In this document: positions 1-64,000 of the stretch, in pieces
Layout of the letters: each line of letters begins with the position of its first letter
How positions within the stretch are numbered: position 1 is the stretch's first letter
Position numbers and translations under genes: made by a program
Notes under the pieces: generated by a model
What the model was told of the DNA's origin: nothing
Databases searched by the model: none
The model's input: the letters and a program-made list of their open reading frames with translations, nothing else
Assembly (NCBI RefSeq): GCF_011440375.1
Contig: NZ_JAAOIR010000003.1
Location: 62,001 to 126,000, forward strand
DNA: 64,000 nucleotides
DNA from: Halorubellus sp. JP-L1
Lineage (GTDB): Archaea > Halobacteriota > Halobacteria > Halobacteriales > Natrialbaceae
Reading direction: 5' to 3'

Positions 1-210
1 GAAGCGGACCTCCGCACCCCGCTGGTCCCCCACCCCGTCGTTCCGCTCGAAGAGCGCGTCGAGGTGATCGGGGTCGACGACGTCGTAGAGCGGTTCGAGA
101 TCGAGCGGGTCGGTTCCGGTGACGTCGGCCACTCGGTCGACGACGCGCATACTCACGGGGTCCTCGTCGCCTACAGTGGGGCCGGGTACTGAATTGGAAG
201 TCGGAATCAT
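1..210 (-). CDS. HalOD1 (halobacterial output domain) protein, truncated by the window edge
   Basis: The reverse strand reads an open N-terminus whose core runs VADVTGTDPLDLEPLYDVVD, then a segment ending PDHLDALF. This matches the start of the HalOD1 domain, a small haloarchaeal output domain of unknown function often attached to, or encoded near, signalling proteins. The C-terminal half lies beyond base 1. Possible starts are ATG at 219, 210 and 150. I chose 210, but the domain itself begins near the 150 codon, so the start is uncertain. It lies about 110 bases downstream of the Bat-type regulator gene on the same strand. Family recognition is from conserved motifs only. Confidence 0.6.
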   Translation of the reverse strand, partial: MIPTSNSVPGPTVGDEDPVSMRVVDRVADVTGTDPLDLEPLYDVVDPDHLDALFERNDGVGDQRGAEVRF

Positions 211-321
211 CGTGTGCATTGCATCGAAGTACCCCATCCGGGATAGACGTGCTTCGTATCCACCTACAGCGAGCGACGCGGCGAGCGTATACTGATACGC
301 ACCGCGTTCCGCCGCGAGAAC

Positions 322-2478
322 TCACCGCGACTCCGCATCGCCGAACAGCAACGAGAACAGCGTCTCCTCTGCGGTCCGAATGTGGCGACTCACAGTCGGC
401 TGGGAGACGTCCAGGAGTTCGGCGACGTCACGCGCCGAACTCGCGCGCGGTTGCTCGAAGAACCCCGCGAAGTACGCCGTCCTGAGGACTTCCTCCTGGC
501 GCCCCGTCAACTGGTCGAGATACGCCTGCCCCAGTCCCTCGCTCGACCGAACCGGGACGTCCACCTCGCGCCGCGCGACCAGCTCCACGGTATCGAACCG
601 ATCCCTGAACAGTTCGACGAAATCACGCGGCGACGCCGCCTTCGACGTCCGGATCGTTACCCGTGCTTCCTTCGGGGACGCACGGAGGTTCGTCGGAACG
701 GCACCCCGGTCGAGGAGTCCCGCGAGGAACGACCCGGGGCGCAGGGACGCCTCGACGACGACTTGGTTGTCGCGTTCCCGAATTACGGACAGGTCGGAGA
801 TCGCCGAGTATTGGTCGGCGAACGCTCGAACTTGCTGGACGGAAGCGCCCTCGACCGCGCCGACGACGACGATGCCGGACTCCGACCCCGCGGAGACGTC
901 CTCCAGCGCGAACTCGGCATCGTACTCGGCGAGGAACCCGAGCAACGGATAGTCGTCGTCCCGGATCGCGAACTGGAGTTCGACCGACTCCTCGGAAACC
1001 AGCGCGTCGTAGCGCTCGCGAGCGTTCAGCGCGAACCCGACCATCTCCCCCAGCTCGGACAGGACGCCTTCCTCCATCTCGCTGAACACCCCCGGCTCGT
1101 TCGCGTAGAGGTTCAGGAGGCCGTACACGGAGTCGTTGTACGCGACCGGGACCGAGATGCTCGCTCGATACTCCCGCTGCATGGCCTCCTGGCGCCACGG
1201 CTCGAACGGCGGGTCCGCCTGCAGGTCGTTCTGTACCTGTGGTTCGCGAGTCCGGAACGCTCGCCCCGCCGGCCCCTGGCCGTTCTCGCTCGAGTCCGCC
1301 GTGACGGTCACGGCATCCAGGTAGCCTTCTTCGACGCCTGCCCACGCAACCGGCTCGATCTCGTCCGTCTCGATGTCCCGTTCGCCGAACCAGACGAACC
1401 GGTACGGGTCGCTCTCGGCCAGCCGGTCGCAGACAACCCGCTTGATCTCCTCGCTCGAATCCGCATCCAGCAACGATCGAGTGAGCGCGCGGATCTGGTC
1501 GTTCACGCGCTGCACGCGCTCGAGTTGCTCGTTCTTCGACTCGAGGTCGGCCGTGCGTTCGCGCAGCGAGACCTCGCGATCGAGTCGTTCGAACGCCGAC
1601 GCGACGTTCCGGACGAGAATGGACGTGAGCGCGATCCTCGACTCGTCGAACTCGCCCGGTTCGGTCTCTCCACAGATCAGGACGCCGTGGCCGCCGATCG
1701 GAAACACGGCGGCGCTGGATAGCAGCGTGTCCTCGGCCGCGACCTCCGTCTCCGATTCGACGTTCGCGTACACGCGATGTTCGTTCTCCACGAACGCTTG
1801 CCACGCGAGATCGTGCGCGTCGTCGAACAGCGAATCGTCGTCGGCCAGCGAATCGTCGTCGGCCAGCGAATCGTCGTCGGCCAGCGAGTCGTCACCGGCG
1901 AGTTCCGTGCCGCTCCAGGAGCGCGCAGCCGGTTCCAGCGTCCCCGTCTCGCACTCGTACAGGTCGATCGCCGCGATCGAATAGTCGAGGATGTCGCTCG
2001 TCGCCACGACGGCCTGCTCGCAGCACTCCTGAAACGTCTCCACGTTCGAGAGTTCGCTGCCAAGTCCATTGAGCCGCTCCAGCCGGTCGATCTGGCGCCT
2101 CTTGTCGGAGGCGTTCCGGATGACACCGGTCATGTATCGGTCGCCGTCGAGCGCGAACTCGTTGAACGAGATCTCTAACGGCACCCGATGTCCGTCCCTG
2201 TGCTCGCCGGGTAATTCGACGTGATCCCAGTCGAGTCGGCGCGTCCCAGTCTCGAGGTATCGGTCCATCGCCTCGAAATGGCTGTCGACGTACTCGTCGG
2301 GCATGAGTACCGTGAGCGGTTCGCCCCGGAGATCGTCCGGGGCGTAGCCGAGGATCGATTCGATCGACTGATTCACGTACTGGATGCGGCTCTTCGTATC
2401 GATGGTGACGAACGCGTCGGACGTGGTCGCTGCCAGTGCCTCGAGATGGGCGGCAGCCTCCGAATCGTCGATGTTCAT
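322..2478 (-). CDS. PAS/GAF sensor with Bat domain and C-terminal HTH_10
   Basis: A 718-residue cytoplasmic regulator of the bacterioopsin-activator (Bat) type. In order it has an N-terminal PAS domain (SDAFVTIDTKSRIQYVNQS and the typical GVIRNASDKRRQ end), two GAF-like domains, the Bat core, and a C-terminal HTH_10 domain with RQEEVLRTAYFAGFF and VSQPTVSRHIRTAEETLF. No histidine kinase is present, so it probably senses a ligand or redox state and binds DNA directly. An upstream in-frame ATG at 2562 would add 28 residues that look unlike the family. I prefer the ATG at 2478, just before the PAS domain. Between the PAS and first GAF domains is an in-frame 18-bp tandem repeat. The target genes are not evident. 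Confidence 0.88.
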   Translation of the reverse strand: MNIDDSEAAAHLEALAATTSDAFVTIDTKSRIQYVNQSIESILGYAPDDLRGEPLTVLMPDEYVDSHFEAMDRYLETGTRRLDWDHVELPGEHRDGHRVPLEISFNEFALDGDRYMTGVIRNASDKRRQIDRLERLNGLGSELSNVETFQECCEQAVVATSDILDYSIAAIDLYECETGTLEPAARSWSGTELAGDDSLADDDSLADDDSLADDDSLFDDAHDLAWQAFVENEHRVYANVESETEVAAEDTLLSSAAVFPIGGHGVLICGETEPGEFDESRIALTSILVRNVASAFERLDREVSLRERTADLESKNEQLERVQRVNDQIRALTRSLLDADSSEEIKRVVCDRLAESDPYRFVWFGERDIETDEIEPVAWAGVEEGYLDAVTVTADSSENGQGPAGRAFRTREPQVQNDLQADPPFEPWRQEAMQREYRASISVPVAYNDSVYGLLNLYANEPGVFSEMEEGVLSELGEMVGFALNARERYDALVSEESVELQFAIRDDDYPLLGFLAEYDAEFALEDVSAGSESGIVVVGAVEGASVQQVRAFADQYSAISDLSVIRERDNQVVVEASLRPGSFLAGLLDRGAVPTNLRASPKEARVTIRTSKAASPRDFVELFRDRFDTVELVARREVDVPVRSSEGLGQAYLDQLTGRQEEVLRTAYFAGFFEQPRASSARDVAELLDVSQPTVSRHIRTAEETLFSLLFGDAESR
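1822..1892 (-). repeat. 18-bp in-frame tandem repeat in the Bat-type regulator
   Basis: About three and a half copies of an 18-bp unit encode repeated LADDDS residues in a linker of the PAS/GAF/Bat protein. The near-identity at DNA level points to recent slippage expansion. It should be length-polymorphic and probably acts as a flexible acidic linker. Confidence 0.8.
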
Positions 2479-2765
2479 GTGGAGAGCAGAGGTGGCGAGC
2501 GGATATCGAGAGAACGCGGAAGCGGTCGAACCCACTACCGTCGTCAACTTCGAGATGCCCAACCTCGTTTACTGATGTGGTCTTCGGACTCTCGCCAGTT
2601 GAGGACGTGGCCTAACATCTACAGAACGTGCTTCTCCACCAATGGTTTGCTCCCCTCTCCGGCGTCCTCCTGATGTCGGCAGCAAAACCCGCCCTCACTC
2701 GGAGACGGAACCGTAGCCCGCGTCGAGATTACTCGACCGGGACGGGTACCCTGCGGTTGCCACGA

Positions 2766-2791
2766 CCCCCACACCACCCGTTCCGTTGTTT
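2766..2791 (-). repeat. Putative origin recognition box 1 (reverse)
   Basis: The reverse strand reads AACAACGGAACGGGTGGTGT followed by GGGGG. It shares the AACAACGGAA core and the G-rich tail with the other boxes in the region. Confidence 0.55.
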
Positions 2792-3047
2792 ACTCGCCGG
2801 ACATCCAATCTGGTGTGGTTTTTCCGTGGTCTGAGATCAGACACCAACTCGGCGTCGGTAGGAGTTGTCTCACTCTGGAACGGTTCGTGCGTCTCGATTC
2901 GTCGTCGGTGAGAGAGACTCCTGAGAGAGCGGTATGGTGGCGAGCAGCTTGACGGAGCAGGGTCGATTGATGACCCACCGTCGAAAGAACTGCGCGGACG
3001 AACCGCCCGTGTTACCGATCGACGAAGGGGGCACGACCCTCGAGGAG

Positions 3048-3075
3048 AACAGCGGAAGTCGTGGTGTCGGGTGGG
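3048..3075 (+). repeat. Putative origin recognition box 2 (forward)
   Basis: Reads AACAGCGGAAGTCGTGGTGT then CGGGTGGG. It is a diverged copy, preceded by CTCGAGGAG as box 4 is preceded by CTCGAG. Confidence 0.5.
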
Positions 3076-3157
3076 AGTGATATCGGACCAGTGGGCGAAT
3101 TTTGGTCGCTGAGGAATTGGAGAGGCGGAATGGGGTTTGATGCGTTGGTGGGACTCT

Positions 3158-3180
3158 CCCACCCCACTGGTTCCGTTGTT
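3158..3180 (-). repeat. Putative origin recognition box 3 (reverse), left flank of the AT-rich core
   Basis: The reverse strand reads AACAACGGAACCAGTGGGGT then GGG. It is identical over this length to box 5 at 3687 but in the opposite orientation. It is the nearest left-hand repeat to the AT-rich segment apart from the hairpin at 3189. Confidence 0.6.
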
Positions 3181-3188
3181 ATGGTGAT

Positions 3189-3221
3189 GGAACGGGGGTG
3201 GGGGGACCCACCCCCAGTTCC
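3189..3221. repeat. G/C-rich inverted repeat in the origin region
   Basis: The arms GGAAC plus GGGGGTGG and CCACCCCC plus GTTCC pair almost perfectly around a short GGGA centre, with one extra base per arm. The arms resemble two recognition boxes placed head to head, so it could be a paired initiator site rather than an RNA hairpin. Confidence 0.55.
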
Positions 3222-3236
3222 AAATCCGACTACGGC

Positions 3237-3360
3237 AGACTACGGATTAGTTTTGGATAGATTGTATTAAGGTTTGGGTTATAGTTGGGTTAGAACTCGT
3301 CGTAGTTATTTCAACTAGAATATCTATTGCTTGTTCGACTGGGATTGGTAGTAGCAATGT
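3237..3360. other. AT-rich segment, putative DNA unwinding element
   Basis: This roughly 120-base stretch is clearly richer in A and T than its GC-rich surroundings and lacks a gene. Its position between oppositely oriented repeats near orc1/cdc6 is the basis for calling it an unwinding element. Confidence 0.55.
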
Positions 3361-3421
3361 GAGAAGAGAGAAGGAAACCAAAGCCCTGCGGAGGGACAGA
3401 CCCCACCCTGCTCACCTCGAG

Positions 3422-3448
3422 AACAGCGGAAGTAGTGGGGTGGGGGTG
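3422..3448 (+). repeat. Putative origin recognition box 4 (forward), right flank of the AT-rich core
   Basis: Reads AACAGCGGAAGTAGTGGGGT then GGGGGTG. It is a close match to the element in the orc1 upstream region (5059-5085, reverse). Confidence 0.6.
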
Positions 3449-3583
3449 TCCCGAACGGTGCTGGACGCCGGGAGATTCTGGAGGTAACGTCCGAACGCGA
3501 CGACGATCGGGGCGTCCTGGTCTGGCGGACCCGGTCGCATCGAGGCGGGACGGGATGAGTCGAGAAGAGCGAAGAGACGGAAG

Positions 3584-3610
3584 TAGCAGCGGAAGCGATG
3601 GACTGGGGTG
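3584..3610 (+). repeat. Putative origin recognition box, weak copy
   Basis: Reads AGCAGCGGAAG, a diverged centre, then CTGGGGTGG. It keeps the GCGGAAG and GGGGTGG blocks only, so it is a low-confidence copy. Confidence 0.35.
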
Positions 3611-3686
3611 GTTATCCGTGGTTCACGTCAGGCGGTGAACTGCGACAGGTCCATGACGACTCGACCCCCACCCACCTCATCCCGAA

Positions 3687-3713
3687 AACAACGGAACCAG
3701 TGGGGTGGGTGGG
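3687..3713 (+). repeat. Putative origin recognition box 5 (forward)
   Basis: Reads AACAACGGAACCAGTGGGGT then GGGTGGG, the best-conserved copy. It lies just beyond the 3' end of orc1/cdc6 and matches box 3 in inverted orientation. Confidence 0.6.
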
Positions 3714-3772
3714 TAGTGGGTTCTCCCAGCCTCCCCGTCGCGGGCGAGCGTTCGAACGTCGCGAGCCAGCGG

Positions 3773-4969
3773 TCAGAGCACGTCCATGTCGAGTTCGAGG
3801 AGTTCGCTGACGCCGGCGCGAACGATGTCCGCGTCGTGGTTCAGTTGCTGTTCCGTGAACTTCCCGCCGTCGCGACCGCGGTTCGTCTCCGTTCGCTCGA
3901 TGATCCCGAGCTGGGCGAGCGACGCGAGGTGGTCGCGGACCGACCGGAGCGAGACGGGATCGTCGCCCTGCTGGCGGCAGACGTCCTGGTACACGGGGAC
4001 GACGTCGCGCGTCCGCGCGGGCGTCTCGTCACGTTCTTCGAGGACGACGAGCGCGTAGAGCGCGTACTGGCCGTGCGGGGAGAGCGTCGAGATCCCCTCC
4101 TCGACCTGATTCTTCTTGAGTCGGTTCTTCGCGCGCCGCACGTGCTGTTCGGTGACGTGCTCGGCGTCGTCCTGTCGCGCGAGGTCGCCGGCCATCAGGA
4201 GCAGGTCGAGCGCTTGCCGGGCGTCCCCCGAGTCGCGTGCGCCGTACGCGGCACAGAGCGGGACGACCTCGTCCGCGAGCGTGTTCTCGTGGAACGCGAC
4301 GGTCTCGCGCTGGCGGAGGACCTCCTGGAGTTCCGTGGCGTTGTACGCCGAGAAGTTCACTTCGCGTTCGCAGAGTGACGACCGAACCTTCGACGAGAGG
4401 TTCTCGCGGAACGAGAGGTCGTTGGAGATCCCGATGACGCCGAGGTCGACGTCGTCGATCACGCCGTTGTCGCGAGCGCGCGAGAGCTGGTAGAGGATGG
4501 AGTCGTCGTTGATGTGGTCGACCTCGTCGAGCACGACGATGACGGTTCCCTGGCGGTTCTCGAGTTCGTCCCAGAGCGCGTTGTAGACCGCGGATTGGGG
4601 ATACCCCGTCGTCGACATCTCTTTGCCGGCGTCCCGCATCCGGTTGACGAGTTCGACGGCGGTCTGGTAGCTCGTGTTCAGGCCGTCGCAGTTCACGTCG
4701 ATCGTGGTGAGGTCGACGTCGGGGACGTCGCGAACGTCGCGTTCGAGGCGGTCCAGCAAGAACCGGGTCGCGGCGGTCTTCCCGACGCCGCTCTTCCCGT
4801 AGATGAAGATGTTGGAGGGGTTCTCGCCGTTGATGACGGGCTGGAGGGCGGCGTGGAACTCGGTGAGTTCCTCGTCGCGCCCGACGAGTTCGTCGGGCGT
4901 GTATTGCTCCGTCAGCGCGTCCCGGTTCTGGAAGACGCGCGTGTCCTGCTCGAAACTGAAGTCCGCCAT
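3773..4969 (-). CDS. orc1: Orc1/Cdc6 family replication initiator
   Basis: A 398-residue AAA+ ATPase that binds origin repeats and recruits the MCM helicase. Walker A is GKSGVGKT at about residues 58-65 and Walker B is VIVVLDEVDHI at about 143-153. The family's central ISND sensor region (GVIGISNDLSF) follows, then a C-terminal winged helix (residues about 300-398). The ATG at 4969 was chosen because it begins the conserved MADFSFEQDTRVF and lies 27 bases from a TATA element at about 4995. The longer reading frame to 5062 adds non-conserved residues. Recognition-box-like repeats flank the gene on both sides, including one upstream at 5059-5085, so autoregulation is likely. Confidence 0.93.
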   Translation of the reverse strand: MADFSFEQDTRVFQNRDALTEQYTPDELVGRDEELTEFHAALQPVINGENPSNIFIYGKSGVGKTAATRFLLDRLERDVRDVPDVDLTTIDVNCDGLNTSYQTAVELVNRMRDAGKEMSTTGYPQSAVYNALWDELENRQGTVIVVLDEVDHINDDSILYQLSRARDNGVIDDVDLGVIGISNDLSFRENLSSKVRSSLCEREVNFSAYNATELQEVLRQRETVAFHENTLADEVVPLCAAYGARDSGDARQALDLLLMAGDLARQDDAEHVTEQHVRRAKNRLKKNQVEEGISTLSPHGQYALYALVVLEERDETPARTRDVVPVYQDVCRQQGDDPVSLRSVRDHLASLAQLGIIERTETNRGRDGGKFTEQQLNHDADIVRAGVSELLELDMDVL

Positions 4970-4989
4970 GCTGTGACAATCAGATGGAT

Positions 4990-5001
4990 CCCACATAAAC
5001 A
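4990..5001 (-). promoter_or_regulatory. TATA element of orc1/cdc6
   Basis: The reverse strand reads GTTTATGTGG, centred about 27 bases from the ATG at 4969. This is consistent with a leaderless transcript. Confidence 0.5.
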
Positions 5002-5058
5002 CTTCGACCAGGGGTTCCGATGTTTCCTGTGAAGCCGATGGTGATAAAACCCCGACGA

Positions 5059-5085
5059 CCACCCCTCCCCAATACTTCCGCTGCT
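5059..5085 (-). repeat. Putative origin recognition box upstream of orc1
   Basis: The reverse strand reads AGCAGCGGAAGTATTGGGGA then GGGGTGG, close to box 4. It sits about 90 bases before the orc1 start, where an initiator could repress its own gene. Confidence 0.5.
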
Positions 5086-5149
5086 AATCGCTTGCGGGCG
5101 CCGCCCTCGACCCGCCATCTGTACCCCTGCATCGCGAACTTCTCACACC

Positions 5150-5215
5150 GAGATTCGGTAAAATCGGTCTTCTCGCCACACCACCACTTCCGGTCAACTA
5201 CCCCGCCCTACTCGC
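5150..5215 (-). ncRNA. Predicted 3' end of the TnpB guide (omega) RNA and transposon right end
   Basis: In IS200/IS605-type elements the guide RNA spans the 3' end of tnpB and the transposon right end, and the guide is read from the flanking DNA. After the tnpB stop the reverse strand reads GGGCGGGGTAGTTGAC, resembling the ends of haloarchaeal tnpB elements as I recall them. The following bases (about 5170-5190) would be the guide. The boundaries are inferred and not measured. Confidence 0.4.
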
Positions 5216-6464
5216 GCTGACGCGCTCGGTGAGGACGGGGCTTGTCCATGAACTCGGCCTCGAACCCTTCCGGGTGGGCGGTGAATCCGTCGCTCGGCGT
5301 CACTGTTCCAGACTTCAGGGCAAGCTGACTGTCGCCCGCCCGCCGAGACGACTGTTGGCCTCGACGGACATACCGCATCCCGATGTTCTTCGCCGCGTTG
5401 TAGTCCGCGTTCGCTTCTGCCTCGCAGTTCACGCACCGGAAGTCGTTTCGAGTCGGGCGATTCTCATCCGCCGTGAACCCACACTCGGCGCACCGCTGAG
5501 ACGTGTACGCCGAACCGACTTCCTTCACCGAGATACCCTCTGCCTCGGCTTTGTACGCTACTTGCTCGTAGAGCGTTCTGAACGCCCACTTGTGCCCCCA
5601 CGACGCACCCGTTCGGTCGCGGATATCAGTCAAGTCCTCGAACGCGATTACGTCGCAATCGTATCGGAGTGCTTCGTCTACGATGGCGTTGGACGCTTGG
5701 TGGAGTACGTCGCGGACGTAGCGAAGTTCACGGCCACTCGACCGTTCGAGCGTCCGGTGGGCGCTTCGCGTCCCGGTCTGTTGAAGTCCGGCACGCACCT
5801 TCTCGAACTCGCGGAGGTCGTGGGTTAGCTCTCGCCCGCTGAGGAAGTACGCCGTACTGGTGACGGCGAGGTTTTCGATACCGAGGTCGACCCCGAGGAC
5901 CGTTCCGTCCTCGGCGGTGTTTCGCTCGGCGTCGGTTTTGGATCGGCGGAATCCAATATGCAAGAAGTACTCGCCGTCACGGGCGGTGAGGGTGCTTTCC
6001 ATGACGCTCCACGTGTCCGAGTCGAGGTACTTGTGTTGGTAGCCATCGTCGGCGTCGGGCAGCGCAAGGTCACATCGGACGCGACTCTCCGTGGTGGAGA
6101 GGGACACCGTGTCGTCGTCGAACAGCGTCATGGTCCGCGTATCGTATTTCACGGTCGGTGCGGTGAAGGTTGGCTTGCTCACCGCCTTGCCTTTTGACCG
6201 GCGTTCGAGACAGCCGGTGATGGCTTGGGCGGCTTGGTGGGTGGCGAGAATCGCGTGCTGACTACCGAGGTCGGTGTGTTCGCGCACGCCGTCGTAGGCG
6301 AGGGGCTGGACGTCGCTCTTGGCGTTGCACGTGCCCCACGCCATGTCGGTGGCGAGTTGGCACCCACGCTTCCACTCGGAGATGGTCTCTTCGAGGAGGT
6401 CGCGTTCCTCGTCCGTAGCTTCGAGACGAGTGATCGCCGTCCGACGCACGTAGTCGTCTGCCAC
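5208..6464 (-). CDS. tnpB: TnpB, RNA-guided endonuclease of an IS200/IS605-type element (solo)
   Basis: A 418-residue TnpB with an apparently complete RuvC site: Asp193 in GVDLGIENLAV, Glu276 in IAFEDL and Asp354 in ADYNAAKNIG. A four-cysteine zinc finger (Cys325, 328, 344, 347) sits between the last two. TnpB uses an RNA from the element's own right end to cut DNA next to a short target motif and favours transposon retention. No TnpA transposase lies beside it, so the element cannot move alone. The start is GTG at 6464, about 25-30 bases from the TATA sequence TAAATATAAG. The intact motifs and plain haloarchaeal codon use suggest it is still functional. Confidence 0.92.
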   Translation of the reverse strand: MADDYVRRTAITRLEATDEERDLLEETISEWKRGCQLATDMAWGTCNAKSDVQPLAYDGVREHTDLGSQHAILATHQAAQAITGCLERRSKGKAVSKPTFTAPTVKYDTRTMTLFDDDTVSLSTTESRVRCDLALPDADDGYQHKYLDSDTWSVMESTLTARDGEYFLHIGFRRSKTDAERNTAEDGTVLGVDLGIENLAVTSTAYFLSGRELTHDLREFEKVRAGLQQTGTRSAHRTLERSSGRELRYVRDVLHQASNAIVDEALRYDCDVIAFEDLTDIRDRTGASWGHKWAFRTLYEQVAYKAEAEGISVKEVGSAYTSQRCAECGFTADENRPTRNDFRCVNCEAEANADYNAAKNIGMRYVRRGQQSSRRAGDSQLALKSGTVTPSDGFTAHPEGFEAEFMDKPRPHRARQRE

Positions 6465-6487
6465 GTATTCAATGTAGATATGAGGCT

Positions 6488-6500
6488 ACTTATATTTAGG
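6488..6500 (-). promoter_or_regulatory. TATA element of tnpB
   Basis: The reverse strand reads CCTAAATATAAG, centred about 29 bases before the GTG at 6464, as expected for a leaderless archaeal promoter. Confidence 0.6.
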
Positions 6501-6801
6501 TGTTTGCAGTCACTACAAATGCGCTCCTCCCCTCCCTGCTCGCTCCCGCTGGTCGCTCCTTGCGGAAGGGACTCCGCGCTTCCGCTTCAGTTGAAAAAAT
6601 CGTCAGACGCACTCGGTTGCAGCTACCCACCCATGCCCTTCGCAGGAACTCCCCCGTGATCGGGGAATCCGCGACGGCATCGCGCACCGCCCACGCCAGT
6701 TACCCCACGTTCGAAATCCGACTGTGTGGGGTAACTACGGATTTTACGTTCCGTCACAGCGCAACGGGCACCTTCCCGCGCGGACGAAAGCAAAACTACG
6801 G
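6501..6801. other. Gene-free stretch between tnpB and the aldo/keto reductase gene
   Basis: No supported gene. The only structure I see is a perfect inverted repeat near its right end (6698-6736). Confidence 0.5.
6698..6736. terminator. Perfect 11-bp inverted repeat, possible terminator hairpin
   Basis: The arms AGTTACCCCAC and GTGGGGTAACT are separated by 17 bases. It lies about 65 bases past the stop of the leftward aldo/keto reductase gene, so it may end that transcript. No T-run follows, so it may instead be a remnant of a mobile element. Confidence 0.4.
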
Positions 6802-7602
6802 TCATCGAGTCCAGGGTGCGTCGTCGGGGTCGATCTGTCGCTCGGTTCGTTCGATGGCGTCGATGCGCGCGACGTCCTCGTCGTCGAGTTCGAGTTCGCG
6901 AGCCGCGTAGTTCTCCTCGATGTGCGCGGCCGAGGACGATCGTGGGATTGCGGTGACCGCTTTCGCGCGGAGCCACGCGAGACTCACCTGCGCTGGCGTT
7001 GCATCGTGCTTCGCTGCGATATCGACGAGTTCCGGAACGTCGAAGACTGCGCCCTTCGCGAGCGGCGAGTAGGCGACCAACTCGTGGTCGTGTTCATCAG
7101 CGTACGCTCGGAGTTCGTCCTGCTGGAGGAGCGGATGGCACTCGACCTGGTGTGCGAAGATCGACGCGTCGAGGTGATCGCGTGCCTCGTCGAGCATGCT
7201 GGGCGTGAAGTTCGAGAGTCCGACGTGACGGACGACGCCGTCGTCGTGGAGTTCGTCGAACGCCCGGAGCGTCTCCTCGGGGTCGTACGCCTCGATCGGC
7301 CAGTGCACGTAGAGGAGGTCGACGACGTCGACGCCGAGGCGCTCGCGGCACCGATCGAACTGATCGAGGACGTCGTCGTACGCGAGGTTCCGGGGGAGGA
7401 TCTTCGTGGCGAGGAAGACGTCGTCGCGGTCGACGGTCGACGCCTGGATGCCGTCGCCGACGGCGCCCTGGTTCTCGTACATCTGTGCGGTGTCGACGTG
7501 CCGATAGCCGACGTCGAGCGCGTGCCGAACGCTCTCTTCGCACGTGCCTGGTTCGAGGCCCGCCGTACCGATGCCGAGGTCGGGGATAGTGTCACGGGTC
7601 AT
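6802..7602 (-). CDS. Aldo/keto reductase
   Basis: A 266-residue NAD(P)H-dependent carbonyl reductase of the AKR family, a soluble (alpha/beta)8 barrel. The tetrad is visible: Asp and Tyr in HVDTAQMYEN, Lys in LATKIL and His in YVHWPIEAY. The cofactor phosphate-binding IPRSSSAAHIEEN near the C-terminus is also present. Its length fits the short prokaryotic AKRs (2,5-diketogluconate reductase-like). It is a single gene between tnpB and a small membrane protein gene, which gives no hint of its substrate. Confidence 0.92.
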   Translation of the reverse strand: MTRDTIPDLGIGTAGLEPGTCEESVRHALDVGYRHVDTAQMYENQGAVGDGIQASTVDRDDVFLATKILPRNLAYDDVLDQFDRCRERLGVDVVDLLYVHWPIEAYDPEETLRAFDELHDDGVVRHVGLSNFTPSMLDEARDHLDASIFAHQVECHPLLQQDELRAYADEHDHELVAYSPLAKGAVFDVPELVDIAAKHDATPAQVSLAWLRAKAVTAIPRSSSAAHIEENYAARELELDDEDVARIDAIERTERQIDPDDAPWTR

Positions 7603-7726
7603 GATGGGAGTCGCTCGCTCTCGGGGGAACGACTGTCAGAACCGTCGTCTCCAACGAGTGTAGCGATACCGACTCCATCACCGGTCCTGTCTCCGATTCG
7701 AGTCCTCGGTCCATCGGGTCCGTCGG

Positions 7727-7737
7727 ATTTTTTATAG
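7727..7737 (+). promoter_or_regulatory. TATA element of the small membrane protein gene
   Basis: TTTTTTATAGG is centred about 25 bases before the ATG at 7758, giving a leaderless transcript. Confidence 0.6.
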
Positions 7738-7757
7738 GTGGTCCCTGCATCTCGTAC

Positions 7758-8015
7758 ATGACTGATGGCTCGGAGTCCGACGGGTCGACGTCCACCGTCG
7801 ACGACGAGACCGGTGGCATCGGGAGCGTCCTGTACGCTGGCGTTCTCCTGGGAATCGGCTTCCTCTTCCTGGTCGATTCGACCACGCATCTTTCGTACCT
7901 GTACGAGGGCATCGTGATCTCTCCGATCGGCGGCTGGGTCCGGATACTGATCACGTCGATACTTGGCTCGACGTTTGTCGTCGCGTCACTCTCTGTCGTC
8001 CTCGATAGCACCTAG
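7758..8015 (+). CDS. Small two-helix membrane protein, function unknown
   Basis: An 85-residue protein with an acidic, serine-rich N-terminus of about 22 residues. Two hydrophobic segments follow (about 24-42, VLYAGVLLGIGFLFLV, and about 60-82, VRILITSILGSTFVVASLSVV). The segment between them includes HLSYLYEGIVISPIGG. A strong TATA box directly upstream supports the start. I do not recognise a characterised family. Codon use matches its neighbours. Confidence 0.75.
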   Translation: MTDGSESDGSTSTVDDETGGIGSVLYAGVLLGIGFLFLVDSTTHLSYLYEGIVISPIGGWVRILITSILGSTFVVASLSVVLDST

Positions 8016-8104
8016 CCGTCGTTCGGCCTGGGATGCGCTCGTAGGTTTTTCGTCGTTCGGACGGGATCGAGGTCGGCAGCGTACTCGTCGAAGTGAGCGG
8101 GTGC

Positions 8105-8743
8105 TCAACCCATCTCCTGCGTGGTGACGGCGACGACGTACACTGGGACGGATTGCGTGCTCGTCTGGTCGGCGAGGTGGATGGTTCCGCGAATCGTCTC
8201 CGGGGTGACGGCGATCGTCTCGGGTTTCGACATGGGTGGTTCCGAGATGACGTTGCCGTCTTCGTCGAGTCGCGTCTCGAGATGGACGGTCAGCCGGAAC
8301 GGGAGCTCGTCGGTGGGTGCCGAGAGTGCGACGGGGACGTGCTCGCTGTTCGGGAACTCATCGGCGAAACGATCTTTGAGGGCGCTCGCGCCGAAGCTCG
8401 CGGTCTCGATGGTCGCCCATTCGTCGAACGACTGGTATCCGTACCCGCTCACGTCTCCGCCCGACCTGTACTTCGGGTACTTGACGGTGTCGTTGCTGGG
8501 GACGTACTCGTGCTGTTCTCCGGTGACGGTTCGCTCTATGGGCAGGACGTCCGCGGTGCCGCGGACCGGCCGAGGTTCGGCATCGCTTCGGGTCTCGTTC
8601 GAGGCATTTCGTGCGTCATCGTCGGGTGTCGTGGTCGTCGAAGTGGTCGATGCGACCCCAGATTCCCCCGGCGTTCTCGTGAGGCATCCGGTGGCGAGTG
8701 CGACCGCTGGCAGGCTGGCGAGGAGCGTTCGCCTGGAGGGCAT
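8105..8743 (-). CDS. Tat-exported lipoprotein, function unknown
   Basis: A 212-residue protein that begins MPSRRTLLASLPAVALATGC, a twin-arginine signal with a lipobox ending in Cys20. A Thr/Ser/Asp-rich linker follows, then a domain of about 150 residues. It would be anchored on the outside of the membrane. The domain includes GYGYQSFDEWATIETA and a C-terminal strand SVPVYVVAVTTQEM, but I recognise no enzyme motif. The start at 8743 is fixed by the signal peptide. An open frame continues upstream to 9256, but it runs through the neighbouring aIF1-like gene and is not coding. Confidence 0.82.
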   Translation of the reverse strand: MPSRRTLLASLPAVALATGCLTRTPGESGVASTTSTTTTPDDDARNASNETRSDAEPRPVRGTADVLPIERTVTGEQHEYVPSNDTVKYPKYRSGGDVSGYGYQSFDEWATIETASFGASALKDRFADEFPNSEHVPVALSAPTDELPFRLTVHLETRLDEDGNVISEPPMSKPETIAVTPETIRGTIHLADQTSTQSVPVYVVAVTTQEMG

Positions 8744-8874
8744 ACGTCCTTGTTCTGTCGTGTCGGTTATAACGATTGTTTCGCGGGGGTGCCCGCCTGC
8801 GGGTTCGCGGTACGTGACCGGTGCGACAGCATCCGGGCCGCTTCCGCTGCTGCGGTTCGAGCCCGGTTCCGCTG

Positions 8875-9165
8875 CTACGGTTCGATGTTGAATCCGCGTT
8901 CGCGGAGGAGGTCTCGGACGCGGTCGGCGTGGTCGCCCTGGAGTTCGATGCGGTCGTCTTTGGCGGTGCCGCCGGTCCCGAGGGCGGACTTCAGTTCGCT
9001 CGCGAGCGCGCGGACGTCGGTGCCGGACTGGAATCCGTCGACGACGACCATCTTCTTGCCGTACCGGCGTTCTTCGGTGCTCACCGAGAGTTCCTGGCTG
9101 GCGCGGTCGAGGTCTTCGGTCGGATCGTCGGGGATGTCGAGGTCGTCGAACGGGTCGTCGCTCAT
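8875..9165 (-). CDS. SUI1/aIF1-type translation initiation factor
   Basis: A 96-residue member of the eIF1/SUI1 family, which binds near the P site of the small ribosomal subunit and helps select the start codon. The SUI1 core is visible: KKMVVVDGFQSGTDVRALAS, then ALGTGGTAKDDRIELQGDHA and the terminal LRERGFNIEP. The acidic N-terminal 25 residues are typical of haloarchaeal versions. The start at 9165 is the only sensible ATG. The gene stands alone between the lipoprotein and integrase genes. Haloarchaea usually have more than one SUI1 copy, so this need not be the main one. Confidence 0.92.
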   Translation of the reverse strand: MSDDPFDDLDIPDDPTEDLDRASQELSVSTEERRYGKKMVVVDGFQSGTDVRALASELKSALGTGGTAKDDRIELQGDHADRVRDLLRERGFNIEP

Positions 9166-9259
9166 GGTTAGCTAGAAGTATGCACGCTGGGCTGAAGAGT
9201 GTTCCCAGCGGGAGGTCGATGCCGGTCGCGAGGGCGGTCGCTGCTATGACTTGCAATTG

Positions 9260-9285
9260 CCGTTTGCAACGGCCGTTGCAAACGG
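9260..9285. repeat. Perfect 26-bp palindrome
   Basis: The arms CCGTTTGCAACGG and CCGTTGCAAACGG meet without a spacer. Further TTGCAA- and GTTGTAAC-like sequence flanks both sides. It lies about 90 bases after the tyrosine-recombinase-like gene and about 95 bases before the aIF1-like gene. It could be a protein-binding site, a recombination core or a terminator. Confidence 0.8.
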
Positions 9286-9372
9286 TTGTAACGGGGACTG
9301 TGCAGTGGTGGTCGGGCCGATGTCAGCGTCGCGGTATGTGACGAGGTCGCGCCGAATTCGACTCCCGAACCG

Positions 9373-10668
9373 TCACGTGTCGGGGTCGAACGCGGCGGCG
9401 AGCTTCTCGCGCATGGCGTCGCGGCGGAGTTGGCGGGCGCGGTCTTCGGAGAGGTAGTTCTGGAGGACGACGCTCGGGTCGGCGCTGCCCTGTTCGGCGG
9501 CGACGTCCTCGAGGCCGGCGACGACCGCTTCGAGCGTCTCGGAGTACCGGTCGTACCAGAACCGCCGGCAGAGTTGTGGCGAGGGGCGTTCGCCGTCGAT
9601 CTCGTCGGGGAGGTCGGCGCGGTCGGCGAGCGCCTGGAACTGCCGCCAGACGGTCTGCCTCGTGACGTGGCCGGCGTCGGACTGCGGGGACGGGAAGAGG
9701 TAGCCGTTCCAGGCGTCGTGGTCGGCGAGTTCGGCGATGCGGTCGTCGAGGGCGTTCATGCCGTAGAGGAGGCTGACGCTCCCGGGGCCGTTCTTTCGCG
9801 ACTCGAACTCGAGGCGGGGGACGTCGGCGGTGTCGCGGACGACCTGATGGCGGTGGAGGCTCGCGACCTCGTTCGCGCGGAGGCCCCAGGCGGCGAGGGC
9901 GACGACGAGCAGGTGCTCGCGTGGGTCGGCGGCGGCGTCGACGAGCGCCCTGACGTGCGCCGTCTCGAGCGCGGGCGTCGCACCACTGCTTCCGCTGTTC
10001 CACTTGAACTCGGAATCGAGGTCGCTCGCGGGGTTCGTCGCCGCGAGGCGGCGCGAGACGAGGTGGCCGTAGAACGCGTCGACGACGTTCGCGATCCGCT
10101 CGATCGTGCTCGGCGCGAGGTCCGAGGCTTCGTTCAAGTGGTCGAACGCGGCGAACACCTCGTCGACGGCCCGATACGCGGGCGCGTCGGCGTCGCGAGC
10201 GACCGGGTCGAGGAGGGCGACGTGGTCGTTCGCGGCGCGGAACGCGTCGAGGTACGCGTTCAGGCGATAGCGGAGGGTGTCGACGGAGGACGCGGAGAGG
10301 CTGTACCGGCTCTCGCGGCGGTCGAGGAAGTGCTCGAGGGCGTCGACGGTGGCGTCGTCGTCGGTCGCCCAGTCGTAGCCGTCGTTCGCGTCGGCGGCGA
10401 CGTGAGCCGTCCAGAACTCGCCGAAGCTCTGGTCGTGGTGGCGGCGGAGTGCCGCGACGAACGACCGATGGCCGTTCGCGGCGAGCCAGTCGTGCGTCGG
10501 TTTCGTGGCCTCGACGTCGATGCCGTCGTTGGCGGCCTCGGGCGCAATATGACGCCAGAAGTAGCCCTGCATCTCGCCGAGGTCCTTGTCGGTCCAGCGA
10601 ACGGACTCCGACGCCGCTGGAGCGGACGTCGTTTCGGTGTTATCTCGGGGCGTGTATGGGTCAGACAT
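9373..10668 (-). CDS. Tyrosine recombinase/integrase-like protein
   Basis: A 431-residue protein with the layout of a tyrosine recombinase: an alpha-helical N-terminal DNA-binding region to about residue 225, then a catalytic-type domain. Arg264 (AAWGLRANEVASLH), Lys292 (ESRKNGPGS) and a second Arg at 368/369 (PQLCRRFWYDRY) sit at the expected places. The candidate nucleophile is Tyr405 (LQNYLSEDRAR). The usual HxLRH motif is changed to QLCRR, so activity is uncertain. This form occurs in a divergent haloarchaeal integrase group. A perfect palindrome lies just past its 3' end. No phage or plasmid cargo is evident nearby. Confidence 0.75.
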   Translation of the reverse strand: MSDPYTPRDNTETTSAPAASESVRWTDKDLGEMQGYFWRHIAPEAANDGIDVEATKPTHDWLAANGHRSFVAALRRHHDQSFGEFWTAHVAADANDGYDWATDDDATVDALEHFLDRRESRYSLSASSVDTLRYRLNAYLDAFRAANDHVALLDPVARDADAPAYRAVDEVFAAFDHLNEASDLAPSTIERIANVVDAFYGHLVSRRLAATNPASDLDSEFKWNSGSSGATPALETAHVRALVDAAADPREHLLVVALAAWGLRANEVASLHRHQVVRDTADVPRLEFESRKNGPGSVSLLYGMNALDDRIAELADHDAWNGYLFPSPQSDAGHVTRQTVWRQFQALADRADLPDEIDGERPSPQLCRRFWYDRYSETLEAVVAGLEDVAAEQGSADPSVVLQNYLSEDRARQLRRDAMREKLAAAFDPDT

Positions 10669-10801
10669 CGGTTGCGAGTACGGGCAGTTTCGACATCGGT
10701 TACGCGTGACGGCAGTCGAGTCGCCTACGGGTTCGTGTTAGAGATAGTAGTGTTTTGTGTATGTTACTGGCACTTGTCCGGGTCGGTTCACGCGCGCGCC
10801 A

Positions 10802-12205
10802 CTACTGTACGTGAGTCGTTTCGTCGAGGAGCTCTCTTGGTGTGAATAGCGAGAGGTCGTCTCGACCCGTTGCCGTCTCTCGAAGGCCGCCAGAGAAACC
10901 ACTCCGGCAGAAACAACAGTAGTGATAGTCGAGGTCGGCACCGTTCGGTGGTGTCCACTCGAGGACGCTCGCACTCCGTTCCAGGTCGGCCAGATCCCCT
11001 TCGTGCATTTCCCGACTCGTATACTTGCATTCACCTGCCACGACCGTCCCGTCCGTCGTGAGCCCGACGACGTCCAGTTCGTGCTGCTTGTGCCACCAGT
11101 ACCCGATGCCCTGGAAGGTCTTCGACAGGAGTGCGGGAAGACGACGCTGGCAGACGCGCTCGAACATCGGGCCCATGTATTCCGTGAACGACGGTGCGAT
11201 CAGTTCCTCGTAGGCGTCGTCGCCGAGCTGTTGGAGTTTCGCCGATTGCCCGTACACGTACCGGAACCAGAACCGGAAGAGGGGTTCGTTCAGTCGATAC
11301 CGGCTCTTTCGGGTGCTCGTCGGGTCTGCGGTCACGGGGATGTCACGTTCGACGAGTCGCAGCTGGCGGAGGTTCGAGAGGTACGCGCCGAGTTTGTTCG
11401 AGTCGACGCCAGCGAAGTCGGCGATCTCGCTCGTGGCCCGTTTACCCGTCGCGATGGCTCGAAGAATCGTGTAGTAGGTTTGTGGTTCTCGTATCCCGAA
11501 CTCCGTGCGGAGGAGGAACTCTGGCTCGTTGTGAAGGATGCCATGTTCCGAGAGGATGGTCGTCCGGATGTTCTCTGGGAGCGTTTTCGAGGCATCGAGC
11601 GCCTGAAGGTAGTATGGAGTGCCGCCGAAGACGCCCCACGTCTGGATGCTCTCGTCGGGCGTACTTGCAGGGTAGAGTTGCTGGGCATCAGTCAAGTCCA
11701 ATGGTGGGAGGTCGATGGTAGCCGTACGACGGCCGTAGAGGGGGCTGCCGCCGCTGAGGACTTTGTCTTCCATGACGCTAATCGAGGAGCCGACGAGAAC
11801 AAGCGTCATCCCGGTCTCTCGAAGATGCATGTCCCATACGCGCTGGAGTTTCGACGGTACAGCGTCGTCGGATTCGATGAGATACGGAAACTCGTCGAGG
11901 ATTACGATCGCATCTTCCTCCCCGAGCGTCTGGAGGAGTGGTTCCCAGTCACGCTGGATGTTCGCTAGGCTCGGGTATGTTTCGGTGGCGGTGTCGACGA
12001 AGTCGTCGAGTTGGACGTGAGGCGTCTCCTCGGTGGCCTGCCAGTAAATCGCATCGTTCCGGTCGCGGATTGCTTCGCGAACGAGCTCGCTCTTCCCGAG
12101 GCGTCGACGACCGTACACGACGATGAGATCCGCAGCGTCGCGTTCGAACCGCGATTCGAGGAGTTCGAGTTCGGACGCACGGTTCACGAATTGACGCTGC
12201 GCCAT
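10802..12205 (-). CDS. Archaeal ATPase with C-terminal DUF234 (PD-(D/E)XK-like) domain
   Basis: A 467-residue protein of the archaeal STAND-like ATPase family. Walker A is GRRRLGKS at about residues 32-39 and Walker B is AIVILDEFPYLI. A winged-helix region follows (ATSEIADFAGVDSNKLGAYLSNLRQL is shared by the family in outline). The C-terminal DUF234 has the nuclease-like pattern HELDVVGL...VVAGECKY, that is Asp, then Glu-x-Lys. Members are common next to mobile DNA in archaea, and their role is unproven. The gene is monocistronic, and an inverted repeat about 45 bases upstream may be its operator. Confidence 0.87.
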   Translation of the reverse strand: MAQRQFVNRASELELLESRFERDAADLIVVYGRRRLGKSELVREAIRDRNDAIYWQATEETPHVQLDDFVDTATETYPSLANIQRDWEPLLQTLGEEDAIVILDEFPYLIESDDAVPSKLQRVWDMHLRETGMTLVLVGSSISVMEDKVLSGGSPLYGRRTATIDLPPLDLTDAQQLYPASTPDESIQTWGVFGGTPYYLQALDASKTLPENIRTTILSEHGILHNEPEFLLRTEFGIREPQTYYTILRAIATGKRATSEIADFAGVDSNKLGAYLSNLRQLRLVERDIPVTADPTSTRKSRYRLNEPLFRFWFRYVYGQSAKLQQLGDDAYEELIAPSFTEYMGPMFERVCQRRLPALLSKTFQGIGYWWHKQHELDVVGLTTDGTVVAGECKYTSREMHEGDLADLERSASVLEWTPPNGADLDYHYCCFCRSGFSGGLRETATGRDDLSLFTPRELLDETTHVQ

Positions 12206-12248
12206 ATCCCTACCACAACAGAAGCCACCATAACGACTTCGATTATCT

Positions 12249-12275
12249 TAATCCTAATTTTGTTAATCAGGATTA
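12249..12275. promoter_or_regulatory. AT-rich inverted repeat upstream of the DUF234 ATPase gene
   Basis: TAATCCT and AGGATTA are separated by 13 AT-rich bases, about 45 bases before the ATG at 12205. Position and composition suit an operator overlapping the promoter of a leftward gene. Confidence 0.5.
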
Positions 12276-12439
12276 GTATATTCGCGTCGGCGGACACGAC
12301 CCCGAAGTGAAACGGGGAAGTCTGGCGACGAATATAGGGCGGCTTCGACGTTCGAAACCTGGGGGTGTGTGAAGGGTGGCGTCCTGCTGCCCAGTCCGAG
12401 GGGATCCGCTCGTAGCGCATTGTCCGATCAGGGCTCGAG

Positions 12440-12460
12440 GATTCGAGGGCGAGAATCCGC
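12440..12460. terminator. Short hairpin after the haem-copper-oxidase-like gene
   Basis: GGATTC and GAATCC can pair around GAGGGCGA, about 55 bases past the leftward stop at 12514. This is weak evidence for a terminator. Confidence 0.3.
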
Positions 12461-12513
12461 GGAGTAGGGCTGCCGTCCTCCTTGCGTAGGGCAACCCGTG
12501 GCACGAGTGCGCG

Positions 12514-13863
12514 TTACTGCTCGGTCTCGGGGTGACTCGCCCGTCGGCGTGGGCTGAGGGAGCCGAGGATGACGCGGTCGAGGGGGTCGGGGCCGTGCCT
12601 GTGGACGACGAGGCCGACGTTCGTCGTGAAGACGACGACGGCCGCGGTCAGGGCGATGCCGCCAGCGGCGGCGGTGGGGAGCGTCGTCCACTCGGCGGCG
12701 AGCAGGAGGACGGTACCACCCACCCAGAGGGTGCCGTCGGCGGCGGCGAGCCGGTGGTCGTAGAGGTCGTCGATCATCGGGACGGGCTCGAAGCCCAGGC
12801 GGTCGCTGTAGCGGTCCACCCAGATGATGAACGGGACGATGTGGTAGAGCGTCCCGAGGACGACCGCGCCGAGGACGCCGAGCGCGAGGAGGTGGACGGA
12901 GCCGGCAGCGCCGAACAGGTGCGCTCTCGCGGTGGGGTCGGCGAGCCACGCCGGGCCGGCCGTGACCGCCCACGTGGCGAGTGCGACCGCGACGACGGCG
13001 TAGCGCCGGTGCATGGGTTCCCAGTCGACGCGCATCTCGACGAGCTTCCGTCCGAGGACGACGGCGACCGCGAGTGCGCTCGCTAGCACGAGCAGTCCGC
13101 CGAGTCGTGCCACGATCGCCGAGTCCACGAGCCGACCGCCGGCGAGGAGGACGACGCCGACGGGGTGGGCGACGGCTTCGAACGACTGGAGGCGAAGGTC
13201 CACGTCGTGAAGCTCGGTCTGCGTGAACATCGTCCCGAGCTGGTAGAGCGCGCCGTACACGGTGGTCAGGACGGCGCCGAAGACGGCGACGGTCGCGTGC
13301 GCCTGCACGAGCTGCTCGTGGCCGACGGGGAGCGACGCGGTCGCGGGGTGGGTGAGGTCGACGGCGATCAGGATGCCGAGGAGGGTGAGGACGACGAAGA
13401 ACCCGAGGGCGTACGCGAAGTGTCGTTCGGTCACGTCGTAGTCCTCGAGGGTGGCGAGCGTGCGCGCGACGTTGTACGCGAACGTCCAGAATCCCGCGAG
13501 CATCAGGAGGCCGAAGGCGGGGAGCCACGACGCGGAGCCGAACAGGAGCGTCCCGACGAATCCGGTGACTCCGGCGACGACGAGCACGAGTTGGAGCCTG
13601 GCGAGGCGCTCGGAGTGCAGACTCGTGCCCGACCAGACCGGGACGAACTGCGTCATCGCGCCCATGATCGTCACGCAGATCCAGCCGGCGAACAGCAGGT
13701 GGACCTGCGCGAGCGTGGCGAGGCCGGGGACGAGGTCCGCGACCGCGCCGACGCCGACGAGCGCCCCGGCCGCGAGAAACCCGAGGGCGACGAGGAAGTG
13801 CCGGAGCGGGACGGCGAGCGGGAGGTCGACGTCCGTGTCGATGCCGCCGGGGACGGCGCTCAC
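12514..13863 (-). CDS. Haem-copper oxidase subunit I-like membrane protein
   Basis: A 449-residue protein with about 12 hydrophobic segments. It resembles the catalytic-subunit fold of haem-copper oxidases and NO reductases (cbb3/NorB-like). Histidine-bearing helices are visible: AQVHLLFAGWICVTIMGAM, VQAHATVAVFGAV and LYHIVPFIIWVDRY. The full set of copper or FeB ligands is not obvious, so it may not reduce oxygen or NO itself. It opens a cluster of denitrification-associated genes. The start is GTG at 13863, overlapping the TGA of a 19-codon ORF that begins 38 bases after a CGAACATCTCCG box. Expression is therefore probably tied to the island's regulator. The function is inferred. Confidence 0.75.
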   Translation of the reverse strand: MSAVPGGIDTDVDLPLAVPLRHFLVALGFLAAGALVGVGAVADLVPGLATLAQVHLLFAGWICVTIMGAMTQFVPVWSGTSLHSERLARLQLVLVVAGVTGFVGTLLFGSASWLPAFGLLMLAGFWTFAYNVARTLATLEDYDVTERHFAYALGFFVVLTLLGILIAVDLTHPATASLPVGHEQLVQAHATVAVFGAVLTTVYGALYQLGTMFTQTELHDVDLRLQSFEAVAHPVGVVLLAGGRLVDSAIVARLGGLLVLASALAVAVVLGRKLVEMRVDWEPMHRRYAVVAVALATWAVTAGPAWLADPTARAHLFGAAGSVHLLALGVLGAVVLGTLYHIVPFIIWVDRYSDRLGFEPVPMIDDLYDHRLAAADGTLWVGGTVLLLAAEWTTLPTAAAGGIALTAAVVVFTTNVGLVVHRHGPDPLDRVILGSLSPRRRASHPETEQ

Positions 13864-13919
13864 GCCGCACCACTCGCGCCGTCGGCGTGGGCGCGAGAGA
13901 GTCGATGACTGGCGCTCAT
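13860..13919 (-). CDS. Possible 19-codon leader ORF coupled to the haem-copper-oxidase-like gene
   Basis: MSASHRLSRAHADGASGAA ends in a TGA that overlaps the GTG start of the membrane protein (GTGA). Its ATG lies exactly 38 bases from the regulator box at 13958-13969, the same spacing seen at several other starts in the island. It would be the first codon of a leaderless transcript. Translation is not proven. Confidence 0.35.
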   Translation of the reverse strand: MSASHRLSRAHADGASGAA

Positions 13920-13957
13920 GGTCGAGCGTTCTGGCCGCTCCGTCCAGTAGTTGTGCC

Positions 13958-13969
13958 CGAACATCTCCG
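13958..13969. promoter_or_regulatory. NarO/DmsR-type box
   Basis: CGAACATCTCCG, a near-match to the palindrome CGAACATGTTCG. It is 38 bases from the leftward ATG at 13919. Confidence 0.6.
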
Positions 13970-14035
13970 CCCGCGTTCCAGCCGACTGAGAACGCGGCTG
14001 CAGGGATTTGTGCGCGAGGCGGCTACCGGTCGGGT

Positions 14036-15130
14036 ATGCGACCGCCAGCGGACACGGCCGAGCGACCGATGGTCCTGATCTGGGAGGTCACGCAGGCCTG
14101 CGAGCTCGCGTGCGAGCACTGCCGGGCGAGCGCGGAACCGGGGCGGCATCCCGACGAGCTATCGACGCGCGAGGGGAAGGCGTTGCTCGACGACGTCCGC
14201 GAGTTCGGCGACGGCCAGCTCGTCGTCCTCTCGGGCGGGGACCCGATGAAGCGCCCGGACCTCGTCGAGCTCGTCGAGTACGGATCCGACGCCGGGCTGT
14301 CGATGACGCTGACGCCGAGCGGGACGAGCGCGCTGACGGGGGACGCGATCGAGGAGCTCGCGGACGCGGGCCTCCGGCGGATGGCGGTGAGTCTCGACGG
14401 GGCGACGCCCGAGCGCCACGACGCCTTCCGTGGCGAGCCGGGGAGCTTCGAGGAGACGCTCCGCGCTGCCAGGGACGCGCAACGGGCGGGGCTCCCGCTC
14501 CAGATCAACACGACGGTCTGTGCGGGGACGGTCGACGACCTGCCGGCGATCGCCGACGTCGTCGCGGACCTGGGGGCCGTGCTCTGGAGCGTGTTCTTCC
14601 TCGTCCCAGTTGGACGGGGGCGCGTACTCGACCCGGTGTCGCCCGAGCGAGCGGAGTCCGTGATGGAGTGGCTCCACGACCGCCGGGGGACCGCTCCGTT
14701 CGGCATCAAGACGACGGAGGCGCCGCACTATCGCCGGGTCGGCCTCCAGCGCCGCGAGGACCGTGTTCGGGAGGATGCGGACGACGGACCGTCCGGGACG
14801 AGGCGGCGTGCCGGCATCGTCGCCGGCGACGGGTTCGCGTTCGTCAGTCACACCGGGGACGTCTATCCCTCGGGGTTCCTGCCGAAGGCGGCCGGGAACG
14901 TTCGCGACGACGACGTCGTGGACGTCTACCGGAACGCGGACCTGTTCGAGGCGCTCCGCGACCGGAGTCGACTCTCCGGGAAGTGCGGCGTCTGCGAGTA
15001 CCGGCACGTCTGCGGCGGGAGTCGGTCGCGGGCGTTCGCGACGACCGGCGACCCGCTCGCGAGCGACCCGCTGTGTAGTTACGTGCCCGAGGAGTGGACG
15101 TCCGCGGACGCGAACGTCGCCGGCGACTGA
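14036..15130 (+). CDS. Radical SAM/SPASM protein
   Basis: A 364-residue protein. The radical SAM cluster motif is CELACEHC (Cys22, 26, 29), followed by a GGDP SAM-binding loop (VLSGGDPMKRPD). A C-terminal SPASM-like region has CGVCEYRHVCGG and a last Cys in DPLCSY. It resembles a sporadic radical SAM/SPASM family related to haem-modifying NirJ and AhbD proteins and to peptide-maturation enzymes. Its place in a nitrogen-oxide respiration island makes tetrapyrrole or cofactor modification plausible, but the substrate is unknown. It is transcribed away from the haem-copper-oxidase-like gene, and both share a 170-base intergenic region. The ATG at 14036 precedes the conserved core by about 12 residues. 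Confidence 0.87.
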   Translation: MRPPADTAERPMVLIWEVTQACELACEHCRASAEPGRHPDELSTREGKALLDDVREFGDGQLVVLSGGDPMKRPDLVELVEYGSDAGLSMTLTPSGTSALTGDAIEELADAGLRRMAVSLDGATPERHDAFRGEPGSFEETLRAARDAQRAGLPLQINTTVCAGTVDDLPAIADVVADLGAVLWSVFFLVPVGRGRVLDPVSPERAESVMEWLHDRRGTAPFGIKTTEAPHYRRVGLQRREDRVREDADDGPSGTRRRAGIVAGDGFAFVSHTGDVYPSGFLPKAAGNVRDDDVVDVYRNADLFEALRDRSRLSGKCGVCEYRHVCGGSRSRAFATTGDPLASDPLCSYVPEEWTSADANVAGD

Positions 15131-15223
15131 CGCAACGTCGCTGCCGAGTGAGGCGCCGTCGCTGCCGACGGACGCGACATCGCCACCGACTGATGCGCCT
15201 GCCGGCCGAAACCCGCGGCGAGG

Positions 15224-15235
15224 CGAACATCTTCG
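15224..15235. promoter_or_regulatory. NarO/DmsR-type box
   Basis: CGAACATCTTCG, ending 38 bases before the ATG at 15274. Confidence 0.65.
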
Positions 15236-15273
15236 GGGAAATCGACAGCCTGCTGTGGGCGAGAGATGGAACT

Positions 15274-15561
15274 ATGAGTGACCTCGACCGCTCGCTGCTG
15301 GAGGGGACGGACGCGCCGACGGACGCGCCGGTCGAAACGCTCGACGTGCGCACGCTCGGGCCGCCCGAGCCGCTCCGGCGGACGCTCGAGCTACTGCCCG
15401 AGCTGGACGACGACGTGGTGCTCGTCCAGTACAACGACCGGGCGCCACAGCACCTCTATCCGAAGCTCGACGACCGCGGCTATCGCTACGAGACGGTCGA
15501 GACGGGCGACGCGACGACGACGGTCGTCTGGACGGACGGCGACCGAAGTGGCGATGAGTGA
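15274..15561 (+). CDS. DUF2249 domain protein
   Basis: A 95-residue soluble protein made of one DUF2249 domain. Its hallmarks are the opening strand TLDVRTLGPPEPLRRT, the DDVVLVQYNDRAPQHLYPKLDDRGY segment and a C-terminal strand. DUF2249 is a small alpha/beta domain related to the TusA/SirA fold, frequent in denitrification and haem-related clusters. Its biochemical role is unproven. The regulator box upstream ends 38 bases before the start. Its stop overlaps the next gene by eight bases, so the two are co-translated. Confidence is high for the gene and low for any function. Confidence 0.85.
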   Translation: MSDLDRSLLEGTDAPTDAPVETLDVRTLGPPEPLRRTLELLPELDDDVVLVQYNDRAPQHLYPKLDDRGYRYETVETGDATTTVVWTDGDRSGDE

Positions 15562-15781
15562 CCGCCCGTCGCCTCTGGTGGACGCTGCAGAGGTCCGCGA
15601 GGACGACGCGGAGATCCGGGCGGACGCCGCGGAGGTCCGAGACGAGCAGGTCGCGCGTGCGCTCCGGCGACTCGACGAGCACGGGGAACTGACCGCGGAG
15701 AAGCGAGCAGTCGTGGAACGGCTCGCGGACCGAATCACCGCAGAAGTCGACGACCTGTTCGACGCCGACGCTCTCTCGTGA
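15554..15781 (+). CDS. Mini protein resembling the glutamyl-tRNA reductase dimerisation tail
   Basis: A 75-residue, highly charged, helical protein. The pattern EVRDEQVARALRRLDEHGELTAEKRAVVERLADRITAEVDDLF resembles the C-terminal dimerisation helices of glutamyl-tRNA reductase (HemA). No catalytic or NADPH domain is present. It overlaps the preceding DUF2249 gene by eight bases, so the two probably work together. A role as a haem-pathway adaptor would fit the island, but this is inference from a short similarity. Confidence 0.7.
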   Translation: MSDRPSPLVDAAEVREDDAEIRADAAEVRDEQVARALRRLDEHGELTAEKRAVVERLADRITAEVDDLFDADALS

Positions 15782-15941
15782 CGACGCCGACGCACGACTG
15801 TGACGACGCCGACGAGACGGGAGACGGCGATACGGGAGACGACGATACCGGGGACGACGACATCGGAGAGAACGTGCGCGCCCCCGATGGGGACGCAGGG
15901 ACGGGTGGGGATGACAGCGCTGGAGCCCTGCTGCGGCGTGG

Positions 15942-16175
15942 CTACTGTTTCGGGAGCGTCGCGACGAACTCCGCGTCGCCGCGGCGCTCGCACGTGTAGT
16001 TCTCGGCGTCGAACGCGTCCACCTCGGCCTGGAACTCGTAGAACAGCGGCTTGGGTTCGTGGTCGTTGACTATCTCGAGGTCTTCGCCGCTGTCGAGCGC
16101 CTCGAAGGCGTCGTGGATCTTCGGGTGTCGCTCTCGCGGCGGTACGTCGCGGAGGTCGAGTGTGGTCGCTGGCAT
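15942..16175 (-). CDS. DUF2249 domain protein
   Basis: A 77-residue DUF2249 protein: TLDLRDVPPRERHPKIHDAF, then a loop with LEIVNDHEPKPLFYEF, then the terminal EFVATLPKQ. It is close to the copy at 20872 (shared ERHPKI/QRHPKI, VNDHEPKPL, EFVATLPK), so the two are paralogues within the island. The CGAAGATGTTCG box at 16216-16227 is 40 bases from its ATG. The preceding gap (15782-15941) holds only a low-complexity Asp/Gly/Thr-coding frame that I do not accept as a gene. Confidence 0.87.
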   Translation of the reverse strand: MPATTLDLRDVPPRERHPKIHDAFEALDSGEDLEIVNDHEPKPLFYEFQAEVDAFDAENYTCERRGDAEFVATLPKQ

Positions 16176-16215
16176 GCAATCTGGACTATCGGCCGGGACA
16201 GCGAAGGCCTTCGTG

Positions 16216-16227
16216 CGAAGATGTTCG
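16216..16227. promoter_or_regulatory. NarO/DmsR-type box
   Basis: CGAAGATGTTCG, 40 bases from the leftward ATG at 16175. Confidence 0.6.
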
Positions 16228-16262
16228 GGTCGGGCTCCGGGGCAACCGGTGCCGCGTCGTGG

Positions 16263-16274
16263 CGAACACGTTCG
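16263..16274. promoter_or_regulatory. NarO/DmsR-type box
   Basis: CGAACACGTTCG, ending 38 bases before the rightward ATG at 16313. With the box at 16216 it forms a divergent pair. Confidence 0.65.
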
Positions 16275-16312
16275 GGGATACCGATAGCCGTACTGGCGAC
16301 GAACGACCCCGT

Positions 16313-16849
16313 ATGGACGTGCCACGCCCGTTCTCGAACGACGGCGACGACGATACGTTCGACCCGTACGACCAGTTCGTCCCGGAGTCGATCCCCGAAC
16401 CGGGGCCGTTCCTCGAGGACCACGACGTCCTGACCGGCCGCGACCACGTCGCGTTCCACCGGCTCGCGCGAGAACTGTTCGAGGACCGCGGGGTGTACGA
16501 CATGACGTTCGGGTACAACCTCGCGCGCCTGAACGTCGACCGCCGGCATCCCGACGCGGGCTTTCGGTACGCCCGCGAGCGCAACGGCGAGCGAGACGAC
16601 GAGCGCGTGCTCCGCGCCGAGTTCACGCCAACGACGGCGTTCTGCCCGCAGAGCGACACGCTCACCGTCGGCGCGATGCGCGCGTTCAACGGCGAGAGCG
16701 ACCGCCACGAGTACGACGACGTACGGGTGCGGGTCGCGCCCATGCACCACGAGGCGACGTCGATCAACGGGAAACTCTACGGGTCCGAGACGGCGTCCAC
16801 GGACGACGACCCTGCGTCGACGACGGAGTCGAGCAGCACGCCCTTCTGA
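16313..16849 (+). CDS. Uncharacterised protein, possibly MIP18/DUF59-like
   Basis: A 178-residue soluble acidic protein. The middle reads FEDRGVYDMTFGYNLARLNVDRRHPD, then LRAEFTPTTAFCPQSDTLTVGAMRAF and RVRVAPMHHEATSINGKLYG. The order, a start like xGVYDMxFxYNL, then a strand with TPTTxFCP before a helix, recalls MIP18/PaaD (DUF59) proteins that serve Fe-S cluster assembly, with one Cys in the expected loop. The match is weak. The regulator box 38 bases upstream places it in the island's regulon. Tails at both ends are disordered. Confidence 0.75.
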   Translation: MDVPRPFSNDGDDDTFDPYDQFVPESIPEPGPFLEDHDVLTGRDHVAFHRLARELFEDRGVYDMTFGYNLARLNVDRRHPDAGFRYARERNGERDDERVLRAEFTPTTAFCPQSDTLTVGAMRAFNGESDRHEYDDVRVRVAPMHHEATSINGKLYGSETASTDDDPASTTESSSTPF

Positions 16850-16880
16850 GGGTCGCGTAGAATCGACCGGGTTCGCCGGA

Positions 16881-17102
16881 TTAGGTGTCGTGGGTGATGC
16901 GGACGTGCCACTCGTCCTGGGCGACCTGCTCGCTCTCGTAGTCGAACCCGCGGTCGGAGAGGACGTCGTACAGCGGCACGGGCTCGAAGCTATTGACGAG
17001 TTCCAGCGTCGCGCCTTCCTCGAGTTCGTCGAGGGCGGCGACGATGTCGCCGAACGGTTCGCCGTCGACTTCGCGGACGTCGAGGACTGTATCGGCCGTC
17101 AT
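16881..17102 (-). CDS. DUF2249 domain protein
   Basis: A 73-residue DUF2249 protein: VLDVREVDGEPFGDIVAALDELEEGATLELVNSFEPVPLYDVLSDRGFDYESEQVAQDEWHVRI is split here only by family landmarks (DVRE start, LVNSFEPVPLY loop, terminal strand). The box at 17142-17153 is 39 bases from its ATG. It is downstream of, and on the same strand as, the Bat-type regulator gene but has its own box. The function is unknown. Confidence 0.85.
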   Translation of the reverse strand: MTADTVLDVREVDGEPFGDIVAALDELEEGATLELVNSFEPVPLYDVLSDRGFDYESEQVAQDEWHVRITHDT

Positions 17103-17141
17103 CGGTACATCGTTCGTCGAGCGAGTGGGTAGCGGTTGTCC

Positions 17142-17153
17142 CGAACACGTTCG
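17142..17153. promoter_or_regulatory. NarO/DmsR-type box
   Basis: CGAACACGTTCG, 39 bases from the leftward ATG at 17102. It also touches the last codon of the regulator gene. Confidence 0.65.
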
Positions 17154-17154
17154 T

Positions 17155-17805
17155 TCATGGCCTGGCGAGGTCGTCGACGTCCTCGTGCTGGACGAAGTCC
17201 TTGACGATCGCCTCCTCGGCGCGGTGGAGCGTGCTGGAGCACGTTGACTTCGCGATGCCGACGCGGTCGGCGAGGTCGGTCAGCGAGCACTCCCGGGGGG
17301 TGTCGTAGTAGCCGGCGTCGACGGCGGCGTCGAGCAGGTCGCGCTGGCGTTCGGTCAGGAGCCGACGGCGGTCGGTCTCCTGGCGGACGTACACGACGTG
17401 GAACGGGATCCCGAACTCCTCGAGTTGCTCGCCGAGCCGGGAGAGCTGGTCGGTCGACGCGGTCACCTCCCACGTCACCGTGCCGTCCCTGATGTCGAAC
17501 GGCATCTCGAGGGGGACGCCCGACCCGCGAGCCGGCATGAGGAGGAGGGGGTCTGCGGTCTCGAACTGGACGAGCGCCTCGTCGTCGCCGTGCTGGAGGA
17601 CGTCGATGCTCGTGATGTCGTCCTCGCCCTCCATGGTTCCGAGGACGGCGTCGGTCGCGTCGCCGTCGATCTCTATCAGCCCGACGCCGGTGAGGCCGTC
17701 GGGGATGGCTGCGAGGACGCGGATCCGCGTCTCCGGGTGCGCTCGCGTCACCCGGCCGAGCCAGATGCCTTCGGGGACGGTGAGTTCGAGTTTCGCGTTG
17801 GGCAT
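17155..17805 (-). CDS. Bat-type HTH_10 transcription regulator (DmsR/NarO-like)
   Basis: A 216-residue regulator with an N-terminal sensory half of about 150 residues and a C-terminal HTH_10 domain (LLTERQRDLLDAAVDAGYYDTP, then VGIAKSTCSSTLHRAEEAIV). It resembles haloarchaeal regulators of anaerobic respiration. The N-terminus lacks the cysteine cluster described for the oxygen sensor NarO, so it is closer to the DmsR type, and the input signal is unclear. A perfect CGAACATGTTCG box lies 38 bases before its ATG, so it is probably autoregulated or under a NarO encoded elsewhere. It is the best local candidate for reading the island's boxes. Confidence 0.87.
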   Translation of the reverse strand: MPNAKLELTVPEGIWLGRVTRAHPETRIRVLAAIPDGLTGVGLIEIDGDATDAVLGTMEGEDDITSIDVLQHGDDEALVQFETADPLLLMPARGSGVPLEMPFDIRDGTVTWEVTASTDQLSRLGEQLEEFGIPFHVVYVRQETDRRRLLTERQRDLLDAAVDAGYYDTPRECSLTDLADRVGIAKSTCSSTLHRAEEAIVKDFVQHEDVDDLARP

Positions 17806-17843
17806 ACGAACGTGTCGTCGGCCCACGAACCCATCAATGTTGT

Positions 17844-17855
17844 CGAACATGTTCG
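17844..17855. promoter_or_regulatory. NarO/DmsR-type box, perfect palindrome
   Basis: CGAACATGTTCG, 38 bases from the leftward ATG of the Bat-type regulator at 17805. The rightward gene at 17927 is 71 bases away. Confidence 0.75.
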
Positions 17856-17926
17856 GCTCGGTTGGTCTCGGCGGACGCGTTTCCGTTCCGGAAGGTTCGA
17901 CTAGGCGGGGTCGCGTAGGTAGACGT

Positions 17927-18340
17927 ATGGAAACCGTCACTGTGTCGAGGACGGTCGACGTGGACGCCGATAGGGTTCGAGCGGCGATGACGGACGTCGG
18001 TCCGTTCATGCGCGCCGCGGAGTTCTCCGAGGTGACGGTCGACGGCGACGTCGTCCACATCGCGAACCGGGTCGGACTGGCGACGATCGAACTGACGCTG
18101 GAGGTCGTCGACGAACCGGACACGGTCCTGACCTACGAGCAGCGAGACGGCATCTTCGAGGAGATGGTGACGCGGTACACGCTGGAAGAGACCCCCGACG
18201 GCGTCGAGGTCGAGGCGACCACGGAGTTCGCGGTCCAGGCGCGACTCGTCGGGCCGCTCCTCGACGCGACGGTCGTCTCGCGCCAGCGGCGCCGCGAACT
18301 GGACGCACAGTTCGACTACCTCGCCTCGCTCGCGGACTGA
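17927..18340 (+). CDS. SRPBCC (START/polyketide cyclase-like) family protein
   Basis: A 137-residue protein with the helix-grip fold pattern of SRPBCC proteins. It opens METVTVSRTVDVDADRVRAAM, has an antiparallel sheet (TYEQRDGIFEEMVTRYTLEET) and closes with a long amphipathic helix after ARLVGPLLDATVVSRQRRREL. These proteins bind small hydrophobic ligands or haem-like cofactors in a cavity. The ligand here is unknown. It lies between the regulator and norB genes. It has no regulator box at the standard distance. Confidence 0.82.
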   Translation: METVTVSRTVDVDADRVRAAMTDVGPFMRAAEFSEVTVDGDVVHIANRVGLATIELTLEVVDEPDTVLTYEQRDGIFEEMVTRYTLEETPDGVEVEATTEFAVQARLVGPLLDATVVSRQRRRELDAQFDYLASLAD

Positions 18341-18424
18341 CCGCACCCGACCGACCCAACTCGTCTAGGCGTCCTAACTACTCTTACAGTGTGATTCGTT
18401 ACCAGACAGCGACGGCGTGGTGAT

Positions 18425-18436
18425 CGAACATGTTGG
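18425..18436. promoter_or_regulatory. NarO/DmsR-type box of norB
   Basis: CGAACATGTTGG, ending 38 bases before the norB ATG. A CATTAACG element sits about 28 bases before the start. Confidence 0.7.
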
Positions 18437-18474
18437 GAACATCATTAACGCTCGACAACTCACAATCGTCGGGC

Positions 18475-20760
18475 ATGGAGCTCACGCGAAAGACGATCGC
18501 GAAGTTCATCGCGGCGGCGTTCCTGCTCAACCTCGTCGTGATGGGTGCTGGTGCGTGGTTCGCGTACCAGGAGGCGCCGCCGATCCCCGAACGGGTGGAG
18601 GGGCCGGACGGCGAGACGGTCGTGACGGACGTCCAGATCAGGGACGGGAAGCGGGCGTTCCAGCGGAACGGGTTGATGAACCACGGGTCGATCCTCGGGA
18701 ACGGCGCGTACTACGGCGAGGACTACACCGCGGACGCGCTCGAACTGAAGACCGAGCACATGCGGACGTACTACGCGCAGGAGCGGTACGGGGCCGCGTA
18801 CGACGAACTCGGGTCGGCGGAGCAGGCGGCAGTCGACGCCGACGTGAAGGCCGACCTCGAGAGCGACTACGACGGAGGAACCATCGAGTACTCCGCCGCC
18901 GAGCTCTACGCGCACGAGCAGGTGCGAGAGGAGTACGTCGAGCGCTACAACGAGGGGAGTCACGACCGCGGCGTCCCCGAGGGGATGATCGAGAGCGAGG
19001 AGGACGCTCGCGAGTTCGCGGACTTCGCGATGTGGACGGCGTGGTTCTCCCACACCGACCGCCCGGGTGGCGATCACTCGTACACGAACGAGTGGCCGTA
19101 CGCGCCCGCCGCCGGGAACGACGCCACGGGTGCCGCGATGACGTGGAGCGTCGTCGCGATGGTCCTCCTGGTCGCCGGTGCCGGGTTCGGCATCTGGCTG
19201 TACAACTCGGTTCGACTCCCCGAACCGTCGACGGAGGGGCTCTCGGTCCCGGAACCGGGGGACGTGAGCGTCTTCCCGAGCCAGCGGTCGGCGCTGCGGT
19301 TCGTGCCGGTCGCCGCCGGACTGTTCCTCGCGCAGGTCCTACTCGGTGGCCTGATCGCGCACTTCTACATCGAGCGCGCCGGGTTCTTCGGCGTCGAGGA
19401 GCTGTTCGGCGTTCACATCCTCCAGATCTTGCCGTTCGCGATCGCGAAGACGTGGCACATCGACCTCGGGATCCTCTGGATTGCCGCGACGTGGCTCGGC
19501 GCGGGCCTGTTCCTCCCGCCGTTGCTGACCGGACACGAGCCCAGGCACCAGTCGACGCTCGTCGACGGCCTGCTCGGTGCGATCGTCGTCGTCACCGTCG
19601 GTGGCCTCGGCGGCATCTGGCTCGGCGCGAACGGCTACCTCGACGGGTCGCTGTGGTGGTTGCTCGGTAATGAGGGGCTCGAGTATCTCGAGGTCGGGAA
19701 GATCTGGCAGGCGGGCCTGCTCGCCGGGTTCGGACTCTGGGCCGTCCTCTCCATTCGCGGTCTGAAACCGCTGCTCGACCGCGAGCCCGTGTACGGACTC
19801 GCGCACATGATCCTGTACGCCGGCGGCTCCATCGCGGTGCTGTTCACCGCCGGGTTCTTCTTCACGCCGACGACGAACATCGCGGTGACGGAGTTCTGGC
19901 GCTGGTGGGTCGTCCACATGTGGGTCGAGGGCGCGTTCGAGTTCTTCATCGTGGCCATCGTCGGGCTGACGCTGGTGTCGATGAACCTCCTGAAGCGCCG
20001 CAGCGCCGAGAAGGCGGTGATGCTCCAGGCGTTACTCGTGATGAGTACGGGCGTCATCGGCGTCTCCCACCACTACTGGTGGGTCGGGATGCCGGACATG
20101 TGGGTGCCGATCGGGAGCGTGTTCTCGACGCTCGAACTCATCCCGCTCGTGTTCATCCTCTACGAGGCCCTCGGCCAGTATCGCGCGATGACGGAGACCG
20201 GGACGTTCCCGTACCGGCTCCCGTTCATGTTCATCGTCGCGAGCGGCGTCTGGAACTTCGTCGGCGCGGGCGTGCTCGGGTTCTTCATCAACCTCCCGCT
20301 CATCAACTACTACGAGCACGGGACGTACCTGACCGTCGGGCACGCGCACGCGGCGATGTTCGGCGCGTTCGGGTTCCTCGCGCTCGGGATGGTGACGTAC
20401 ATGCTCCAGATCTCGATCGAGCCGAGTCGCTGGGACGGGTCGTGGCTCCGTGCGGCGTTCTGGTGCTGGAACGTCGGCCTGGCACTCATGGTGTTCGTGT
20501 CCGTCCTCCCGGTCGGATTCCTCCAGCTCGAGGTCGCGTTCACCGAGAGCTACGCCGCTGCGAGGAGTCTCGCGTTCTACGATCAGCCGATCGTCCAGAA
20601 CCTGTTCTGGGCGCGGCTGCCCGGTGACACGCTCATCATCCTCGGAACGACGATTTACGCCGCGGACCTCGTCCGCAAGCGCTTCGTGCTCCGGGAGTCC
20701 GAGGACGACCCGTCCGTCGACGACATGGCGGTCGCCGAGGGCGTCCTCAACGACGACTGA
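18475..20760 (+). CDS. norB: Quinol-dependent nitric oxide reductase (qNOR)
   Basis: A 761-residue single-subunit NO reductase reducing two NO to N2O with quinol electrons in the cell membrane. The N-terminal part has one helix and a cytochrome-c-like, haem-free outer domain (about residues 35-210). It is followed by the multi-helix catalytic domain. Ligand-bearing segments are visible: KTWHIDLGILW, VVHMWVEGAFEFF with the NOR-type glutamates, GVSHHYWWVGMP and VGHAHAAMFGAFG. The length fits qNOR rather than two-subunit cNOR. The ATG at 18475 was chosen over one at 18430 because it begins the hydrophobic N-terminus and sits 38 bases from the regulator box. A DUF2249 gene follows. Confidence 0.96.
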   Translation: MELTRKTIAKFIAAAFLLNLVVMGAGAWFAYQEAPPIPERVEGPDGETVVTDVQIRDGKRAFQRNGLMNHGSILGNGAYYGEDYTADALELKTEHMRTYYAQERYGAAYDELGSAEQAAVDADVKADLESDYDGGTIEYSAAELYAHEQVREEYVERYNEGSHDRGVPEGMIESEEDAREFADFAMWTAWFSHTDRPGGDHSYTNEWPYAPAAGNDATGAAMTWSVVAMVLLVAGAGFGIWLYNSVRLPEPSTEGLSVPEPGDVSVFPSQRSALRFVPVAAGLFLAQVLLGGLIAHFYIERAGFFGVEELFGVHILQILPFAIAKTWHIDLGILWIAATWLGAGLFLPPLLTGHEPRHQSTLVDGLLGAIVVVTVGGLGGIWLGANGYLDGSLWWLLGNEGLEYLEVGKIWQAGLLAGFGLWAVLSIRGLKPLLDREPVYGLAHMILYAGGSIAVLFTAGFFFTPTTNIAVTEFWRWWVVHMWVEGAFEFFIVAIVGLTLVSMNLLKRRSAEKAVMLQALLVMSTGVIGVSHHYWWVGMPDMWVPIGSVFSTLELIPLVFILYEALGQYRAMTETGTFPYRLPFMFIVASGVWNFVGAGVLGFFINLPLINYYEHGTYLTVGHAHAAMFGAFGFLALGMVTYMLQISIEPSRWDGSWLRAAFWCWNVGLALMVFVSVLPVGFLQLEVAFTESYAAARSLAFYDQPIVQNLFWARLPGDTLIILGTTIYAADLVRKRFVLRESEDDPSVDDMAVAEGVLNDD

Positions 20761-20818
20761 ATCGACTCCCCCTGGAAGCCGAGTGGACTGACTCCCGTTC
20801 GGGGAAGCCGAGCGAGAG

Positions 20819-20830
20819 CGAACATCTTCG
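20819..20830. promoter_or_regulatory. NarO/DmsR-type box
   Basis: CGAACATCTTCG, ending 41 bases before the ATG at 20872. Confidence 0.65.
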
Positions 20831-20871
20831 CGACAACCGACTCGGGGGGAGCGCCCCGAGATGTAGTCGTA

Positions 20872-21105
20872 ATGTCCGAACGGCAGCTCGACCTGCGCGA
20901 GATTCCGCCGCCGCAACGGCATCCGAAGATCTTCGACGCGTTCGAGGACCTCGACAGCGGGGAGGCGCTGACGTTGGTCAACGACCACGAGCCGAAGCCG
21001 CTCTACCACCAGATGACGGCAGAGATCGAGTCGTTCGACGCGGAGGGGTACACGGTCGACCGCATCGGCCCGAACGAGTTCGTCGCGACGCTCCCGAAGT
21101 TGTAA
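20872..21105 (+). CDS. DUF2249 domain protein
   Basis: A 77-residue DUF2249 protein (LDLREIPPPQRHPKIFDAF, then LVNDHEPKPLYHQM and the end EFVATLPKL), nearly a duplicate of the copy at 15942-16175. It follows norB by 111 bases but has its own regulator box, so it is independently expressed under the same signal. The repeated pairing of this domain with NO-handling genes suggests a role in NO or haem handling, but no reaction is established. Confidence 0.88.
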   Translation: MSERQLDLREIPPPQRHPKIFDAFEDLDSGEALTLVNDHEPKPLYHQMTAEIESFDAEGYTVDRIGPNEFVATLPKL

Positions 21106-21108
21106 GGT

Positions 21109-21120
21109 GGAATATGTTCG
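21109..21120. promoter_or_regulatory. Degenerate NarO/DmsR-type box
   Basis: GGAATATGTTCG, one good half-site (TGTTCG), 40 bases before the ATG at 21161. Confidence 0.45.
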
Positions 21121-21160
21121 GGCCAATCCTCTTCGAGGTACTGCTCGTAGACCCAACCAC

Positions 21161-21262
21161 ATGAGTTTAGGCCAACCTAAAAAATGGTGGGTGGATGGTT
21201 CGAGGATACTCCGTCCGACGGCCCGTCGAACGCGACGTCCGCGAACGGAGGGATCTGCGTGA
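21161..21262 (+). CDS. Possible 33-codon leader ORF coupled to the cupin gene
   Basis: The ORF begins MSLGQPKKWWVDG and ends at a TGA that overlaps the GTG start of the cupin gene (GTGA). Its ATG lies 40 bases from the degenerate regulator box. The arrangement is the same as at 13860-13919. The iron-box-like palindrome falls inside its first codons. Translation is unproven. Confidence 0.3.
   Translation: MSLGQPKKWWVDGSRILRPTARRTRRPRTEGSA
21166..21181. promoter_or_regulatory. DtxR-family-like palindrome
   Basis: TTTAGGCCAACCTAAA is a perfect 16-base interrupted palindrome resembling the TTAGG...CCTAA operators of DtxR/SirR/Idr metal regulators. It lies just upstream of the cupin pair. Confidence 0.5.
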
Positions 21263-21639
21263 CGAAGACGAGCTTCGACGCGGAGCGAACCTACGGCGAC
21301 GACAAGTTCACTGCGGTCGAGGTCGACCGTAGCGACCGGATGAAGGTCGTCTGCGGCTACTTCGAGCCCGGTCAGTTCATCCCAGTGCACGCCCCGGCGA
21401 GCGACGTCGCGATCCACGTCCGCTCCGGGACTGGACTCGTCCGCGACGGCGACGACGAGCACCGCGTCGAACCGGGCGACGTCGTCGTCGTCGACGCCGA
21501 CACCGACCGCGGAATCAGGGCCGGCGAGGACTCGCGGCTCGAGGCCCTCCTCGTCACCAGCCCACCGCCCACCGACGCCGAGCACGAACCGGTCCGCGAA
21601 GGACTCCGAACGAACGACTTCGAACCCAAGAACTCATGA
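21259..21639 (+). CDS. Cupin-domain protein
   Basis: A 126-residue single-domain cupin, with first-motif remnants GYFEPGQFIPVHAPASDVAIHVRSGTGLVRDG and the second-motif glycine PGDVVVVDADTDRGIRA. It keeps HA at the metal-ligand position but lacks the full HxH set, so metal binding is uncertain. GTG at 21259 is preferred. An ATG at 21184 in frame would add 25 residues unlike the family. It overlaps the next cupin gene by four bases (ATGA). Both lie after the norB/DUF2249 genes, with an iron-type palindrome and a regulator half-box upstream. A role in nitrogen-oxide stress is possible but unproven. Confidence 0.78.
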   Translation: MTKTSFDAERTYGDDKFTAVEVDRSDRMKVVCGYFEPGQFIPVHAPASDVAIHVRSGTGLVRDGDDEHRVEPGDVVVVDADTDRGIRAGEDSRLEALLVTSPPPTDAEHEPVREGLRTNDFEPKNS

Positions 21640-21941
21640 CATCGATACGACCCCTCGACGAACTCGACGGCCACCCGCACGCGAACGTCTTCCCCGACGC
21701 GGAACCGAAGACGATCAGGCTCACGCTCGACGCCGACGAGTCCGTCGCCGCGCACTCGCATCCCGACCGCGAGATCGTCTTCTACCTCGTCGACGGCGCG
21801 ATCGAACTGGACCTGGACGGGGCGACCCACGACCTGACGGCGGGCGACGTCGCCCGCTTCGACGGCGACCAGGAGATCGCGCCGCGAGCGCTCGAGGCGA
21901 GCACTGCGCTGATCGTCCTCGCGTCGCGCACGACCGACTGA
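21636..21941 (+). CDS. Cupin-domain protein
   Basis: A 101-residue cupin with a better-kept metal site. The segment VAAHSHPDREIVFYLVDGAIEL supplies His-x-His and Glu, and LTAGDVARFDGDQEIAPRALE holds the second motif. It probably binds a divalent metal. It overlaps the upstream cupin by ATGA, so the two are co-translated and may form a heteromeric pair. The substrate is unknown. Confidence 0.82.
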   Translation: MTSIRPLDELDGHPHANVFPDAEPKTIRLTLDADESVAAHSHPDREIVFYLVDGAIELDLDGATHDLTAGDVARFDGDQEIAPRALEASTALIVLASRTTD

Positions 21942-21987
21942 CCGGCTCTCTCCCTCACTCGCGTTCACTCTCCACTCCCTCGCGACG

Positions 21988-21999
21988 CGAACATGTACG
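21988..21999. promoter_or_regulatory. Box-like sequence overlapping a start codon
   Basis: CGAACATGTACG resembles the regulator box but covers the ATG at 21993. No start lies at the usual 38-41 bases: the nearest in-frame GTG, at 22047, is 47 bases away. It may be coincidental. Confidence 0.25.
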
Positions 22000-22217
22000 G
22001 CGGTTTCGACAAGGGCGAGCGGGCGCTGCTTGCTCGTAGAGCTCGCGTGATACCGATAGCGTACGTCCCACTCGCCCTCGCATTGCTCGGCGGTCTCCTC
22101 TCCCTCGTGGATCCCGTTCCCGAAACGGTCGTCCTGGGACTCCTGTTCGGGTACTTCGCCGGAAAGCTCGTCCAGAGCGTCGTCTGGACGGTCAACGGGC
22201 CGCGGACCGCCGCCTGA
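21993..22217 (+). CDS. Small two-helix membrane protein
   Basis: A 74-residue protein, MYGGFDKGERALLARRARVIPI, followed by two hydrophobic segments (about residues 22-41 and 45-65) and a short tail. The basic N-terminus suggests the start of the chain lies inside the cell. No family is recognised. An alternative start is GTG at 22047. It lies between the cupins and moeA, with about 50 bases on the cupin side and 135 bases on the moeA side. Confidence 0.6.
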   Translation: MYGGFDKGERALLARRARVIPIAYVPLALALLGGLLSLVDPVPETVVLGLLFGYFAGKLVQSVVWTVNGPRTAA

Positions 22218-22352
22218 GTTCGCGTAAACTCCCTTCACAAAGGACGAGAGCGTACCGTCAGGGCCGCGTCTACCCGTCGTTACGACCGCCCCGGAATGGC
22301 CCTAGGCTTCTAAGGGGGAACCGCCGAAACGTGCGGTCGGTTGAAGGAGCCA

Positions 22353-23666
22353 ATGACCGGACACGCCGGGTTCAAGGATCGGACGCGGCTCGCGGCCGCT
22401 CGCGAGCGACTGCTCGACGCCGTCGAGCCCGTCGACGGGACCGACCGCGTCTCCGTGGCGGAGGCCGACGGGCGCGTCCTCGCCGGTGCAGTGACGCCCC
22501 GGCGCCCCGTCCCGCACTACGAGCGCGCGGCGATGGACGGCTACGCGGTCGTCGCCGAGAGCACGTTCGGCTCGAGCGAGCACTCCCCCGCGGTCCTCGA
22601 CGTCGCCGAGCAGGAGTCAGATCCAGCGGAGACGCCAGCCGTGGACCGACGGACGGCCGTGCGCGTCCACACGGGGAGCGAACTCCCCGCGGGCGCGGAC
22701 GCCGTCGTGATGGTCGAGGCGACGGAGACGTTCGGGGACGAGGTCGAGGTCCGCGAGAGCGTCACGGTCGGCGAGAACGTCGCGCCCGTCGGCGAGGACG
22801 TTCCCGGCGACGCCGAACTGTACGGGGACGGCCACCGGTTGCGGCCGAGCGACCTCGGCCTCCTCCGGTCGGTCGGCGTCGACGCCGTCGAGGCGTACGA
22901 GCCGCCGACGGTCGACGTGATCCCGACCGGCGACGAACTCGTCGACGCGGACCCCGACCCCGGGGAGGTCGTGGAGACGAACGCGCTCGCGGTCTCGCGG
23001 TACGTCGAGCGCTGGGGCGGCACTGCGACGTATCGCGACGTCGTCCCGGACGACCGCGCGGCGCTACGCGCGGCCGTCGAACGCGGCCTCACCGCCGACC
23101 TCGTCGTCACGACCGGCGGGTCCTCGGTCGGCGAGCGCGACCTTATCGCGGACGTCGTCGGCGACCGCGGGACGGTCCTCGAGCACGGCCTCGCCATCAA
23201 GCCCGGCCACCCCGTCGGGTTCGGCGTCGTCGAGGACACGCCGGTCCTCATGTTGCCGGGGTATCCGGTGTCGTGCATCGTGACCGCGGTCCAACTCCTC
23301 CGGCCGGCACTCAAGCGCGCCGGCCACCTCCCGGTGCCCGAGCACCCGCGGACGACGGCGACGCTCGACCGCAAGCTCGCGAGCGAACCCGGCGTCAGGA
23401 CGTTCGCTCGCGTCTCGCTCGACCCCGGAGCGGATACGGATCCGGGCGCGGACGCGAACGCGACCGCCGGGCGTGCCGAGGCGGCCGCTGACGCCGACGC
23501 GGCCGCGGAGCGCGCCGAACGCCGCGCGGTTCCGGTCCGCACAGGCGGGGCCGGCGTTTTGTCGAGCGTCACCGACGCGGACGGCTGGGTGACGGTCCCG
23601 GAGTCCGTCGAGGGCGTCGACGCGGGCGAGCGCGTCGTCGTCGAGGACTGGGAGTATCGGCCCTGA
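22353..23666 (+). CDS. moeA: Molybdopterin molybdenumtransferase MoeA
   Basis: A 437-residue MoeA that inserts molybdate into adenylated molybdopterin in the cytoplasm. Landmarks are VPHYERAAMDGYAVVAEST, HTGSELPAGADAVVMVEAT, VDVIPTGDELVD and the MoaB-like domain TTGGSSVGERDLIADVV, then GFGVVEDTPVLMLPGYPVSCI. A low-complexity Ala/Asp-rich insert lies near residue 360-395 before the C-terminal domain IV. The ATG at 22353 was preferred to 22341 because it starts the conserved GFKDRTRLAAARERLL region. Its position just before the molybdoenzyme operon suggests dedicated cofactor supply. MobA at 33377 is its partner further along. Confidence 0.95.
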   Translation: MTGHAGFKDRTRLAAARERLLDAVEPVDGTDRVSVAEADGRVLAGAVTPRRPVPHYERAAMDGYAVVAESTFGSSEHSPAVLDVAEQESDPAETPAVDRRTAVRVHTGSELPAGADAVVMVEATETFGDEVEVRESVTVGENVAPVGEDVPGDAELYGDGHRLRPSDLGLLRSVGVDAVEAYEPPTVDVIPTGDELVDADPDPGEVVETNALAVSRYVERWGGTATYRDVVPDDRAALRAAVERGLTADLVVTTGGSSVGERDLIADVVGDRGTVLEHGLAIKPGHPVGFGVVEDTPVLMLPGYPVSCIVTAVQLLRPALKRAGHLPVPEHPRTTATLDRKLASEPGVRTFARVSLDPGADTDPGADANATAGRAEAAADADAAAERAERRAVPVRTGGAGVLSSVTDADGWVTVPESVEGVDAGERVVVEDWEYRP

Positions 23667-23846
23667 TCGACGACGGGAGTGGATGCTTCTCGGACCGACC
23701 GACGGCGACCGGAGGGGCACTTGAATGGTCGAGCGAAGGTATTCGCCCGGCTTCCCAGCTAGTAGTAATTTCAGGGGGTGCTTGTGGTGCTTGCGTCGTG
23801 AGGGTCGCGTATGCGCCGACACGACTCCGGAGAGTGGACCGCGCAC

Positions 23847-23853
23847 GGAGGTG
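23847..23853 (+). promoter_or_regulatory. Strong ribosome binding site deciding the start of the molybdoenzyme gene
   Basis: GGAGGTG ends seven bases before the GTG at 23861. This supports that start over the in-frame GTG at 23798. Confidence 0.6.
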
Positions 23854-23860
23854 GGACGGT

Positions 23861-26800
23861 GTGAGTCTGTCGCGTCGCGACTTCCTGACCGCGGCGGGTG
23901 CGGGTTCGGTGGCCGCGCTCGCCGGTCGCGCGTGGGAGGCGACGGACGCCGTCGACCCCGTCACGGCCGTGGACAACCCCCTGAAGTCGTACCCGAACCG
24001 CGACTGGGAGCAGGTCTACCACGACATCTACAGCTACGACGAGGTGGACTGGACGGTCTGTCACCCGAACTGCACGCAGTCGTGCGCGCTGAACTTCTAC
24101 ATGAAGAACGGCGTGCCGATCCGCGCCGAGCAAGTGTACCACAACGAGGAGCCCTCGGTCGGCCCCTCGGGGTACGAGGACGCGGACGTCAGCCAGCACT
24201 GGAACCCCCGCGGGTGCATGAAGGGCCTGACGCTCCACCGGCGGACGTACGAGCCCTCGCGGATCAAGTACCCGCTCGTCCGGAAGGGCTGGAGTCCCGA
24301 CGACCCGAACCCGGAGGGCCGCGGCGAGGACGAGTTCGAGCGCGTGTCCTGGGACGAGGCCGTGGACCTCGTCGCGGAGAAGATGGCGAACCTCGAGGAC
24401 GAGAAGCGCTTCCACATCTTCAACGCGATCAAGTCCGACGGCCTGTTCACGCGTCACGGCTCCGGGCGACGGCTCGCCTCGATCTTCGGTGGCTGCGAGT
24501 GGACGGAGTACGACTGGTACGCCGACCTGCCGCCGGGACACGTCATGACGACCGGGTACCAGACGAGCGACTCCGACGCGTCGGCGTGGCGGGACGCGGA
24601 CTACACCATCATCCAGGGGAAGAACCTCATCCACAACAAGCTCGCGGACAACCACTGGTTCCAGGAGACTCGCGAGCGCGGCGGCGAGATCGTCGGCATC
24701 TACCCGGACTACTCGCCGACCGTCCAGAAGTGCGATCGCTGGCTCCCGCTTCGACCGGGGAGCGACCCGGCGCTTCCGCTCGGGTTCGCGCACGTCATCA
24801 TCGACGAAGAGCTGTACGACGCCGAGTTCATGCGGCAGTTCACGAGCCTCCCGCTGCTCGTGCGCGAGGACGACGAGAAGTACCTGCGAGCGCACGAGGT
24901 GTTCGAGGACCACGAGGCGCCGCCGGAGGATATCGACGACCAGCACGAGGCGGACGACTGGGGCGACTTCGTCGTCCTCGGCGAGGACGGCGACCTCCAC
25001 GCGGTCACGCGCGAGGAGGTCGGGTCGGAGACGCCCGCGACCGCCCGTCTAGATGCCGAGACGACCGTTTCGACGGTCGACGGCGAGGACGTGACGGTCC
25101 GCACGGACTTCGCGCGCCAGAAGGCGAACGTCATGGCGAACTACGACCCGGAGACGGTCGAGGACATCACGACCGTCCCGGCCGACGCCATCGCGAAGAC
25201 CGCGCGCGAGTTCGCCGCCGCGGAGAAGGGCCAGTGGTTCACGGGCGAGGGCATCAATCACTGGTTCCACGGGAACAGCGAACTCCAGCGGTCGATCTTC
25301 TTCGTGCAGTCGATGCTCGGGAACATCGGAGACAAGGGCCAGGGGTACTACAACTACTCCGGCCAGTACAAGATCGAGCTCCTGGACGGCTACCCGCAGT
25401 ACGTCAACCCCGACGGCCACAGCGCGCACGGGATGTACCCCGGGTACGCGTTCGCGTTCTTCGGCGGCGAGTCGCTCGACCCCCACGAGATCCGCGGAGA
25501 CTTCGACCGCGAGCTCGACCTCGTCCCGCAAGGAGACGCCACCGAGCCCGTGATGCCGAAGAACGCGGAGACGTACACGATGTCGAAGCCGACGGTGCTG
25601 TGGACGATGAACTGCAACCTCCTGAACCAGACCAAGCACCAGGAGCACGTCCTCAACAACTTCGTGAAACACCCCGAGACGGAGAACGAGCTGTTCGTCG
25701 TCTCGGACATGCACATGACGTACTCCGCGCAGCACGCGGACATCGTCCTCCCGGCGCCGTCCTGGCTCGAGTGCGAGTATCCCGACATCACGGTCGGGCC
25801 GGAGAACCCGTTCGTGACGATGGACCACGGCATCATGGACCCCATCTACGACACGAAGCAGGACGGGGAGGTCGTGGCGATGGTCGCCGAGAAACTCGAC
25901 GAGAAGATCCCGCCCGAGGAGCGCAACGTGGACTCCTACCGCGAGTACTTCGCGGAGTTCCTCGACGACGACGGGGACGTCACGAACTACATCCAGGAGG
26001 CGTTCGACGCCGGGATGACGACGCAGGGTATCGACGTCGAGGACCTCGAGGACGGTCCGGAGCGCCTGAAGCTGAAGACGTATCCCAGAGTCCCGTTCTA
26101 CTCGCAGATCCACGAGGACCGGCCGTTCTACACGAAGACCGGCCGGATGGAGTTCCACAAGGAAGAGGACCGGTTGCTCGAGCACGGTCGCGGTGACCTC
26201 GACCACATCGAGAGCGTCGAGGGGACGCCGTACGGTCGCGGCGAGAAGTGGTCGGAGGCGAAGGACATGGAGAACCCGATCTACGAGGACGGGTACGAGT
26301 TCTACTACAACACGCCGCACTCGAAGTACCGCACGCACTCGTCGTGGGGGATGACGGACTGGAACCTCATCTGGTCGTCGCGGGACTTCGGGAGCGTCTC
26401 GGGCGATCCGGAGGGGACCGAACGCCTCATAGACGACTTCTCGTTCCCGCAGGGCGAGGGCGAGACGGAGGAGGCGCCGGCGCTCGGGGAGGCGTTCGCG
26501 GAGATCCACCCGGACGACGCAGCGTCGATCGACGTCGAGAACGGCGACTACATTCGCATCAAGGGCGAGCGCGGTGACACCGTCGTTCGCGTGATGGTGA
26601 GCGACCGCCAGCGGCCGTCGACGGCCGGCGAGGAGTCCTTCGGGCAGGTGACGGTCTGGCACGGCTGGTGGCCGCAGCACTTCCCCGACGACGAGGACGC
26701 GGAGGGAGAGGACGGCGAGAAGGGGTTCAACGTGACGACGAACATCTGGCTCGACCCCGGCCAGGAGACCGACGACCTCGTCCACAAGGCCGTGTTCGGC

Positions 26801-27034
26801 GACCCGAACGTCTCCGAGGAGGTCTCGGAGGACATCGTCTGGCACGGCGCGGAGCTCGAGCACGGCTACGAGGAGACGGTGTGGGCGCCGACGGGCGTGA
26901 ATCGCGACGACCTGATCACGATCGAGAAGTACCGGGAAGCGGACTGGTGGCCGGGCGACGCGCGCGAAGAGGACCGGTTCCAGTCGTACGTGGACGGCTC
27001 GCTGCAACCGAACGGTACCGGAGGTGCCGACTGA
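23861..27034 (+). CDS. narG: Type II DMSO-reductase-family catalytic subunit (nitrate reductase NarG-like)
   Basis: A 1057-residue Tat-exported molybdo-bis-MGD subunit. SRRDFL begins the twin-arginine signal at residue 5. The FS0 4Fe-4S ligands are Cys67, 71, 75 and 119 (CHPNCTQSC and NPRGCMKG). The first ligand is Cys, whereas proteobacterial NarG has His. The Mo-ligand region is YQTSDSDASAW with Asp237, one place from the NarG aspartate. The C-terminal molybdopterin-binding domain starts near residue 830. The following genes encode the Fe-S, chaperone and haem-b subunits, the order of selenate, chlorate and dimethylsulfide enzymes. Nitrate is the likely substrate, given norB, but chlorate or another oxyanion remains possible. 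It should act on the outer face of the membrane. Confidence 0.9.
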   Translation: MSLSRRDFLTAAGAGSVAALAGRAWEATDAVDPVTAVDNPLKSYPNRDWEQVYHDIYSYDEVDWTVCHPNCTQSCALNFYMKNGVPIRAEQVYHNEEPSVGPSGYEDADVSQHWNPRGCMKGLTLHRRTYEPSRIKYPLVRKGWSPDDPNPEGRGEDEFERVSWDEAVDLVAEKMANLEDEKRFHIFNAIKSDGLFTRHGSGRRLASIFGGCEWTEYDWYADLPPGHVMTTGYQTSDSDASAWRDADYTIIQGKNLIHNKLADNHWFQETRERGGEIVGIYPDYSPTVQKCDRWLPLRPGSDPALPLGFAHVIIDEELYDAEFMRQFTSLPLLVREDDEKYLRAHEVFEDHEAPPEDIDDQHEADDWGDFVVLGEDGDLHAVTREEVGSETPATARLDAETTVSTVDGEDVTVRTDFARQKANVMANYDPETVEDITTVPADAIAKTAREFAAAEKGQWFTGEGINHWFHGNSELQRSIFFVQSMLGNIGDKGQGYYNYSGQYKIELLDGYPQYVNPDGHSAHGMYPGYAFAFFGGESLDPHEIRGDFDRELDLVPQGDATEPVMPKNAETYTMSKPTVLWTMNCNLLNQTKHQEHVLNNFVKHPETENELFVVSDMHMTYSAQHADIVLPAPSWLECEYPDITVGPENPFVTMDHGIMDPIYDTKQDGEVVAMVAEKLDEKIPPEERNVDSYREYFAEFLDDDGDVTNYIQEAFDAGMTTQGIDVEDLEDGPERLKLKTYPRVPFYSQIHEDRPFYTKTGRMEFHKEEDRLLEHGRGDLDHIESVEGTPYGRGEKWSEAKDMENPIYEDGYEFYYNTPHSKYRTHSSWGMTDWNLIWSSRDFGSVSGDPEGTERLIDDFSFPQGEGETEEAPALGEAFAEIHPDDAASIDVENGDYIRIKGERGDTVVRVMVSDRQRPSTAGEESFGQVTVWHGWWPQHFPDDEDAEGEDGEKGFNVTTNIWLDPGQETDDLVHKAVFGDPNVSEEVSEDIVWHGAELEHGYEETVWAPTGVNRDDLITIEKYREADWWPGDAREEDRFQSYVDGSLQPNGTGGAD

Positions 27035-28216
27035 ATGCCACAGACCTACAACCCGCAACTCGGCCACGAGCACAGTTACCCCTACGAGCACCGCCAGGAG
27101 GAGCGCGACTGGCACTGGGGGATGATCGTGAACACGAACCGCTGCATCAACTGCAACACGTGCTCGTTCGCGTGCAAGTCCACGTGGACGAGCGGCCGCG
27201 GCGAGGAGTACATGTGGTGGATGAACGTCGAGACCGAGCCGCTCGGCGGCTACCCGCTCGGGTGGGACGTGAAGCTGCTGGAGGACCTGGACGCCGAGCA
27301 GACGGTGTTCGACGCCGCCGGGGACGGCGAGAAGGTCCGCGGGTACATCGCGGAGAAGCAGGAGTGGGAGTACCCGGCGCTGGGCGACGATCAGGTCCAC
27401 GGCGAGTACCCCGAGGGCGAGGTCGTCGAGAGCGACCCGTCCGAGGGCGAGTACCACGACATCTGGCAGTTCTACCTCCCGCGACTCTGCAACCACTGCA
27501 AGAACCCGGCGTGTCTCGCGGCGTGCCCGCGGAAGGCGATCTACAAGCGCCAGGAGGACGGTATCGTCCTGCTGGACCAGGAGCGCTGCCGCGGCTACCG
27601 GAAGTGCGTGAAGGGCTGCCCGTACCACAAGCCGATGTACAACCCGGAGACGGGGATCTCCGAGAAGCCCGTCGGGTGCTATCCGCGCATCGAGGAGGGG
27701 AACGTCCCCCGTTGTGTCTCCTCGTGCATCGGGAAGACGCGCCTGCACGGGAACATCAACCGCGGCCCGGACCGCGGGCACCCGGACGGCGTGCGGTCGG
27801 CCGCGGACGGTCGGTCGCCGATCAACTACCTCGTGCAGAGCGACGAGAAGGTCGCGCTCCCGCTGTACCCGCAGTTCGGGACGCGCCCGCAGGTGTTCTA
27901 CATGCCCCCGTACCACGTGCCGCCGGACTTCCTCACGCAGATGTTCACGCCGAACACGACCGAGAAGCGCAACGACTGGCCGGGGAGCACGTACGAGGAG
28001 TCGATCAAGATTATCCAAGAGCGCGTGCGGAACCCGAGCCATCACGTCCTCGGCATCCTCCAGCTGTTCGGCGCGACGACGCGACTCATCGAGACGTACA
28101 CCGTGAAGGAGACGCGCGTGAAGGGCTGGGACCGGAAGGGAAACCAGGTCGTTGACATCCCGTTCGACGAGGAGATGGAGGTCCGCGAGGGCGAACAGTG
28201 GACGAACCAGCCGTGA
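27035..28216 (+). CDS. narH: Iron-sulfur electron-transfer subunit (NarH-like)
   Basis: A 393-residue partner of the catalytic subunit carrying four Fe-S clusters. Cysteine groups are CINCNTCSFACK (residues about 37-48), CNHCKNPACLAACP (about 152-165), CRGYRKCVKGCPYHK (about 185-199) and GCYPRIEEGNVPRCVSSC. It has no signal peptide, so it is co-exported through the Tat signal of the large subunit. The ATG follows the previous stop directly (TGAATG), so the subunits are co-translated. Its length and motif order fit NarH/DdhB/SerB proteins. It passes electrons from the haem-b subunit to molybdenum. Confidence 0.94.
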   Translation: MPQTYNPQLGHEHSYPYEHRQEERDWHWGMIVNTNRCINCNTCSFACKSTWTSGRGEEYMWWMNVETEPLGGYPLGWDVKLLEDLDAEQTVFDAAGDGEKVRGYIAEKQEWEYPALGDDQVHGEYPEGEVVESDPSEGEYHDIWQFYLPRLCNHCKNPACLAACPRKAIYKRQEDGIVLLDQERCRGYRKCVKGCPYHKPMYNPETGISEKPVGCYPRIEEGNVPRCVSSCIGKTRLHGNINRGPDRGHPDGVRSAADGRSPINYLVQSDEKVALPLYPQFGTRPQVFYMPPYHVPPDFLTQMFTPNTTEKRNDWPGSTYEESIKIIQERVRNPSHHVLGILQLFGATTRLIETYTVKETRVKGWDRKGNQVVDIPFDEEMEVREGEQWTNQP

Positions 28217-28225
28217 GGTGACGCC

Positions 28226-29170
28226 ATGCAGGACCACACCACTCCCGACGACGCGACCGAGAACGACCTAACCGAGAACGAACCGGTCGAGAACGAGATG
28301 GACCCGGGGGAATCGAGCAGTCGAGCGTTCGGTGACGTCCGCGACGTGCCCGGGTTCCACGCGCGCCGCGGCGCGCTCTACGGGTTCGCGGCGACGGCGT
28401 TCCAGTTCCCGGACGAGGACGTGCTCGCCGACCTCGGCGACGCCGAGGTCCGCGACGCCGTCCAGGATGCGGCGACGGCCATCGCCGAGCGAGCGGACGC
28501 CACGGCCGCGCTCGCGGCCGCGGACGACGTCCAGCGACACCTCGCGGCGTGCTGCGAGCGCTTCGCGGCGGCCGACCCCGACGCCGTCGAGTCGGCGTAC
28601 AACGACCTGTTCGGGTTGCCCGACGAGGGCTCGTACCCGGTCGTCCCCTACGAGGCGCACTACGCGACCGGCGGCGACGTGAGCGAGACCCAGCGGCGGG
28701 TCGCGACCGTCGTCGGCCTCCTCGAGCGCTTCGACCTGGAACCCAACGACGGGTTCGACGAGCGACGCGACCACGTCTCCGTCCTCCTCGAACTCGCGCA
28801 GGTGCTCGCCGCCCAGCGCGCGGTCGCGCTCGAGGAAGGCGACCTCGACGCCGCCGAGCGCGTCGCCGCGGCCGAGGCGACCGTGCTCGACGAGCACCTC
28901 ACCGGGTTCGTGCCCGCGCTCGCACACGACGTCGCCGACGCCGTCGAAGCCACTGACGCCGTCGAAGCCACTGACGCCGTCGAAGCGACTGACGCGGTCG
29001 AAGCCATTAACGCCGACGACGCAGCCGACGACGCGCCGGCGGCGGCGGACGCGCGGTCGGGGTACGTCGCCGCGGCCCGGTTCGCGGCGGCGCTCGTCAG
29101 GTGGGACCACGTCGTGCACCCCGACCCCGACGTCGACACGACCGCGGTGCCGGGAGGTGATGGGGCGTGA
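28226..29170 (+). CDS. narJ: TorD/NarJ-type molybdoenzyme chaperone
   Basis: A 314-residue cytoplasmic chaperone expected to bind the large subunit until the cofactor and Fe-S cluster are in place. TorD-family marks include ARRGALYGFAATAFQFPDEDVLADL, then YNDLFGLPDEGSYPVVPYEAHY and ERRDHVSVLLELAQVL. The length is increased by an acidic N-terminal tail of about 40 residues and by an in-frame repeat of DAVEAT units near residue 237-258. It is encoded after the Fe-S subunit and overlaps the next gene by GTGA, as in ser/clr/ddh operons. Confidence 0.9.
   Translation: MQDHTTPDDATENDLTENEPVENEMDPGESSSRAFGDVRDVPGFHARRGALYGFAATAFQFPDEDVLADLGDAEVRDAVQDAATAIAERADATAALAAADDVQRHLAACCERFAAADPDAVESAYNDLFGLPDEGSYPVVPYEAHYATGGDVSETQRRVATVVGLLERFDLEPNDGFDERRDHVSVLLELAQVLAAQRAVALEEGDLDAAERVAAAEATVLDEHLTGFVPALAHDVADAVEATDAVEATDAVEATDAVEAINADDAADDAPAAADARSGYVAAARFAAALVRWDHVVHPDPDVDTTAVPGGDGA
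28936..29000 (+). repeat. 18-bp in-frame tandem repeat in the chaperone gene
   Basis: Three to four near-identical units encode DAVEAT. It sits in a surface linker and looks recently expanded. Confidence 0.8.
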
Positions 29171-30243
29171 CCGACGGCCGAGCGGTCGGCGGCCTGCTGG
29201 AGCGGGTCGCCGACCGAGTGCCGACGGTCGACCGTCGCGCGGCGTTGCGCGCGTCGCTCGTCTCGCTCGTCACCGTGCTCGTCCTCGTCGCCGGACAGGC
29301 CGCGCTCACCGCGGCCGTCACGGGCGGGAGTCAGCCGATGCAGTCCACCGACGCCGTCCCGGTCGACCCAGAGTCGAGCCAGTGGGCGGACGCGCCGTCG
29401 CGGACCGCGAGCCTCTCCGAGCAACAGATGGCGCTCCCGCACGGCGGGGGGTCCGTCGAGGAAGTCGACGTGCAGGCGCTCTCGAACGACTCGCACGTCG
29501 GCTTCCGGCTGACGTGGGCCGACCGGACGAACGACACGTCGATGTCGTCGCCGGAGAACTACAGCGACGCCGCCGCGATCATGCTCCGGGGCGGCGAGTC
29601 GCCGCCGATCACGATGGGCGCGGCCGGACAGCCCGTCGACATCTGGTACTGGCGCGCGAACTGGCAGTACGCGAGCGGCGAGACGGCCGCCTGGAGCGGC
29701 GACATGTACTCGTACCCGCAGGACGACGAGGAAACTCGCCCCGGACTCGCGGCGGACAACCCGCTGTCGAAGCGGGACTACGAGGACTTCGGGCAGAACT
29801 ACTACGCGAAGGGGTACGGCTCGCTGAGCGACGCGCCCGTCCAGCCCGTGACCGCTCGCGCGGAACGCACCGACGACGGCTGGTCCGTCGTCTTCGTCCG
29901 CGAACGCAACGCGACCGGCCAGTACGGCGCCGCGTTCGACGAACACGACCAGATGTACCTCGCGTTCGCGGTGTGGAACGGGAGCGCGGACGAGGTGAAC
30001 GGCGAGAAGTCGATCACGCTCCGGTTCAGCACGCTCGACACCGACTCCGGCGAGCTCGGGCAGGCCGAGGTCGGCGGTGGGAGCGACGACGGCGGGAGCG
30101 ATGGGGGAGCTGGCGGGAGCGGCGGGGGGACGACCGCCGGCGGCGCCGACGAGATTGTCGACCTCCTCTCGACGTACCTCGTGCCGCTGCTCGCGGCGAT
30201 CGTCGTGAGCTGGACGATCGCGTACCGGAGGATGAGCCGATGA
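29167..30243 (+). CDS. Haem-b gamma subunit of the type II DMSO-reductase-family enzyme
   Basis: A 358-residue protein with an N-terminal hydrophobic segment (residues 30-50), an outer ethylbenzene-dehydrogenase-like haem domain, a Gly/Ser-rich linker and a C-terminal helix (about 335-353). EbdC, DdhC and SerC bind one haem b through Met and Lys. Candidates here are Met150 (PPITMGAAGQPVDIWYW) and Lys281 (GEKSITLRF). Unlike the soluble periplasmic relatives it keeps a C-terminal anchor, as expected where there is no periplasm. The start is GTG, overlapping the chaperone stop. No Rieske or cytochrome b gene is present in this operon. Confidence 0.86.
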   Translation: MTDGRAVGGLLERVADRVPTVDRRAALRASLVSLVTVLVLVAGQAALTAAVTGGSQPMQSTDAVPVDPESSQWADAPSRTASLSEQQMALPHGGGSVEEVDVQALSNDSHVGFRLTWADRTNDTSMSSPENYSDAAAIMLRGGESPPITMGAAGQPVDIWYWRANWQYASGETAAWSGDMYSYPQDDEETRPGLAADNPLSKRDYEDFGQNYYAKGYGSLSDAPVQPVTARAERTDDGWSVVFVRERNATGQYGAAFDEHDQMYLAFAVWNGSADEVNGEKSITLRFSTLDTDSGELGQAEVGGGSDDGGSDGGAGGSGGGTTAGGADEIVDLLSTYLVPLLAAIVVSWTIAYRRMSR

Positions 30244-31181
30244 CGGGCGACTACGGGAGCGCGACCGACCGTGCGCCCGCCGACGACGAGCCCGGGCTCC
30301 GCGAGGCCCTGGAAGGGGGGCCGGCGCCGGCGCGTCGGGACGCAGCGCTGGCGCTCGCGAGCGCCGCCGAGAGCGGGGTAGCGGACGCGACCACCGACGG
30401 AGGTGGCCTGGCGCCAGCGACCGTCGACGCGCTCGCTGCTCGCGTCCGCGAGGACTCGAGTTCGGACGTCCGGCAGTTCGCGGTTGAGGCGCTCGGCGTC
30501 GCCGGGGAGCGCGTCGACCCGATACGTGACGCGCTCGCGGACGACGACGAGTGGGTGCGCGCCGAGGCCGTCGTCGCGCACTCGCGGGTCGCTCCGGGTG
30601 ACGTCGACGTCCTCCGAGACGTGCTGGCGTCCGACGACTCGGGATGGGTACGGCGGAACGCCGTCGTCGCGCTCGGGAAGGCGGGCGGGGCATCGCACGC
30701 CGACCTCGTCGAGTGCATCAAGACCGACCCGCACCCCGCGGTCCGAGAGTACGCCGCGCAGTTCCTCGCGGACGTCGTCGACGACGTCGAGGAGGCCGAG
30801 CGCGTGCTCGCCGCGGTGCTCGCTCGCGAGGCGAACGCGTTCGTGCGAGCGAAGGCCGCGGAGAGCCTCGGGGAACTCGGCACGGACCGCGCGGAGACCG
30901 CGCTCGAGGAGTACGGCGTCACCGATCAGAGCGAGGACGTCGTCCGCACCGCGACGCGCGCGCTCGCTGACGCTCGCGGCGTCGACCCGGACGCGCTCGA
31001 CGTCGACGCGAACCTCGACGACCCGGCCGAGGGTGCACCGGGCACTGGCCCGGACGCACCGGACGAACGAGCGCTCGAACTCGGGACGCGAACCGGCGGC
31101 GAACCCACCGCCGGACCCGGGGGCGCACCCGGGTTCGACCCCAGGGAGCACCTCGACGCCGACCTCGACGACAGGAACTGA
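30240..31181 (+). CDS. HEAT-repeat (PBS lyase-type) protein
   Basis: A 313-residue soluble protein. Residues about 15-235 form six or so HEAT/PBS-lyase-type repeats (for example SSDVRQFAVEALGVAG, DEWVRAEAVVAHSRV, SGWVRRNAVVALGKAG, HPAVREYAAQFLADVV, NAFVRAKAAESLGELG). An acidic, Gly/Pro-rich tail ends in FDPREHLDADLDD. It overlaps the haem-subunit gene by ATGA, so it is part of the operon. Such proteins act as scaffolds, so one serving enzyme maturation is likely, but the partner is unknown. Confidence 0.85.
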   Translation: MTGDYGSATDRAPADDEPGLREALEGGPAPARRDAALALASAAESGVADATTDGGGLAPATVDALAARVREDSSSDVRQFAVEALGVAGERVDPIRDALADDDEWVRAEAVVAHSRVAPGDVDVLRDVLASDDSGWVRRNAVVALGKAGGASHADLVECIKTDPHPAVREYAAQFLADVVDDVEEAERVLAAVLAREANAFVRAKAAESLGELGTDRAETALEEYGVTDQSEDVVRTATRALADARGVDPDALDVDANLDDPAEGAPGTGPDAPDERALELGTRTGGEPTAGPGGAPGFDPREHLDADLDDRN

Positions 31182-31183
31182 CC

Positions 31184-31906
31184 ATGCCATACGAACTCGA
31201 CTCTACGCCCGACGAACCGGCGTCGGACGAATCGACCGGCGAACCGACCACCGACCACTCGACGGCCGACGCCAGCGACTCGACGACCGACGCCAGCAAT
31301 TCGACGACCGAGGAGGACGCGACGGACGGTAGCGAGGCATCGGACGCGCGAAGCGCGGGGGAGACGCTCGAGGACGCCGTCGGCGTCGCCATCCCGGACG
31401 AGCACGTCGGCGCGTTCGTCGCGGAGGCGTTCGAGGACGCCGAGCGCGACACCACGTGGGCGGACGTCGTCGACGCGTTCGTCCCTCCGAGCGCGCGGGA
31501 AGCGTGGAACGACCTGTCGACGCGCGACCAGGCGACGGCGGTCCTCGACCGGGCGGCGGGCTACGACGATGACGCGATCGCGGCGTTCGAGTCCATCCCG
31601 CGCTCGTTCGGGGGCGACCTCGACCCCGAGGCGCTCGACGAGGCGCTGCGGTGCCGGCGGAACGCCGACCAGTTCCGGGACGGCGTCGCGGACGCCTACG
31701 GCGACGGCGTCCTCGACGACGACGCGCTCGTCGGCGCGGTGGAGGACTCGGCGTTCGACAACGAACTCGTCGCGCGTCGCGAGCGCCTCCTCGAGGAAGT
31801 CGACGAGTACTACGACGTCGACTTCCGGCCGTACGGCGGACAGCTGTTCGACGCGGAGGAGGGCCCGGACCCGGACGTCGATCACGACGCGAACGCGACC
31901 TGGTGA
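31184..31906 (+). CDS. Uncharacterised acidic protein of the molybdoenzyme operon
   Basis: A 240-residue protein. The first 60 residues are a disordered Asp/Ser/Thr-rich tail with STTDAS repeats. The remainder is a helical domain (for example VGVAIPDEHVGAFVAEAFEDAERDTTWADVV and REAWNDLSTRDQATAVLDRA). It lacks cysteines apart from one, and has no membrane segment or catalytic motif I recognise. It starts two bases after the HEAT gene stop and is followed two bases later by the Mrp gene, so it is cotranscribed. A maturation role is a guess from context only. Confidence 0.8.
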   Translation: MPYELDSTPDEPASDESTGEPTTDHSTADASDSTTDASNSTTEEDATDGSEASDARSAGETLEDAVGVAIPDEHVGAFVAEAFEDAERDTTWADVVDAFVPPSAREAWNDLSTRDQATAVLDRAAGYDDDAIAAFESIPRSFGGDLDPEALDEALRCRRNADQFRDGVADAYGDGVLDDDALVGAVEDSAFDNELVARRERLLEEVDEYYDVDFRPYGGQLFDAEEGPDPDVDHDANATW

Positions 31907-31908
31907 CC

Positions 31909-33372
31909 ATGACCGACGACCCCACCGACCCCCCCGACGGCAGCGAGCAGAGCCCGACCGACCCCGACGCGGACGGCCGAGACGCCCCAGACGAGTACGC
32001 GGACGGCCCGTCGCCCGAGCGCGTCCGGGAGGCGCTCGCGGACGTCACCGACCCGGACCTCGGCGGCGACGTCGTCGCCTCCGGGCTCGTCGAGTCCGTC
32101 GACGTCGACGACGGCGTCGTCACCGTCCGGGCGTCGTTCGCGGGCCTGGACGACGAGACGAGCGACGTCCTCGTCGACCGCATCCGGACGGCCATCCTCG
32201 GCCTCCCCGGCGTCGAACGCGCACAGGTCTCCGCGAGCGGCGGCAACCCTGGCCAGCACGCCGAAGCGCCCCAGCATCACGGTGGCGGCCATCACGACGA
32301 CGGGAGCCACGGCGGCCCGCACCGTCCGGACGACGTCTCGGTTCCGGGCGTCGACCGCGTGCTCGCGGTGGCGAGCGCGAAGGGCGGCGTCGGGAAGACG
32401 ACGGTCGCGACCCAGCTCGCGCGAGCGCTCTCGGCCGGCGGCGAGACGGTCGGGCTGTTCGACGCGGACGTCTACGGCCCGAACGTGCCCAGCTTGCTGG
32501 ACGTCGACGACGTGCTCGGCGCGACCGACGACGGCCGAGCGAAACCGGTGGATGCCGACGGCATACAGACCGTCTCCGTGGGGTTCATCGCGAACGACGA
32601 ACCGCTCGCGTGGCGCGGCGCGATGGCCCAGGAGGCCGTCGTGGAGCTCCTCGGGGATGCGGCGTGGCGGGACGTCGACACGCTCGTCCTCGACCTCCCG
32701 CCGGGGACCGGCGACGTCGTGCTGACGGTCCTGCAGTCGGTGCCCGTCGACGCGGCCGTCCTCGTCACGACGCCGTTCGCGACCGCGACGAGCGACACCG
32801 CGCGGAGCGCGACGCTGTTCCGCGAACAGGGCATCGACCTCCTCGGTGCCGTGCACAACATGGCGTCGTTCGTCTGTCCGTCCTGCGGCGACGCGCACTC
32901 GCCGTTCACCGACGACGGGAACCACTCGACGGAGTCCGGAGACGACGTCGATCCGGACGTGGACGTCCTCGCGGAGCTCCCGCTCTCGGACGCGATGCGG
33001 GACGCGACCGGCGACGTCCCCGACGAGTTCGACGCGCTCGCGGACGCCGTCGCCGCTGGACTCGAGGACCTCGACGGGGTCGACCTCCCGCCGGAGGCGC
33101 TGGACCTCCGCGGCGTCCCGGATCGCGCCCGCCACGACCAGGTGCGCGCCGAGTACGATGCGCTCGAGGCTGGCGAGGCGCTGTTCGTGCGGACCGACCG
33201 CGACCCGAACCCGCTCGCGAGCGCGCTCGCAGACGCCGTCGACGGCCCACCACCGACCGTCGACGTGGACCGACGCGGCCCCGAAGAGTACGCGCTTCGA
33301 CTCGGCGTCCGCGACCCCGACGCCTGCGAGTGCCACGATCACGCGGCCGGCGAACCGGCCCGCCCCCGCTAA
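31909..33372 (+). CDS. Mrp/ApbC-type Fe-S carrier ATPase with N-terminal MIP18 and C-terminal DUF2249 domains
   Basis: A 487-residue fusion. Residues about 35-110 are a MIP18/DUF59 domain (EALADVTDPDLGGDVVASGLV). A His-rich linker follows (about 116-138). Residues about 146-385 are the Mrp P-loop ATPase with KGGVGKTT at 158-165 and the cluster-binding CPSC in ASFVCPSCGDAHSPF. The C-terminus is a DUF2249 domain (LDLRGVPDRARHDQVRAEYDALEAG is its start). Mrp proteins carry and deliver 4Fe-4S clusters. The DUF2249 extension is unusual and links cluster delivery to the family enriched in this island. It probably matures the Fe-S-rich molybdoenzyme encoded upstream. Confidence 0.92.
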   Translation: MTDDPTDPPDGSEQSPTDPDADGRDAPDEYADGPSPERVREALADVTDPDLGGDVVASGLVESVDVDDGVVTVRASFAGLDDETSDVLVDRIRTAILGLPGVERAQVSASGGNPGQHAEAPQHHGGGHHDDGSHGGPHRPDDVSVPGVDRVLAVASAKGGVGKTTVATQLARALSAGGETVGLFDADVYGPNVPSLLDVDDVLGATDDGRAKPVDADGIQTVSVGFIANDEPLAWRGAMAQEAVVELLGDAAWRDVDTLVLDLPPGTGDVVLTVLQSVPVDAAVLVTTPFATATSDTARSATLFREQGIDLLGAVHNMASFVCPSCGDAHSPFTDDGNHSTESGDDVDPDVDVLAELPLSDAMRDATGDVPDEFDALADAVAAGLEDLDGVDLPPEALDLRGVPDRARHDQVRAEYDALEAGEALFVRTDRDPNPLASALADAVDGPPPTVDVDRRGPEEYALRLGVRDPDACECHDHAAGEPARPR

Positions 33373-33376
33373 CCGC

Positions 33377-34144
33377 TCATCCGTCTTCGTCCCCACGGGC
33401 GGGGTTCTCCGCGACCAGTCGCTCGAGTTCTGCGCGAGTGTCCGTGTCCGCGACCGCGAGCGGCGACGCCCCGACGTCGGAGAGTGCGACTTCCCTCACC
33501 TCGAGGCCGTCCAGTGCGTCGCGGAGTCGCCGGTTTCCTGCCGCGAGCGCGTCCGCGACCGACGCAGCGAGCGGCGCCGTCCGGTACGCGGCACACGTCG
33601 GCTTCCGGAATCCGTCGTCGTCCACCGGCACCGCCGCGTCGGGCGGCCTCGTCGCGTCCGGTGATCCGTCCGCGTCGTCGACCGGCGCTGCGTCATCGAC
33701 CGGCGCTGCGTCGTCGACCATCGCGGCCAGTTCGGCGAGGAACCGGGGGTCGAGGAAGGGGAGGTCGCACGCGACCACGACAACGCGCCGAGCGTCCACC
33801 TCGTCGAGTGCGGTATCGAGGCCGACGAGCGGACCCTCGTCGGGTCGGTCGTCGACGGCGAACCGGACCGGGACCGCCACGTCGGCGAGCGCGCGCTCGA
33901 AGGCCTCGCGCTGGTCTACGCGACAGTTCACGACGACCTCGTCGGTCGCCGCGCCCAGGCGTGAGACGACGCGCGCGAGCATCGGCGTCCCGTCGACGGC
34001 CGCGAGCGCCTTGTCGCCGCCGTCGAACCGCGTCGACCGACCGCCTGCGAGCACCACACCGACTGCGGACGCGTCGTCGTCGACGCGCTGCTCGCTGCCG
34101 CTCGCGTTCGCGTCGACGCGCTCACCTCTGGCGCGACCCGTCAT
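33377..34144 (-). CDS. mobA: Molybdenum cofactor guanylyltransferase MobA
   Basis: A 255-residue nucleotidyltransferase that attaches GMP to molybdopterin to form the MGD cofactor needed by the enzyme encoded at 23861. The signature is VGVVLAGGRSTRFDGGDKALAAVDGTPMLARV. The metal site is VVVVACDLPFLDPRFLAEL, preceded by DDRPDEGPLVGLDTAL. An insert of about 35 residues with APVDDAAPVDDADG repeats interrupts the domain. The ATG at 34144 (MTGRARGERV) is chosen over one at 34171. It is convergent with the Mrp gene, four bases between stops. Confidence 0.93.
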   Translation of the reverse strand: MTGRARGERVDANASGSEQRVDDDASAVGVVLAGGRSTRFDGGDKALAAVDGTPMLARVVSRLGAATDEVVVNCRVDQREAFERALADVAVPVRFAVDDRPDEGPLVGLDTALDEVDARRVVVVACDLPFLDPRFLAELAAMVDDAAPVDDAAPVDDADGSPDATRPPDAAVPVDDDGFRKPTCAAYRTAPLAASVADALAAGNRRLRDALDGLEVREVALSDVGASPLAVADTDTRAELERLVAENPARGDEDG

Positions 34145-34259
34145 TCCCCCGGTCGTTCTCGCGCCACCCACCTAACCCCGTCGGCGCCCGCCCGGGGCGA
34201 TGCGGTCGAATCGGCCGCCCGCCGAACCCCTATCCGACTCGAGGACCTACGAACTGGGA

Positions 34260-35024
34260 ATGAGTGACTCCGAGTCGGCGCGTCGACGACCCCAGATACA
34301 CACCGCGGAACGAACCACGGTCTCGCAGGACCAGGGTGCGTTCAGGATCCACCTGGACTTCCCCGGTCGCGCCGTCCCCGACCACGACGACCACGGGTAC
34401 GGCCCGCTGGCGACCGTCGTCGAGTCGTTCATGGACCCGGGGACGCTGATCCGGATGCACCAGCATCGCGACGAGGAGATCGTCTCGTGGGTGCCGGCGG
34501 GCGTGATGCGCCACGACGACCGCCACGGCAACGAGCTGGTCACGGACGCCGAGCACCTCATGGTGATGAACGCCGGCAGCGGCTTCTGGCACGCCGAGGA
34601 GACGTACGAGGACGACCCGCCGCTGCGGATGCTCCAGATCTTCGTTCGCCCGCACAGCCTCGACCTCGAACCCGACATCCAGCACGAGCCGATCCCCGAC
34701 CCCGTCGCGAACGAGTGGCGGCACCTGTTCGGCCCGGAGGGGAGCGACGCTCCGCTGTACGTCCGCAACGACGTCCACCTCCACGACGCGCGTCTCGACG
34801 CCGGCGCGTCCGTCACGCTCCCCGGTCGACCCGGGTGGGACACGTACTGCTACGTGTTCGACGGTGCCGTGACCGTCGGCGACGAGCCGGTCGGGTACAC
34901 AGAGAGCGCGCTCGTCGTCGGCGACGGCGACGTCACTGTCACCGCGACCGAGGACACGACCGTCGTCGCGTTCACCATCGATCCCGACGCCCCGATCACT
35001 CGCAACGGAACGATCGGGCGCTGA
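34260..35024 (+). CDS. Pirin family protein
   Basis: A 254-residue bicupin. The N-terminal cupin binds a metal through His residues in MDPGTLIRMHQHRDEEIVSWVPAG and MVMNAGSGFWHAEET. The C-terminal cupin is less conserved (RPGWDTYCYVFDGAVTVGDE). Prokaryotic pirins include quercetin dioxygenases and regulators of central metabolism. The physiological role here is unknown. The start is the ATG at 34260, giving MSDSESARRRPQIH. The gene stands alone after mobA, divergently transcribed. Confidence 0.92.
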   Translation: MSDSESARRRPQIHTAERTTVSQDQGAFRIHLDFPGRAVPDHDDHGYGPLATVVESFMDPGTLIRMHQHRDEEIVSWVPAGVMRHDDRHGNELVTDAEHLMVMNAGSGFWHAEETYEDDPPLRMLQIFVRPHSLDLEPDIQHEPIPDPVANEWRHLFGPEGSDAPLYVRNDVHLHDARLDAGASVTLPGRPGWDTYCYVFDGAVTVGDEPVGYTESALVVGDGDVTVTATEDTTVVAFTIDPDAPITRNGTIGR

Positions 35025-35085
35025 GGACGGTTCGCGGGCCGGGAGCCGAGCGACTGGGCCGGTCGCGCACGAGCCGCGACCCCAT

Positions 35086-35409
35086 TCACTCCGTCGGCTG
35101 CTCTTGTTCGAGAGCCATTGCATTGGCGAGGAGTATTGCCGCCGTCGGGAGCATGAACAGGCCGATTGTGAAGTTCCAGAATCCCAGGAGGAATTGCCCG
35201 AGGGCGCCGACGAACAGGAGTTTCGCGCGGTCGTACACTGCACCGGTGGCGCCGACCCATCCGACGAGGGCGACGACGGCGAACAGCACGAGCCGCGACG
35301 TCCTGTAGCCGGGTGCGCGAAGCGTGAGGAGGAGCAGGAGCGTCAGGAGTGCGACGGCGACGACGGACGCCCCGCGGAGCACGTCGAGCGTGGAGTACCC
35401 GCCGGTCAT
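35086..35409 (-). CDS. Small membrane protein, function unknown
   Basis: A 107-residue protein with three or four hydrophobic segments (VVAVALLTLLLLLTL, LVLFAVVALVGWVGA, LLFVGALGQFLLGFWNF, LFMLPTAAILLANAMAL) and a charged tail ending in EQEQPTE. No signature is recognised. The start at 35409 gives MTGGYSTLDVLRGAS. It is monocistronic and convergent with the pirin gene. Confidence 0.75.
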   Translation of the reverse strand: MTGGYSTLDVLRGASVVAVALLTLLLLLTLRAPGYRTSRLVLFAVVALVGWVGATGAVYDRAKLLFVGALGQFLLGFWNFTIGLFMLPTAAILLANAMALEQEQPTE

Positions 35410-35695
35410 ACGAGAACTCCGCTCGATTCGGCACTAAAGTTTTCCCTCGGGATCTGTCCGAAACGTTCTCACCGGACGCGTTCGTCGCGGGGAACGCCTC
35501 GGGTATCTACGTCTGACGACGGTCGTGGTCTCTTCGACAGATGAGTGGATGCAAAAGTGAGTGCTAGACGTTTCCGAAGTGAGTGCTGTAGGAACCTAAT
35601 CCGAAAATACGCCGAATAGCGGTAGGAGTGGGGTTCTCTGCCGAAATATACGAGGTTCTATCCGGACGGTGAGGGGAGCTCTTCGCAACACTTAA
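35410..35695. other. Gene-free stretch before arsR
   Basis: No gene is seen. A direct repeat AAGTGAGTGCT occurs at 35555-35565 and 35577-35587, exactly 22 bases apart, which could be a two-turn protein-binding site. Confidence 0.45.
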
Positions 35696-35711
35696 TTGAA
35701 TATCTGTTCAA
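35696..35711. promoter_or_regulatory. Inverted repeat, putative ArsR operator
   Basis: TTGAA, six bases, TTCAA. It directly overlaps the AT-rich promoter (TTAATTGAATAT), about 10 bases before the arsR start. Confidence 0.6.
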
Positions 35712-35721
35712 ACCGTTGGTG

Positions 35722-36120
35722 ATGGCACAAGCGACGGAACGGTTCCGACGGTACCTCGACGACGAACTCGGGGAGTGTCGCGACGAGGACGTCGAGCAGC
35801 GCCTCGACGAACTCGGCACGCTCGAGGCAGCGCTCGGGACGGGACGGGTGGACGCCGAACTCGACGTGCTCTCAGCACTCGCCAACGAGACGCGGTACAC
35901 GATCGTTCGCGTACTCGTCGCCGCCCGAGAGGAACTCTGCGTCTGCGAACTGCACGCGGTCGTCGACGTGACCGAGAGCGGCCTCAGTCACGCGCTTTCG
36001 GCACTCGTCGAGGCGGGACTCGTCGACGGACGCAAGGACGGACGCTGGAAGAAGTACCGAGCCACCAACCGGGCCGTCGCGCTCGTCACCGTCCTCGAGG
36101 GGAGCGTGAGCGATGACTGA
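35722..36120 (+). CDS. arsR: ArsR family arsenic/metal-responsive repressor
   Basis: A 132-residue winged-helix repressor. The HTH region holds DVLSALANETRYTIVRVLVAAREELCVCELHAVVDVTESGLSHALSALVEAGLV. The pair of cysteines in ELCVCEL matches the arsenite-binding site of ArsR (CVC). It should bind the overlapping inverted repeat and release it on arsenite binding. It overlaps the permease gene by eight bases, so the two are one operon. The ATG at 35722 was chosen over one at 35716 as it begins MAQATERF, with the same distance from the promoter within two codons. Confidence 0.92.
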   Translation: MAQATERFRRYLDDELGECRDEDVEQRLDELGTLEAALGTGRVDAELDVLSALANETRYTIVRVLVAAREELCVCELHAVVDVTESGLSHALSALVEAGLVDGRKDGRWKKYRATNRAVALVTVLEGSVSDD

Positions 36121-37276
36121 CGTCGACGCGCACGACCACGGCCCAGACTGCGACTGCGAGAGCTGTGGCGACCCGCGGTCGATGGACTTCCTCGACAAGT
36201 ACCTCACCGTCTGGATCTTCGGCGCGATGGCGATCGGCGTCGCGCTCGGTTTCGTTGCCCCGTCGGTGACCCAACCGATTCAGGACTTCCATCTTGTCGA
36301 GATCGGGCTCATTCTGATGATGTACCCGCCACTGGCGAAGGCTGACTACTCGCAACTTCGGACCGTCTTTAGCAACTGGCGGGTGCTCGGGCTCAGTCTC
36401 ATCCAGAACTGGCTGATCGGCCCGACGCTGATGTTCGGGCTTGCGGTGTTCTTCTTCAGTGGACTCGTCCCCGGCCTGCCCGCGCGTCCCGAATACTTCC
36501 TCGGGCTCGTGTTCATTGGGATGGCGCGGTGTATCGCGATGGTTCTGGTCTGGAACGAACTCGCGGAAGGATCGACCGAGTACGTGACGGGGCTGGTCGC
36601 GTTCAACAGCCTCTTCCAGATCGTGACCTACGGGGTGTACGTCTGGTTCTTCGCGCTGTTCCTCCCACCACTGCTTGGTATGGAGTCACTCGTCGCCGGC
36701 ATCACGACCTTCGACATCTCGCCGATGCAAGTGTTCGAGGCGATCGTCATCTTCCTCGGGATTCCGTTCGCTGGAGGCTTCCTGACCCGGTACGTTGGCA
36801 CTCGCGCGAAGAGTGGAGCCTGGTACGATGATGAGTTCATCCCGAAGATCGATCCGCTGACGCTCGTCGCGCTGCTGTTTACCATCATTGTGATGTTCGC
36901 CACGCAGGGCGGGAACATAGTCGCCTCGCCGGGCGACGTCCTCCTGATCGCGGTGCCGCTAACGATCTACTTCGTCGTCATGTTCCTCGTGAGCTTCGGG
37001 ATGGGACGCGGCATCGGCGCGGACTACTCGACGACAACCGCGATCGGGTTCACGGCCGCGAGCAACAACTTCGAGCTCGCGATCGCCGTCGCCGTCGCGG
37101 TGTTCGGCGTCGGCTCCGGCGTCGCGTTCGCGACCGTCGTCGGCCCGCTCATCGAGGTCCCGGTGCTGCTCGCGCTGGTGAACGTTGCGCTGTACTTCCA
37201 GCGCAAGTTCGACTGGCGCGGCTTCGATACCGGGCGCCTCGATTCGTCCGCACCCGAATCGACGACCGACGACTGA
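36113..37276 (+). CDS. acr3: ACR3-family arsenite efflux permease
   Basis: A 387-residue membrane transporter with about ten helices that expels arsenite. The family's conserved cysteine segment is GMARCIAMVLVWNELAEGS. A second signature is GFTAASNNFELAIAVAVAVFG. The N-terminus before the first helix carries a Cys-rich, His-rich tail (HDHGPDCDCESCGDP) that may bind metalloid. It is translated together with arsR through an eight-base overlap. It ends with a charged tail. Confidence 0.94.
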   Translation: MTDVDAHDHGPDCDCESCGDPRSMDFLDKYLTVWIFGAMAIGVALGFVAPSVTQPIQDFHLVEIGLILMMYPPLAKADYSQLRTVFSNWRVLGLSLIQNWLIGPTLMFGLAVFFFSGLVPGLPARPEYFLGLVFIGMARCIAMVLVWNELAEGSTEYVTGLVAFNSLFQIVTYGVYVWFFALFLPPLLGMESLVAGITTFDISPMQVFEAIVIFLGIPFAGGFLTRYVGTRAKSGAWYDDEFIPKIDPLTLVALLFTIIVMFATQGGNIVASPGDVLLIAVPLTIYFVVMFLVSFGMGRGIGADYSTTTAIGFTAASNNFELAIAVAVAVFGVGSGVAFATVVGPLIEVPVLLALVNVALYFQRKFDWRGFDTGRLDSSAPESTTDD

Positions 37277-37330
37277 CGACCGACTCGACGTCGTTGGGCT
37301 TTTACTGCGCCCCGGTCTCTGAAAGAGCGA

Positions 37331-37969
37331 ATGAGCGATCGCGCAGACGGAGTCGACGCGGCCGGCGGGCGCGAGCCGGACGACGCGCTTGAGTTGCTGT
37401 TCCGTGACGGCCGCACGAACGCCGTGCTCGCGTGGGGGCTCGTCGCCGTCCTCGTGGTCGCGTTCGTCGAGAGTGCGCTCGACCTTGACTACCAGTGGAC
37501 GCTCTTCGTCGCGTTCGTTGGGGGCGTGGTTCTCCTTCCGTCGGTCGCGTTCCGCGACTGGCGCGTGATGCTCCCCTGGGAGCTGCTCGTGCTCGCCACC
37601 CTCCCGATACTGGTCCGCGGGCTGTTCGCGGGTTCGGTCGGGACGTTCGCGACGTACCTCGCGCTCGCCGCGCTCGCGTTGCTCGTCATCGTCGAACTCC
37701 ACATGTTCACGTCGCTCGCGGTCACGCACTGGTTCGCCGTCGTCCTCGTCGTTCTCACGACGCTCGCGGCGGTCGCGGCGTGGACGATCTTCCGATGGCA
37801 CGCCGACCGGTACCTCGGCACGACGTACCTGGTCGACAACGAGACGCTGATGATCGAGTGGCTGTACGTCACGCTCGCCGGCGTCGCGGCGGGCGTCCTC
37901 TTCGACGGCTACTTCCGACGCCGCGACCGCCTGCTCTGGCGTGCGATCCGACGGATGGTGAGACGATGA
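37331..37969 (+). CDS. Six-helix membrane protein, function unknown
   Basis: A 212-residue protein with about six hydrophobic segments after a charged N-terminus. The loop FRWHADRYLGTTYLVDNETLMIEWLY lies between helices five and six. No family is recognised. It overlaps the next gene by ATGA, so the two membrane proteins are produced together and probably interact. Confidence 0.8.
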   Translation: MSDRADGVDAAGGREPDDALELLFRDGRTNAVLAWGLVAVLVVAFVESALDLDYQWTLFVAFVGGVVLLPSVAFRDWRVMLPWELLVLATLPILVRGLFAGSVGTFATYLALAALALLVIVELHMFTSLAVTHWFAVVLVVLTTLAAVAAWTIFRWHADRYLGTTYLVDNETLMIEWLYVTLAGVAAGVLFDGYFRRRDRLLWRAIRRMVRR

Positions 37970-38598
37970 CGCGACTGCCGCGGCCGTCGATGCGGAACCA
38001 GCGGCGACTCAACCGCGGGCTCCAGGCGGTTCTGGTCGCACTCGTCGGCTACGGGGTCCTCGCGGGCCAACCGAAGGCGATCATGAACGGCGGCGTCGGA
38101 CTGCTCGTGACGTTCCTCCCGGCGGCGTTCCAGCGGAACTACGAACTCCCGCTGGACCCGTGGCTCGGGCTCTGGGTGACGACTGCTGTGTTCCTTCACA
38201 CCCTCGGGTCTGCCGGACTGTACGGTATGATTCCCTGGTGGGATCACGTCACGCACGCGATGTCGGCGTCGCTCATCGCCGCGGTCGGCTACACGACCGC
38301 TCGCGCCATCGACCTCCACAACGACGACATCCACGTCCCGCGTCGGGTGACGTTCGTCTACGTGTTCGTGGTCGTGCTCTCCTTCGGCGTCATCTGGGAG
38401 CTCTTCGAGTTCGGGCTCGACATCCTCGCGGACGAGACGGGCGTGACGATGCCGCTCTCCCAGCACGGACTGGACGACACGGTCCGCGACTCGATGTACA
38501 ACTCGCTGGGCGCGCTCGTCGTCGCGCTCTTCGGGCAAGTGCACCTCACGGGCGTCGCGGAGACGGTCCGCGAGCGGTTCTTCCCCGTCGAGGAGTGA
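37966..38598 (+). CDS. DUF2238-like membrane protein
   Basis: A 210-residue protein with about six helices. The sequences YGMIPWWDHVTHAMSASL and FGVIWELFEFGLDIL carry conserved Asp/His and Glu residues, and MYNSLGALVVALFG ends the core. This pattern fits the DUF2238/YjdF family of integral membrane proteins. The function is unknown. It is coupled by a start/stop overlap to the preceding membrane protein. Confidence 0.78.
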   Translation: MTRLPRPSMRNQRRLNRGLQAVLVALVGYGVLAGQPKAIMNGGVGLLVTFLPAAFQRNYELPLDPWLGLWVTTAVFLHTLGSAGLYGMIPWWDHVTHAMSASLIAAVGYTTARAIDLHNDDIHVPRRVTFVYVFVVVLSFGVIWELFEFGLDILADETGVTMPLSQHGLDDTVRDSMYNSLGALVVALFGQVHLTGVAETVRERFFPVEE

Positions 38599-38664
38599 CC
38601 GACCCCACAGGGACTCCCGGTGCTCGACCCGGCGTCGCTTCGCGAGTGCTTCGACGCCGACCAG

Positions 38665-39080
38665 CATGGGCCGCGGCGACGGCGGTGGCGTGGTGGCGAA
38701 CACGTGCTCGGTGCACGGGCACATCGTCGCGCGGGACTAGGTCGCGTACAACACGACGAAGTTCGGGCTCCGCGGCCTCACGCAGTCCATCGCCGCCGAG
38801 GGCCCGGGGAGCATCCGGGCGTTCACCGTCAGCACGGCGTACGTGAAGACGGCGCTCGTCGCGAAACAGCTCCCGGACACCACCGACCGCCGGAACATGA
38901 CCGTCGACGAGGTGGTCGAGAACGTGATGCTGGAGCGCACGCGCGTCAAGGAGAGTGCTGGAGCCCTTCGAGGTCGCGAACCTGTTCGTGATGGGATGCT
39001 CGCAGCACAGCAAGCACCTCGACGGCGGCGACGCCGTCGCGCCGGACGCGACGGCATCGACCGCCGGGACTCTCAGTTGA
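38665..39080 (+). pseudogene. Decayed short-chain dehydrogenase (3-hydroxybutyrate dehydrogenase-like)
   Basis: The reading frame encodes GGGVVANTCSVHGHIVARD, an in-frame TAG (38738-38740), then VAYNTTKFGLRGLTQSIAAEG. This is the catalytic Ser and Tyr-x3-Lys part of an SDR. It then gives STAYVKTALVAKQLPD and VVENVMLERTRVKE. A frameshift near 38955 moves the tail (LEPFEVANLFVMGCSQHSKHLDGGD) to another frame. The first half, with the NAD-binding Gly motif, is missing. The closest recognisable type is 3-hydroxybutyrate dehydrogenase. It is a relic, and its 3' end overlaps the lipoprotein gene on the other strand. Confidence 0.8.
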
Positions 39081-40845
39081 CCGCTTTCGACAGCTCCGCT
39101 CCTGCCTTGAACTTCACGTCGTTCGACGCCTCGGGAGCGTCCACGAGGTGGAGGAGGGGCGCATCAAGCGCCGTCACGACGGACCACGCGGGGGCGTCAC
39201 CGTCCTTGCCGGGACACCCGCCGGTGTCGTGTACGGCCAGCGCTTCCCGGGACTGGACGCCCCAGCAGTACAGGTCGCCGTCGTCCCTGCACACCTGGTG
39301 CGCCCCCGGCGGGAGGGCGTCGTCGTCCGGGTCGTATCCGCGGCTGAGCGTGACGTTCGCGTACGTCGTCCGTCCGGGCTTCTTCCGTATCTTCCCGCGC
39401 GATTGGAGGTCGACGCCGCCCTCTTCGACGTCCGAGCGCGTGACGCCGGCGACGACGTTCGGGCCCTCGGCGGCCAGGAGTGTCGCGGCGTTCTCGTAGA
39501 GTGCGCCGTCGTCGACGTGCCAGCCACCGACGACGAGCAGCTGGTCGTCGTGACGGATCCGCCGCACGTGGAACAGCGCGGGCATCGGGAGCGGGGCGTC
39601 CGGCGGCGTCGCCGTCACGGGGACGACGAACGTCTCGGACACGGCCGCCTCGCCGGAGGTGGTCTCCTCACCCCATGACTCGAGGACGTCACAGCAGAGT
39701 GTTGGGGTCGTGCAGCCGGCGAGCGAGACGAGCGCCATCGGCTCCGCGTCCTCGGCCGCAGGCGTCGCGCCCGTGACGACGCCGCCGCCGGAGGTCTCGA
39801 AGGCGGCGACGCTCCGAGCGGCCCTGCCACGACGGATGTCCCTCTTGTCGATCCCGCGAAGTAGCGATGCGACGCCGTCGTCGACGTCGAGCGTCGCGGT
39901 CAGCAGGGTCCGGCACGACAGGTCGCGATGGACCGCGACGACCCGGTCGCTCTCGCCACAGCCGTCGGCGTTCCGTTCGCCGAAGAAGTACTCGAGGACG
40001 CGCTCGGGCGTGAGTTCGTCGGCCAGCGCCGGACCGTCGCCCCGGACGCGGGCGTCCGGAAGACTGACGGCGAAGTGCTCGCCGATCGTCGGCTCCCCGT
40101 CGAGGTACTCGTAGAGCGGCTCCGTGGCGTCCGGGATTCCGTCGCCGTCGCTGTCGAGGTCGTCGTGGATCCGCTCGACGTCGCCCTGGACGATGCGGCG
40201 GGCCCGCTCGATGGACCGTCGCGCGCTATCCCACTCGCCCGCGTCGATGGCGTCGCGCGCGTCCTCGGCGAGTCCCTTCCGCGCCTCGGCGTTCTCTCGG
40301 ACGGTCCGACAGGTATCAGAGGGACAGTCCTCGAGTTCCGCCCGGACCTCCGTGGTCGCGTCGACGAACGCGTCGAGGGACGTCTTCGCATCCTCGGTCG
40401 ACCGGTCGTTCACGGCCGCGAGGGCGGCGTCGGCGTACACGAGCAGCGCTCGTTCGACGTCCAGGACGTCCACGAGCGCGCCGATACCGTCGTTGTCGTC
40501 GTCCTCGTCGTGCGGGTTCGGTACCCAGATCGAACTCGGCTTGTTCGACCGCGATGAGTTGTAGTCCTGTGCCTTCGTGGTCGTGCCGGTGCTCCAGCCG
40601 TCGATCTCGATGCGTCGCGAGTCCGCCCGTAGCGTCGGCGGGACGAAGCGCACGTCGACCGGCCCGCTCCGGTACGCCGTCACGCCGTCGGGATTCCCGC
40701 CGGCGTAGAACCCGGCCGGTGAGGCAGTCCTGTTCGCCACTGCCTCCTCGCCGGCCCGGTCCACCAGTCCGTCGAGCCCGGTACAGCCCGCGAGGCTCCC
40801 GAGTCCGACTGCGCTACCCGCTGCGAGGAGCGTTCGACGCTTCAC
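39073..40845 (-). CDS. Large Tat-exported lipoprotein with a calcium-type repeat
   Basis: A 590-residue protein starting MKRRTLLAAGSAVGLGSLAGC, with an RR signal and lipobox Cys21. It is an outer-surface lipoprotein. A thrombospondin type 3-like unit (DLDSDGDGIPDATEPLYEYL) likely binds Ca2+. Two other Cys groups occur (TTPTLCCDVL and HQVCRDDGDLYCWG), perhaps disulfides. No enzymatic motif is recognised. A TATA-like element at about 40930 would give an untranslated leader of about 55 bases. Confidence 0.82.
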   Translation of the reverse strand: MKRRTLLAAGSAVGLGSLAGCTGLDGLVDRAGEEAVANRTASPAGFYAGGNPDGVTAYRSGPVDVRFVPPTLRADSRRIEIDGWSTGTTTKAQDYNSSRSNKPSSIWVPNPHDEDDDNDGIGALVDVLDVERALLVYADAALAAVNDRSTEDAKTSLDAFVDATTEVRAELEDCPSDTCRTVRENAEARKGLAEDARDAIDAGEWDSARRSIERARRIVQGDVERIHDDLDSDGDGIPDATEPLYEYLDGEPTIGEHFAVSLPDARVRGDGPALADELTPERVLEYFFGERNADGCGESDRVVAVHRDLSCRTLLTATLDVDDGVASLLRGIDKRDIRRGRAARSVAAFETSGGGVVTGATPAAEDAEPMALVSLAGCTTPTLCCDVLESWGEETTSGEAAVSETFVVPVTATPPDAPLPMPALFHVRRIRHDDQLLVVGGWHVDDGALYENAATLLAAEGPNVVAGVTRSDVEEGGVDLQSRGKIRKKPGRTTYANVTLSRGYDPDDDALPPGAHQVCRDDGDLYCWGVQSREALAVHDTGGCPGKDGDAPAWSVVTALDAPLLHLVDAPEASNDVKFKAGAELSKAVN

Positions 40846-41378
40846 CAGCGAGGTCCTCGGATCTCGTCCACTGCTCCGGCGTTCGACCGACGCTCACTGT
40901 TCATTACAGGAATAATACGCGCCGAGTGTATATAAGTTAGAAGCGTAATATTTCGCTGCACCCTGGGGAATCGGAACCCTACCGGACCCCCGCGTGGCGG
41001 ACGAATCGGGCTCTCGGATTCGCGTTCCGAAAGCGGACCGTTCTACGGGAGACGCTCTCGGCGCCGGTGCGACCCTTGGAACCCGGTACGGGCAGGCGGT
41101 TTCGACGGAGCCGACGACCGACCCCACCGACCGGTCTCGACCAGATCCCACAGAGATTGAAACGGGCTGCCGGCCTCTCTCACAGTTTGGGGTTGAAGAT
41201 CGCGTGAAAAACCCGTCAGTGCCATCGTTGCGGGTGCATACTGATGGCCGCCTTCATCCCCGACCTGAAGGGCGAGGCTTTCGCCTCGAACTTTCCGTAG
41301 CGGCACCGCCGCCGCATCCAAGTACGGCCGTCGCCGCTATCCGAGGTCGGTCAGTACGAAGTCCGGACCGACCCAGGG
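40846..41378. other. Gene-free stretch with a possible mobile-element remnant
   Basis: The first 100 bases hold the promoter of the leftward lipoprotein gene (AT-rich, TATATAAG-like at about 40927-40936). The rest carries no supported gene, except an IS-end-like sequence near 41221-41300. Confidence 0.5.
41221..41300 (+). mobile_element. Possible IS200/IS605-type right-end remnant
   Basis: CGGGTGCATACTGATGGCCG and the following stem-loop CCCCGACCTGAAGGGCGAGG, then CTTTCGCCTCGAA and TTTCCGTAG, resemble the hairpin-bearing ends of haloarchaeal tnpB elements as I recall them. No tnpB gene precedes it, so it would be a deletion remnant or small non-autonomous copy. The match is from memory. Confidence 0.35.
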
Positions 41379-42107
41379 CTACAGATGGCCGCGGACGCGG
41401 TGGATCGTCGAGTACGCCGCCCCGAGAGCGCGCGTCAGCCGGCCGTCGCGGACGACCGGTTCGACCCGGCCGTCGCGGACGGCATCGACCACTGCTTCGG
41501 GGGTCAGCTCGTCGACGTCGAGGCGCGTCGAGAGCCGCCCGACCTCGAAGGGCAAGTGCGCGTCGCTCCCACCGACGACGGGGATGTCACGGTCGCTGGC
41601 GATACGTTCGATGCGCCGGCGATACTCGGGGTGTTTGCCGTTGATCTCGATCGCGTCGAAGTCGGCGTCGCTCTCCCGAAGGCGGCTGTTCCGGAACGGG
41701 TGCGCGACGATCGCGACGCAGCCGTGGTCGTGTGCGAGTTCGACGGCCTCGTGCGGGGAGAGTACCCCAGGGTCGGTTCTATCGGGCGGGTTCGGCCCGA
41801 CGACGAGCAGGTGCCCCTCCGTCGTCGAGATCTCGATACCCGGGATGCAGGCGTCGCTCACCAGCGTCTCCGGCCGAAAGAAGTCGTGGTTGGTGACTGC
41901 GACCCCGTCCAGTCCGCGTCGGCGCGCTATGGCGAGCGTCGCCCGCACGCTGTGGGGGTCGAAGCCCGCTGCGAACGCCGGGTCGCGATGGAAGAACCGG
42001 CTGTGGGTGTGGAGGTCGCAGTCGAACACGGATACTGGTGGGGCGCTCGCCGGACAAAAGACGGTTTCGGTCGCCCGGACGTCGCCGACGAGCGCTCCGA
42101 CATCCAT
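41379..42107 (-). CDS. PHP-domain metal-dependent phosphoesterase
   Basis: A 242-residue protein. The PHP metal sites are visible: CDLHTHSRFFH (first HxH), GVAVTNHDFF, PGIEISTTEGHLL, IVAHPFRNS and VVGGSDAHLPFEVG. Related PHP proteins hydrolyse phosphate esters or nucleotides with bound metals. The substrate is unknown. A start at ATG 42107 lies only 28 bases from the divergent lipid-kinase gene. A more extended frame upstream runs through that gene and is not coding. Confidence 0.86.
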   Translation of the reverse strand: MDVGALVGDVRATETVFCPASAPPVSVFDCDLHTHSRFFHRDPAFAAGFDPHSVRATLAIARRRGLDGVAVTNHDFFRPETLVSDACIPGIEISTTEGHLLVVGPNPPDRTDPGVLSPHEAVELAHDHGCVAIVAHPFRNSRLRESDADFDAIEINGKHPEYRRRIERIASDRDIPVVGGSDAHLPFEVGRLSTRLDVDELTPEAVVDAVRDGRVEPVVRDGRLTRALGAAYSTIHRVRGHL

Positions 42108-42134
42108 TTCAGGGTTTGGTGTGACGGGGGCTCT

Positions 42135-43058
42135 ATGACTGATCCCCGCAGAGTGATGGTCCGGAATCCGACGAGCGGGGACGGGAAGCGAACTCGAAGG
42201 GCGCGAGCGATGGCCGAGGAGCGTGGCTGGGAGGTCCTCGACAGCGAGGGTGGCGAGCACACGGTCGAACTCGCGGCCGAGGCGTCTGTGCGTGCGGACA
42301 CTGTCGTCGCCTGCGGCGGCGACGGCACGCTGAACGCGACGCTCACTGGCGTGCTGGAGGCCGGGCGGCTGGACGACGTCTCGCTGGGCGTCGTTCCGGC
42401 CGGGACCGGGAACGACTTCGCCGACAACGTCGGCATCCGCGGCGTCGAGCACGCGTTCGAGGTCGTCGAGTCCGGTGCATCGCGCGCGCTCGACTTCGCG
42501 ACGGCGAACGACCGGCCGTTCCTGAACTCCTGCGTCGGCGGACTGACCGCCGAAGCGAGTGCGAGGACGACGCCCGCCCGAAAGCGGCGTCTCGGCGTGC
42601 TGGCGTACGTTCTCACGACCATGTCGGTCTCCAGGGACTTCGAGGGATTGAAGCTGCAGGTCTCGATCGGCCCGGACCGCGACCCGGTCTGGGCCGGCAA
42701 CGCGCTGATGCTCCTCGTCGGGAACGGCCGACGATTCCCCGGCGAACGGATGCGGCAGGCGAACATGGAGGACGGCCAGTTGAACGTCGTCATCATCGAG
42801 GACGCACCGACGCTCGACTACCTCTCGAGGGGCGCCGCCGACAGACTGCTCCGCCGGAACGCCACGCACCTCACGCGAGTGAAGACGTCTCACCTCCACG
42901 TGACTCACGAGGGGTCGCCGGTCCAGTTCAGTCTCGACGGCGAGATGATCGAGGCGACGGAACTCGCGGTCGACAGCCAGCCGGGCGCGATGGAGTTCTT
43001 CGTCGGCTCCACCTACGAACCGAGTCCAGCGGAGTGGAGCAAGCAGCCGTCGACGTGA
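42135..43058 (+). CDS. Diacylglycerol/lipid kinase family protein
   Basis: A 307-residue protein of the DAGK catalytic family. It starts VMVRNPTSGDGKR, has the nucleotide-binding VVACGGDGTLNATLTGVLEAG, then LGVVPAGTGNDFADNVG, and a C-terminal beta-sandwich ending SLDGEMIEATELAVDSQPGAMEFFV. These enzymes phosphorylate lipid or sphingoid alcohols, or NAD in related groups. In archaea the substrate is probably an archaeal lipid precursor. It is divergent from the PHP gene, with 27 bases between starts. Confidence 0.9.
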   Translation: MTDPRRVMVRNPTSGDGKRTRRARAMAEERGWEVLDSEGGEHTVELAAEASVRADTVVACGGDGTLNATLTGVLEAGRLDDVSLGVVPAGTGNDFADNVGIRGVEHAFEVVESGASRALDFATANDRPFLNSCVGGLTAEASARTTPARKRRLGVLAYVLTTMSVSRDFEGLKLQVSIGPDRDPVWAGNALMLLVGNGRRFPGERMRQANMEDGQLNVVIIEDAPTLDYLSRGAADRLLRRNATHLTRVKTSHLHVTHEGSPVQFSLDGEMIEATELAVDSQPGAMEFFVGSTYEPSPAEWSKQPST

Positions 43059-43174
43059 TCGGCCTCTGTCACGGACGCCCGTCCCCTCGATCCCTGCCGG
43101 TCACTTCGTTGCGGTCCGTATCGGGGTTCGTGGAGGCGAAGACGTATCCCCATCCGAGACCTCTATACCTGTAG

Positions 43175-43549
43175 ATGTCACTAATCGACCTGACGATCAA
43201 CAAGCCGGCACTGAAGCGAACCGAAGTCGTCGACTCAACCGACGAGACACGGACGGCGTCGACCGACGAGGGACGGACAGCGTCGACCGAAGCGGCGCGG
43301 ACAGCGTCGACCGACGAGACGGACACGGGACCGACCGACGAGGCGGCTGGCGTCTCCACTGGATCGAGTGGCCGTCTCCGACGGACCGCTCGGAACGTCG
43401 GCCTGCTCGGCGTCGGCGTCGTCGGGCTCCTCACCCTCCGGAAGCTCCGCGGCCGCCGAAAAAACGAGAGCACGGCTGCGGACGACGTCGTGGCCGACGC
43501 CGAGACCGAGAGCGTGGACGTCGACGTCAGCGACCCCGGCGCCGAATAA
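43175..43549 (+). CDS. Small membrane-anchored protein with octapeptide repeats
   Basis: A 124-residue protein. The N-terminal half is disordered and holds four units of a 24-bp repeat encoding RTASTDEG-like octapeptides (residues about 26-57). One hydrophobic helix (VGLLGVGVVGLLTL, about residues 78-92) and an acidic tail follow. No family is recognised. The start at 43175 has a preceding TATA-like ACCTCTATACC, so it is probably leaderless. Confidence 0.65.
   Translation: MSLIDLTINKPALKRTEVVDSTDETRTASTDEGRTASTEAARTASTDETDTGPTDEAAGVSTGSSGRLRRTARNVGLLGVGVVGLLTLRKLRGRRKNESTAADDVVADAETESVDVDVSDPGAE
43249..43345 (+). repeat. 24-bp in-frame tandem repeat
   Basis: Four degenerate copies of a 24-bp unit (ACGGCGTCGACCGACGAG core) encode Ser/Thr/Asp-rich octapeptides. 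Confidence 0.7.
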
Positions 43550-43655
43550 CTACTCGGTTCCCCGTCGCCGATTCGCTCTCTCTCACTTTCGAGGCAGCTT
43601 CGAACCCAAGTGGTATGTGTCCGACTTCTCTCTAAAGGGTAGAGGTAACTATATA

Positions 43656-43895
43656 ATGGGACTCCTGGATTCGTTCGGCGCGCTCGTCAGCAGCTTGATC
43701 GCATCGATAGTACTGCTCGTGTTCGCGGTACTCAGCTTCTTCATCACGGTGTTCATCGTACAGGTCGGGGCCGGCCTGGCTGGCTACTCCACGCTGAGCG
43801 GTGACTTCGTCGTGCTGTCGGCCGCGATACTCGCGACTGGCGCCATCGTGGCGGGCGCGACGCCGATGTCGAGCCTCGCCGGCGTCGACGAGTAG
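43656..43895 (+). CDS. Small two-helix membrane protein
   Basis: A 79-residue protein, MGLLDSFGALVSSLIASIVLLVFAVLSFFITVFIVQVGAG, split as a first long hydrophobic helix. A second helix follows (FVVLSAAILATGAIVAG) and a short tail ends in GVDE. AACTATATAATGGG overlaps the start, which would be too close for a TATA box, so the promoter lies further up. No family is recognised. Confidence 0.65.
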   Translation: MGLLDSFGALVSSLIASIVLLVFAVLSFFITVFIVQVGAGLAGYSTLSGDFVVLSAAILATGAIVAGATPMSSLAGVDE

Positions 43896-44086
43896 CATCT
43901 CGACCGGGCACGGCACTGCTGCCGTTCGCGGGCGTTTCGCGTAGTCTCGACGCATAGTGGGAAATCGACCCAGTCAGTGGATCTTGCTTCGGGTCGGTGC
44001 GCTGGACCTCGAACGGGAAGTCACGTGGTACCATCTCCCGACCGCCAGTCCAAGTGCCTATATAGCAGTCTGCCGGTAGGCGACGC

Positions 44087-45946
44087 ATGGCCGTTCCCCC
44101 GATGTCGACGGAGATGCTCGTCGTCTTCGGACTCATCGGGGCCGCACTCGTCCTGTTCGTGACGGAACTCGTCCCGAGCGACATGACCGCGATCGGGGTC
44201 CTGGTGTCGCTCGTCGTCCTGGAGTCGTGGACGGGCGTGGGGGCGCGCGACGCGATCTCCGGGTTCGCGAGCAGTGCGACGATCACGATCGTCGCGATGT
44301 ACATCCTCAGCGCGGGCATCCAGAAGACGGGGCTCGTCGAGCGTCTCGGCGTCTACCTCGCTCGATTCACGAATGGAAGCGAGTCACGATTGCTCGGCGC
44401 GACCGTCGGGTCGACGGGCGTCAGCGCGGGCATCATCAACAACACGCCGGTCGTGGCGGTGTTCATCCCGATGATAACGGGGCTCGCCGAACGGAGCGGG
44501 ATCTCGCCGTCGAAGCTCCTCCTGCCGCTGTCGTACGCCGCGATGCTCGGCGGGACGCTGACGCTCATCGGAACCAGCACGAACATCCTCGCGAGCGACC
44601 TGTCGCGGGAACTGCTCGGGCAGCCGCTGTCGATGTTCGAGTTCACGAAGCTCGGCGTCGTCGTGCTCGCCGTCGGCAGCCTCTACCTCCTCACCGTCGG
44701 GCGACGACTCACGCCGGCGCGCATCGACCCGATCGCGGACTTCACCGAGGAGTTCGGGCTCGAGGATCACTTGACTCGACTTCGCGTCCGGGAGTCGTCG
44801 CCGCTGACCGGACTGGCGCTCGCCGACGCGGACGCCGAGATCGACGTGGGTGCGGACGCCGACCTCGACATCCTCCAGCTGGAACGTGGCACGGAGACGT
44901 TCTTGGCGTCGGGCTCGGACCAGACCGTCGAAGCCGGGGACGTCCTCACGGTGCGTGCGAACACGCAAATCGCGACGCACGTCGCGTCCCAGTACGACCT
45001 CCAGCACCAGCCGCGAGCGGCGGTGACGGAACTCGAACTGACGGCCGAGGACGACGCGGGGACGCTCGCCGAGGTCGTGATCCTCCCGGAGTCGCGGTTC
45101 GTCGGCGAGACCGTCCTCGACACGAAGCTCGCGGAGCTGTTCGAGACGACGACGCTCGCTGTGCGTCGCGGCGACGCCCTCTACCGCGACGGACTCGACG
45201 AGCGGGAACTCCGATCGGGGGACGTTCTCCTGTTACAGACGACGCCCGGCGCGATCGAGTACCTGAGCGAGCGCGGGGACGTCGTCGTCACGGAAGCAGC
45301 AGAGGAGCCGCTGGTCAGCGAGGACGAGCCCGCGGAGGCGATCGCGCCGCTGTCCTCGCACACGCCGATCGCGGCCGGCATCATGCTGGCGGTCATCGGC
45401 GTCGCGGCGCTCGACGTGCTCCCGATCGTCATCGCCGCACTCGGCGGCGTCGTCGCGATGGTCATCACGGACTGCATCGACACGAACGAGGCGTACGACG
45501 CGGTCAGCTGGAACATCATCTTCCTGCTCGCGGGCGTCATCCCGCTCGGGCTGGCGATGCAACGCACGGGCGGCGACGAGTTCATCGCCGCAGTCCTCGT
45601 CCAGAGCGCGTCCGTCCTCCCCGTGATTGCGGTACTCGCTCTCTTCTACCTCCTAACGGGGCTGCTCGCGAACGTCATCACGCCCGTCGCGAGCGTCGTC
45701 CTGATGATCCCGATCGCGGTCGATACCGCCGAGCGAATCGGCGCGAACGGGCTGGCGTTCCTGCTCGCGGTCATGTTCGCGGGGTCCGCGGCGTTCATGA
45801 CCCCGATCGGGTACCAGACGAACCTCATGGTGTACGGCCCAGGCGGCTACCGGTTCACGGACTACCTCCGCGTCGGCGGCCCACTCCAGGTACTTACCGC
45901 GACCGTCACCACGCTCGGAATCGCGTACTTCTGGGGCGTCACCTGA
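44087..45946 (+). CDS. SLC13/ArsB-type permease with two RCK_C domains
   Basis: A 619-residue divalent-anion/Na+ symporter-like protein. Helices at residues 5-180 include the signature SAGIINNTPVVAVFIPMITGLA. Two TrkA-C (RCK_C) domains lie in a cytosolic loop at about 210-300 and 310-395. The second transporter half holds AVSWNIIFLLAGVIPLG and TPIGYQTNLMVYGPGGY. Such proteins move sulfate, dicarboxylates or similar anions, and the RCK_C pair likely senses a ligand. The substrate is unknown. The second start, at ATG 44102, is also possible. Confidence 0.9.
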   Translation: MAVPPMSTEMLVVFGLIGAALVLFVTELVPSDMTAIGVLVSLVVLESWTGVGARDAISGFASSATITIVAMYILSAGIQKTGLVERLGVYLARFTNGSESRLLGATVGSTGVSAGIINNTPVVAVFIPMITGLAERSGISPSKLLLPLSYAAMLGGTLTLIGTSTNILASDLSRELLGQPLSMFEFTKLGVVVLAVGSLYLLTVGRRLTPARIDPIADFTEEFGLEDHLTRLRVRESSPLTGLALADADAEIDVGADADLDILQLERGTETFLASGSDQTVEAGDVLTVRANTQIATHVASQYDLQHQPRAAVTELELTAEDDAGTLAEVVILPESRFVGETVLDTKLAELFETTTLAVRRGDALYRDGLDERELRSGDVLLLQTTPGAIEYLSERGDVVVTEAAEEPLVSEDEPAEAIAPLSSHTPIAAGIMLAVIGVAALDVLPIVIAALGGVVAMVITDCIDTNEAYDAVSWNIIFLLAGVIPLGLAMQRTGGDEFIAAVLVQSASVLPVIAVLALFYLLTGLLANVITPVASVVLMIPIAVDTAERIGANGLAFLLAVMFAGSAAFMTPIGYQTNLMVYGPGGYRFTDYLRVGGPLQVLTATVTTLGIAYFWGVT

Positions 45947-46389
45947 ACGCCACTGACGCGTGTGCTCGAGGGCGACAGGTGCGCTACGGGGACGGTTGGT
46001 TGGTGGACTGGCGTCGCGTTCAAGTGCACGAGGCCGACTCCCGTCCAAGTGACATTCTAATCGCTTCCCCGTTCGTTTCTGAGAGCGGGGAACAGCGGAC
46101 GACTACTGTTCTCGTCGACGATCGTGACGAGTCGACGACGCGGCCGCGTCGACTGTGCACTGGCGTGGGTCCCTCGGCCTCAAGACGGGGTCGTTCGGAG
46201 ATCGTGGTGAGCCTCGTTCCGCAACCACCGGAGGCGATGCCCTGTTGGTCTTTATGAAACATAAAATACACTTTATTATACATATAAGGAGCATATTTAT
46301 AGAAGATAATTATCAAATCTGGGTCTCGTGGTGGCTGGTCGCCGACGGTGAAGTGAAACAGGATTTCATCGATCTCTCAACTTTAGAGC
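45947..46389. other. Gene-free stretch with an AT-rich island
   Basis: No gene is supported. Bases about 46248-46318 are strikingly AT-rich compared with the rest of the window and hold several TATA-like strings (ATTATACATATAAGG, ATATTTATAG). This may be foreign DNA or a strong promoter region. Confidence 0.5.
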
Positions 46390-46608
46390 ATGCACGATTC
46401 AGATTCGTCGGACCCCGGGTCGGGGACGAACGGGGGGCGGCGGTGCAAGGTCGCGCGAGTCATCGACGTACGCGACTTCGATGGATTGGACGCAGACAGG
46501 GAGCGTCTCTGGACGACCATGACTGCGATCAGGGGGAGCCTACGCGAGCTCACCGACCTCTTCAATCGCCGCGTCCTGGCGGACGAGCCCGGTCGGGCCC
46601 GTATGTAG
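46390..46608 (+). CDS. Short hypothetical protein
   Basis: A 72-residue protein with a Ser/Gly-rich N-terminus and a helical second half (VIDVRDFDGLDADRERLWTTMTAIRGSLRELTDLFNRRVLAD). It resembles small haloarchaeal proteins of unknown function. No strong promoter or Shine-Dalgarno is seen. It may be real or a chance frame at the edge of an AT-rich island. Confidence 0.4.
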   Translation: MHDSDSSDPGSGTNGGRRCKVARVIDVRDFDGLDADRERLWTTMTAIRGSLRELTDLFNRRVLADEPGRARM

Positions 46609-46996
46609 CTGTTCGGCAGCGACCTCGATAGTGTGTCCGAAATACTCACTGACGACGGCGTCGGGTCCGAGACGCAGGTCGGCGTCGAACGCCGCCTGGA
46701 ACGGGAAGACGACGACCCCGGCTCTTCAACTACTGGCTTTCTTATGTATATGGGAATACTTACGTATTTGGTGAACTGTCGTAGAGTGATGAATGACGCG
46801 AACGACGGGTGGTGAACCGTCGACGACGGCCGTCGCACAATCAACCGGCCGTAGGGCCGCGCTCGGTCTGAAATCCCGTGGCGGGACTCCCGTGTCTTCA
46901 GGTGCGGGAGGAGGTCAATGGTCGACGCTTCGTTCGTCGGGCAGATGCGTCCTTGTACGTCAACAGTTATGGGACCTCGGCGAGTGTATTCAGGAG
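46609..46996. other. Gene-free leader of the SDR gene
   Basis: No credible gene is seen. AT-rich TATA-like sequence (TTATGTATATGGG, about 46738-46752) could be a promoter. A start-less open frame runs leftward across 46545-46720 and is not accepted. Confidence 0.4.
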
Positions 46997-47887
46997 ATGC
47001 TGTCAGACCGCGTCTACGTAGTCGCAGGTGGCGGTAACGGAATCGGGAAGGCAGCGGCCGTCGAACTCGGCCGTCACGGAGCAACGGTGGTGGTCAACGA
47101 CCTCGGCGTCGACGTCCACGGGGAGGAGAGCGACGACGGGTCGCTGGACGACGTGATCGAGGAGGTGGAGGCCGTCGGTGGTACGGCCACCGCCCACTAC
47201 GGCGACGTCAGCTCACTCGAGTACACGGAGCGACTCGTCGAAGAAACCCACGGGACGTACGGGCGGCTCGACGGCGTTGCGAACTTCGCCGGTATCCTCA
47301 AGGACGCCCTCTCGTACAAGATGACGGGCGAAGAGTGGGACGACGTCATCCGGGTCCACCTCCGCGGGCACTTCTCACTCCTGCGGAACGCCGGTTCGCA
47401 CTGGCGCGAGATTGCTGAAGACGACGTGGACCGCCCGCAGCGGTCGTTCCTCTCCGTGACGAGTCGCTCGGCGCTCGGGAACGCTGGTCAGGCCAACTAC
47501 TCTGCAGCGAAGGCGGGTATTCTTGGCCTCACTAGAACTACAGCGCAGGAACTCTATCGACACGACGTCCGTGTCAACGCCCTGATGCCGACGGCGTTCA
47601 CCCGGATGATAGAGGATATCCCGGAGAGCCAGCGGTCGTTCGACGAGGAGGAGATGCCGGCGTCGAAGATCGCGCCAGTCGTCGCATTCCTCATGAGCGA
47701 TGACGCGACGGACGTCACCGGCTGCACGATACGCGCCGCAGGCGATTCGATTGGCATCGTCTCGAACCCCGAACTCACCCGCGTCGGCTACAGCACCGAC
47801 GGCTGGTCGGTCGAGGAACTTCAGGAGCACTTCCACGACGCCGTCGGGAGCGGGACGAACCTGAAGAAGACCAGTCGGGAATTCTAG
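46997..47887 (+). CDS. Short-chain dehydrogenase of the 17-beta-HSD type 4-like group
   Basis: A 296-residue NAD(P)-dependent oxidoreductase. It has the Rossmann motif VVAGGGNGIGKAAAVELG, the conserved VVNDLGVDVHGEES region typical of multifunctional beta-oxidation SDRs, VANFAGIL and the active-site Tyr in NYSAAKAGILGL. It probably oxidises a 3-hydroxyacyl-CoA. The ATG is preceded by a GGAG Shine-Dalgarno. It is the first enzyme gene of the catabolic island and lies convergent to livF. Confidence 0.91.
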   Translation: MLSDRVYVVAGGGNGIGKAAAVELGRHGATVVVNDLGVDVHGEESDDGSLDDVIEEVEAVGGTATAHYGDVSSLEYTERLVEETHGTYGRLDGVANFAGILKDALSYKMTGEEWDDVIRVHLRGHFSLLRNAGSHWREIAEDDVDRPQRSFLSVTSRSALGNAGQANYSAAKAGILGLTRTTAQELYRHDVRVNALMPTAFTRMIEDIPESQRSFDEEEMPASKIAPVVAFLMSDDATDVTGCTIRAAGDSIGIVSNPELTRVGYSTDGWSVEELQEHFHDAVGSGTNLKKTSREF

Positions 47888-47945
47888 CTACCGGTCGAGC
47901 AGTCTGTGCGGTCCTCGAGGACTCTTGAGTTGTGACCGAAGGCGG

Positions 47946-48659
47946 TCACCGGCCGCCGAGGTACGCCTCGCGCAGATCCTCGTTCTCTAGGAGTTCGCTG
48001 CTCTCGCGCTCCATGTACACGCTGCCTTCGCGAAGCACGTACGTCCGATCGGAGTTTCGCAGAATCACGTTGACGTTCTGCTCGATGGTGACGAAGCTCG
48101 TAGACCGTCTCTCCTGGATCTCCCGTAACTTCTCGAAGACGTCCTGGACGTACTTCGGCATCAGGCCGGCACTGGGCTCGTCGAAGAGGATCAACTCCGG
48201 CTCGGTGACCACGGCGCGTGCGATGGCGACCATCTTCTGCTCGCCACCGCTCATCGTGACGACGTCCTGATCCTTGCGCTCCTCGAGTCGCGGGAACAGC
48301 TCGTAGAGTTCGGCCTTCCGGTCCTCGAGTTCGTCGTCGTCGACGGTGAACCCACCCATCTGGATGTTCTCGTCAACGGTCATGTCGGGAAACACGTTGT
48401 CGCGCTGGGGCACGTACCCGATGCCCTGCTTGATGAGGTTCGAGGGCCGTTCCCCGGCAATGGATGACCCCTTGAACGTTATCGAGCCCTCCCAAGGGGA
48501 GAGATAACCCATGATGACCTTCAGGACCGTCGACTTCCCGGCACCGTTCGGCCCGATGACGCCGACGATCTCGTTGTCCTCGATTTCGAGGCTGACGTCC
48601 TTGATCACTGGGACGTCGGTGTAACCCGTCGTAACGTCCTCGACGTTGAGGACGGACAT
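47946..48659 (-). CDS. livF: Branched-chain-type ABC transporter ATPase LivF
   Basis: A 237-residue ATPase of the LivF group. Walker A is GPNGAGKST, the ABC signature is MSGGEQKMVAIARA and Walker B is LILFDEPSAGLMP. It should pair with LivG to power the LivH/LivM permease. It overlaps livG by ATGA and is downstream of it. The permease genes lie 14 kb away on the other strand, an unusual split. The transporter could carry amino acids or, from context, carboxylic acids. Confidence 0.94.
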   Translation of the reverse strand: MSVLNVEDVTTGYTDVPVIKDVSLEIEDNEIVGVIGPNGAGKSTVLKVIMGYLSPWEGSITFKGSSIAGERPSNLIKQGIGYVPQRDNVFPDMTVDENIQMGGFTVDDDELEDRKAELYELFPRLEERKDQDVVTMSGGEQKMVAIARAVVTEPELILFDEPSAGLMPKYVQDVFEKLREIQERRSTSFVTIEQNVNVILRNSDRTYVLREGSVYMERESSELLENEDLREAYLGGR

Positions 48660-49369
48660 CAGGCGCTCCCCCCCAGGTACGACTCTACGACCCGTTCGTC
48701 TCGTTTGACGCGCTCGGGGACGTCCTTCACGAGGTGCTGGCCGTTACTCATCACGATCACCTCGTCGCAGGAACTCGAGATCTGCTCGATCTCGTGGCTG
48801 ATGATGAACACGGTGACGCCATGCTCCTCGACGAGTTCGTCGAGGAGATCGGCGATGTTGTCGACGAGGCCGGGGTTGACGCCGGCGAACGGCTCGTCGA
48901 GCATAATCATCACGGGTTGGAGCATCATCGCGCGTGCGAGCCCGAGGAGTATCTTCTGCCCGCCGGAGAGTTCGCTCCCGTAGAGGTGCTTGTGATCGTC
49001 GAGCTGAACGAACTCCAGCAGTCGGTGGGCTTCTGTCTCGACGTCGCCCGGGCAGGGGACGACCATGAGGTTCTCGAGGACGGTCATCTCGGCGAAGATA
49101 TTCGCGCTCTGGAACGTCCGCGCGAGCCCGTACCGCGGAATCTCGTACGGTGGTTCGTCAGTGAGGTCGTGTCCATTGAACTCGATCGTGCCTGCATCGG
49201 GTTCGAGCATTCCGCTGATCAGGTTGAACGTCGTCGTCTTCCCTGCACCGTTCGGTCCGATGAGTCCCGTGATCTCTCCGCGCTCGACTTCCAGGTCGAG
49301 GTCGTCGACAGCGACCATGCCGGAGAACTTCTTGGTGAGACCCTGGACTTTCAGAATCGATTGTCCCAT
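48659..49369 (-). CDS. livG: Branched-chain-type ABC transporter ATPase LivG
   Basis: A 236-residue ATPase. Walker A is GPNGAGKTT, the LivG-type insert includes FQSANIFAEMTVLENLMV, the signature is LSGGQKILLGLARA and Walker B is VMIMLDEPFAGVNPG. The ATG at 49369 begins MGQSILKVQGLTKKF and lies about 30 bases from a TATA element. The longer frame to 49504 crosses the promoter of the divergent flavin reductase and is not used. Confidence 0.94.
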   Translation of the reverse strand: MGQSILKVQGLTKKFSGMVAVDDLDLEVERGEITGLIGPNGAGKTTTFNLISGMLEPDAGTIEFNGHDLTDEPPYEIPRYGLARTFQSANIFAEMTVLENLMVVPCPGDVETEAHRLLEFVQLDDHKHLYGSELSGGQKILLGLARAMMLQPVMIMLDEPFAGVNPGLVDNIADLLDELVEEHGVTVFIISHEIEQISSSCDEVIVMSNGQHLVKDVPERVKRDERVVESYLGGSA

Positions 49370-49395
49370 TTGATAAACTACCGTTGCACTCAATC

Positions 49396-49406
49396 GCGTA
49401 TAAATA
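49396..49406 (-). promoter_or_regulatory. TATA element of livGF
   Basis: The reverse strand reads ATATTTATACG, about 30 bases before the livG ATG. Confidence 0.6.
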
Positions 49407-49509
49407 TTGTGCCGCGTTAGCGTTCGAGAGGGGGTCCGGAATCGGTCCTCCGGTCCGCTCGTCTCAAGACTCCCGGTACGCTTATCTCGAAATCGGACGG
49501 ACACCCCGT

Positions 49510-50370
49510 ATGGAACTCGACCCCCGCGAGCGCGAGCATGCGATGCATCACATCGTTACCAGTCTCGTCACGCCACGACCGATCGGGTGGATCAGCACTC
49601 GCAACGACGACCGCGACAACCTCGCCCCGTACAGCTACTTCACGCTCGTCAACACCTACCCGCCGGTCGTGATGTTCTCCGCTTCCCGCAACGAGGACGA
49701 TACGTCGAAGGACTCGCCCCGGAACGCCGTGGAGTCGGGCGAATTCGTCGTCAACGCCGTCACCGAGGATCTGGCCGAAGCGATGGACCTCACGAGCGCA
49801 CCACTCGGTGACGTCTCGGAGTTCGACTACTTCGACATCGAGCGCGCGCCGTCGTCGACGGTGGCACCGCCACGAGTGGCCGACGCCGTCGCCAATCTCG
49901 AGTGCTCCGTCATCGACACGATGGAGGTGTACGACAGCGACCTGGTCTTCGGCGAGGTCCGCCATATCTCCGTCGACGAGCGGATCACGACGAACGAGAC
50001 GGTGGACGCGACGAAGGTCCGATCGGTGGGCCGTCTCGGCGGTGCGCACTACACCGGAGTCTCGCTACTAGACGTCAAACGCCACGGGTTCGGTGAGTGG
50101 GAGGCCCCGGTGCCGCTCGGATTCGAGGTCGACGACGAGACCGGCTGGATCAGCGTCGACGAACCCGAGTTCGAGGCGGTTCGAACCGCACTCGAACGGG
50201 TCGTCGACGGCGAAGACCCTGCCGTGCTGGAGGCTTCGGGTCCGTTCGACGAGGGCGAGCTCTCCGGGGCGGTCGACCGTACCGAACTCTATCTGGAGGG
50301 CGTTACCGACGACGAGCGACTCGAGGCGGCGCTCACTGCGGCCGGCTACGAAACCACGTTCTCGTACTGA
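49510..50370 (+). CDS. Flavin reductase-like (DIM6/NTAB) protein
   Basis: A 286-residue protein. The flavin-binding region reads VTPRPIGWISTRNDDRDNLAPYSYFTLVNTYPPVVMFSA, then SGEFVVNAVTEDL, and later GRLGGAHYTG. These proteins bind FMN and either supply reduced flavin to a monooxygenase or have their own oxidoreductase role. A paralogue lies at 61530-62135 (shared PRPIGWIS and NLAPxSYF). This copy has a C-terminal extension of about 80 residues, not seen in the paralogue. TATA-like CTTATCTC at about 49480 gives a leaderless start. Confidence 0.9.
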   Translation: MELDPREREHAMHHIVTSLVTPRPIGWISTRNDDRDNLAPYSYFTLVNTYPPVVMFSASRNEDDTSKDSPRNAVESGEFVVNAVTEDLAEAMDLTSAPLGDVSEFDYFDIERAPSSTVAPPRVADAVANLECSVIDTMEVYDSDLVFGEVRHISVDERITTNETVDATKVRSVGRLGGAHYTGVSLLDVKRHGFGEWEAPVPLGFEVDDETGWISVDEPEFEAVRTALERVVDGEDPAVLEASGPFDEGELSGAVDRTELYLEGVTDDERLEAALTAAGYETTFSY

Positions 50371-50432
50371 CGCGAGGTCGCCGGATCGGCGATAACTATA
50401 TCATCGGTCGACGAAACTTCACTACCCAAGGT

Positions 50433-50804
50433 ATGGATGTCGACCACTGGCGATCGACAGTGACGGAACGCGCGAACGAAGACGATCGGTTCGCGACGGC
50501 GTCCGAGCAGTTCGACGGCTCGGTTGCGTTCGACGTCGGCGACCGAACGCTCTGGTTCAAGCTCTACCGTGGCCGCATCATCGACACCGAGCGGTACGTT
50601 CCGTTCTTCGGTGCGACGTTCCGAGTCCTCGGCGATCCCGACGCGTGGGCGACGGTCGCGGCGGAGGAAGCGTCGTTCACGGAGCAGGTGCGCCGTGGCC
50701 GTCTTCGGATCACGGGGAACAAACTCGAAGCGAACCGGATGCGGGACGCGACCGAACTCATGATGCGGTACCTCCCGAAGCCGACGGAGGAACTCGATGC
50801 CTGA
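50433..50804 (+). CDS. SCP2-like sterol/lipid-carrier domain protein
   Basis: A 123-residue protein with the SCP-2 pattern: ASEQFDGSVAFDVGDRTLWFKLYRGRIID, then FRVLGDPDAWATVAAEE, and the closing RLRITGNKLEANRMRDATELMMRY. SCP2 domains bind lipids or fatty acyl-CoA in a hydrophobic tunnel. It overlaps the next hydrolase by eight bases. A lipid-binding partner supports a hydrophobic substrate for this island. Confidence 0.78.
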   Translation: MDVDHWRSTVTERANEDDRFATASEQFDGSVAFDVGDRTLWFKLYRGRIIDTERYVPFFGATFRVLGDPDAWATVAAEEASFTEQVRRGRLRITGNKLEANRMRDATELMMRYLPKPTEELDA

Positions 50805-51588
50805 GTCACTGACTGGACGGTACGCAGAGGTGTGGGACACGCGGACGTACTACGAGACGATCGGGGACGAGAGCGATACGTCGATCGTCTTGTTGCACAC
50901 GGCGGGGTCGGAGGGGCGACAGTGGCAGTACGCCGCCCCGGAACTCGCTGCGGCCGGGTACCACGTCGTCGTGCCGGACATGCCCGGGCACGGGAAGTCC
51001 TATCCGGTGGACTGGGAGCCCATATCGGCGCTCCACGACTACGGGGAGTTCGTCTGGGAGCTCGCGTCCGTACTGGAACTCGGCGAGTTCGCGGTGGCGG
51101 GCTGCTCCATCGGTGGCTCGATCGTCATCGACATGGCCGTGAACCACGGCGATGACCTCCTCGGCGTGGTGGCGTTCGAGGGATTGGCGAAGACGGATAG
51201 TGCGGCACTCGGACGGCTCTCGCACCCGCACGCGTGCCCGGGCTGGCAGGACATCCTCGACTACTCGACGGTCGATGCGACGCACTCCGGCCTCGACCCG
51301 GCTCGCCGAGAGGAGCTGAAGTGGCAGCATCGCGGGTCCCAGCGGGTGGCGACGAACGACCTGCAGGCGTCTCACGACCACGACGTCCTCGCCGACGCCG
51401 AGCAGGCGACGTGTCCGACGCTCGTCGTCCGCGGTACCGACGACTTCTACATCGCTGAGGAGCTGTTCGACCAGACGGTCGATGCGATCCCGGACTGCGA
51501 GAGTGCGGTGATGGCGGAGACCGGCCATTATCCGATGATGGAGCGGCCGTCGGAGACGGTCGAGCTGATCGTCGACTTCTTGCAATAA
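50797..51588 (+). CDS. Alpha/beta hydrolase
   Basis: A 263-residue soluble hydrolase. The nucleophile elbow is GCSIGGS, the oxyanion region is LLHTAGSEGRQWQY and the catalytic His is in AETGHYPMMERP, with an Asp in VVRGTDDFYIAEE. It lacks a signal peptide. The substrate is probably an ester, thioester or ring-cleavage product of the island. It is coupled to the SCP2 protein by an overlap. Confidence 0.89.
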   Translation: MPESLTGRYAEVWDTRTYYETIGDESDTSIVLLHTAGSEGRQWQYAAPELAAAGYHVVVPDMPGHGKSYPVDWEPISALHDYGEFVWELASVLELGEFAVAGCSIGGSIVIDMAVNHGDDLLGVVAFEGLAKTDSAALGRLSHPHACPGWQDILDYSTVDATHSGLDPARREELKWQHRGSQRVATNDLQASHDHDVLADAEQATCPTLVVRGTDDFYIAEELFDQTVDAIPDCESAVMAETGHYPMMERPSETVELIVDFLQ

Positions 51589-51683
51589 CGCCTCCACGCA
51601 ACTACAGTATTGGGTCGCGAATCAACTCGGCAAGACGCCGAATAAACGTTCTGTGCACATTTACGGGTTTCTTCCTAGAGGTA

Positions 51684-51694
51684 CCTTTATGCTT
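51684..51694 (+). promoter_or_regulatory. TATA element of livK
   Basis: CCTTTATGCTT lies about 30 bases before the ATG at 51720. Confidence 0.55.
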
Positions 51695-51719
51695 GTGTAG
51701 TTCTAGCATAGCGTACCGT

Positions 51720-53063
51720 ATGGCAGATGACAGCCCCTCATCCGATAGGATAGTGCATAGTACCCGTAGACGGCGAATCCTGCAGGCATCCGGGTTGGCC
51801 ACCGTCGGCCTGGCTGGCTGCCTCTCCGGCGGCGATGGTAGCGATGGCGGCGATGGCGGCGATGGCGGCGACGGTGGCGACGGTGGCGACGGTGGCAGCG
51901 ACACGACTGACGGCGGCGACGGTGGGGGTGGCTCCTCGGACAACGCGGAGCCCATCCACATCGGTGTCTCGCTCCCGTTGTCCGGATCCTTCAGTTCGAT
52001 ATCGACGCTTCTCGAGGGCGGCTACCTCGGCTTCCAGGACTGGGTGAACAACGGTCTCGGCGGCATCGAGTCTGACGACGGCATGCACGAACTACAGTTA
52101 GACCTACGAGACGACCAGTCCCAGGAATCCCGCGCGGGACGGATCGCGACGCGGTTCGCGAGCGACGACAAGTTCGGTGCGATGGTGCAGGCGTACGGCT
52201 CTTCGCTCGTACAGGCTGCGGCGTCCCAGGCGGACCGCAGCCAGATGGTACTGATGTCCAGCGTCTCCGCGAACAACCCGCTCCACGAGGAGTTCTCGTA
52301 CCTGTTCCAGACGAGCCAGAAGATTACGCGGCTGGGGGACGCGTCCCTCCTCGAGGGGAACGTCGACAAGGTGGCCGTCTGGGGCCCCGAGATGTCCTGG
52401 GTGGACCTCTCGCTAGAGACGTTCGTGGAGGCCGCACCGGACCACGGTCTCGAAGTCGTCGTCAACGACCGGCATCCGCGCGACACCCGCGACTTCTCGG
52501 CGCTCGTATCCAAGGCCCAGAACAACGGCGCCGAAGCCCTGATCCAGTCGGGGTACGGCGAGCACTCGCAGGCGACGATCGACGCGATCTCGTCGTCGAA
52601 CTGGCAGCCGAAGTACGGTGCGTTCCAGACCCTTCCGCTTTCCATCGCGAAGGACATCGGCTCAGATACGGTCGACAAGCTCTGCTTCCCGAGCATCTGG
52701 AACTCGTCGCTGTCCGCCGGGTCGAACGACCAGCTCCTCGAGTACTTCCCGAAGCACGCGCCCGAAGGCGAAGAGCCGACGTACCAGACGGCGCTCGCGT
52801 GGGCGACGCTCGAGGTCTACAAGGCGGCGGTCGAGGACCTCGGGAACGACTTCAACGACAGCGAGAAGTTGAAGAACTGGTACGCCGATGCGACGCCCGA
52901 GACGGTCATCGGGACCGAATCCTGGAACGAGAACGGGGGCCAGACCGGCGTGGAGTGGAACCTCGCCCAATGGCAGGTGGAGGGCGACACCTTCAATCGC
53001 CCCTACGTCTACCCCGAGAAGTTCAAGCAGGCCGACTTCCAGTTCCCCAAGCAGAACTGGTAA
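51720..53063 (+). CDS. livK: LivK-type ABC substrate-binding lipoprotein
   Basis: A 447-residue extracellular binding protein (Peripla_BP_6 family). The N-terminus has an RRRRILQASGLATVGLAGC Tat lipoprotein signal, with the lipobox Cys near residue 39. A Gly/Asp-rich repeat linker (GGDGGD units, 12-bp periodicity) leads into the ligand-binding domain, which begins IHIGVSLPLSGSFSSISTLLEGGYLGFQDWVN. It should deliver substrate to LivH/LivM. It is monocistronic with its own promoter. The cognate ligand is probably an organic acid rather than leucine, given its neighbours. Confidence 0.92.
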   Translation: MADDSPSSDRIVHSTRRRRILQASGLATVGLAGCLSGGDGSDGGDGGDGGDGGDGGDGGSDTTDGGDGGGGSSDNAEPIHIGVSLPLSGSFSSISTLLEGGYLGFQDWVNNGLGGIESDDGMHELQLDLRDDQSQESRAGRIATRFASDDKFGAMVQAYGSSLVQAAASQADRSQMVLMSSVSANNPLHEEFSYLFQTSQKITRLGDASLLEGNVDKVAVWGPEMSWVDLSLETFVEAAPDHGLEVVVNDRHPRDTRDFSALVSKAQNNGAEALIQSGYGEHSQATIDAISSSNWQPKYGAFQTLPLSIAKDIGSDTVDKLCFPSIWNSSLSAGSNDQLLEYFPKHAPEGEEPTYQTALAWATLEVYKAAVEDLGNDFNDSEKLKNWYADATPETVIGTESWNENGGQTGVEWNLAQWQVEGDTFNRPYVYPEKFKQADFQFPKQNW

Positions 53064-53236
53064 CGGCGTTCCCGATTCGCTCGTCAGCAGTCACGTTTTC
53101 ACGCCGTCTACGCTCCGACCAGTCGCTCGCACTCCTCTGGCGAGCCACGGTCACGTTCGCTAATCGATTCGGTGACATCTGGAGTAACGGTCCGATGGTG
53201 TCGCCGTGGCTTCGGCGTCTGTCGAATCCTGGGTCG

Positions 53237-54175
53237 TCACTCGGACGAAGGGGAGTGAGCGGTCGCGTCGCCCGTCAGGACTGTCGTTCCGTGTTGGTTC
53301 TGCATCTCGAATCGAACGCCGTCGTCGGTTGGGACGCCAGCGACCTCGAGCCGATCTCCGGGCCAGACGCGAGCCTCGAACCGCGTCCGGAAGCAGCGTA
53401 ACTCCGCGAGCGGGACGAACCGGCGGGCGAACCGGCTCGCGATTCCCGCGAGTAGCATTCCCTGTGCGAACACCGAGCGCGAGCCGGCATCGTGGGCGGC
53501 CGACTCGTTGACGTGTAGCGGGTTGAAGTCGCCGCTCGCCCCCGCGTACTTGACGAAGTCGATCTGGGACATCTGCGGGACGCGTAGCGTGGCGGCATCG
53601 CCGTCTCCGTCGTCCCGTGGTCTGCCCGTGGGTTCGACGAACCCGCTCGAATCGTTCGCGCGTCCCGACGGTCCCGGGTCGGTGTCGTCCGTCTCTCCTT
53701 TCTCGATGCGGGTTCGTCGTTCGGTGACGACGAGTTCATCGCTCTCCGTTCGATACGTCGTCTCGAGGGTCGCCATGACGAGGTCGGCGTCGTCGTCGCG
53801 CGTCCGGAGACTGACGTCGACCAGTTGCGTTCGACCGTCGAGGGTATCGCCGGCGTAGACCGGTCGCTCGAACGTGTACGTCTGTTCTCCGTGAACGGTC
53901 CGTGACTGGGCGAAGCCCAGGTCGAACCCGAAGTCGCTCGTCGCATCGTCGACTCGATATCGTGGGAAGTAGGCGACGCGCGTGAACGTCGGCGGTGCCA
54001 CGACCGCGGGGTGGCCTGCCGCGACGGCTTCGTCCGCGTCCACGTACAACGGATGCGGGTCGTGGATTGCACGTGCGAACTCGTCGACCTTCCCCGCTTC
54101 GACGGTGAATCCCGACACCGTCTCGTGGGATTCCCCGACCAGTGCCTCGAGCTCGCTCAGTGATCTCTCGGGCAT
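53237..54175 (-). CDS. Double MaoC-type (R)-hydratase
   Basis: A 312-residue protein with two hot-dog domains. The first holds FARAIHDPHPLYVDADEAVAAGHPAVVAPPTF. The second has VPQMSQIDFVKYAGASGDFNPLHVNESAAHDAG, the MaoC hydratase motif with the Asp and His pair (residues about 200-232). Such proteins hydrate enoyl-CoA. The first domain keeps a degraded motif, as usual for the double hot-dog type. It is downstream of the CoA-transferase gene on the same strand. Confidence 0.88.
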   Translation of the reverse strand: MPERSLSELEALVGESHETVSGFTVEAGKVDEFARAIHDPHPLYVDADEAVAAGHPAVVAPPTFTRVAYFPRYRVDDATSDFGFDLGFAQSRTVHGEQTYTFERPVYAGDTLDGRTQLVDVSLRTRDDDADLVMATLETTYRTESDELVVTERRTRIEKGETDDTDPGPSGRANDSSGFVEPTGRPRDDGDGDAATLRVPQMSQIDFVKYAGASGDFNPLHVNESAAHDAGSRSVFAQGMLLAGIASRFARRFVPLAELRCFRTRFEARVWPGDRLEVAGVPTDDGVRFEMQNQHGTTVLTGDATAHSPSSE

Positions 54176-54241
54176 CGTCTTAGCGAGAGCGTGACGATGG
54201 ACCGTCGAAGGGGGCGTCGTGGCGTCGTCCGGTGAAGGTCA

Positions 54242-55432
54242 TCAGATGACGCCCTCCTCGTCCAGTGCGTCGATCAGTTCGTCGTCGTAGTCGAGGAGGT
54301 CTGCAAGCACCTCCTCGGTGTGTTCGCTGAGGAGTGGTGCGGATTCGACGTCGGGCTGCTCCGAGCCGGAGAACTTGATGGGGAGGCCCGGGACCGGGAC
54401 CTCTGAGCGACCGTCGGACTGGTTGGGGAGGTGATTCAGCATCCCGCGCTCTTCGAGGTGGTCGTCGGCGACGATCTCCTCGATGGTCCGAACGGGCGCG
54501 CACGGAACGCCGGCCTCGCGGAGGCGCTCGGTCACCTCGTCCTTCTCCATGCCGTCCAGCCACTCCTTGATGTAGCCGTCGACTTCGCCGATGTGCTCGG
54601 CGCGCTTAGCCTTCGAAGAGAGGCGGTCGACGCCCAGGAGGTCCTTGTGCCCCATCAGTCGCGCGAGCGACTCCCAGTGTCGTTCGGCGATGCAGATGAT
54701 GGTCACGTGACCGTCGTCGACTTCGTAGGCGTTGTAGGGCGCGATGGAGAGCCCGGAGTGCTGATTCCCGGTCCGCGGCGGCGTCTCGGTCTCTGACACC
54801 CAGGAGGCGACGGGCGAGGCCAGCGTGGGGTAGATGGTATCGAACATCCCGACTTCGACGTACTGGCCGGAGCCCGTCCGTTCGCGCTGGAACAGGGCGC
54901 TCACGATTCCGGCGACGAGGTGGATGGCGCCGAAGAAGTCGGCGACGGCGGGCCCCGCCTTCACGGGTGGTTGTTCGGGAAACCCGGTCGTGCTCATGAT
55001 GCCGCTCATCGCCTGTACGGTCAGGTCCATCGCGGGATACTCCGCGTACGGTCCGGTGTCGCCGTACCCCGACCCGTGCGCGTAGATGAGTTCAGGGTTG
55101 ATCTCCTCGAGTGTCTCGTATCCGACGCCGAGTTCGTCCATCTTCCCTGTCGCGTAATTCTCGAAGATGACGTCGGCTTCCGCGGCGAGTTCTTTGAGGA
55201 GCCCCTTCCCGCGTTCAGACTTGAGGTTGATCGTGATTCCGCGCTTGTTCGGGTTGAGGTACTGGTACTGGGGGGGTTTGCCGTCCTCGGTCCGCGTGCG
55301 GACGTTCTCTCCCCATGGCGGTTCGACCTTCACGACGTCTGCGCCGAGGTACGCAAGCACCATCCCGCAATAGCCACCCTGGTAGATTTGCCCGAGATCA
55401 AGTATGCGTACGTCTTTCAACGGCGGGTCCAT
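54242..55432 (-). CDS. Class III CoA-transferase (CaiB/BaiF family)
   Basis: A 396-residue formyl-CoA transferase-like enzyme. It has VRILDLGQIYQGGYCGMVLAYLGADVVKVEPPWGE, NLKSERGKGLLKELAAEADVIFENYATGKMDELG and the catalytic Asp in PAMDLTVQAMSGIMS. These enzymes activate carboxylic acids by exchanging CoA from a donor acyl-CoA. The start at 55432 (MDPPLKDVRILD) is preferred to 55474. It is divergent from the IclR gene and heads a leftward pair with the MaoC gene. Confidence 0.93.
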   Translation of the reverse strand: MDPPLKDVRILDLGQIYQGGYCGMVLAYLGADVVKVEPPWGENVRTRTEDGKPPQYQYLNPNKRGITINLKSERGKGLLKELAAEADVIFENYATGKMDELGVGYETLEEINPELIYAHGSGYGDTGPYAEYPAMDLTVQAMSGIMSTTGFPEQPPVKAGPAVADFFGAIHLVAGIVSALFQRERTGSGQYVEVGMFDTIYPTLASPVASWVSETETPPRTGNQHSGLSIAPYNAYEVDDGHVTIICIAERHWESLARLMGHKDLLGVDRLSSKAKRAEHIGEVDGYIKEWLDGMEKDEVTERLREAGVPCAPVRTIEEIVADDHLEERGMLNHLPNQSDGRSEVPVPGLPIKFSGSEQPDVESAPLLSEHTEEVLADLLDYDDELIDALDEEGVI

Positions 55433-55543
55433 GTGACTAACCACATGCGATACACCAACATATAACTCACGCATGGGGGAACCGCCCGAGGGAAGGCGGC
55501 CACCCTGCCCAACGCACCCATCCCCGTTCCAGATTATCGAACC

Positions 55544-55553
55544 AAATTTATAG
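55544..55553 (+). promoter_or_regulatory. TATA element of the IclR gene
   Basis: AAATTTATAGG is centred about 26 bases before the ATG at 55575. Confidence 0.6.
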
Positions 55554-55574
55554 GTGGGGATTCAAGGTGATAGC

Positions 55575-56324
55575 ATGGGAATCAAATCCACGCAAACGCT
55601 CATCGGCATCAGCGAGGTGCTGAAGGATCACGAGGAGGGACTGGGGGTGACGGCGCTCGCGGACGAACTCGGGATGGCGAAGAGCACGATCCACAACCAC
55701 CTGTCGACGCTGGAGGAGCACGGATTCGTCGTCAACGACGACGGAACCTACCGGCTCGGACTCCGGTTCCTCGATTTCGGGATGGCGACGCGGAACTCGA
55801 GCAGGGTCTACCAGGTCGCGAAACCGAAGGTGGACGAACTCTCCGCGTCGATAGAGCAGAAGGTGTGGTGCATGGTGGAACAGCAAGGTCGCGGTGTCAG
55901 GCTGTACGTCTCGGACTACAACGACAAACTCCAGACGAACGCGTACATCGGGCAGCGGACGTACCTGCATCAGAGTGCGGCTGGGAAGGCAATCCTCGCG
56001 CACCTCCCGGAGCGTCGAGTCGACGAGATAATCGAGCGGGTGGGCTTGCCGGAGGCGACGTCCGAGACGATTACGGAGCGCGACGAACTCTTCGAGGAGC
56101 TGTCTGAGATCCGCGACCGAGGGGTCGCGTTCAACCAGGGCGAGTCGGTGTGGGGACTTACGGGTGTCGGAGCACCGATCCGGGACAAGGACGGGAACGT
56201 TCTGGGGTCGGTGAGCGTCGCTGCCGCCTCGAACATTATGAAGGACAGTCGTCTGCGGTCGGAGCTATCGGAGCAGCTCCTTGGGACGATCAACGAGATC
56301 GAGATCAACCTCACCCACAACTGA
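55575..56324 (+). CDS. IclR family transcription regulator
   Basis: A 249-residue regulator. The winged-helix HTH holds GLGVTALADELGMAKSTIHNHLSTLEEHGFV. The C-terminal effector domain carries LHQSAAGKAILAHLPE and ATSETITERDELFEELSEIRDRGVAFNQGE, ending in GSVSVAAAS. IclR proteins bind aromatic or carboxylic metabolites and control catabolic genes. Its central position between the CoA-transferase and acyl-CoA dehydrogenase genes makes it the likely local regulator of the island. The start is supported by a TATA element. Confidence 0.92.
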   Translation: MGIKSTQTLIGISEVLKDHEEGLGVTALADELGMAKSTIHNHLSTLEEHGFVVNDDGTYRLGLRFLDFGMATRNSSRVYQVAKPKVDELSASIEQKVWCMVEQQGRGVRLYVSDYNDKLQTNAYIGQRTYLHQSAAGKAILAHLPERRVDEIIERVGLPEATSETITERDELFEELSEIRDRGVAFNQGESVWGLTGVGAPIRDKDGNVLGSVSVAAASNIMKDSRLRSELSEQLLGTINEIEINLTHN

Positions 56325-56765
56325 TTCTGTTCGATGATGTGGGACGAAGGATGTGGTGTGGTCCCGAGAAACACGGTGTTTTTGCGAGACTGACTCCGAC
56401 TGTGTTACACCAATACCGGTGTAACTGGGCCTGGTCGGTACCATTCGAAACCCGCTATCCTGGGGAGGTCGACCGATCGTGCACCCGCGCCTACGTTCCG
56501 AATAATCGAACGATCCGGCTAGTCGGTAAAAGAGAAACCGTACGCGACGAACTGGCAACCGCCGAGCAACCCACCATACCCCGCGTCGTCGCGACCCGAT
56601 GTCCGCCACTCCAAGCCGGCTCCGACCACGAGCGCCCGTGGACGTCGACGGTTCGTCTGGGCTGTCGGCACGGTGGACGCACCACTAGTACGTTGGAAAC
56701 GAAGCGCCGATAATAGGGCGCTAACCTGCGACGGAACCGTTCGATGATGTGGAACGATGGGGTGG
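56325..56765. other. Gene-free stretch bordered by direct repeats
   Basis: No gene is found. The strings GTTCGATGATGTGGGACGA (56328-56346) and GTTCGATGATGTGGAACGA (56738-56756) border it as near-perfect direct repeats about 410 bases apart. A palindrome sits inside at 56404-56425. This could be a small excised or inserted element. Confidence 0.5.
56404..56425. repeat. Perfect 8-bp inverted repeat, operator-like
   Basis: GTTACACC, six bases, GGTGTAAC. It lies 80 bases after the IclR stop and 340 bases past the acyl-CoA dehydrogenase stop, between two convergent genes. Confidence 0.55.
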
Positions 56766-57893
56766 TCAGTCGAGACCGTGCTTCTTCAGATCGCGAGCGA
56801 TCATGTTCCGTTGAATCTCGGTCGTCCCGCCGGCGATACGCCAGCCGCGCACCCACCGATAGAGGTACTCGACCGGACTCTCCTTCATGTACCCCATCGC
56901 ACCCTGGACCTGGAGCGCCTCGTCGACGACCTCGTCGCCGAACTCGTTCGCCACGACCTTCGCGAGCGACGTCTCCAGTCGCGACGGGGGGCTGTCGATC
57001 GCATTCACGGCCGCACGATAGATCAGTAACCGTGCGGCTTCCAACTTCATCGCCATGTCAGCGAACTTCCACTCGATGCCCTGGAACTCCGAGATCTGCT
57101 CGCCGAACTGCTCACGGTCCTTCGCGTATGCCATCGCCTTGTCGAACGCGTTGAGTCCGCAAGCGACGCACATCATCGCGTTGTGAGTTCGTTCGACGTT
57201 GAACTCGATGAGGAGGTTCTTGAACGACTCCTTGCCCTCCGCGAGGATCTGCTCCTCGGGGAGCTCGCAGTCGTCGAACTCCAGTTCGTACTGCTCGTGG
57301 CCCGCCATGTTCGTGTAGGCCTGTCCGAGCGAGAACCCGGGCGTGTCAGCGTCCACGACCACGGCACCGATGTTCCCGTCCGGGAACTTGGCGTAGACGA
57401 GGAACGCGCCGCAGACGTCGGCCTTCGTCACCCATTGCTTCGTCCCGTTCAATAGGATACCGTCGTCCGCCCGCTCGACGGTCGTCGACATCGCTGCCGC
57501 GTCCGTCCCGGCCTCCGACTCCGAGATGGCGACCGACATTATCATCTCGCCGTCGCAGACGTCCTGGAGGTACTTCTCCTTCAGGTAGTCGTTCCCGAGC
57601 GTCGCGATTACGCGCGGCGGACCCATCGAGGACCGCGAGAGGACGTGCGCGGTGTCGGGGCAGACGCGACCAACCGCTTCCTGCGCGAGCAGGACCTCGA
57701 TGACGTCGTACCCGCCACCGCCGTACTCCTCGGGCAGTGCGATGCCGAGCAAGCCCTGCTCCGCGAGCACGTCCTTGTTCGCCTCGGGGAACTCGGTTTC
57801 CCAGGTGAAGGCGTCGTCGCTGAACTCGGTCTCAGCGAGCTCGGCCGCTAGATTCTTTATCATCCGCTGTTCGTCCGTTAACCGGAAGCGCAT
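56766..57893 (-). CDS. Acyl-CoA dehydrogenase (FadE-like)
   Basis: A 375-residue FAD-dependent enzyme. It begins MRFRLTDEQRMIKNLAAELAE, has the FAD/substrate region ISESEAGTDAAAM and NGTKQWVTKADVCG, and ends VRGWRIAGGTTEIQRNMIARDL. The usual YEGT glutamate is replaced by Gly (AGGT), as in actinobacterial FadE proteins that act on bulky or steroid-derived acyl-CoA, some of which work as heteromers. Another residue must act as the base if it is active alone. The start is the ATG at 57893. The frame extends to 58076, but without conservation. It lies convergent to the IclR gene. Confidence 0.9.
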   Translation of the reverse strand: MRFRLTDEQRMIKNLAAELAETEFSDDAFTWETEFPEANKDVLAEQGLLGIALPEEYGGGGYDVIEVLLAQEAVGRVCPDTAHVLSRSSMGPPRVIATLGNDYLKEKYLQDVCDGEMIMSVAISESEAGTDAAAMSTTVERADDGILLNGTKQWVTKADVCGAFLVYAKFPDGNIGAVVVDADTPGFSLGQAYTNMAGHEQYELEFDDCELPEEQILAEGKESFKNLLIEFNVERTHNAMMCVACGLNAFDKAMAYAKDREQFGEQISEFQGIEWKFADMAMKLEAARLLIYRAAVNAIDSPPSRLETSLAKVVANEFGDEVVDEALQVQGAMGYMKESPVEYLYRWVRGWRIAGGTTEIQRNMIARDLKKHGLD

Positions 57894-58080
57894 ACGATTA
57901 CCACCCCGGATATTCGGATAAGTATTCTGGTTCAAATCACAATTGGAACAGGTACGCTCGACGCAGCGGTCCGGCCGCCGCCCGACCCAGAACGAGTTCC
58001 GAGCGGACTCGGGGCGAGACGACAGCCCCCGACGTAGTGAGCGTCGTGGGGATACCTGGACGCGTGTGTGAGTCACCCAA

Positions 58081-58090
58081 ACGTATATCT
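58081..58090 (+). promoter_or_regulatory. TATA element of the thiolase-like gene
   Basis: ACGTATATCT lies about 30 bases before the ATG at 58115. Confidence 0.55.
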
Positions 58091-58114
58091 CTCCACGTTC
58101 GATACTGGTGAGAC

Positions 58115-59287
58115 ATGTCTGAAGAGCCGGTGTACGTCGCGGGCGCCTTCGAGCATCCGACGCGTGAGGCGCCGGAGTCGTCGACCATGCAGTTACACGG
58201 CGAGTGCGCCAAGCACGCGCTCGCGGACGCGGGCCTCTCCAAGGACGACGTGAATGGCTACTTCACGTCTGGCGTCCCGGAGTACGAGGACGGGAAGCCG
58301 ACGTTGCTCATGGCGGACTACCTCGGACTCGACGTCTCGTACATGGACGGGACGGACCACGGCGGTGCGTCCTACGTCAGCCACGTCGCGCACGCCGTCT
58401 CCGCGATCCGCGACGGGCGCTGCGACGTCGCGCTCGTCACCCTCGCCGGCCGGCCGCGATCGCGCAACCAGGCCACTGGGTCGGGGAGTCGTCCGTTGCG
58501 CTCGATGCAGGACAGCTTCGAGCGAATCTACGGCGTGACGAACATCGCGATGTACGGGATGGCCGCGCGCCGCCACATGCACGAGTACGGGACGACGCCC
58601 GAACAGCTCGCCGAGATACGGGTCGCGGCGTCGACGCACGCACAGCACAATCCGAACGCGCTCTACCAGGACCCGGTGACCGTCGAGGACGTCGTGGAGT
58701 CCCGCGTCGTCGCCGATCCCCTTCATCTACTGGACTGCTGCGTGATCACTGACGGCGGTGGCGCGCTCGTACTCGTGTCGGAGGACGTCCGCGAGGACCT
58801 CGAGCGCGAATGCGTCGAAGTCCTCGGGTGTGGCGAGGCAGCCGGACATCACCAGGCCGGTCGGATCGACATCACGCGGACGGCCGCCGAACGCTCGGGC
58901 GCTCGCGCGTTCGACGAGGCGGGCATCGAACCGGCGGACGTCGACTACGCGTCGCTCTACGACTCGTTCACGATCACCGTCCTGGAGACAATCGAGGACC
59001 TCGGCTTCTGCGAGAAGGGCGAAGGCGGCGAGTTCGTCGAGGACGGTGCGTTGCAGGCACCGGACGGCGAGCTCCCGTTCAATACCGACGGCGGCGGACT
59101 GTGCTCGAACCACCCGGGCAACCGAGGCGGCATGACGAAGATGATCGAGGCGGTTCGACAGCTCCGGGGTGAAGCGAACGAGCCGGTGCAGGTGGACGCT
59201 GACGTCGCGATCGCACACGCAACCGGTGGGTCCATCGCGACGCGTCACGCTGCCGCCACCGTCGTCTTCGGGAGGGAAGACCGATGA
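58115..59287 (+). CDS. Thiolase-fold protein lacking the nucleophilic Cys (Ltp2-like aldolase)
   Basis: A 390-residue thiolase-superfamily protein. Where thiolases have the CxS nucleophile it reads DHGGASYVSHVAHAV, so the catalytic Cys is missing. It keeps YDSFTITVLETIEDLGFCEKGEGG and NTDGGGLCSNHPGNRGGM, typical of lipid-transfer-protein-type thiolases (Ltp). The gene overlaps a DUF35 gene by four bases. In bacteria an Ltp2-DUF35 complex performs a retro-aldol cleavage of a branched acyl-CoA, using Tyr residues. That activity, rather than thiolysis, is the likely one here. The substrate is unknown. Confidence 0.88.
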   Translation: MSEEPVYVAGAFEHPTREAPESSTMQLHGECAKHALADAGLSKDDVNGYFTSGVPEYEDGKPTLLMADYLGLDVSYMDGTDHGGASYVSHVAHAVSAIRDGRCDVALVTLAGRPRSRNQATGSGSRPLRSMQDSFERIYGVTNIAMYGMAARRHMHEYGTTPEQLAEIRVAASTHAQHNPNALYQDPVTVEDVVESRVVADPLHLLDCCVITDGGGALVLVSEDVREDLERECVEVLGCGEAAGHHQAGRIDITRTAAERSGARAFDEAGIEPADVDYASLYDSFTITVLETIEDLGFCEKGEGGEFVEDGALQAPDGELPFNTDGGGLCSNHPGNRGGMTKMIEAVRQLRGEANEPVQVDADVAIAHATGGSIATRHAAATVVFGREDR

Positions 59288-59709
59288 CGTGGGAGCCACG
59301 CCCCGTACCCGACGTGACCCCCGAAACCCGCGAGTTCTGGGCGTCCGCCGCCGACGGCGACCTCAGCCTCAGCGAGTGCCAGAACTGCGGGCTCGTCTAC
59401 TACTATCCGCGAGCGCTCTGCCCCGACTGCTTCAGCGACGACGTAACGGGTCGGTCGGCGACGGGCGAGGGCGAGGTCTACTCGTACTCGGTGACGCGGA
59501 CGATCAGCGGCTGGCCGGAGGACGACCTCCCGCTCGTCGTCGCGTACGTCGAACTCGACGAGGGCGTCAGGATGATGACGAACGTTCACGCCGACCCTGA
59601 CGACGTGGCCGTCGGCACCAGGGTCGAGGTGACGTTCGTCGATACCGAGGAACCGGACGTCGCGATTCCAGTGTTCGTTCCCGTGACTGACGGCGAATCG
59701 GACGGATAG
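59284..59709 (+). CDS. DUF35 OB-fold/zinc-ribbon protein, partner of the thiolase-like protein
   Basis: A 141-residue DUF35 protein. The rubredoxin-like zinc ribbon has CQNCGLVYYYPRALCPDC (two CxxC pairs). An OB fold follows (EVYSYSVTRTISGWP, then GTRVEVTFVDTEEPD). DUF35 proteins form tight complexes with thiolase-fold enzymes and shape or cap their CoA site. The ATGA overlap with the upstream gene shows that they are co-translated. Confidence 0.92.
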   Translation: MTWEPRPVPDVTPETREFWASAADGDLSLSECQNCGLVYYYPRALCPDCFSDDVTGRSATGEGEVYSYSVTRTISGWPEDDLPLVVAYVELDEGVRMMTNVHADPDDVAVGTRVEVTFVDTEEPDVAIPVFVPVTDGESDG

Positions 59710-59757
59710 CAATCGGACGGATGCACTCGGACAAGGAGTCATCGGGACCGTGCCCGT

Positions 59758-61383
59758 TCAGCCGAGCAAGTCCTTGGCGCGGTCGCGGAGCTTGTGTTTC
59801 TCGACCTTCGGCGTGTGCGGTCCGGTCGTCCGGGGGAGTTCGTCCATGAACTCGACAATGTGCGGGACCTTGTAGTCCGCGATGCTATCCGCGCAGTACT
59901 CGAGCAACGCGTCCTCGGTGACCGACTCGTCCGAACGGACCACGAACGCGACCGGAAGGGTGCCGTGCTGGTCGTGCTCGGCGCCGACGACCGCGGCCTC
60001 CTCGACGCCAGCGTTTCGCATGAGTACGCGGTCGATCTCGGACGGATCGACGAGGAACCCCCGGATCTTGAGTGCATCGTCGATCCGCGACCGGAAGTAC
60101 ACGTAGCCCGTCTCGGGGTCGATGACACCGATGTCGCCCGTGTGGAGCCAGCCGTCCGCGTCGAGTGCCTCCTCGGTCGCCTCCGGCTTCCCGAGGTAGC
60201 CCGACATCACGTTGAGTCCGCGCAGACAGATCTCGCCCGGTTCGCCGTCGGGCACGGGTTCGCCGGTCGAGAGGTCGACGATCTCGACCTCCTCCTCGGG
60301 GTGGATCATCGGGCCACCGACCTTCACGCGCTGCTCGAACGAATCGCTCGGGTCGCCAACGAACACTTGGCTGTTCGCCTCCGAGAGCCCGTACGGCTGG
60401 ACGATCGGGAACCCGAGCGCCTCCTCGAGGTCACCGATGACCTCCGGGTCCGGCGTGTGGAACGTTATCGCACCGCGTTCCAGGCTGGAGACGCGTTGTG
60501 GTTCGAAGTCGTCGTGGTCGACGATGCGCGACGCGATGAGTTCGATCGCCGAGAGGTACGTGACGTCGTGGTCCTCGATGAGGCCGATGGCGGTGCCCGC
60601 GTCGAAGTGCGTCTGCGGGACGACGGTCGCGCCGTGCAATAGCGCTGCGAAGAGCGTACCGTACCCGAAGACGCCACAGAACGGGAGTGCGCCCAGCGCC
60701 ACGTCGTCGTTCGTGACCCCGAGGTGCACGCCGGCCTGATGGCAGTGATTGAGGAGCCCGACGTTAGGCTGGAGGCAGCCCTTCGGTTCCCCCGTCGTCC
60801 CGCTCGTGTAGAACACGCAGGCGGACGCCTCCGGCGTCGACGCGGGCTCCGACGGGGACGACGCGTCCCGGCCACGTTCGACGACGTCGTCCAGTGACCT
60901 GACTGCCTCGTACTCCGACCCGCCCGACACCGACACGACGTGTTCGAGCGCGGGGAGGTCGGGCGACTCGATCTCGGACGGAGCGGAACCGTCGATCTCC
61001 GGGACGACCTCCGCCAGCATCCCGAGGTAGTCCTTCCCAAGGAACTCGTCCTCAAGGATGATCGTCGTCGCATCCGAATCGTCGAGCATGTACTCTAGCT
61101 CGTGCGTTCGATACCGCGTGTTCACTGCGACGATACTCGCCCCGAGGAACGACGCCGCGAGCTGGGCGGTGATCCACGACGGGCGGTTCGCCAGCCAGAC
61201 CGCGATCGTCTCGCCCTCGCTGACACCCAGGTCGCTGAGCCCCCTCGCGAGTGCGACGCTGTCGGCTCGCAACTCGCTGTACGTCGTCGTCTCCGAGTCG
61301 AAGCGGAGCGCGATATCGTCGGCGTACTCGTCTGCCACGTCAGAGAAGCCCTCGTAGAGCGTACTGTCCGGCCAATTAGCCAT
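59758..61383 (-). CDS. Acyl-CoA synthetase (AMP-forming)
   Basis: A 541-residue ligase that activates a carboxylic acid with ATP and CoA. The AMP-binding motif is YTSGTTGEPKG (residues about 174-184). The later motif YGLSEANSQVFVGD and the hinge WLHTGDIGVIDPETGYVYFRSRIDDALKIRGF are present. The C-terminal lysine lies in TPKVEKHKLR. The ATG at 61383 gives MANWPDSTLYEGF. It is the entry enzyme for a substrate such as an aryl or fatty acid, and is convergent with the DUF35 gene. Confidence 0.93.
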   Translation of the reverse strand: MANWPDSTLYEGFSDVADEYADDIALRFDSETTTYSELRADSVALARGLSDLGVSEGETIAVWLANRPSWITAQLAASFLGASIVAVNTRYRTHELEYMLDDSDATTIILEDEFLGKDYLGMLAEVVPEIDGSAPSEIESPDLPALEHVVSVSGGSEYEAVRSLDDVVERGRDASSPSEPASTPEASACVFYTSGTTGEPKGCLQPNVGLLNHCHQAGVHLGVTNDDVALGALPFCGVFGYGTLFAALLHGATVVPQTHFDAGTAIGLIEDHDVTYLSAIELIASRIVDHDDFEPQRVSSLERGAITFHTPDPEVIGDLEEALGFPIVQPYGLSEANSQVFVGDPSDSFEQRVKVGGPMIHPEEEVEIVDLSTGEPVPDGEPGEICLRGLNVMSGYLGKPEATEEALDADGWLHTGDIGVIDPETGYVYFRSRIDDALKIRGFLVDPSEIDRVLMRNAGVEEAAVVGAEHDQHGTLPVAFVVRSDESVTEDALLEYCADSIADYKVPHIVEFMDELPRTTGPHTPKVEKHKLRDRAKDLLG

Positions 61384-61501
61384 AGGGGGAATCTCACACG
61401 GACGAGTATAATCGTTTTCCCCGCCGACCCGTCGCGTACCCGCCATGGACGTTCCACGGCGGCTACCACTCGCGGTACTCGCACCGGGTGCGACGACAGG
61501 A

Positions 61502-61510
61502 CTATAATGC
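61502..61510 (+). promoter_or_regulatory. TATA element of the second flavin reductase gene
   Basis: ACTATAATG lies about 25 bases before the ATG at 61530. Confidence 0.6.
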
Positions 61511-61529
61511 GCACCTGCGATGAGTACCT

Positions 61530-62135
61530 ATGGATATCGATCTGTCGGTGGCCGACGAGAGTTCGATACATCGAACTCTGACCACGATCGTCGCCCCGCG
61601 ACCAATCGGCTGGATAAGCTCGAAGAGCGCCGACGGCGAGGAGAACCTTGCGCCCTTCAGTTACTTCAACGCCATCTCGACGCATCCGCCGATGGTGATG
61701 TTCTCTCCCGTCGACCGCGACGGTGGTGAACTGAAGGACACGCCCGCGAACGTCCTCGAGACCGGCGAGTTCGTCGTGAACATGGTGACCGAAGACCAGC
61801 TGGAAGCTATGGACCTGACCGGTGAGACGGTCGAGCCGAACGTCGACGAGTTCGAGTTCGCCGGCATCGAGAAGGAGCCCGCGGAGACCGTCGACGTGTC
61901 GCGAGTCGCGGACGCCCAGGCCGTGTTGGAGTGCTCGTTCCACGACGACGTCTCCGTACCCGGGTCGACGCTCGTCCTCGGCATCGTCGACTACATCTCC
62001 GTCGACGACGACGTCTGCGTGAATGGAAAGATCGATTCGAGAGAGATCGACTCCGTCGGCCGCATGGGCGGCCCGTACTACACCGGCGTCAACTTTCTGC
62101 CCTACGAACGTGGTGACGCCGGGAAGCGACAGTAA
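61530..62135 (+). CDS. Flavin reductase-like (DIM6/NTAB) protein
   Basis: A 201-residue FMN-binding protein. It starts MDIDLSVADESSIHRTLTTI, then VAPRPIGWISSKSADGEENLAPFSYFNAISTHPPMVMFSP, and ends with GRMGGPYYTGVNFLPYERG. It is a shorter paralogue of the protein at 49510-50370. Its partner may be a monooxygenase encoded elsewhere, or it may have its own oxidoreductase role. It stands alone between two divergent groups. Confidence 0.9.
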   Translation: MDIDLSVADESSIHRTLTTIVAPRPIGWISSKSADGEENLAPFSYFNAISTHPPMVMFSPVDRDGGELKDTPANVLETGEFVVNMVTEDQLEAMDLTGETVEPNVDEFEFAGIEKEPAETVDVSRVADAQAVLECSFHDDVSVPGSTLVLGIVDYISVDDDVCVNGKIDSREIDSVGRMGGPYYTGVNFLPYERGDAGKRQ

Positions 62136-62167
62136 ACGGGCGTTCCGCGAAACCCGCCTCACCGGTA

Positions 62168-62175
62168 GTTATAAG
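62168..62175 (+). promoter_or_regulatory. TATA element upstream of livH
   Basis: GTTATAAGG lies 20 bases before a 10-codon ORF (MPYKRLTSCA, 62188-62220) and about 145 bases before livH. The transcript would have a long leader or a short leader peptide. Confidence 0.45.
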
Positions 62176-62316
62176 GGGTGTGTTGTCATGCCATACAAAC
62201 GGTTAACGAGTTGCGCATGACGAACCTCACCTCACAAGAGAGACCGACCACTTGTCGAGAGGGTCGGGTCTTCCGTGTACAGCACATACCCAAGCACAGC
62301 CAATTTGACACCACCC

Positions 62317-63180
62317 ATGGCGTTCGTTGACACGCTCCTGACGTTGGTCGTTCTCAGCCTGACGCTCGGTGGCGTGTACACGCTCATCTCGCTGGGCCTG
62401 ACGCTGATCTTCGGGGTGATGGACATTGTCAACATGGCGCATGGTGGGATGATCATGATCGGTGGCTTCATGGCCTTCGCCTTCACCCAGGAGTTCGCCA
62501 TGAACCCACTCGTGAGCATCGTCGTCGTCGTCCCGGTGATGTTCGCCCTCGGTTACCTCCTTCAGGCCCAGCTCCTGGAGCGCCTGAAGTTCGACCTCCA
62601 CATGAACAGTCTCCTGTTCACGTTCGGGTTCGCCGTGGTCATCGAAGCCCTGTTGACCCTCCACTTCGGGAACTCGCCGAAGTTCATCAACGCGTTCGAC
62701 ACTTCGATTCCCATCAACGTCGGATTCGCGAACGTGGTCGCGGGCGTCGGCGGGTACATCGGCGCAGCCTCGCTGTACGTGTTCCTTCAGCGCTCAGAGA
62801 CGGGTCGGGCCATCCGGGCGACGGCGCAGGTCCCCGACCTCGCGGAGGCGTCCGGGATCAACGTCCCCTACGTGCGGTCGATCACGTTCGGTATCGCGAG
62901 CGTTCTGGCGGGCATCGGGGGCGTATTGTACCTGCTCCCGTACCAGATCTCGCCGATAGGTGGACAGAAACTCCTCGTGTTCTCGTTCATCATCGTCGCG
63001 CTCGGTGGCCTCGGAAGCCTCCGCGGCGCAGCCGTCAGCGCAGTCATCATCGCGACGTTACAGATGGTCATCACGTACTACGTCGGCTCGACGACCGCGT
63101 TCATGGTGTTGCTGTTCGGCGCGGTCGCCGTCCTCTTGGTCACGCCGAACGGACTGTTCGGTGACCAGGTGAGAGCATGA
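62317..63180 (+). CDS. livH: Branched-chain-type ABC transporter permease LivH
   Basis: A 287-residue permease with about eight helices. LivH marks include LGGVYTLISLGLTLIFGVMDIVNMAHGGMIMIGG and the cytosolic coupling segment RSETGRAIRATAQVPDLAEASGINVPYVR. The chosen ATG at 62317 begins MAFVDTLLTLVVLSLTL. An upstream ATG at 62275 adds 14 polar residues. It is coupled to livM by an ATGA overlap. Confidence 0.93.
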   Translation: MAFVDTLLTLVVLSLTLGGVYTLISLGLTLIFGVMDIVNMAHGGMIMIGGFMAFAFTQEFAMNPLVSIVVVVPVMFALGYLLQAQLLERLKFDLHMNSLLFTFGFAVVIEALLTLHFGNSPKFINAFDTSIPINVGFANVVAGVGGYIGAASLYVFLQRSETGRAIRATAQVPDLAEASGINVPYVRSITFGIASVLAGIGGVLYLLPYQISPIGGQKLLVFSFIIVALGGLGSLRGAAVSAVIIATLQMVITYYVGSTTAFMVLLFGAVAVLLVTPNGLFGDQVRA

Positions 63181-64000
63181 GTAAAGAACACGTGGACAGC
63201 AGCACGGCAGGTAGCCGTACCGACACCGGGTCGGCTGACGCCGACTGGTCGAAGATCACCGAGGAGTCGCTCTGGCGGCAGTTCCTCGTCACTGGGTCGA
63301 AGGAATACAGAAAGTACTTCTATCCCGTCCTCGGCGTGCTCGCGCTCGCCATCGTCACGTCGATGTTCGTCGTCGGCGCGTACCTCCACGAGTTCCTGTA
63401 CATCCTGTTCATGTACGTCGGGCTGGCGTGCCTCTGGAACTTCCTCTCGGGGTACAGCGGCTACGTCCTGTTCGGCGTGACGATATTCTTCGGGGTAGGA
63501 GCGTACGCTACTGCTGGCGTGATGAACGCGTTCGCCGTGTCCTGGCCCGTCGGCCTGCTCGCGGCGGCACTCATCTCGCTGGGGATCTCGGCCGTCATCG
63601 GCTACATCCTCCTCCGTATCTCGGGTATCTACTTCGCCATCGGGACGCTCCTCATCGTCGAAGGGACGCGCGAAGCGATCTTCGTCGAGGACGGAGTGAC
63701 GGGACACCTCGGCGGTGCGAGCGGAATCACCGTCTCGCCCGTGTCCAGCGAGATCACCTTCCTCGGGTTCGGCCTCCTCGCACTCTTCACGATCGCGCTC
63801 ACGTACGAGCTTGCGACCTCGAAGTTCGGACTGCGGATGATGGCGATACGCGAGGACGAAGAGGCGCTCGTCTCGTTGGGCGTGAACCCGCTCCGGTACA
63901 AGCTCACGGCGTTCGTCCTCATCTCGATCGTCATGGGCATCATCGGCGGGATGTACGTGCTCACGCTCGGGTTCATGTACCCGGAGACTCCGTTCAATCA
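63177..64000 (+). CDS. livM: Branched-chain-type ABC transporter permease LivM, truncated by the window edge
   Basis: The first 274 or so residues of a LivM permease. A polar N-terminus of about 50 residues precedes the helices, then the LivM pattern LWNFLSGYSGYVLFGVTIFFGVGAYATA and ATSKFGLRMMAIREDEEALVSLGVNPLRYKL (coupling helix). The C-terminal part lies beyond base 64000. It overlaps livH by ATGA. Its ATPases are probably the LivG/LivF at 47946-49369, and its binding protein LivK at 51720. Confidence 0.92.
   Translation, partial: MSKEHVDSSTAGSRTDTGSADADWSKITEESLWRQFLVTGSKEYRKYFYPVLGVLALAIVTSMFVVGAYLHEFLYILFMYVGLACLWNFLSGYSGYVLFGVTIFFGVGAYATAGVMNAFAVSWPVGLLAAALISLGISAVIGYILLRISGIYFAIGTLLIVEGTREAIFVEDGVTGHLGGASGITVSPVSSEITFLGFGLLALFTIALTYELATSKFGLRMMAIREDEEALVSLGVNPLRYKLTAFVLISIVMGIIGGMYVLTLGFMYPETPFN

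Follow-up and report, generated by a model that had tools for sequence, protein, structure and literature searches.

Comparison of box positions, promoter layout and gene content across haloarchaeal genomes suggests, with a probability that we put at about three in four, that the palindromic boxes preceding a nitric oxide reductase gene and its neighbours are operators of a single activator, for which the Bat-type protein of the same cluster (17155-17805) is the likeliest candidate. The window analysed here is 64 kb long and belongs to contig C3 (369 kb) of a genome of 3.76 Mb. Pattern matching confirmed all nine boxes that the first-pass annotation had located in it, with 0 to 2 mismatches to CGAACATGTTCG (Table 1), and the claim that each lies 38 to 41 nt before an ATG was borne out. 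Seven of these ATGs open real genes, three on the minus and four on the plus strand; those following the boxes at 13958 and 21109 open short frames. As 3.3% of random window positions have, 38 to 41 nt away on either side, an ATG that opens an ORF of 60 aa or more, seven such boxes out of nine would be expected by chance with a probability of about 2e-9. The window promoters with the palindrome include those of norB, four DUF2249 genes and the Bat-type regulator.

Table 1. Boxes, genes and short frames of the cluster, with the peptide gene found upstream on the same contig (window coordinates unless stated; gaps in nt from box end to ATG)
Feature	Position	Strand	Remarks
449-aa hydrophobic (membrane-type) protein	12514-13863	-	GTG start; box-linked family in relatives; no match in Pfam or NCBIfam
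19-codon ORF, MSASHRLSRAHADGASGAA then stop	13860-13919	-	Stop overlaps GTG start at 13863 as GTGA
Box CGGAGATGTTCG	13958-13969	-	2 mismatches; gap 38, to ATG 13919
Radical SAM/SPASM protein	14036-15130	+	TIGR04053
Box CGAACATCTTCG	15224-15235	+	Gap 38
DUF2249 protein, 95 aa	15274-15561	+	Behind box 15224
DUF2249 protein, 77 aa	15942-16175	-	Behind box 16216
Box CGAACATCTTCG	16216-16227	-	Gap 40
Box CGAACACGTTCG	16263-16274	+	Gap 38
178-aa protein, family unassigned	16313-16849	+	Behind box 16263
DUF2249 protein, 73 aa	16881-17102	-	Behind box 17142
Box CGAACGTGTTCG	17142-17153	-	Gap 39
Bat-type regulator, 216 aa	17155-17805	-	Proposed box-binding protein
Perfect box CGAACATGTTCG	17844-17855	-	Gap 38; promoter of the regulator gene itself
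SRPBCC/polyketide_cyc2 protein	17927-18340	+	Divergent from regulator gene
Box CGAACATGTTGG	18425-18436	+	Gap 38
NO reductase (qNOR type, NorB), 761 aa	18475-20760	+	Behind box 18425
Box CGAACATCTTCG	20819-20830	+	Gap 41
DUF2249 protein, 77 aa	20872-21105	+	Behind box 20819
Box GGAATATGTTCG	21109-21120	+	Gap 40, to ATG 21161
33-codon leader ORF	21161-21262	+	Ends in GTGA over cupin GTG start
Cupin protein	21259-21639	+	GTG start
CGCGG peptide gene	L034:2588-2893 (C3:47487-47792)		About 14.6 kb before the window

The regulon had been labelled NarO/DmsR-type at first reading, a label that the cluster regulator does not justify. This protein carries an HTH_10 domain (PF04967; E 5.8e-18) together with PF15915; no match to DmsR_N (PF24277) was obtained even at E 1, and there is no N-terminal cysteine cluster, with no cysteine before residue 173 and all cysteines confined to the HTH. 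DmsR of Halobacterium, a short Bat-type activator of anaerobic respiration, is alike in kind and differs by combining PF24277 with HTH_10. Also related in kind is NarO of Haloferax volcanii, an HTH_10 denitrification regulator of the Bat family lacking PAS/GAF domains, for which a similar motif has been reported. NarO belongs among the cysteine-motif regulators, which have an N-terminal cysteine cluster; on this description the window protein would differ from it. A search for annotated NarO on plasmids returned generic HTH annotations only. The predicted structure of the window regulator (pLDDT 85, pTM 0.58) gave no informative fold match, and searching solved structures with its sequence yielded nothing useful.

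The proposal that this gene encodes the likely binder is supported, at the level of comparative data, by the box in its own promoter and by the co-occurrence of box and gene. Among 80 named orthologues, 62 carry the box in the regulator's promoter; the other 18 have none at 36 to 50 nt with up to 2 mismatches. The gene is near-universal in the class: at E <1e-40, a cut-off chosen after the list had been inspected, some 252 of the 292 genomes have an orthologue. The exact box with an ATG at 36 to 42 nt was found in 128 of the 252 genomes with an orthologue versus 2 of the 40 without (Fisher 6e-9, the genomes being related so that counts across genomes or loci are not independent). G006, one of these two, does have a diverged relative (E 1.5e-26). 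With a looser box pattern the two groups are less well separated (5.45 versus 2.45 matches per genome, many of them apparently coding).

A different protein could be responsible: a NarO/DmsR-type regulator (DmsR_N plus HTH_10) encoded elsewhere might bind the box, the cluster regulator being merely a target. We consider this unlikely, even though a true member of this class exists in the same genome (L058, at C2:714196; DmsR_N E 3.8e-39) and the box precedes DmsR-like genes in 5 of 22 homologues from relatives. No box lies within 60 nt of the start of the C2 gene. As many as 31 of the 40 genomes lacking an orthologue of the cluster regulator have DmsR_N, yet the exact, well-spaced box occurs in only one of these 31; conversely, G021 and G157 have the box and no DmsR_N. 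In Haloferax volcanii, NarO controls denitrification and a similar motif is found, according to the account of Hattori et al. 2016 given in PMC10062603; the latter paper also reports that NarO and its homologues are absent from H. mediterranei, though the box is present there. Among genomes without norB, the box was seen in 11 of 20 with an orthologue of the cluster regulator versus 1 of 37 without; for the norB and DmsR_N comparisons, the 40 genomes with an orthologue were picked by hand. The contrast between the groups persists where norB is missing and is not explained by DmsR_N proteins; the window regulator is the likeliest candidate for binding the box. The genome contains 36 HTH_10 matches, a strikingly large Bat-type family, and a paralogue could consequently share the box.

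The fixed spacing noted in the window recurs in other haloarchaea; it was examined in 80 named loci around regulator orthologues and in the set of 292 genomes. In the 80 loci, with the regulators' own promoters left out, the distance between box and ATG has a sharp peak at 37 to 41 nt and a mode of 38 nt: 122 ATG starts lie at 36 to 41 nt and 75 at exactly 38, while every other 3-nt bin below 60 holds 0 to 6. Alignment of 145 promoters at gap 38 gave the box, GGR, A at -33, YA at -28/-27, A at -10 and a pyrimidine at -1, positions being counted from the ATG and not from mapped start sites. A TATA-like element at about -27 and, at the ATG or close to it, a purine start preceded by a pyrimidine are features of leaderless haloarchaeal promoters. 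The target promoters accordingly look leaderless, with a weak TATA and the box immediately 5' of BRE/TATA, in keeping with the layout that the first-pass annotation had deduced from spacing; a poor TATA is as expected for activator-dependent promoters.

The promoters of the regulator genes have an additional element. In 28 of them a second copy of the box sits close to the start codon, over the predicted start site, 34 to 37 bp from the first (centre to centre) in 27 cases; none of 132 other targets has a second box near the ATG. This arrangement suggests a self-limiting loop, by which the regulator probably turns itself down in many orthologues. Some regulator genes (L175, L179, L181, L182 and others) have yet another box about 80 to 90 nt upstream, besides those at 38 nt and near the ATG. 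Since a box over the start site is placed as a repressor site would be, we envisaged that the regulator might repress all its targets until low oxygen or the presence of nitrogen oxides releases it. Such a role strikes us as quite improbable, for the box stands 5' of BRE/TATA in all 132 other targets, the TATA elements of targets are weak, and mutating the box in H. mediterranei lowers the activity of the nos and nor promoters (PMC10062603), which fits activation.

Sites with at most 1 mismatch number 37 in the whole genome. Scanning these for a suitably spaced ATG, as the first-pass annotation had advised, added one site to the seven boxes from 15224 to 20819, at C3:47437; the other near-matches checked had no ATG gene at that distance. 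The gene behind this site, with a gap of 38 nt, encodes a putative rSAM-modified peptide of the CGCGG family (TIGR03995, E 6.6e-39) and is followed on the same contig by a TIGR04347 pseudo-rSAM gene. Taken with the window boxes, this site places the well-spaced copies (at most 1 mismatch outside the window) in a single island that spans about 36 kb of C3. The components of the putative CGCGG/TIGR04053/TIGR04347 rSAM-RiPP system are divided between the window, which has TIGR04053, and a position about 14 kb before it; no description of this system as part of a denitrification regulon was found in the literature searched.

Box counts in relatives delimit the regulon further. The box precedes the CGCGG peptide gene in 26 of 27 loci (at 37 to 42 nt), the gene of the 178-aa protein in 20 of 21 homologues, DUF2249 genes in 28 of 31 (95-aa protein) and 30 of 34 (73-aa protein), the 449-aa protein gene in 17 of 20 loci (at 37 to 41 nt) and the cupin gene in 6 of 7 (at 37 to 38 nt). 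From these comparisons, the conserved core of the predicted regulon is made up of the DUF2249 proteins, the 178-aa protein, the 449-aa membrane-type protein and the CGCGG putative RiPP. The grouping of uncharacterised genes with norB in one regulon stands, with the reservation that norB is itself the exception in spacing: in 12 of 14 relatives (L125, L128, L129, L132, L161 and others) its box forms a second fixed class at 65 to 67 nt from the ATG, unlike the 38 nt of the window gene. This suggests that norB of relatives has a leader of about 28 nt that the window gene lacks. The reading of the boxes as chance palindromes of a GC-rich genome, with the spacing a product of the reader's selection, is refuted by the recurring 38-nt peak around the 80 loci of other species and by the family-wise box counts and promoter tallies in relatives: loose matches are indeed frequent (596 genome-wide with at most 2 mismatches; 107 in the window with at most 3, about 39 being expected), and the near-matches of this genome outside the island lack the spacing.

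The two boxes whose ATGs open short frames can be understood from the same comparison. Homologues of the 449-aa and cupin genes start near the residues of the window GTG codons and have the box directly before the gene, at 37 to 41 nt (17 of 20 and 6 of 7, respectively). In the window, a short leader frame thus appears to separate the leaderless start from either gene. Leader and gene may be translationally coupled through the GTGA overlap. The plus-strand radical SAM gene, whose start is 66 nt from the box at 13958, was considered as a target of that box and rejected because its homologues lack a well-placed box in all but 1 of 40 cases. Within the leader frame that precedes the cupin gene there is also a palindrome, TTTAGGCCAACCTAAA (21166-21181), which we take to resemble a metal-repressor site of the DtxR/SirR type; by this likeness, the cupin gene may answer to metals as well.

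A system of this kind is already known, since the motif, the effect of its mutation and the DUF2249/Bat-type cluster have been published. In Haloferax mediterranei, a nirK/nor/DUF2249/Bat-type cluster was described with the motif CGAAYATDKTYG (PMC10062603, PMC11218638), and a 12.5-kb cluster with eight boxes is induced under denitrification (PMC11218638). The protein binding the box is stated there to be unknown, NarO being absent (PMC10062603, PMC11218638). The two systems share the palindrome, nor, DUF2249 genes, a Bat-like regulator with its own box, the upstream position of the box and activation. They differ in that the boxes of nir, nor and nos in H. mediterranei are reported to be separated from the ATG by 79, 66 and 69 nt (PMC10062603), as against 38 to 41 nt for all nine boxes here, nor included; the distance of 66 nt recalls the 65 to 67 class of norB relatives. 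The window also has two leader ORFs that the H. mediterranei regulon does not, and no nirK was seen in the part of the window cluster examined, unlike the cluster of that species. To this the present comparison adds the spacing rule, the double box, a connection with a putative RiPP and evidence that points to a single regulator family.

In the mechanism that we favour, a dimer of the Bat-type regulator (dimeric because the box is palindromic) would occupy the region from about -50 to -39, immediately 5' of BRE and a weak TATA box. From there it would bring TFB/TBP to the leaderless promoters that serve NO-reduction genes and accessory genes. The signal would be anoxia or a nitrogen oxide, by analogy with reporter and RNA-seq data from H. 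mediterranei, and in many orthologues the regulator would probably limit itself through the second box on the start site. We infer binding and activation from what the in silico analysis provides, namely the sites, their spacing and layout, the conserved box before the regulator gene itself, and the co-occurrence of box and regulator. A broader generalisation, for which we judge the odds to be even, is that a distinct and near-universal haloarchaeal regulator family, separate from NarO/DmsR, uses the box at -50 to -39 to activate a regulon of denitrification genes, DUF2249 genes and the CGCGG peptide, and in many genera curbs its own expression by means of a second copy some 35 bp further downstream, over its own start site.

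If correct, this reading would name the box-binding protein, comparative evidence pointing to one small gene as the binder of the H. mediterranei-type box, and would connect nitrogen-oxide metabolism with a putative radical-SAM-modified peptide. It links this putative RiPP and several uncharacterised proteins to the regulon, and allows likely sites to be told apart from background matches. The promoter rule, 38 nt from the end of the box to a leaderless ATG, is precise and predicts both targets and their start codons elsewhere among the haloarchaea.
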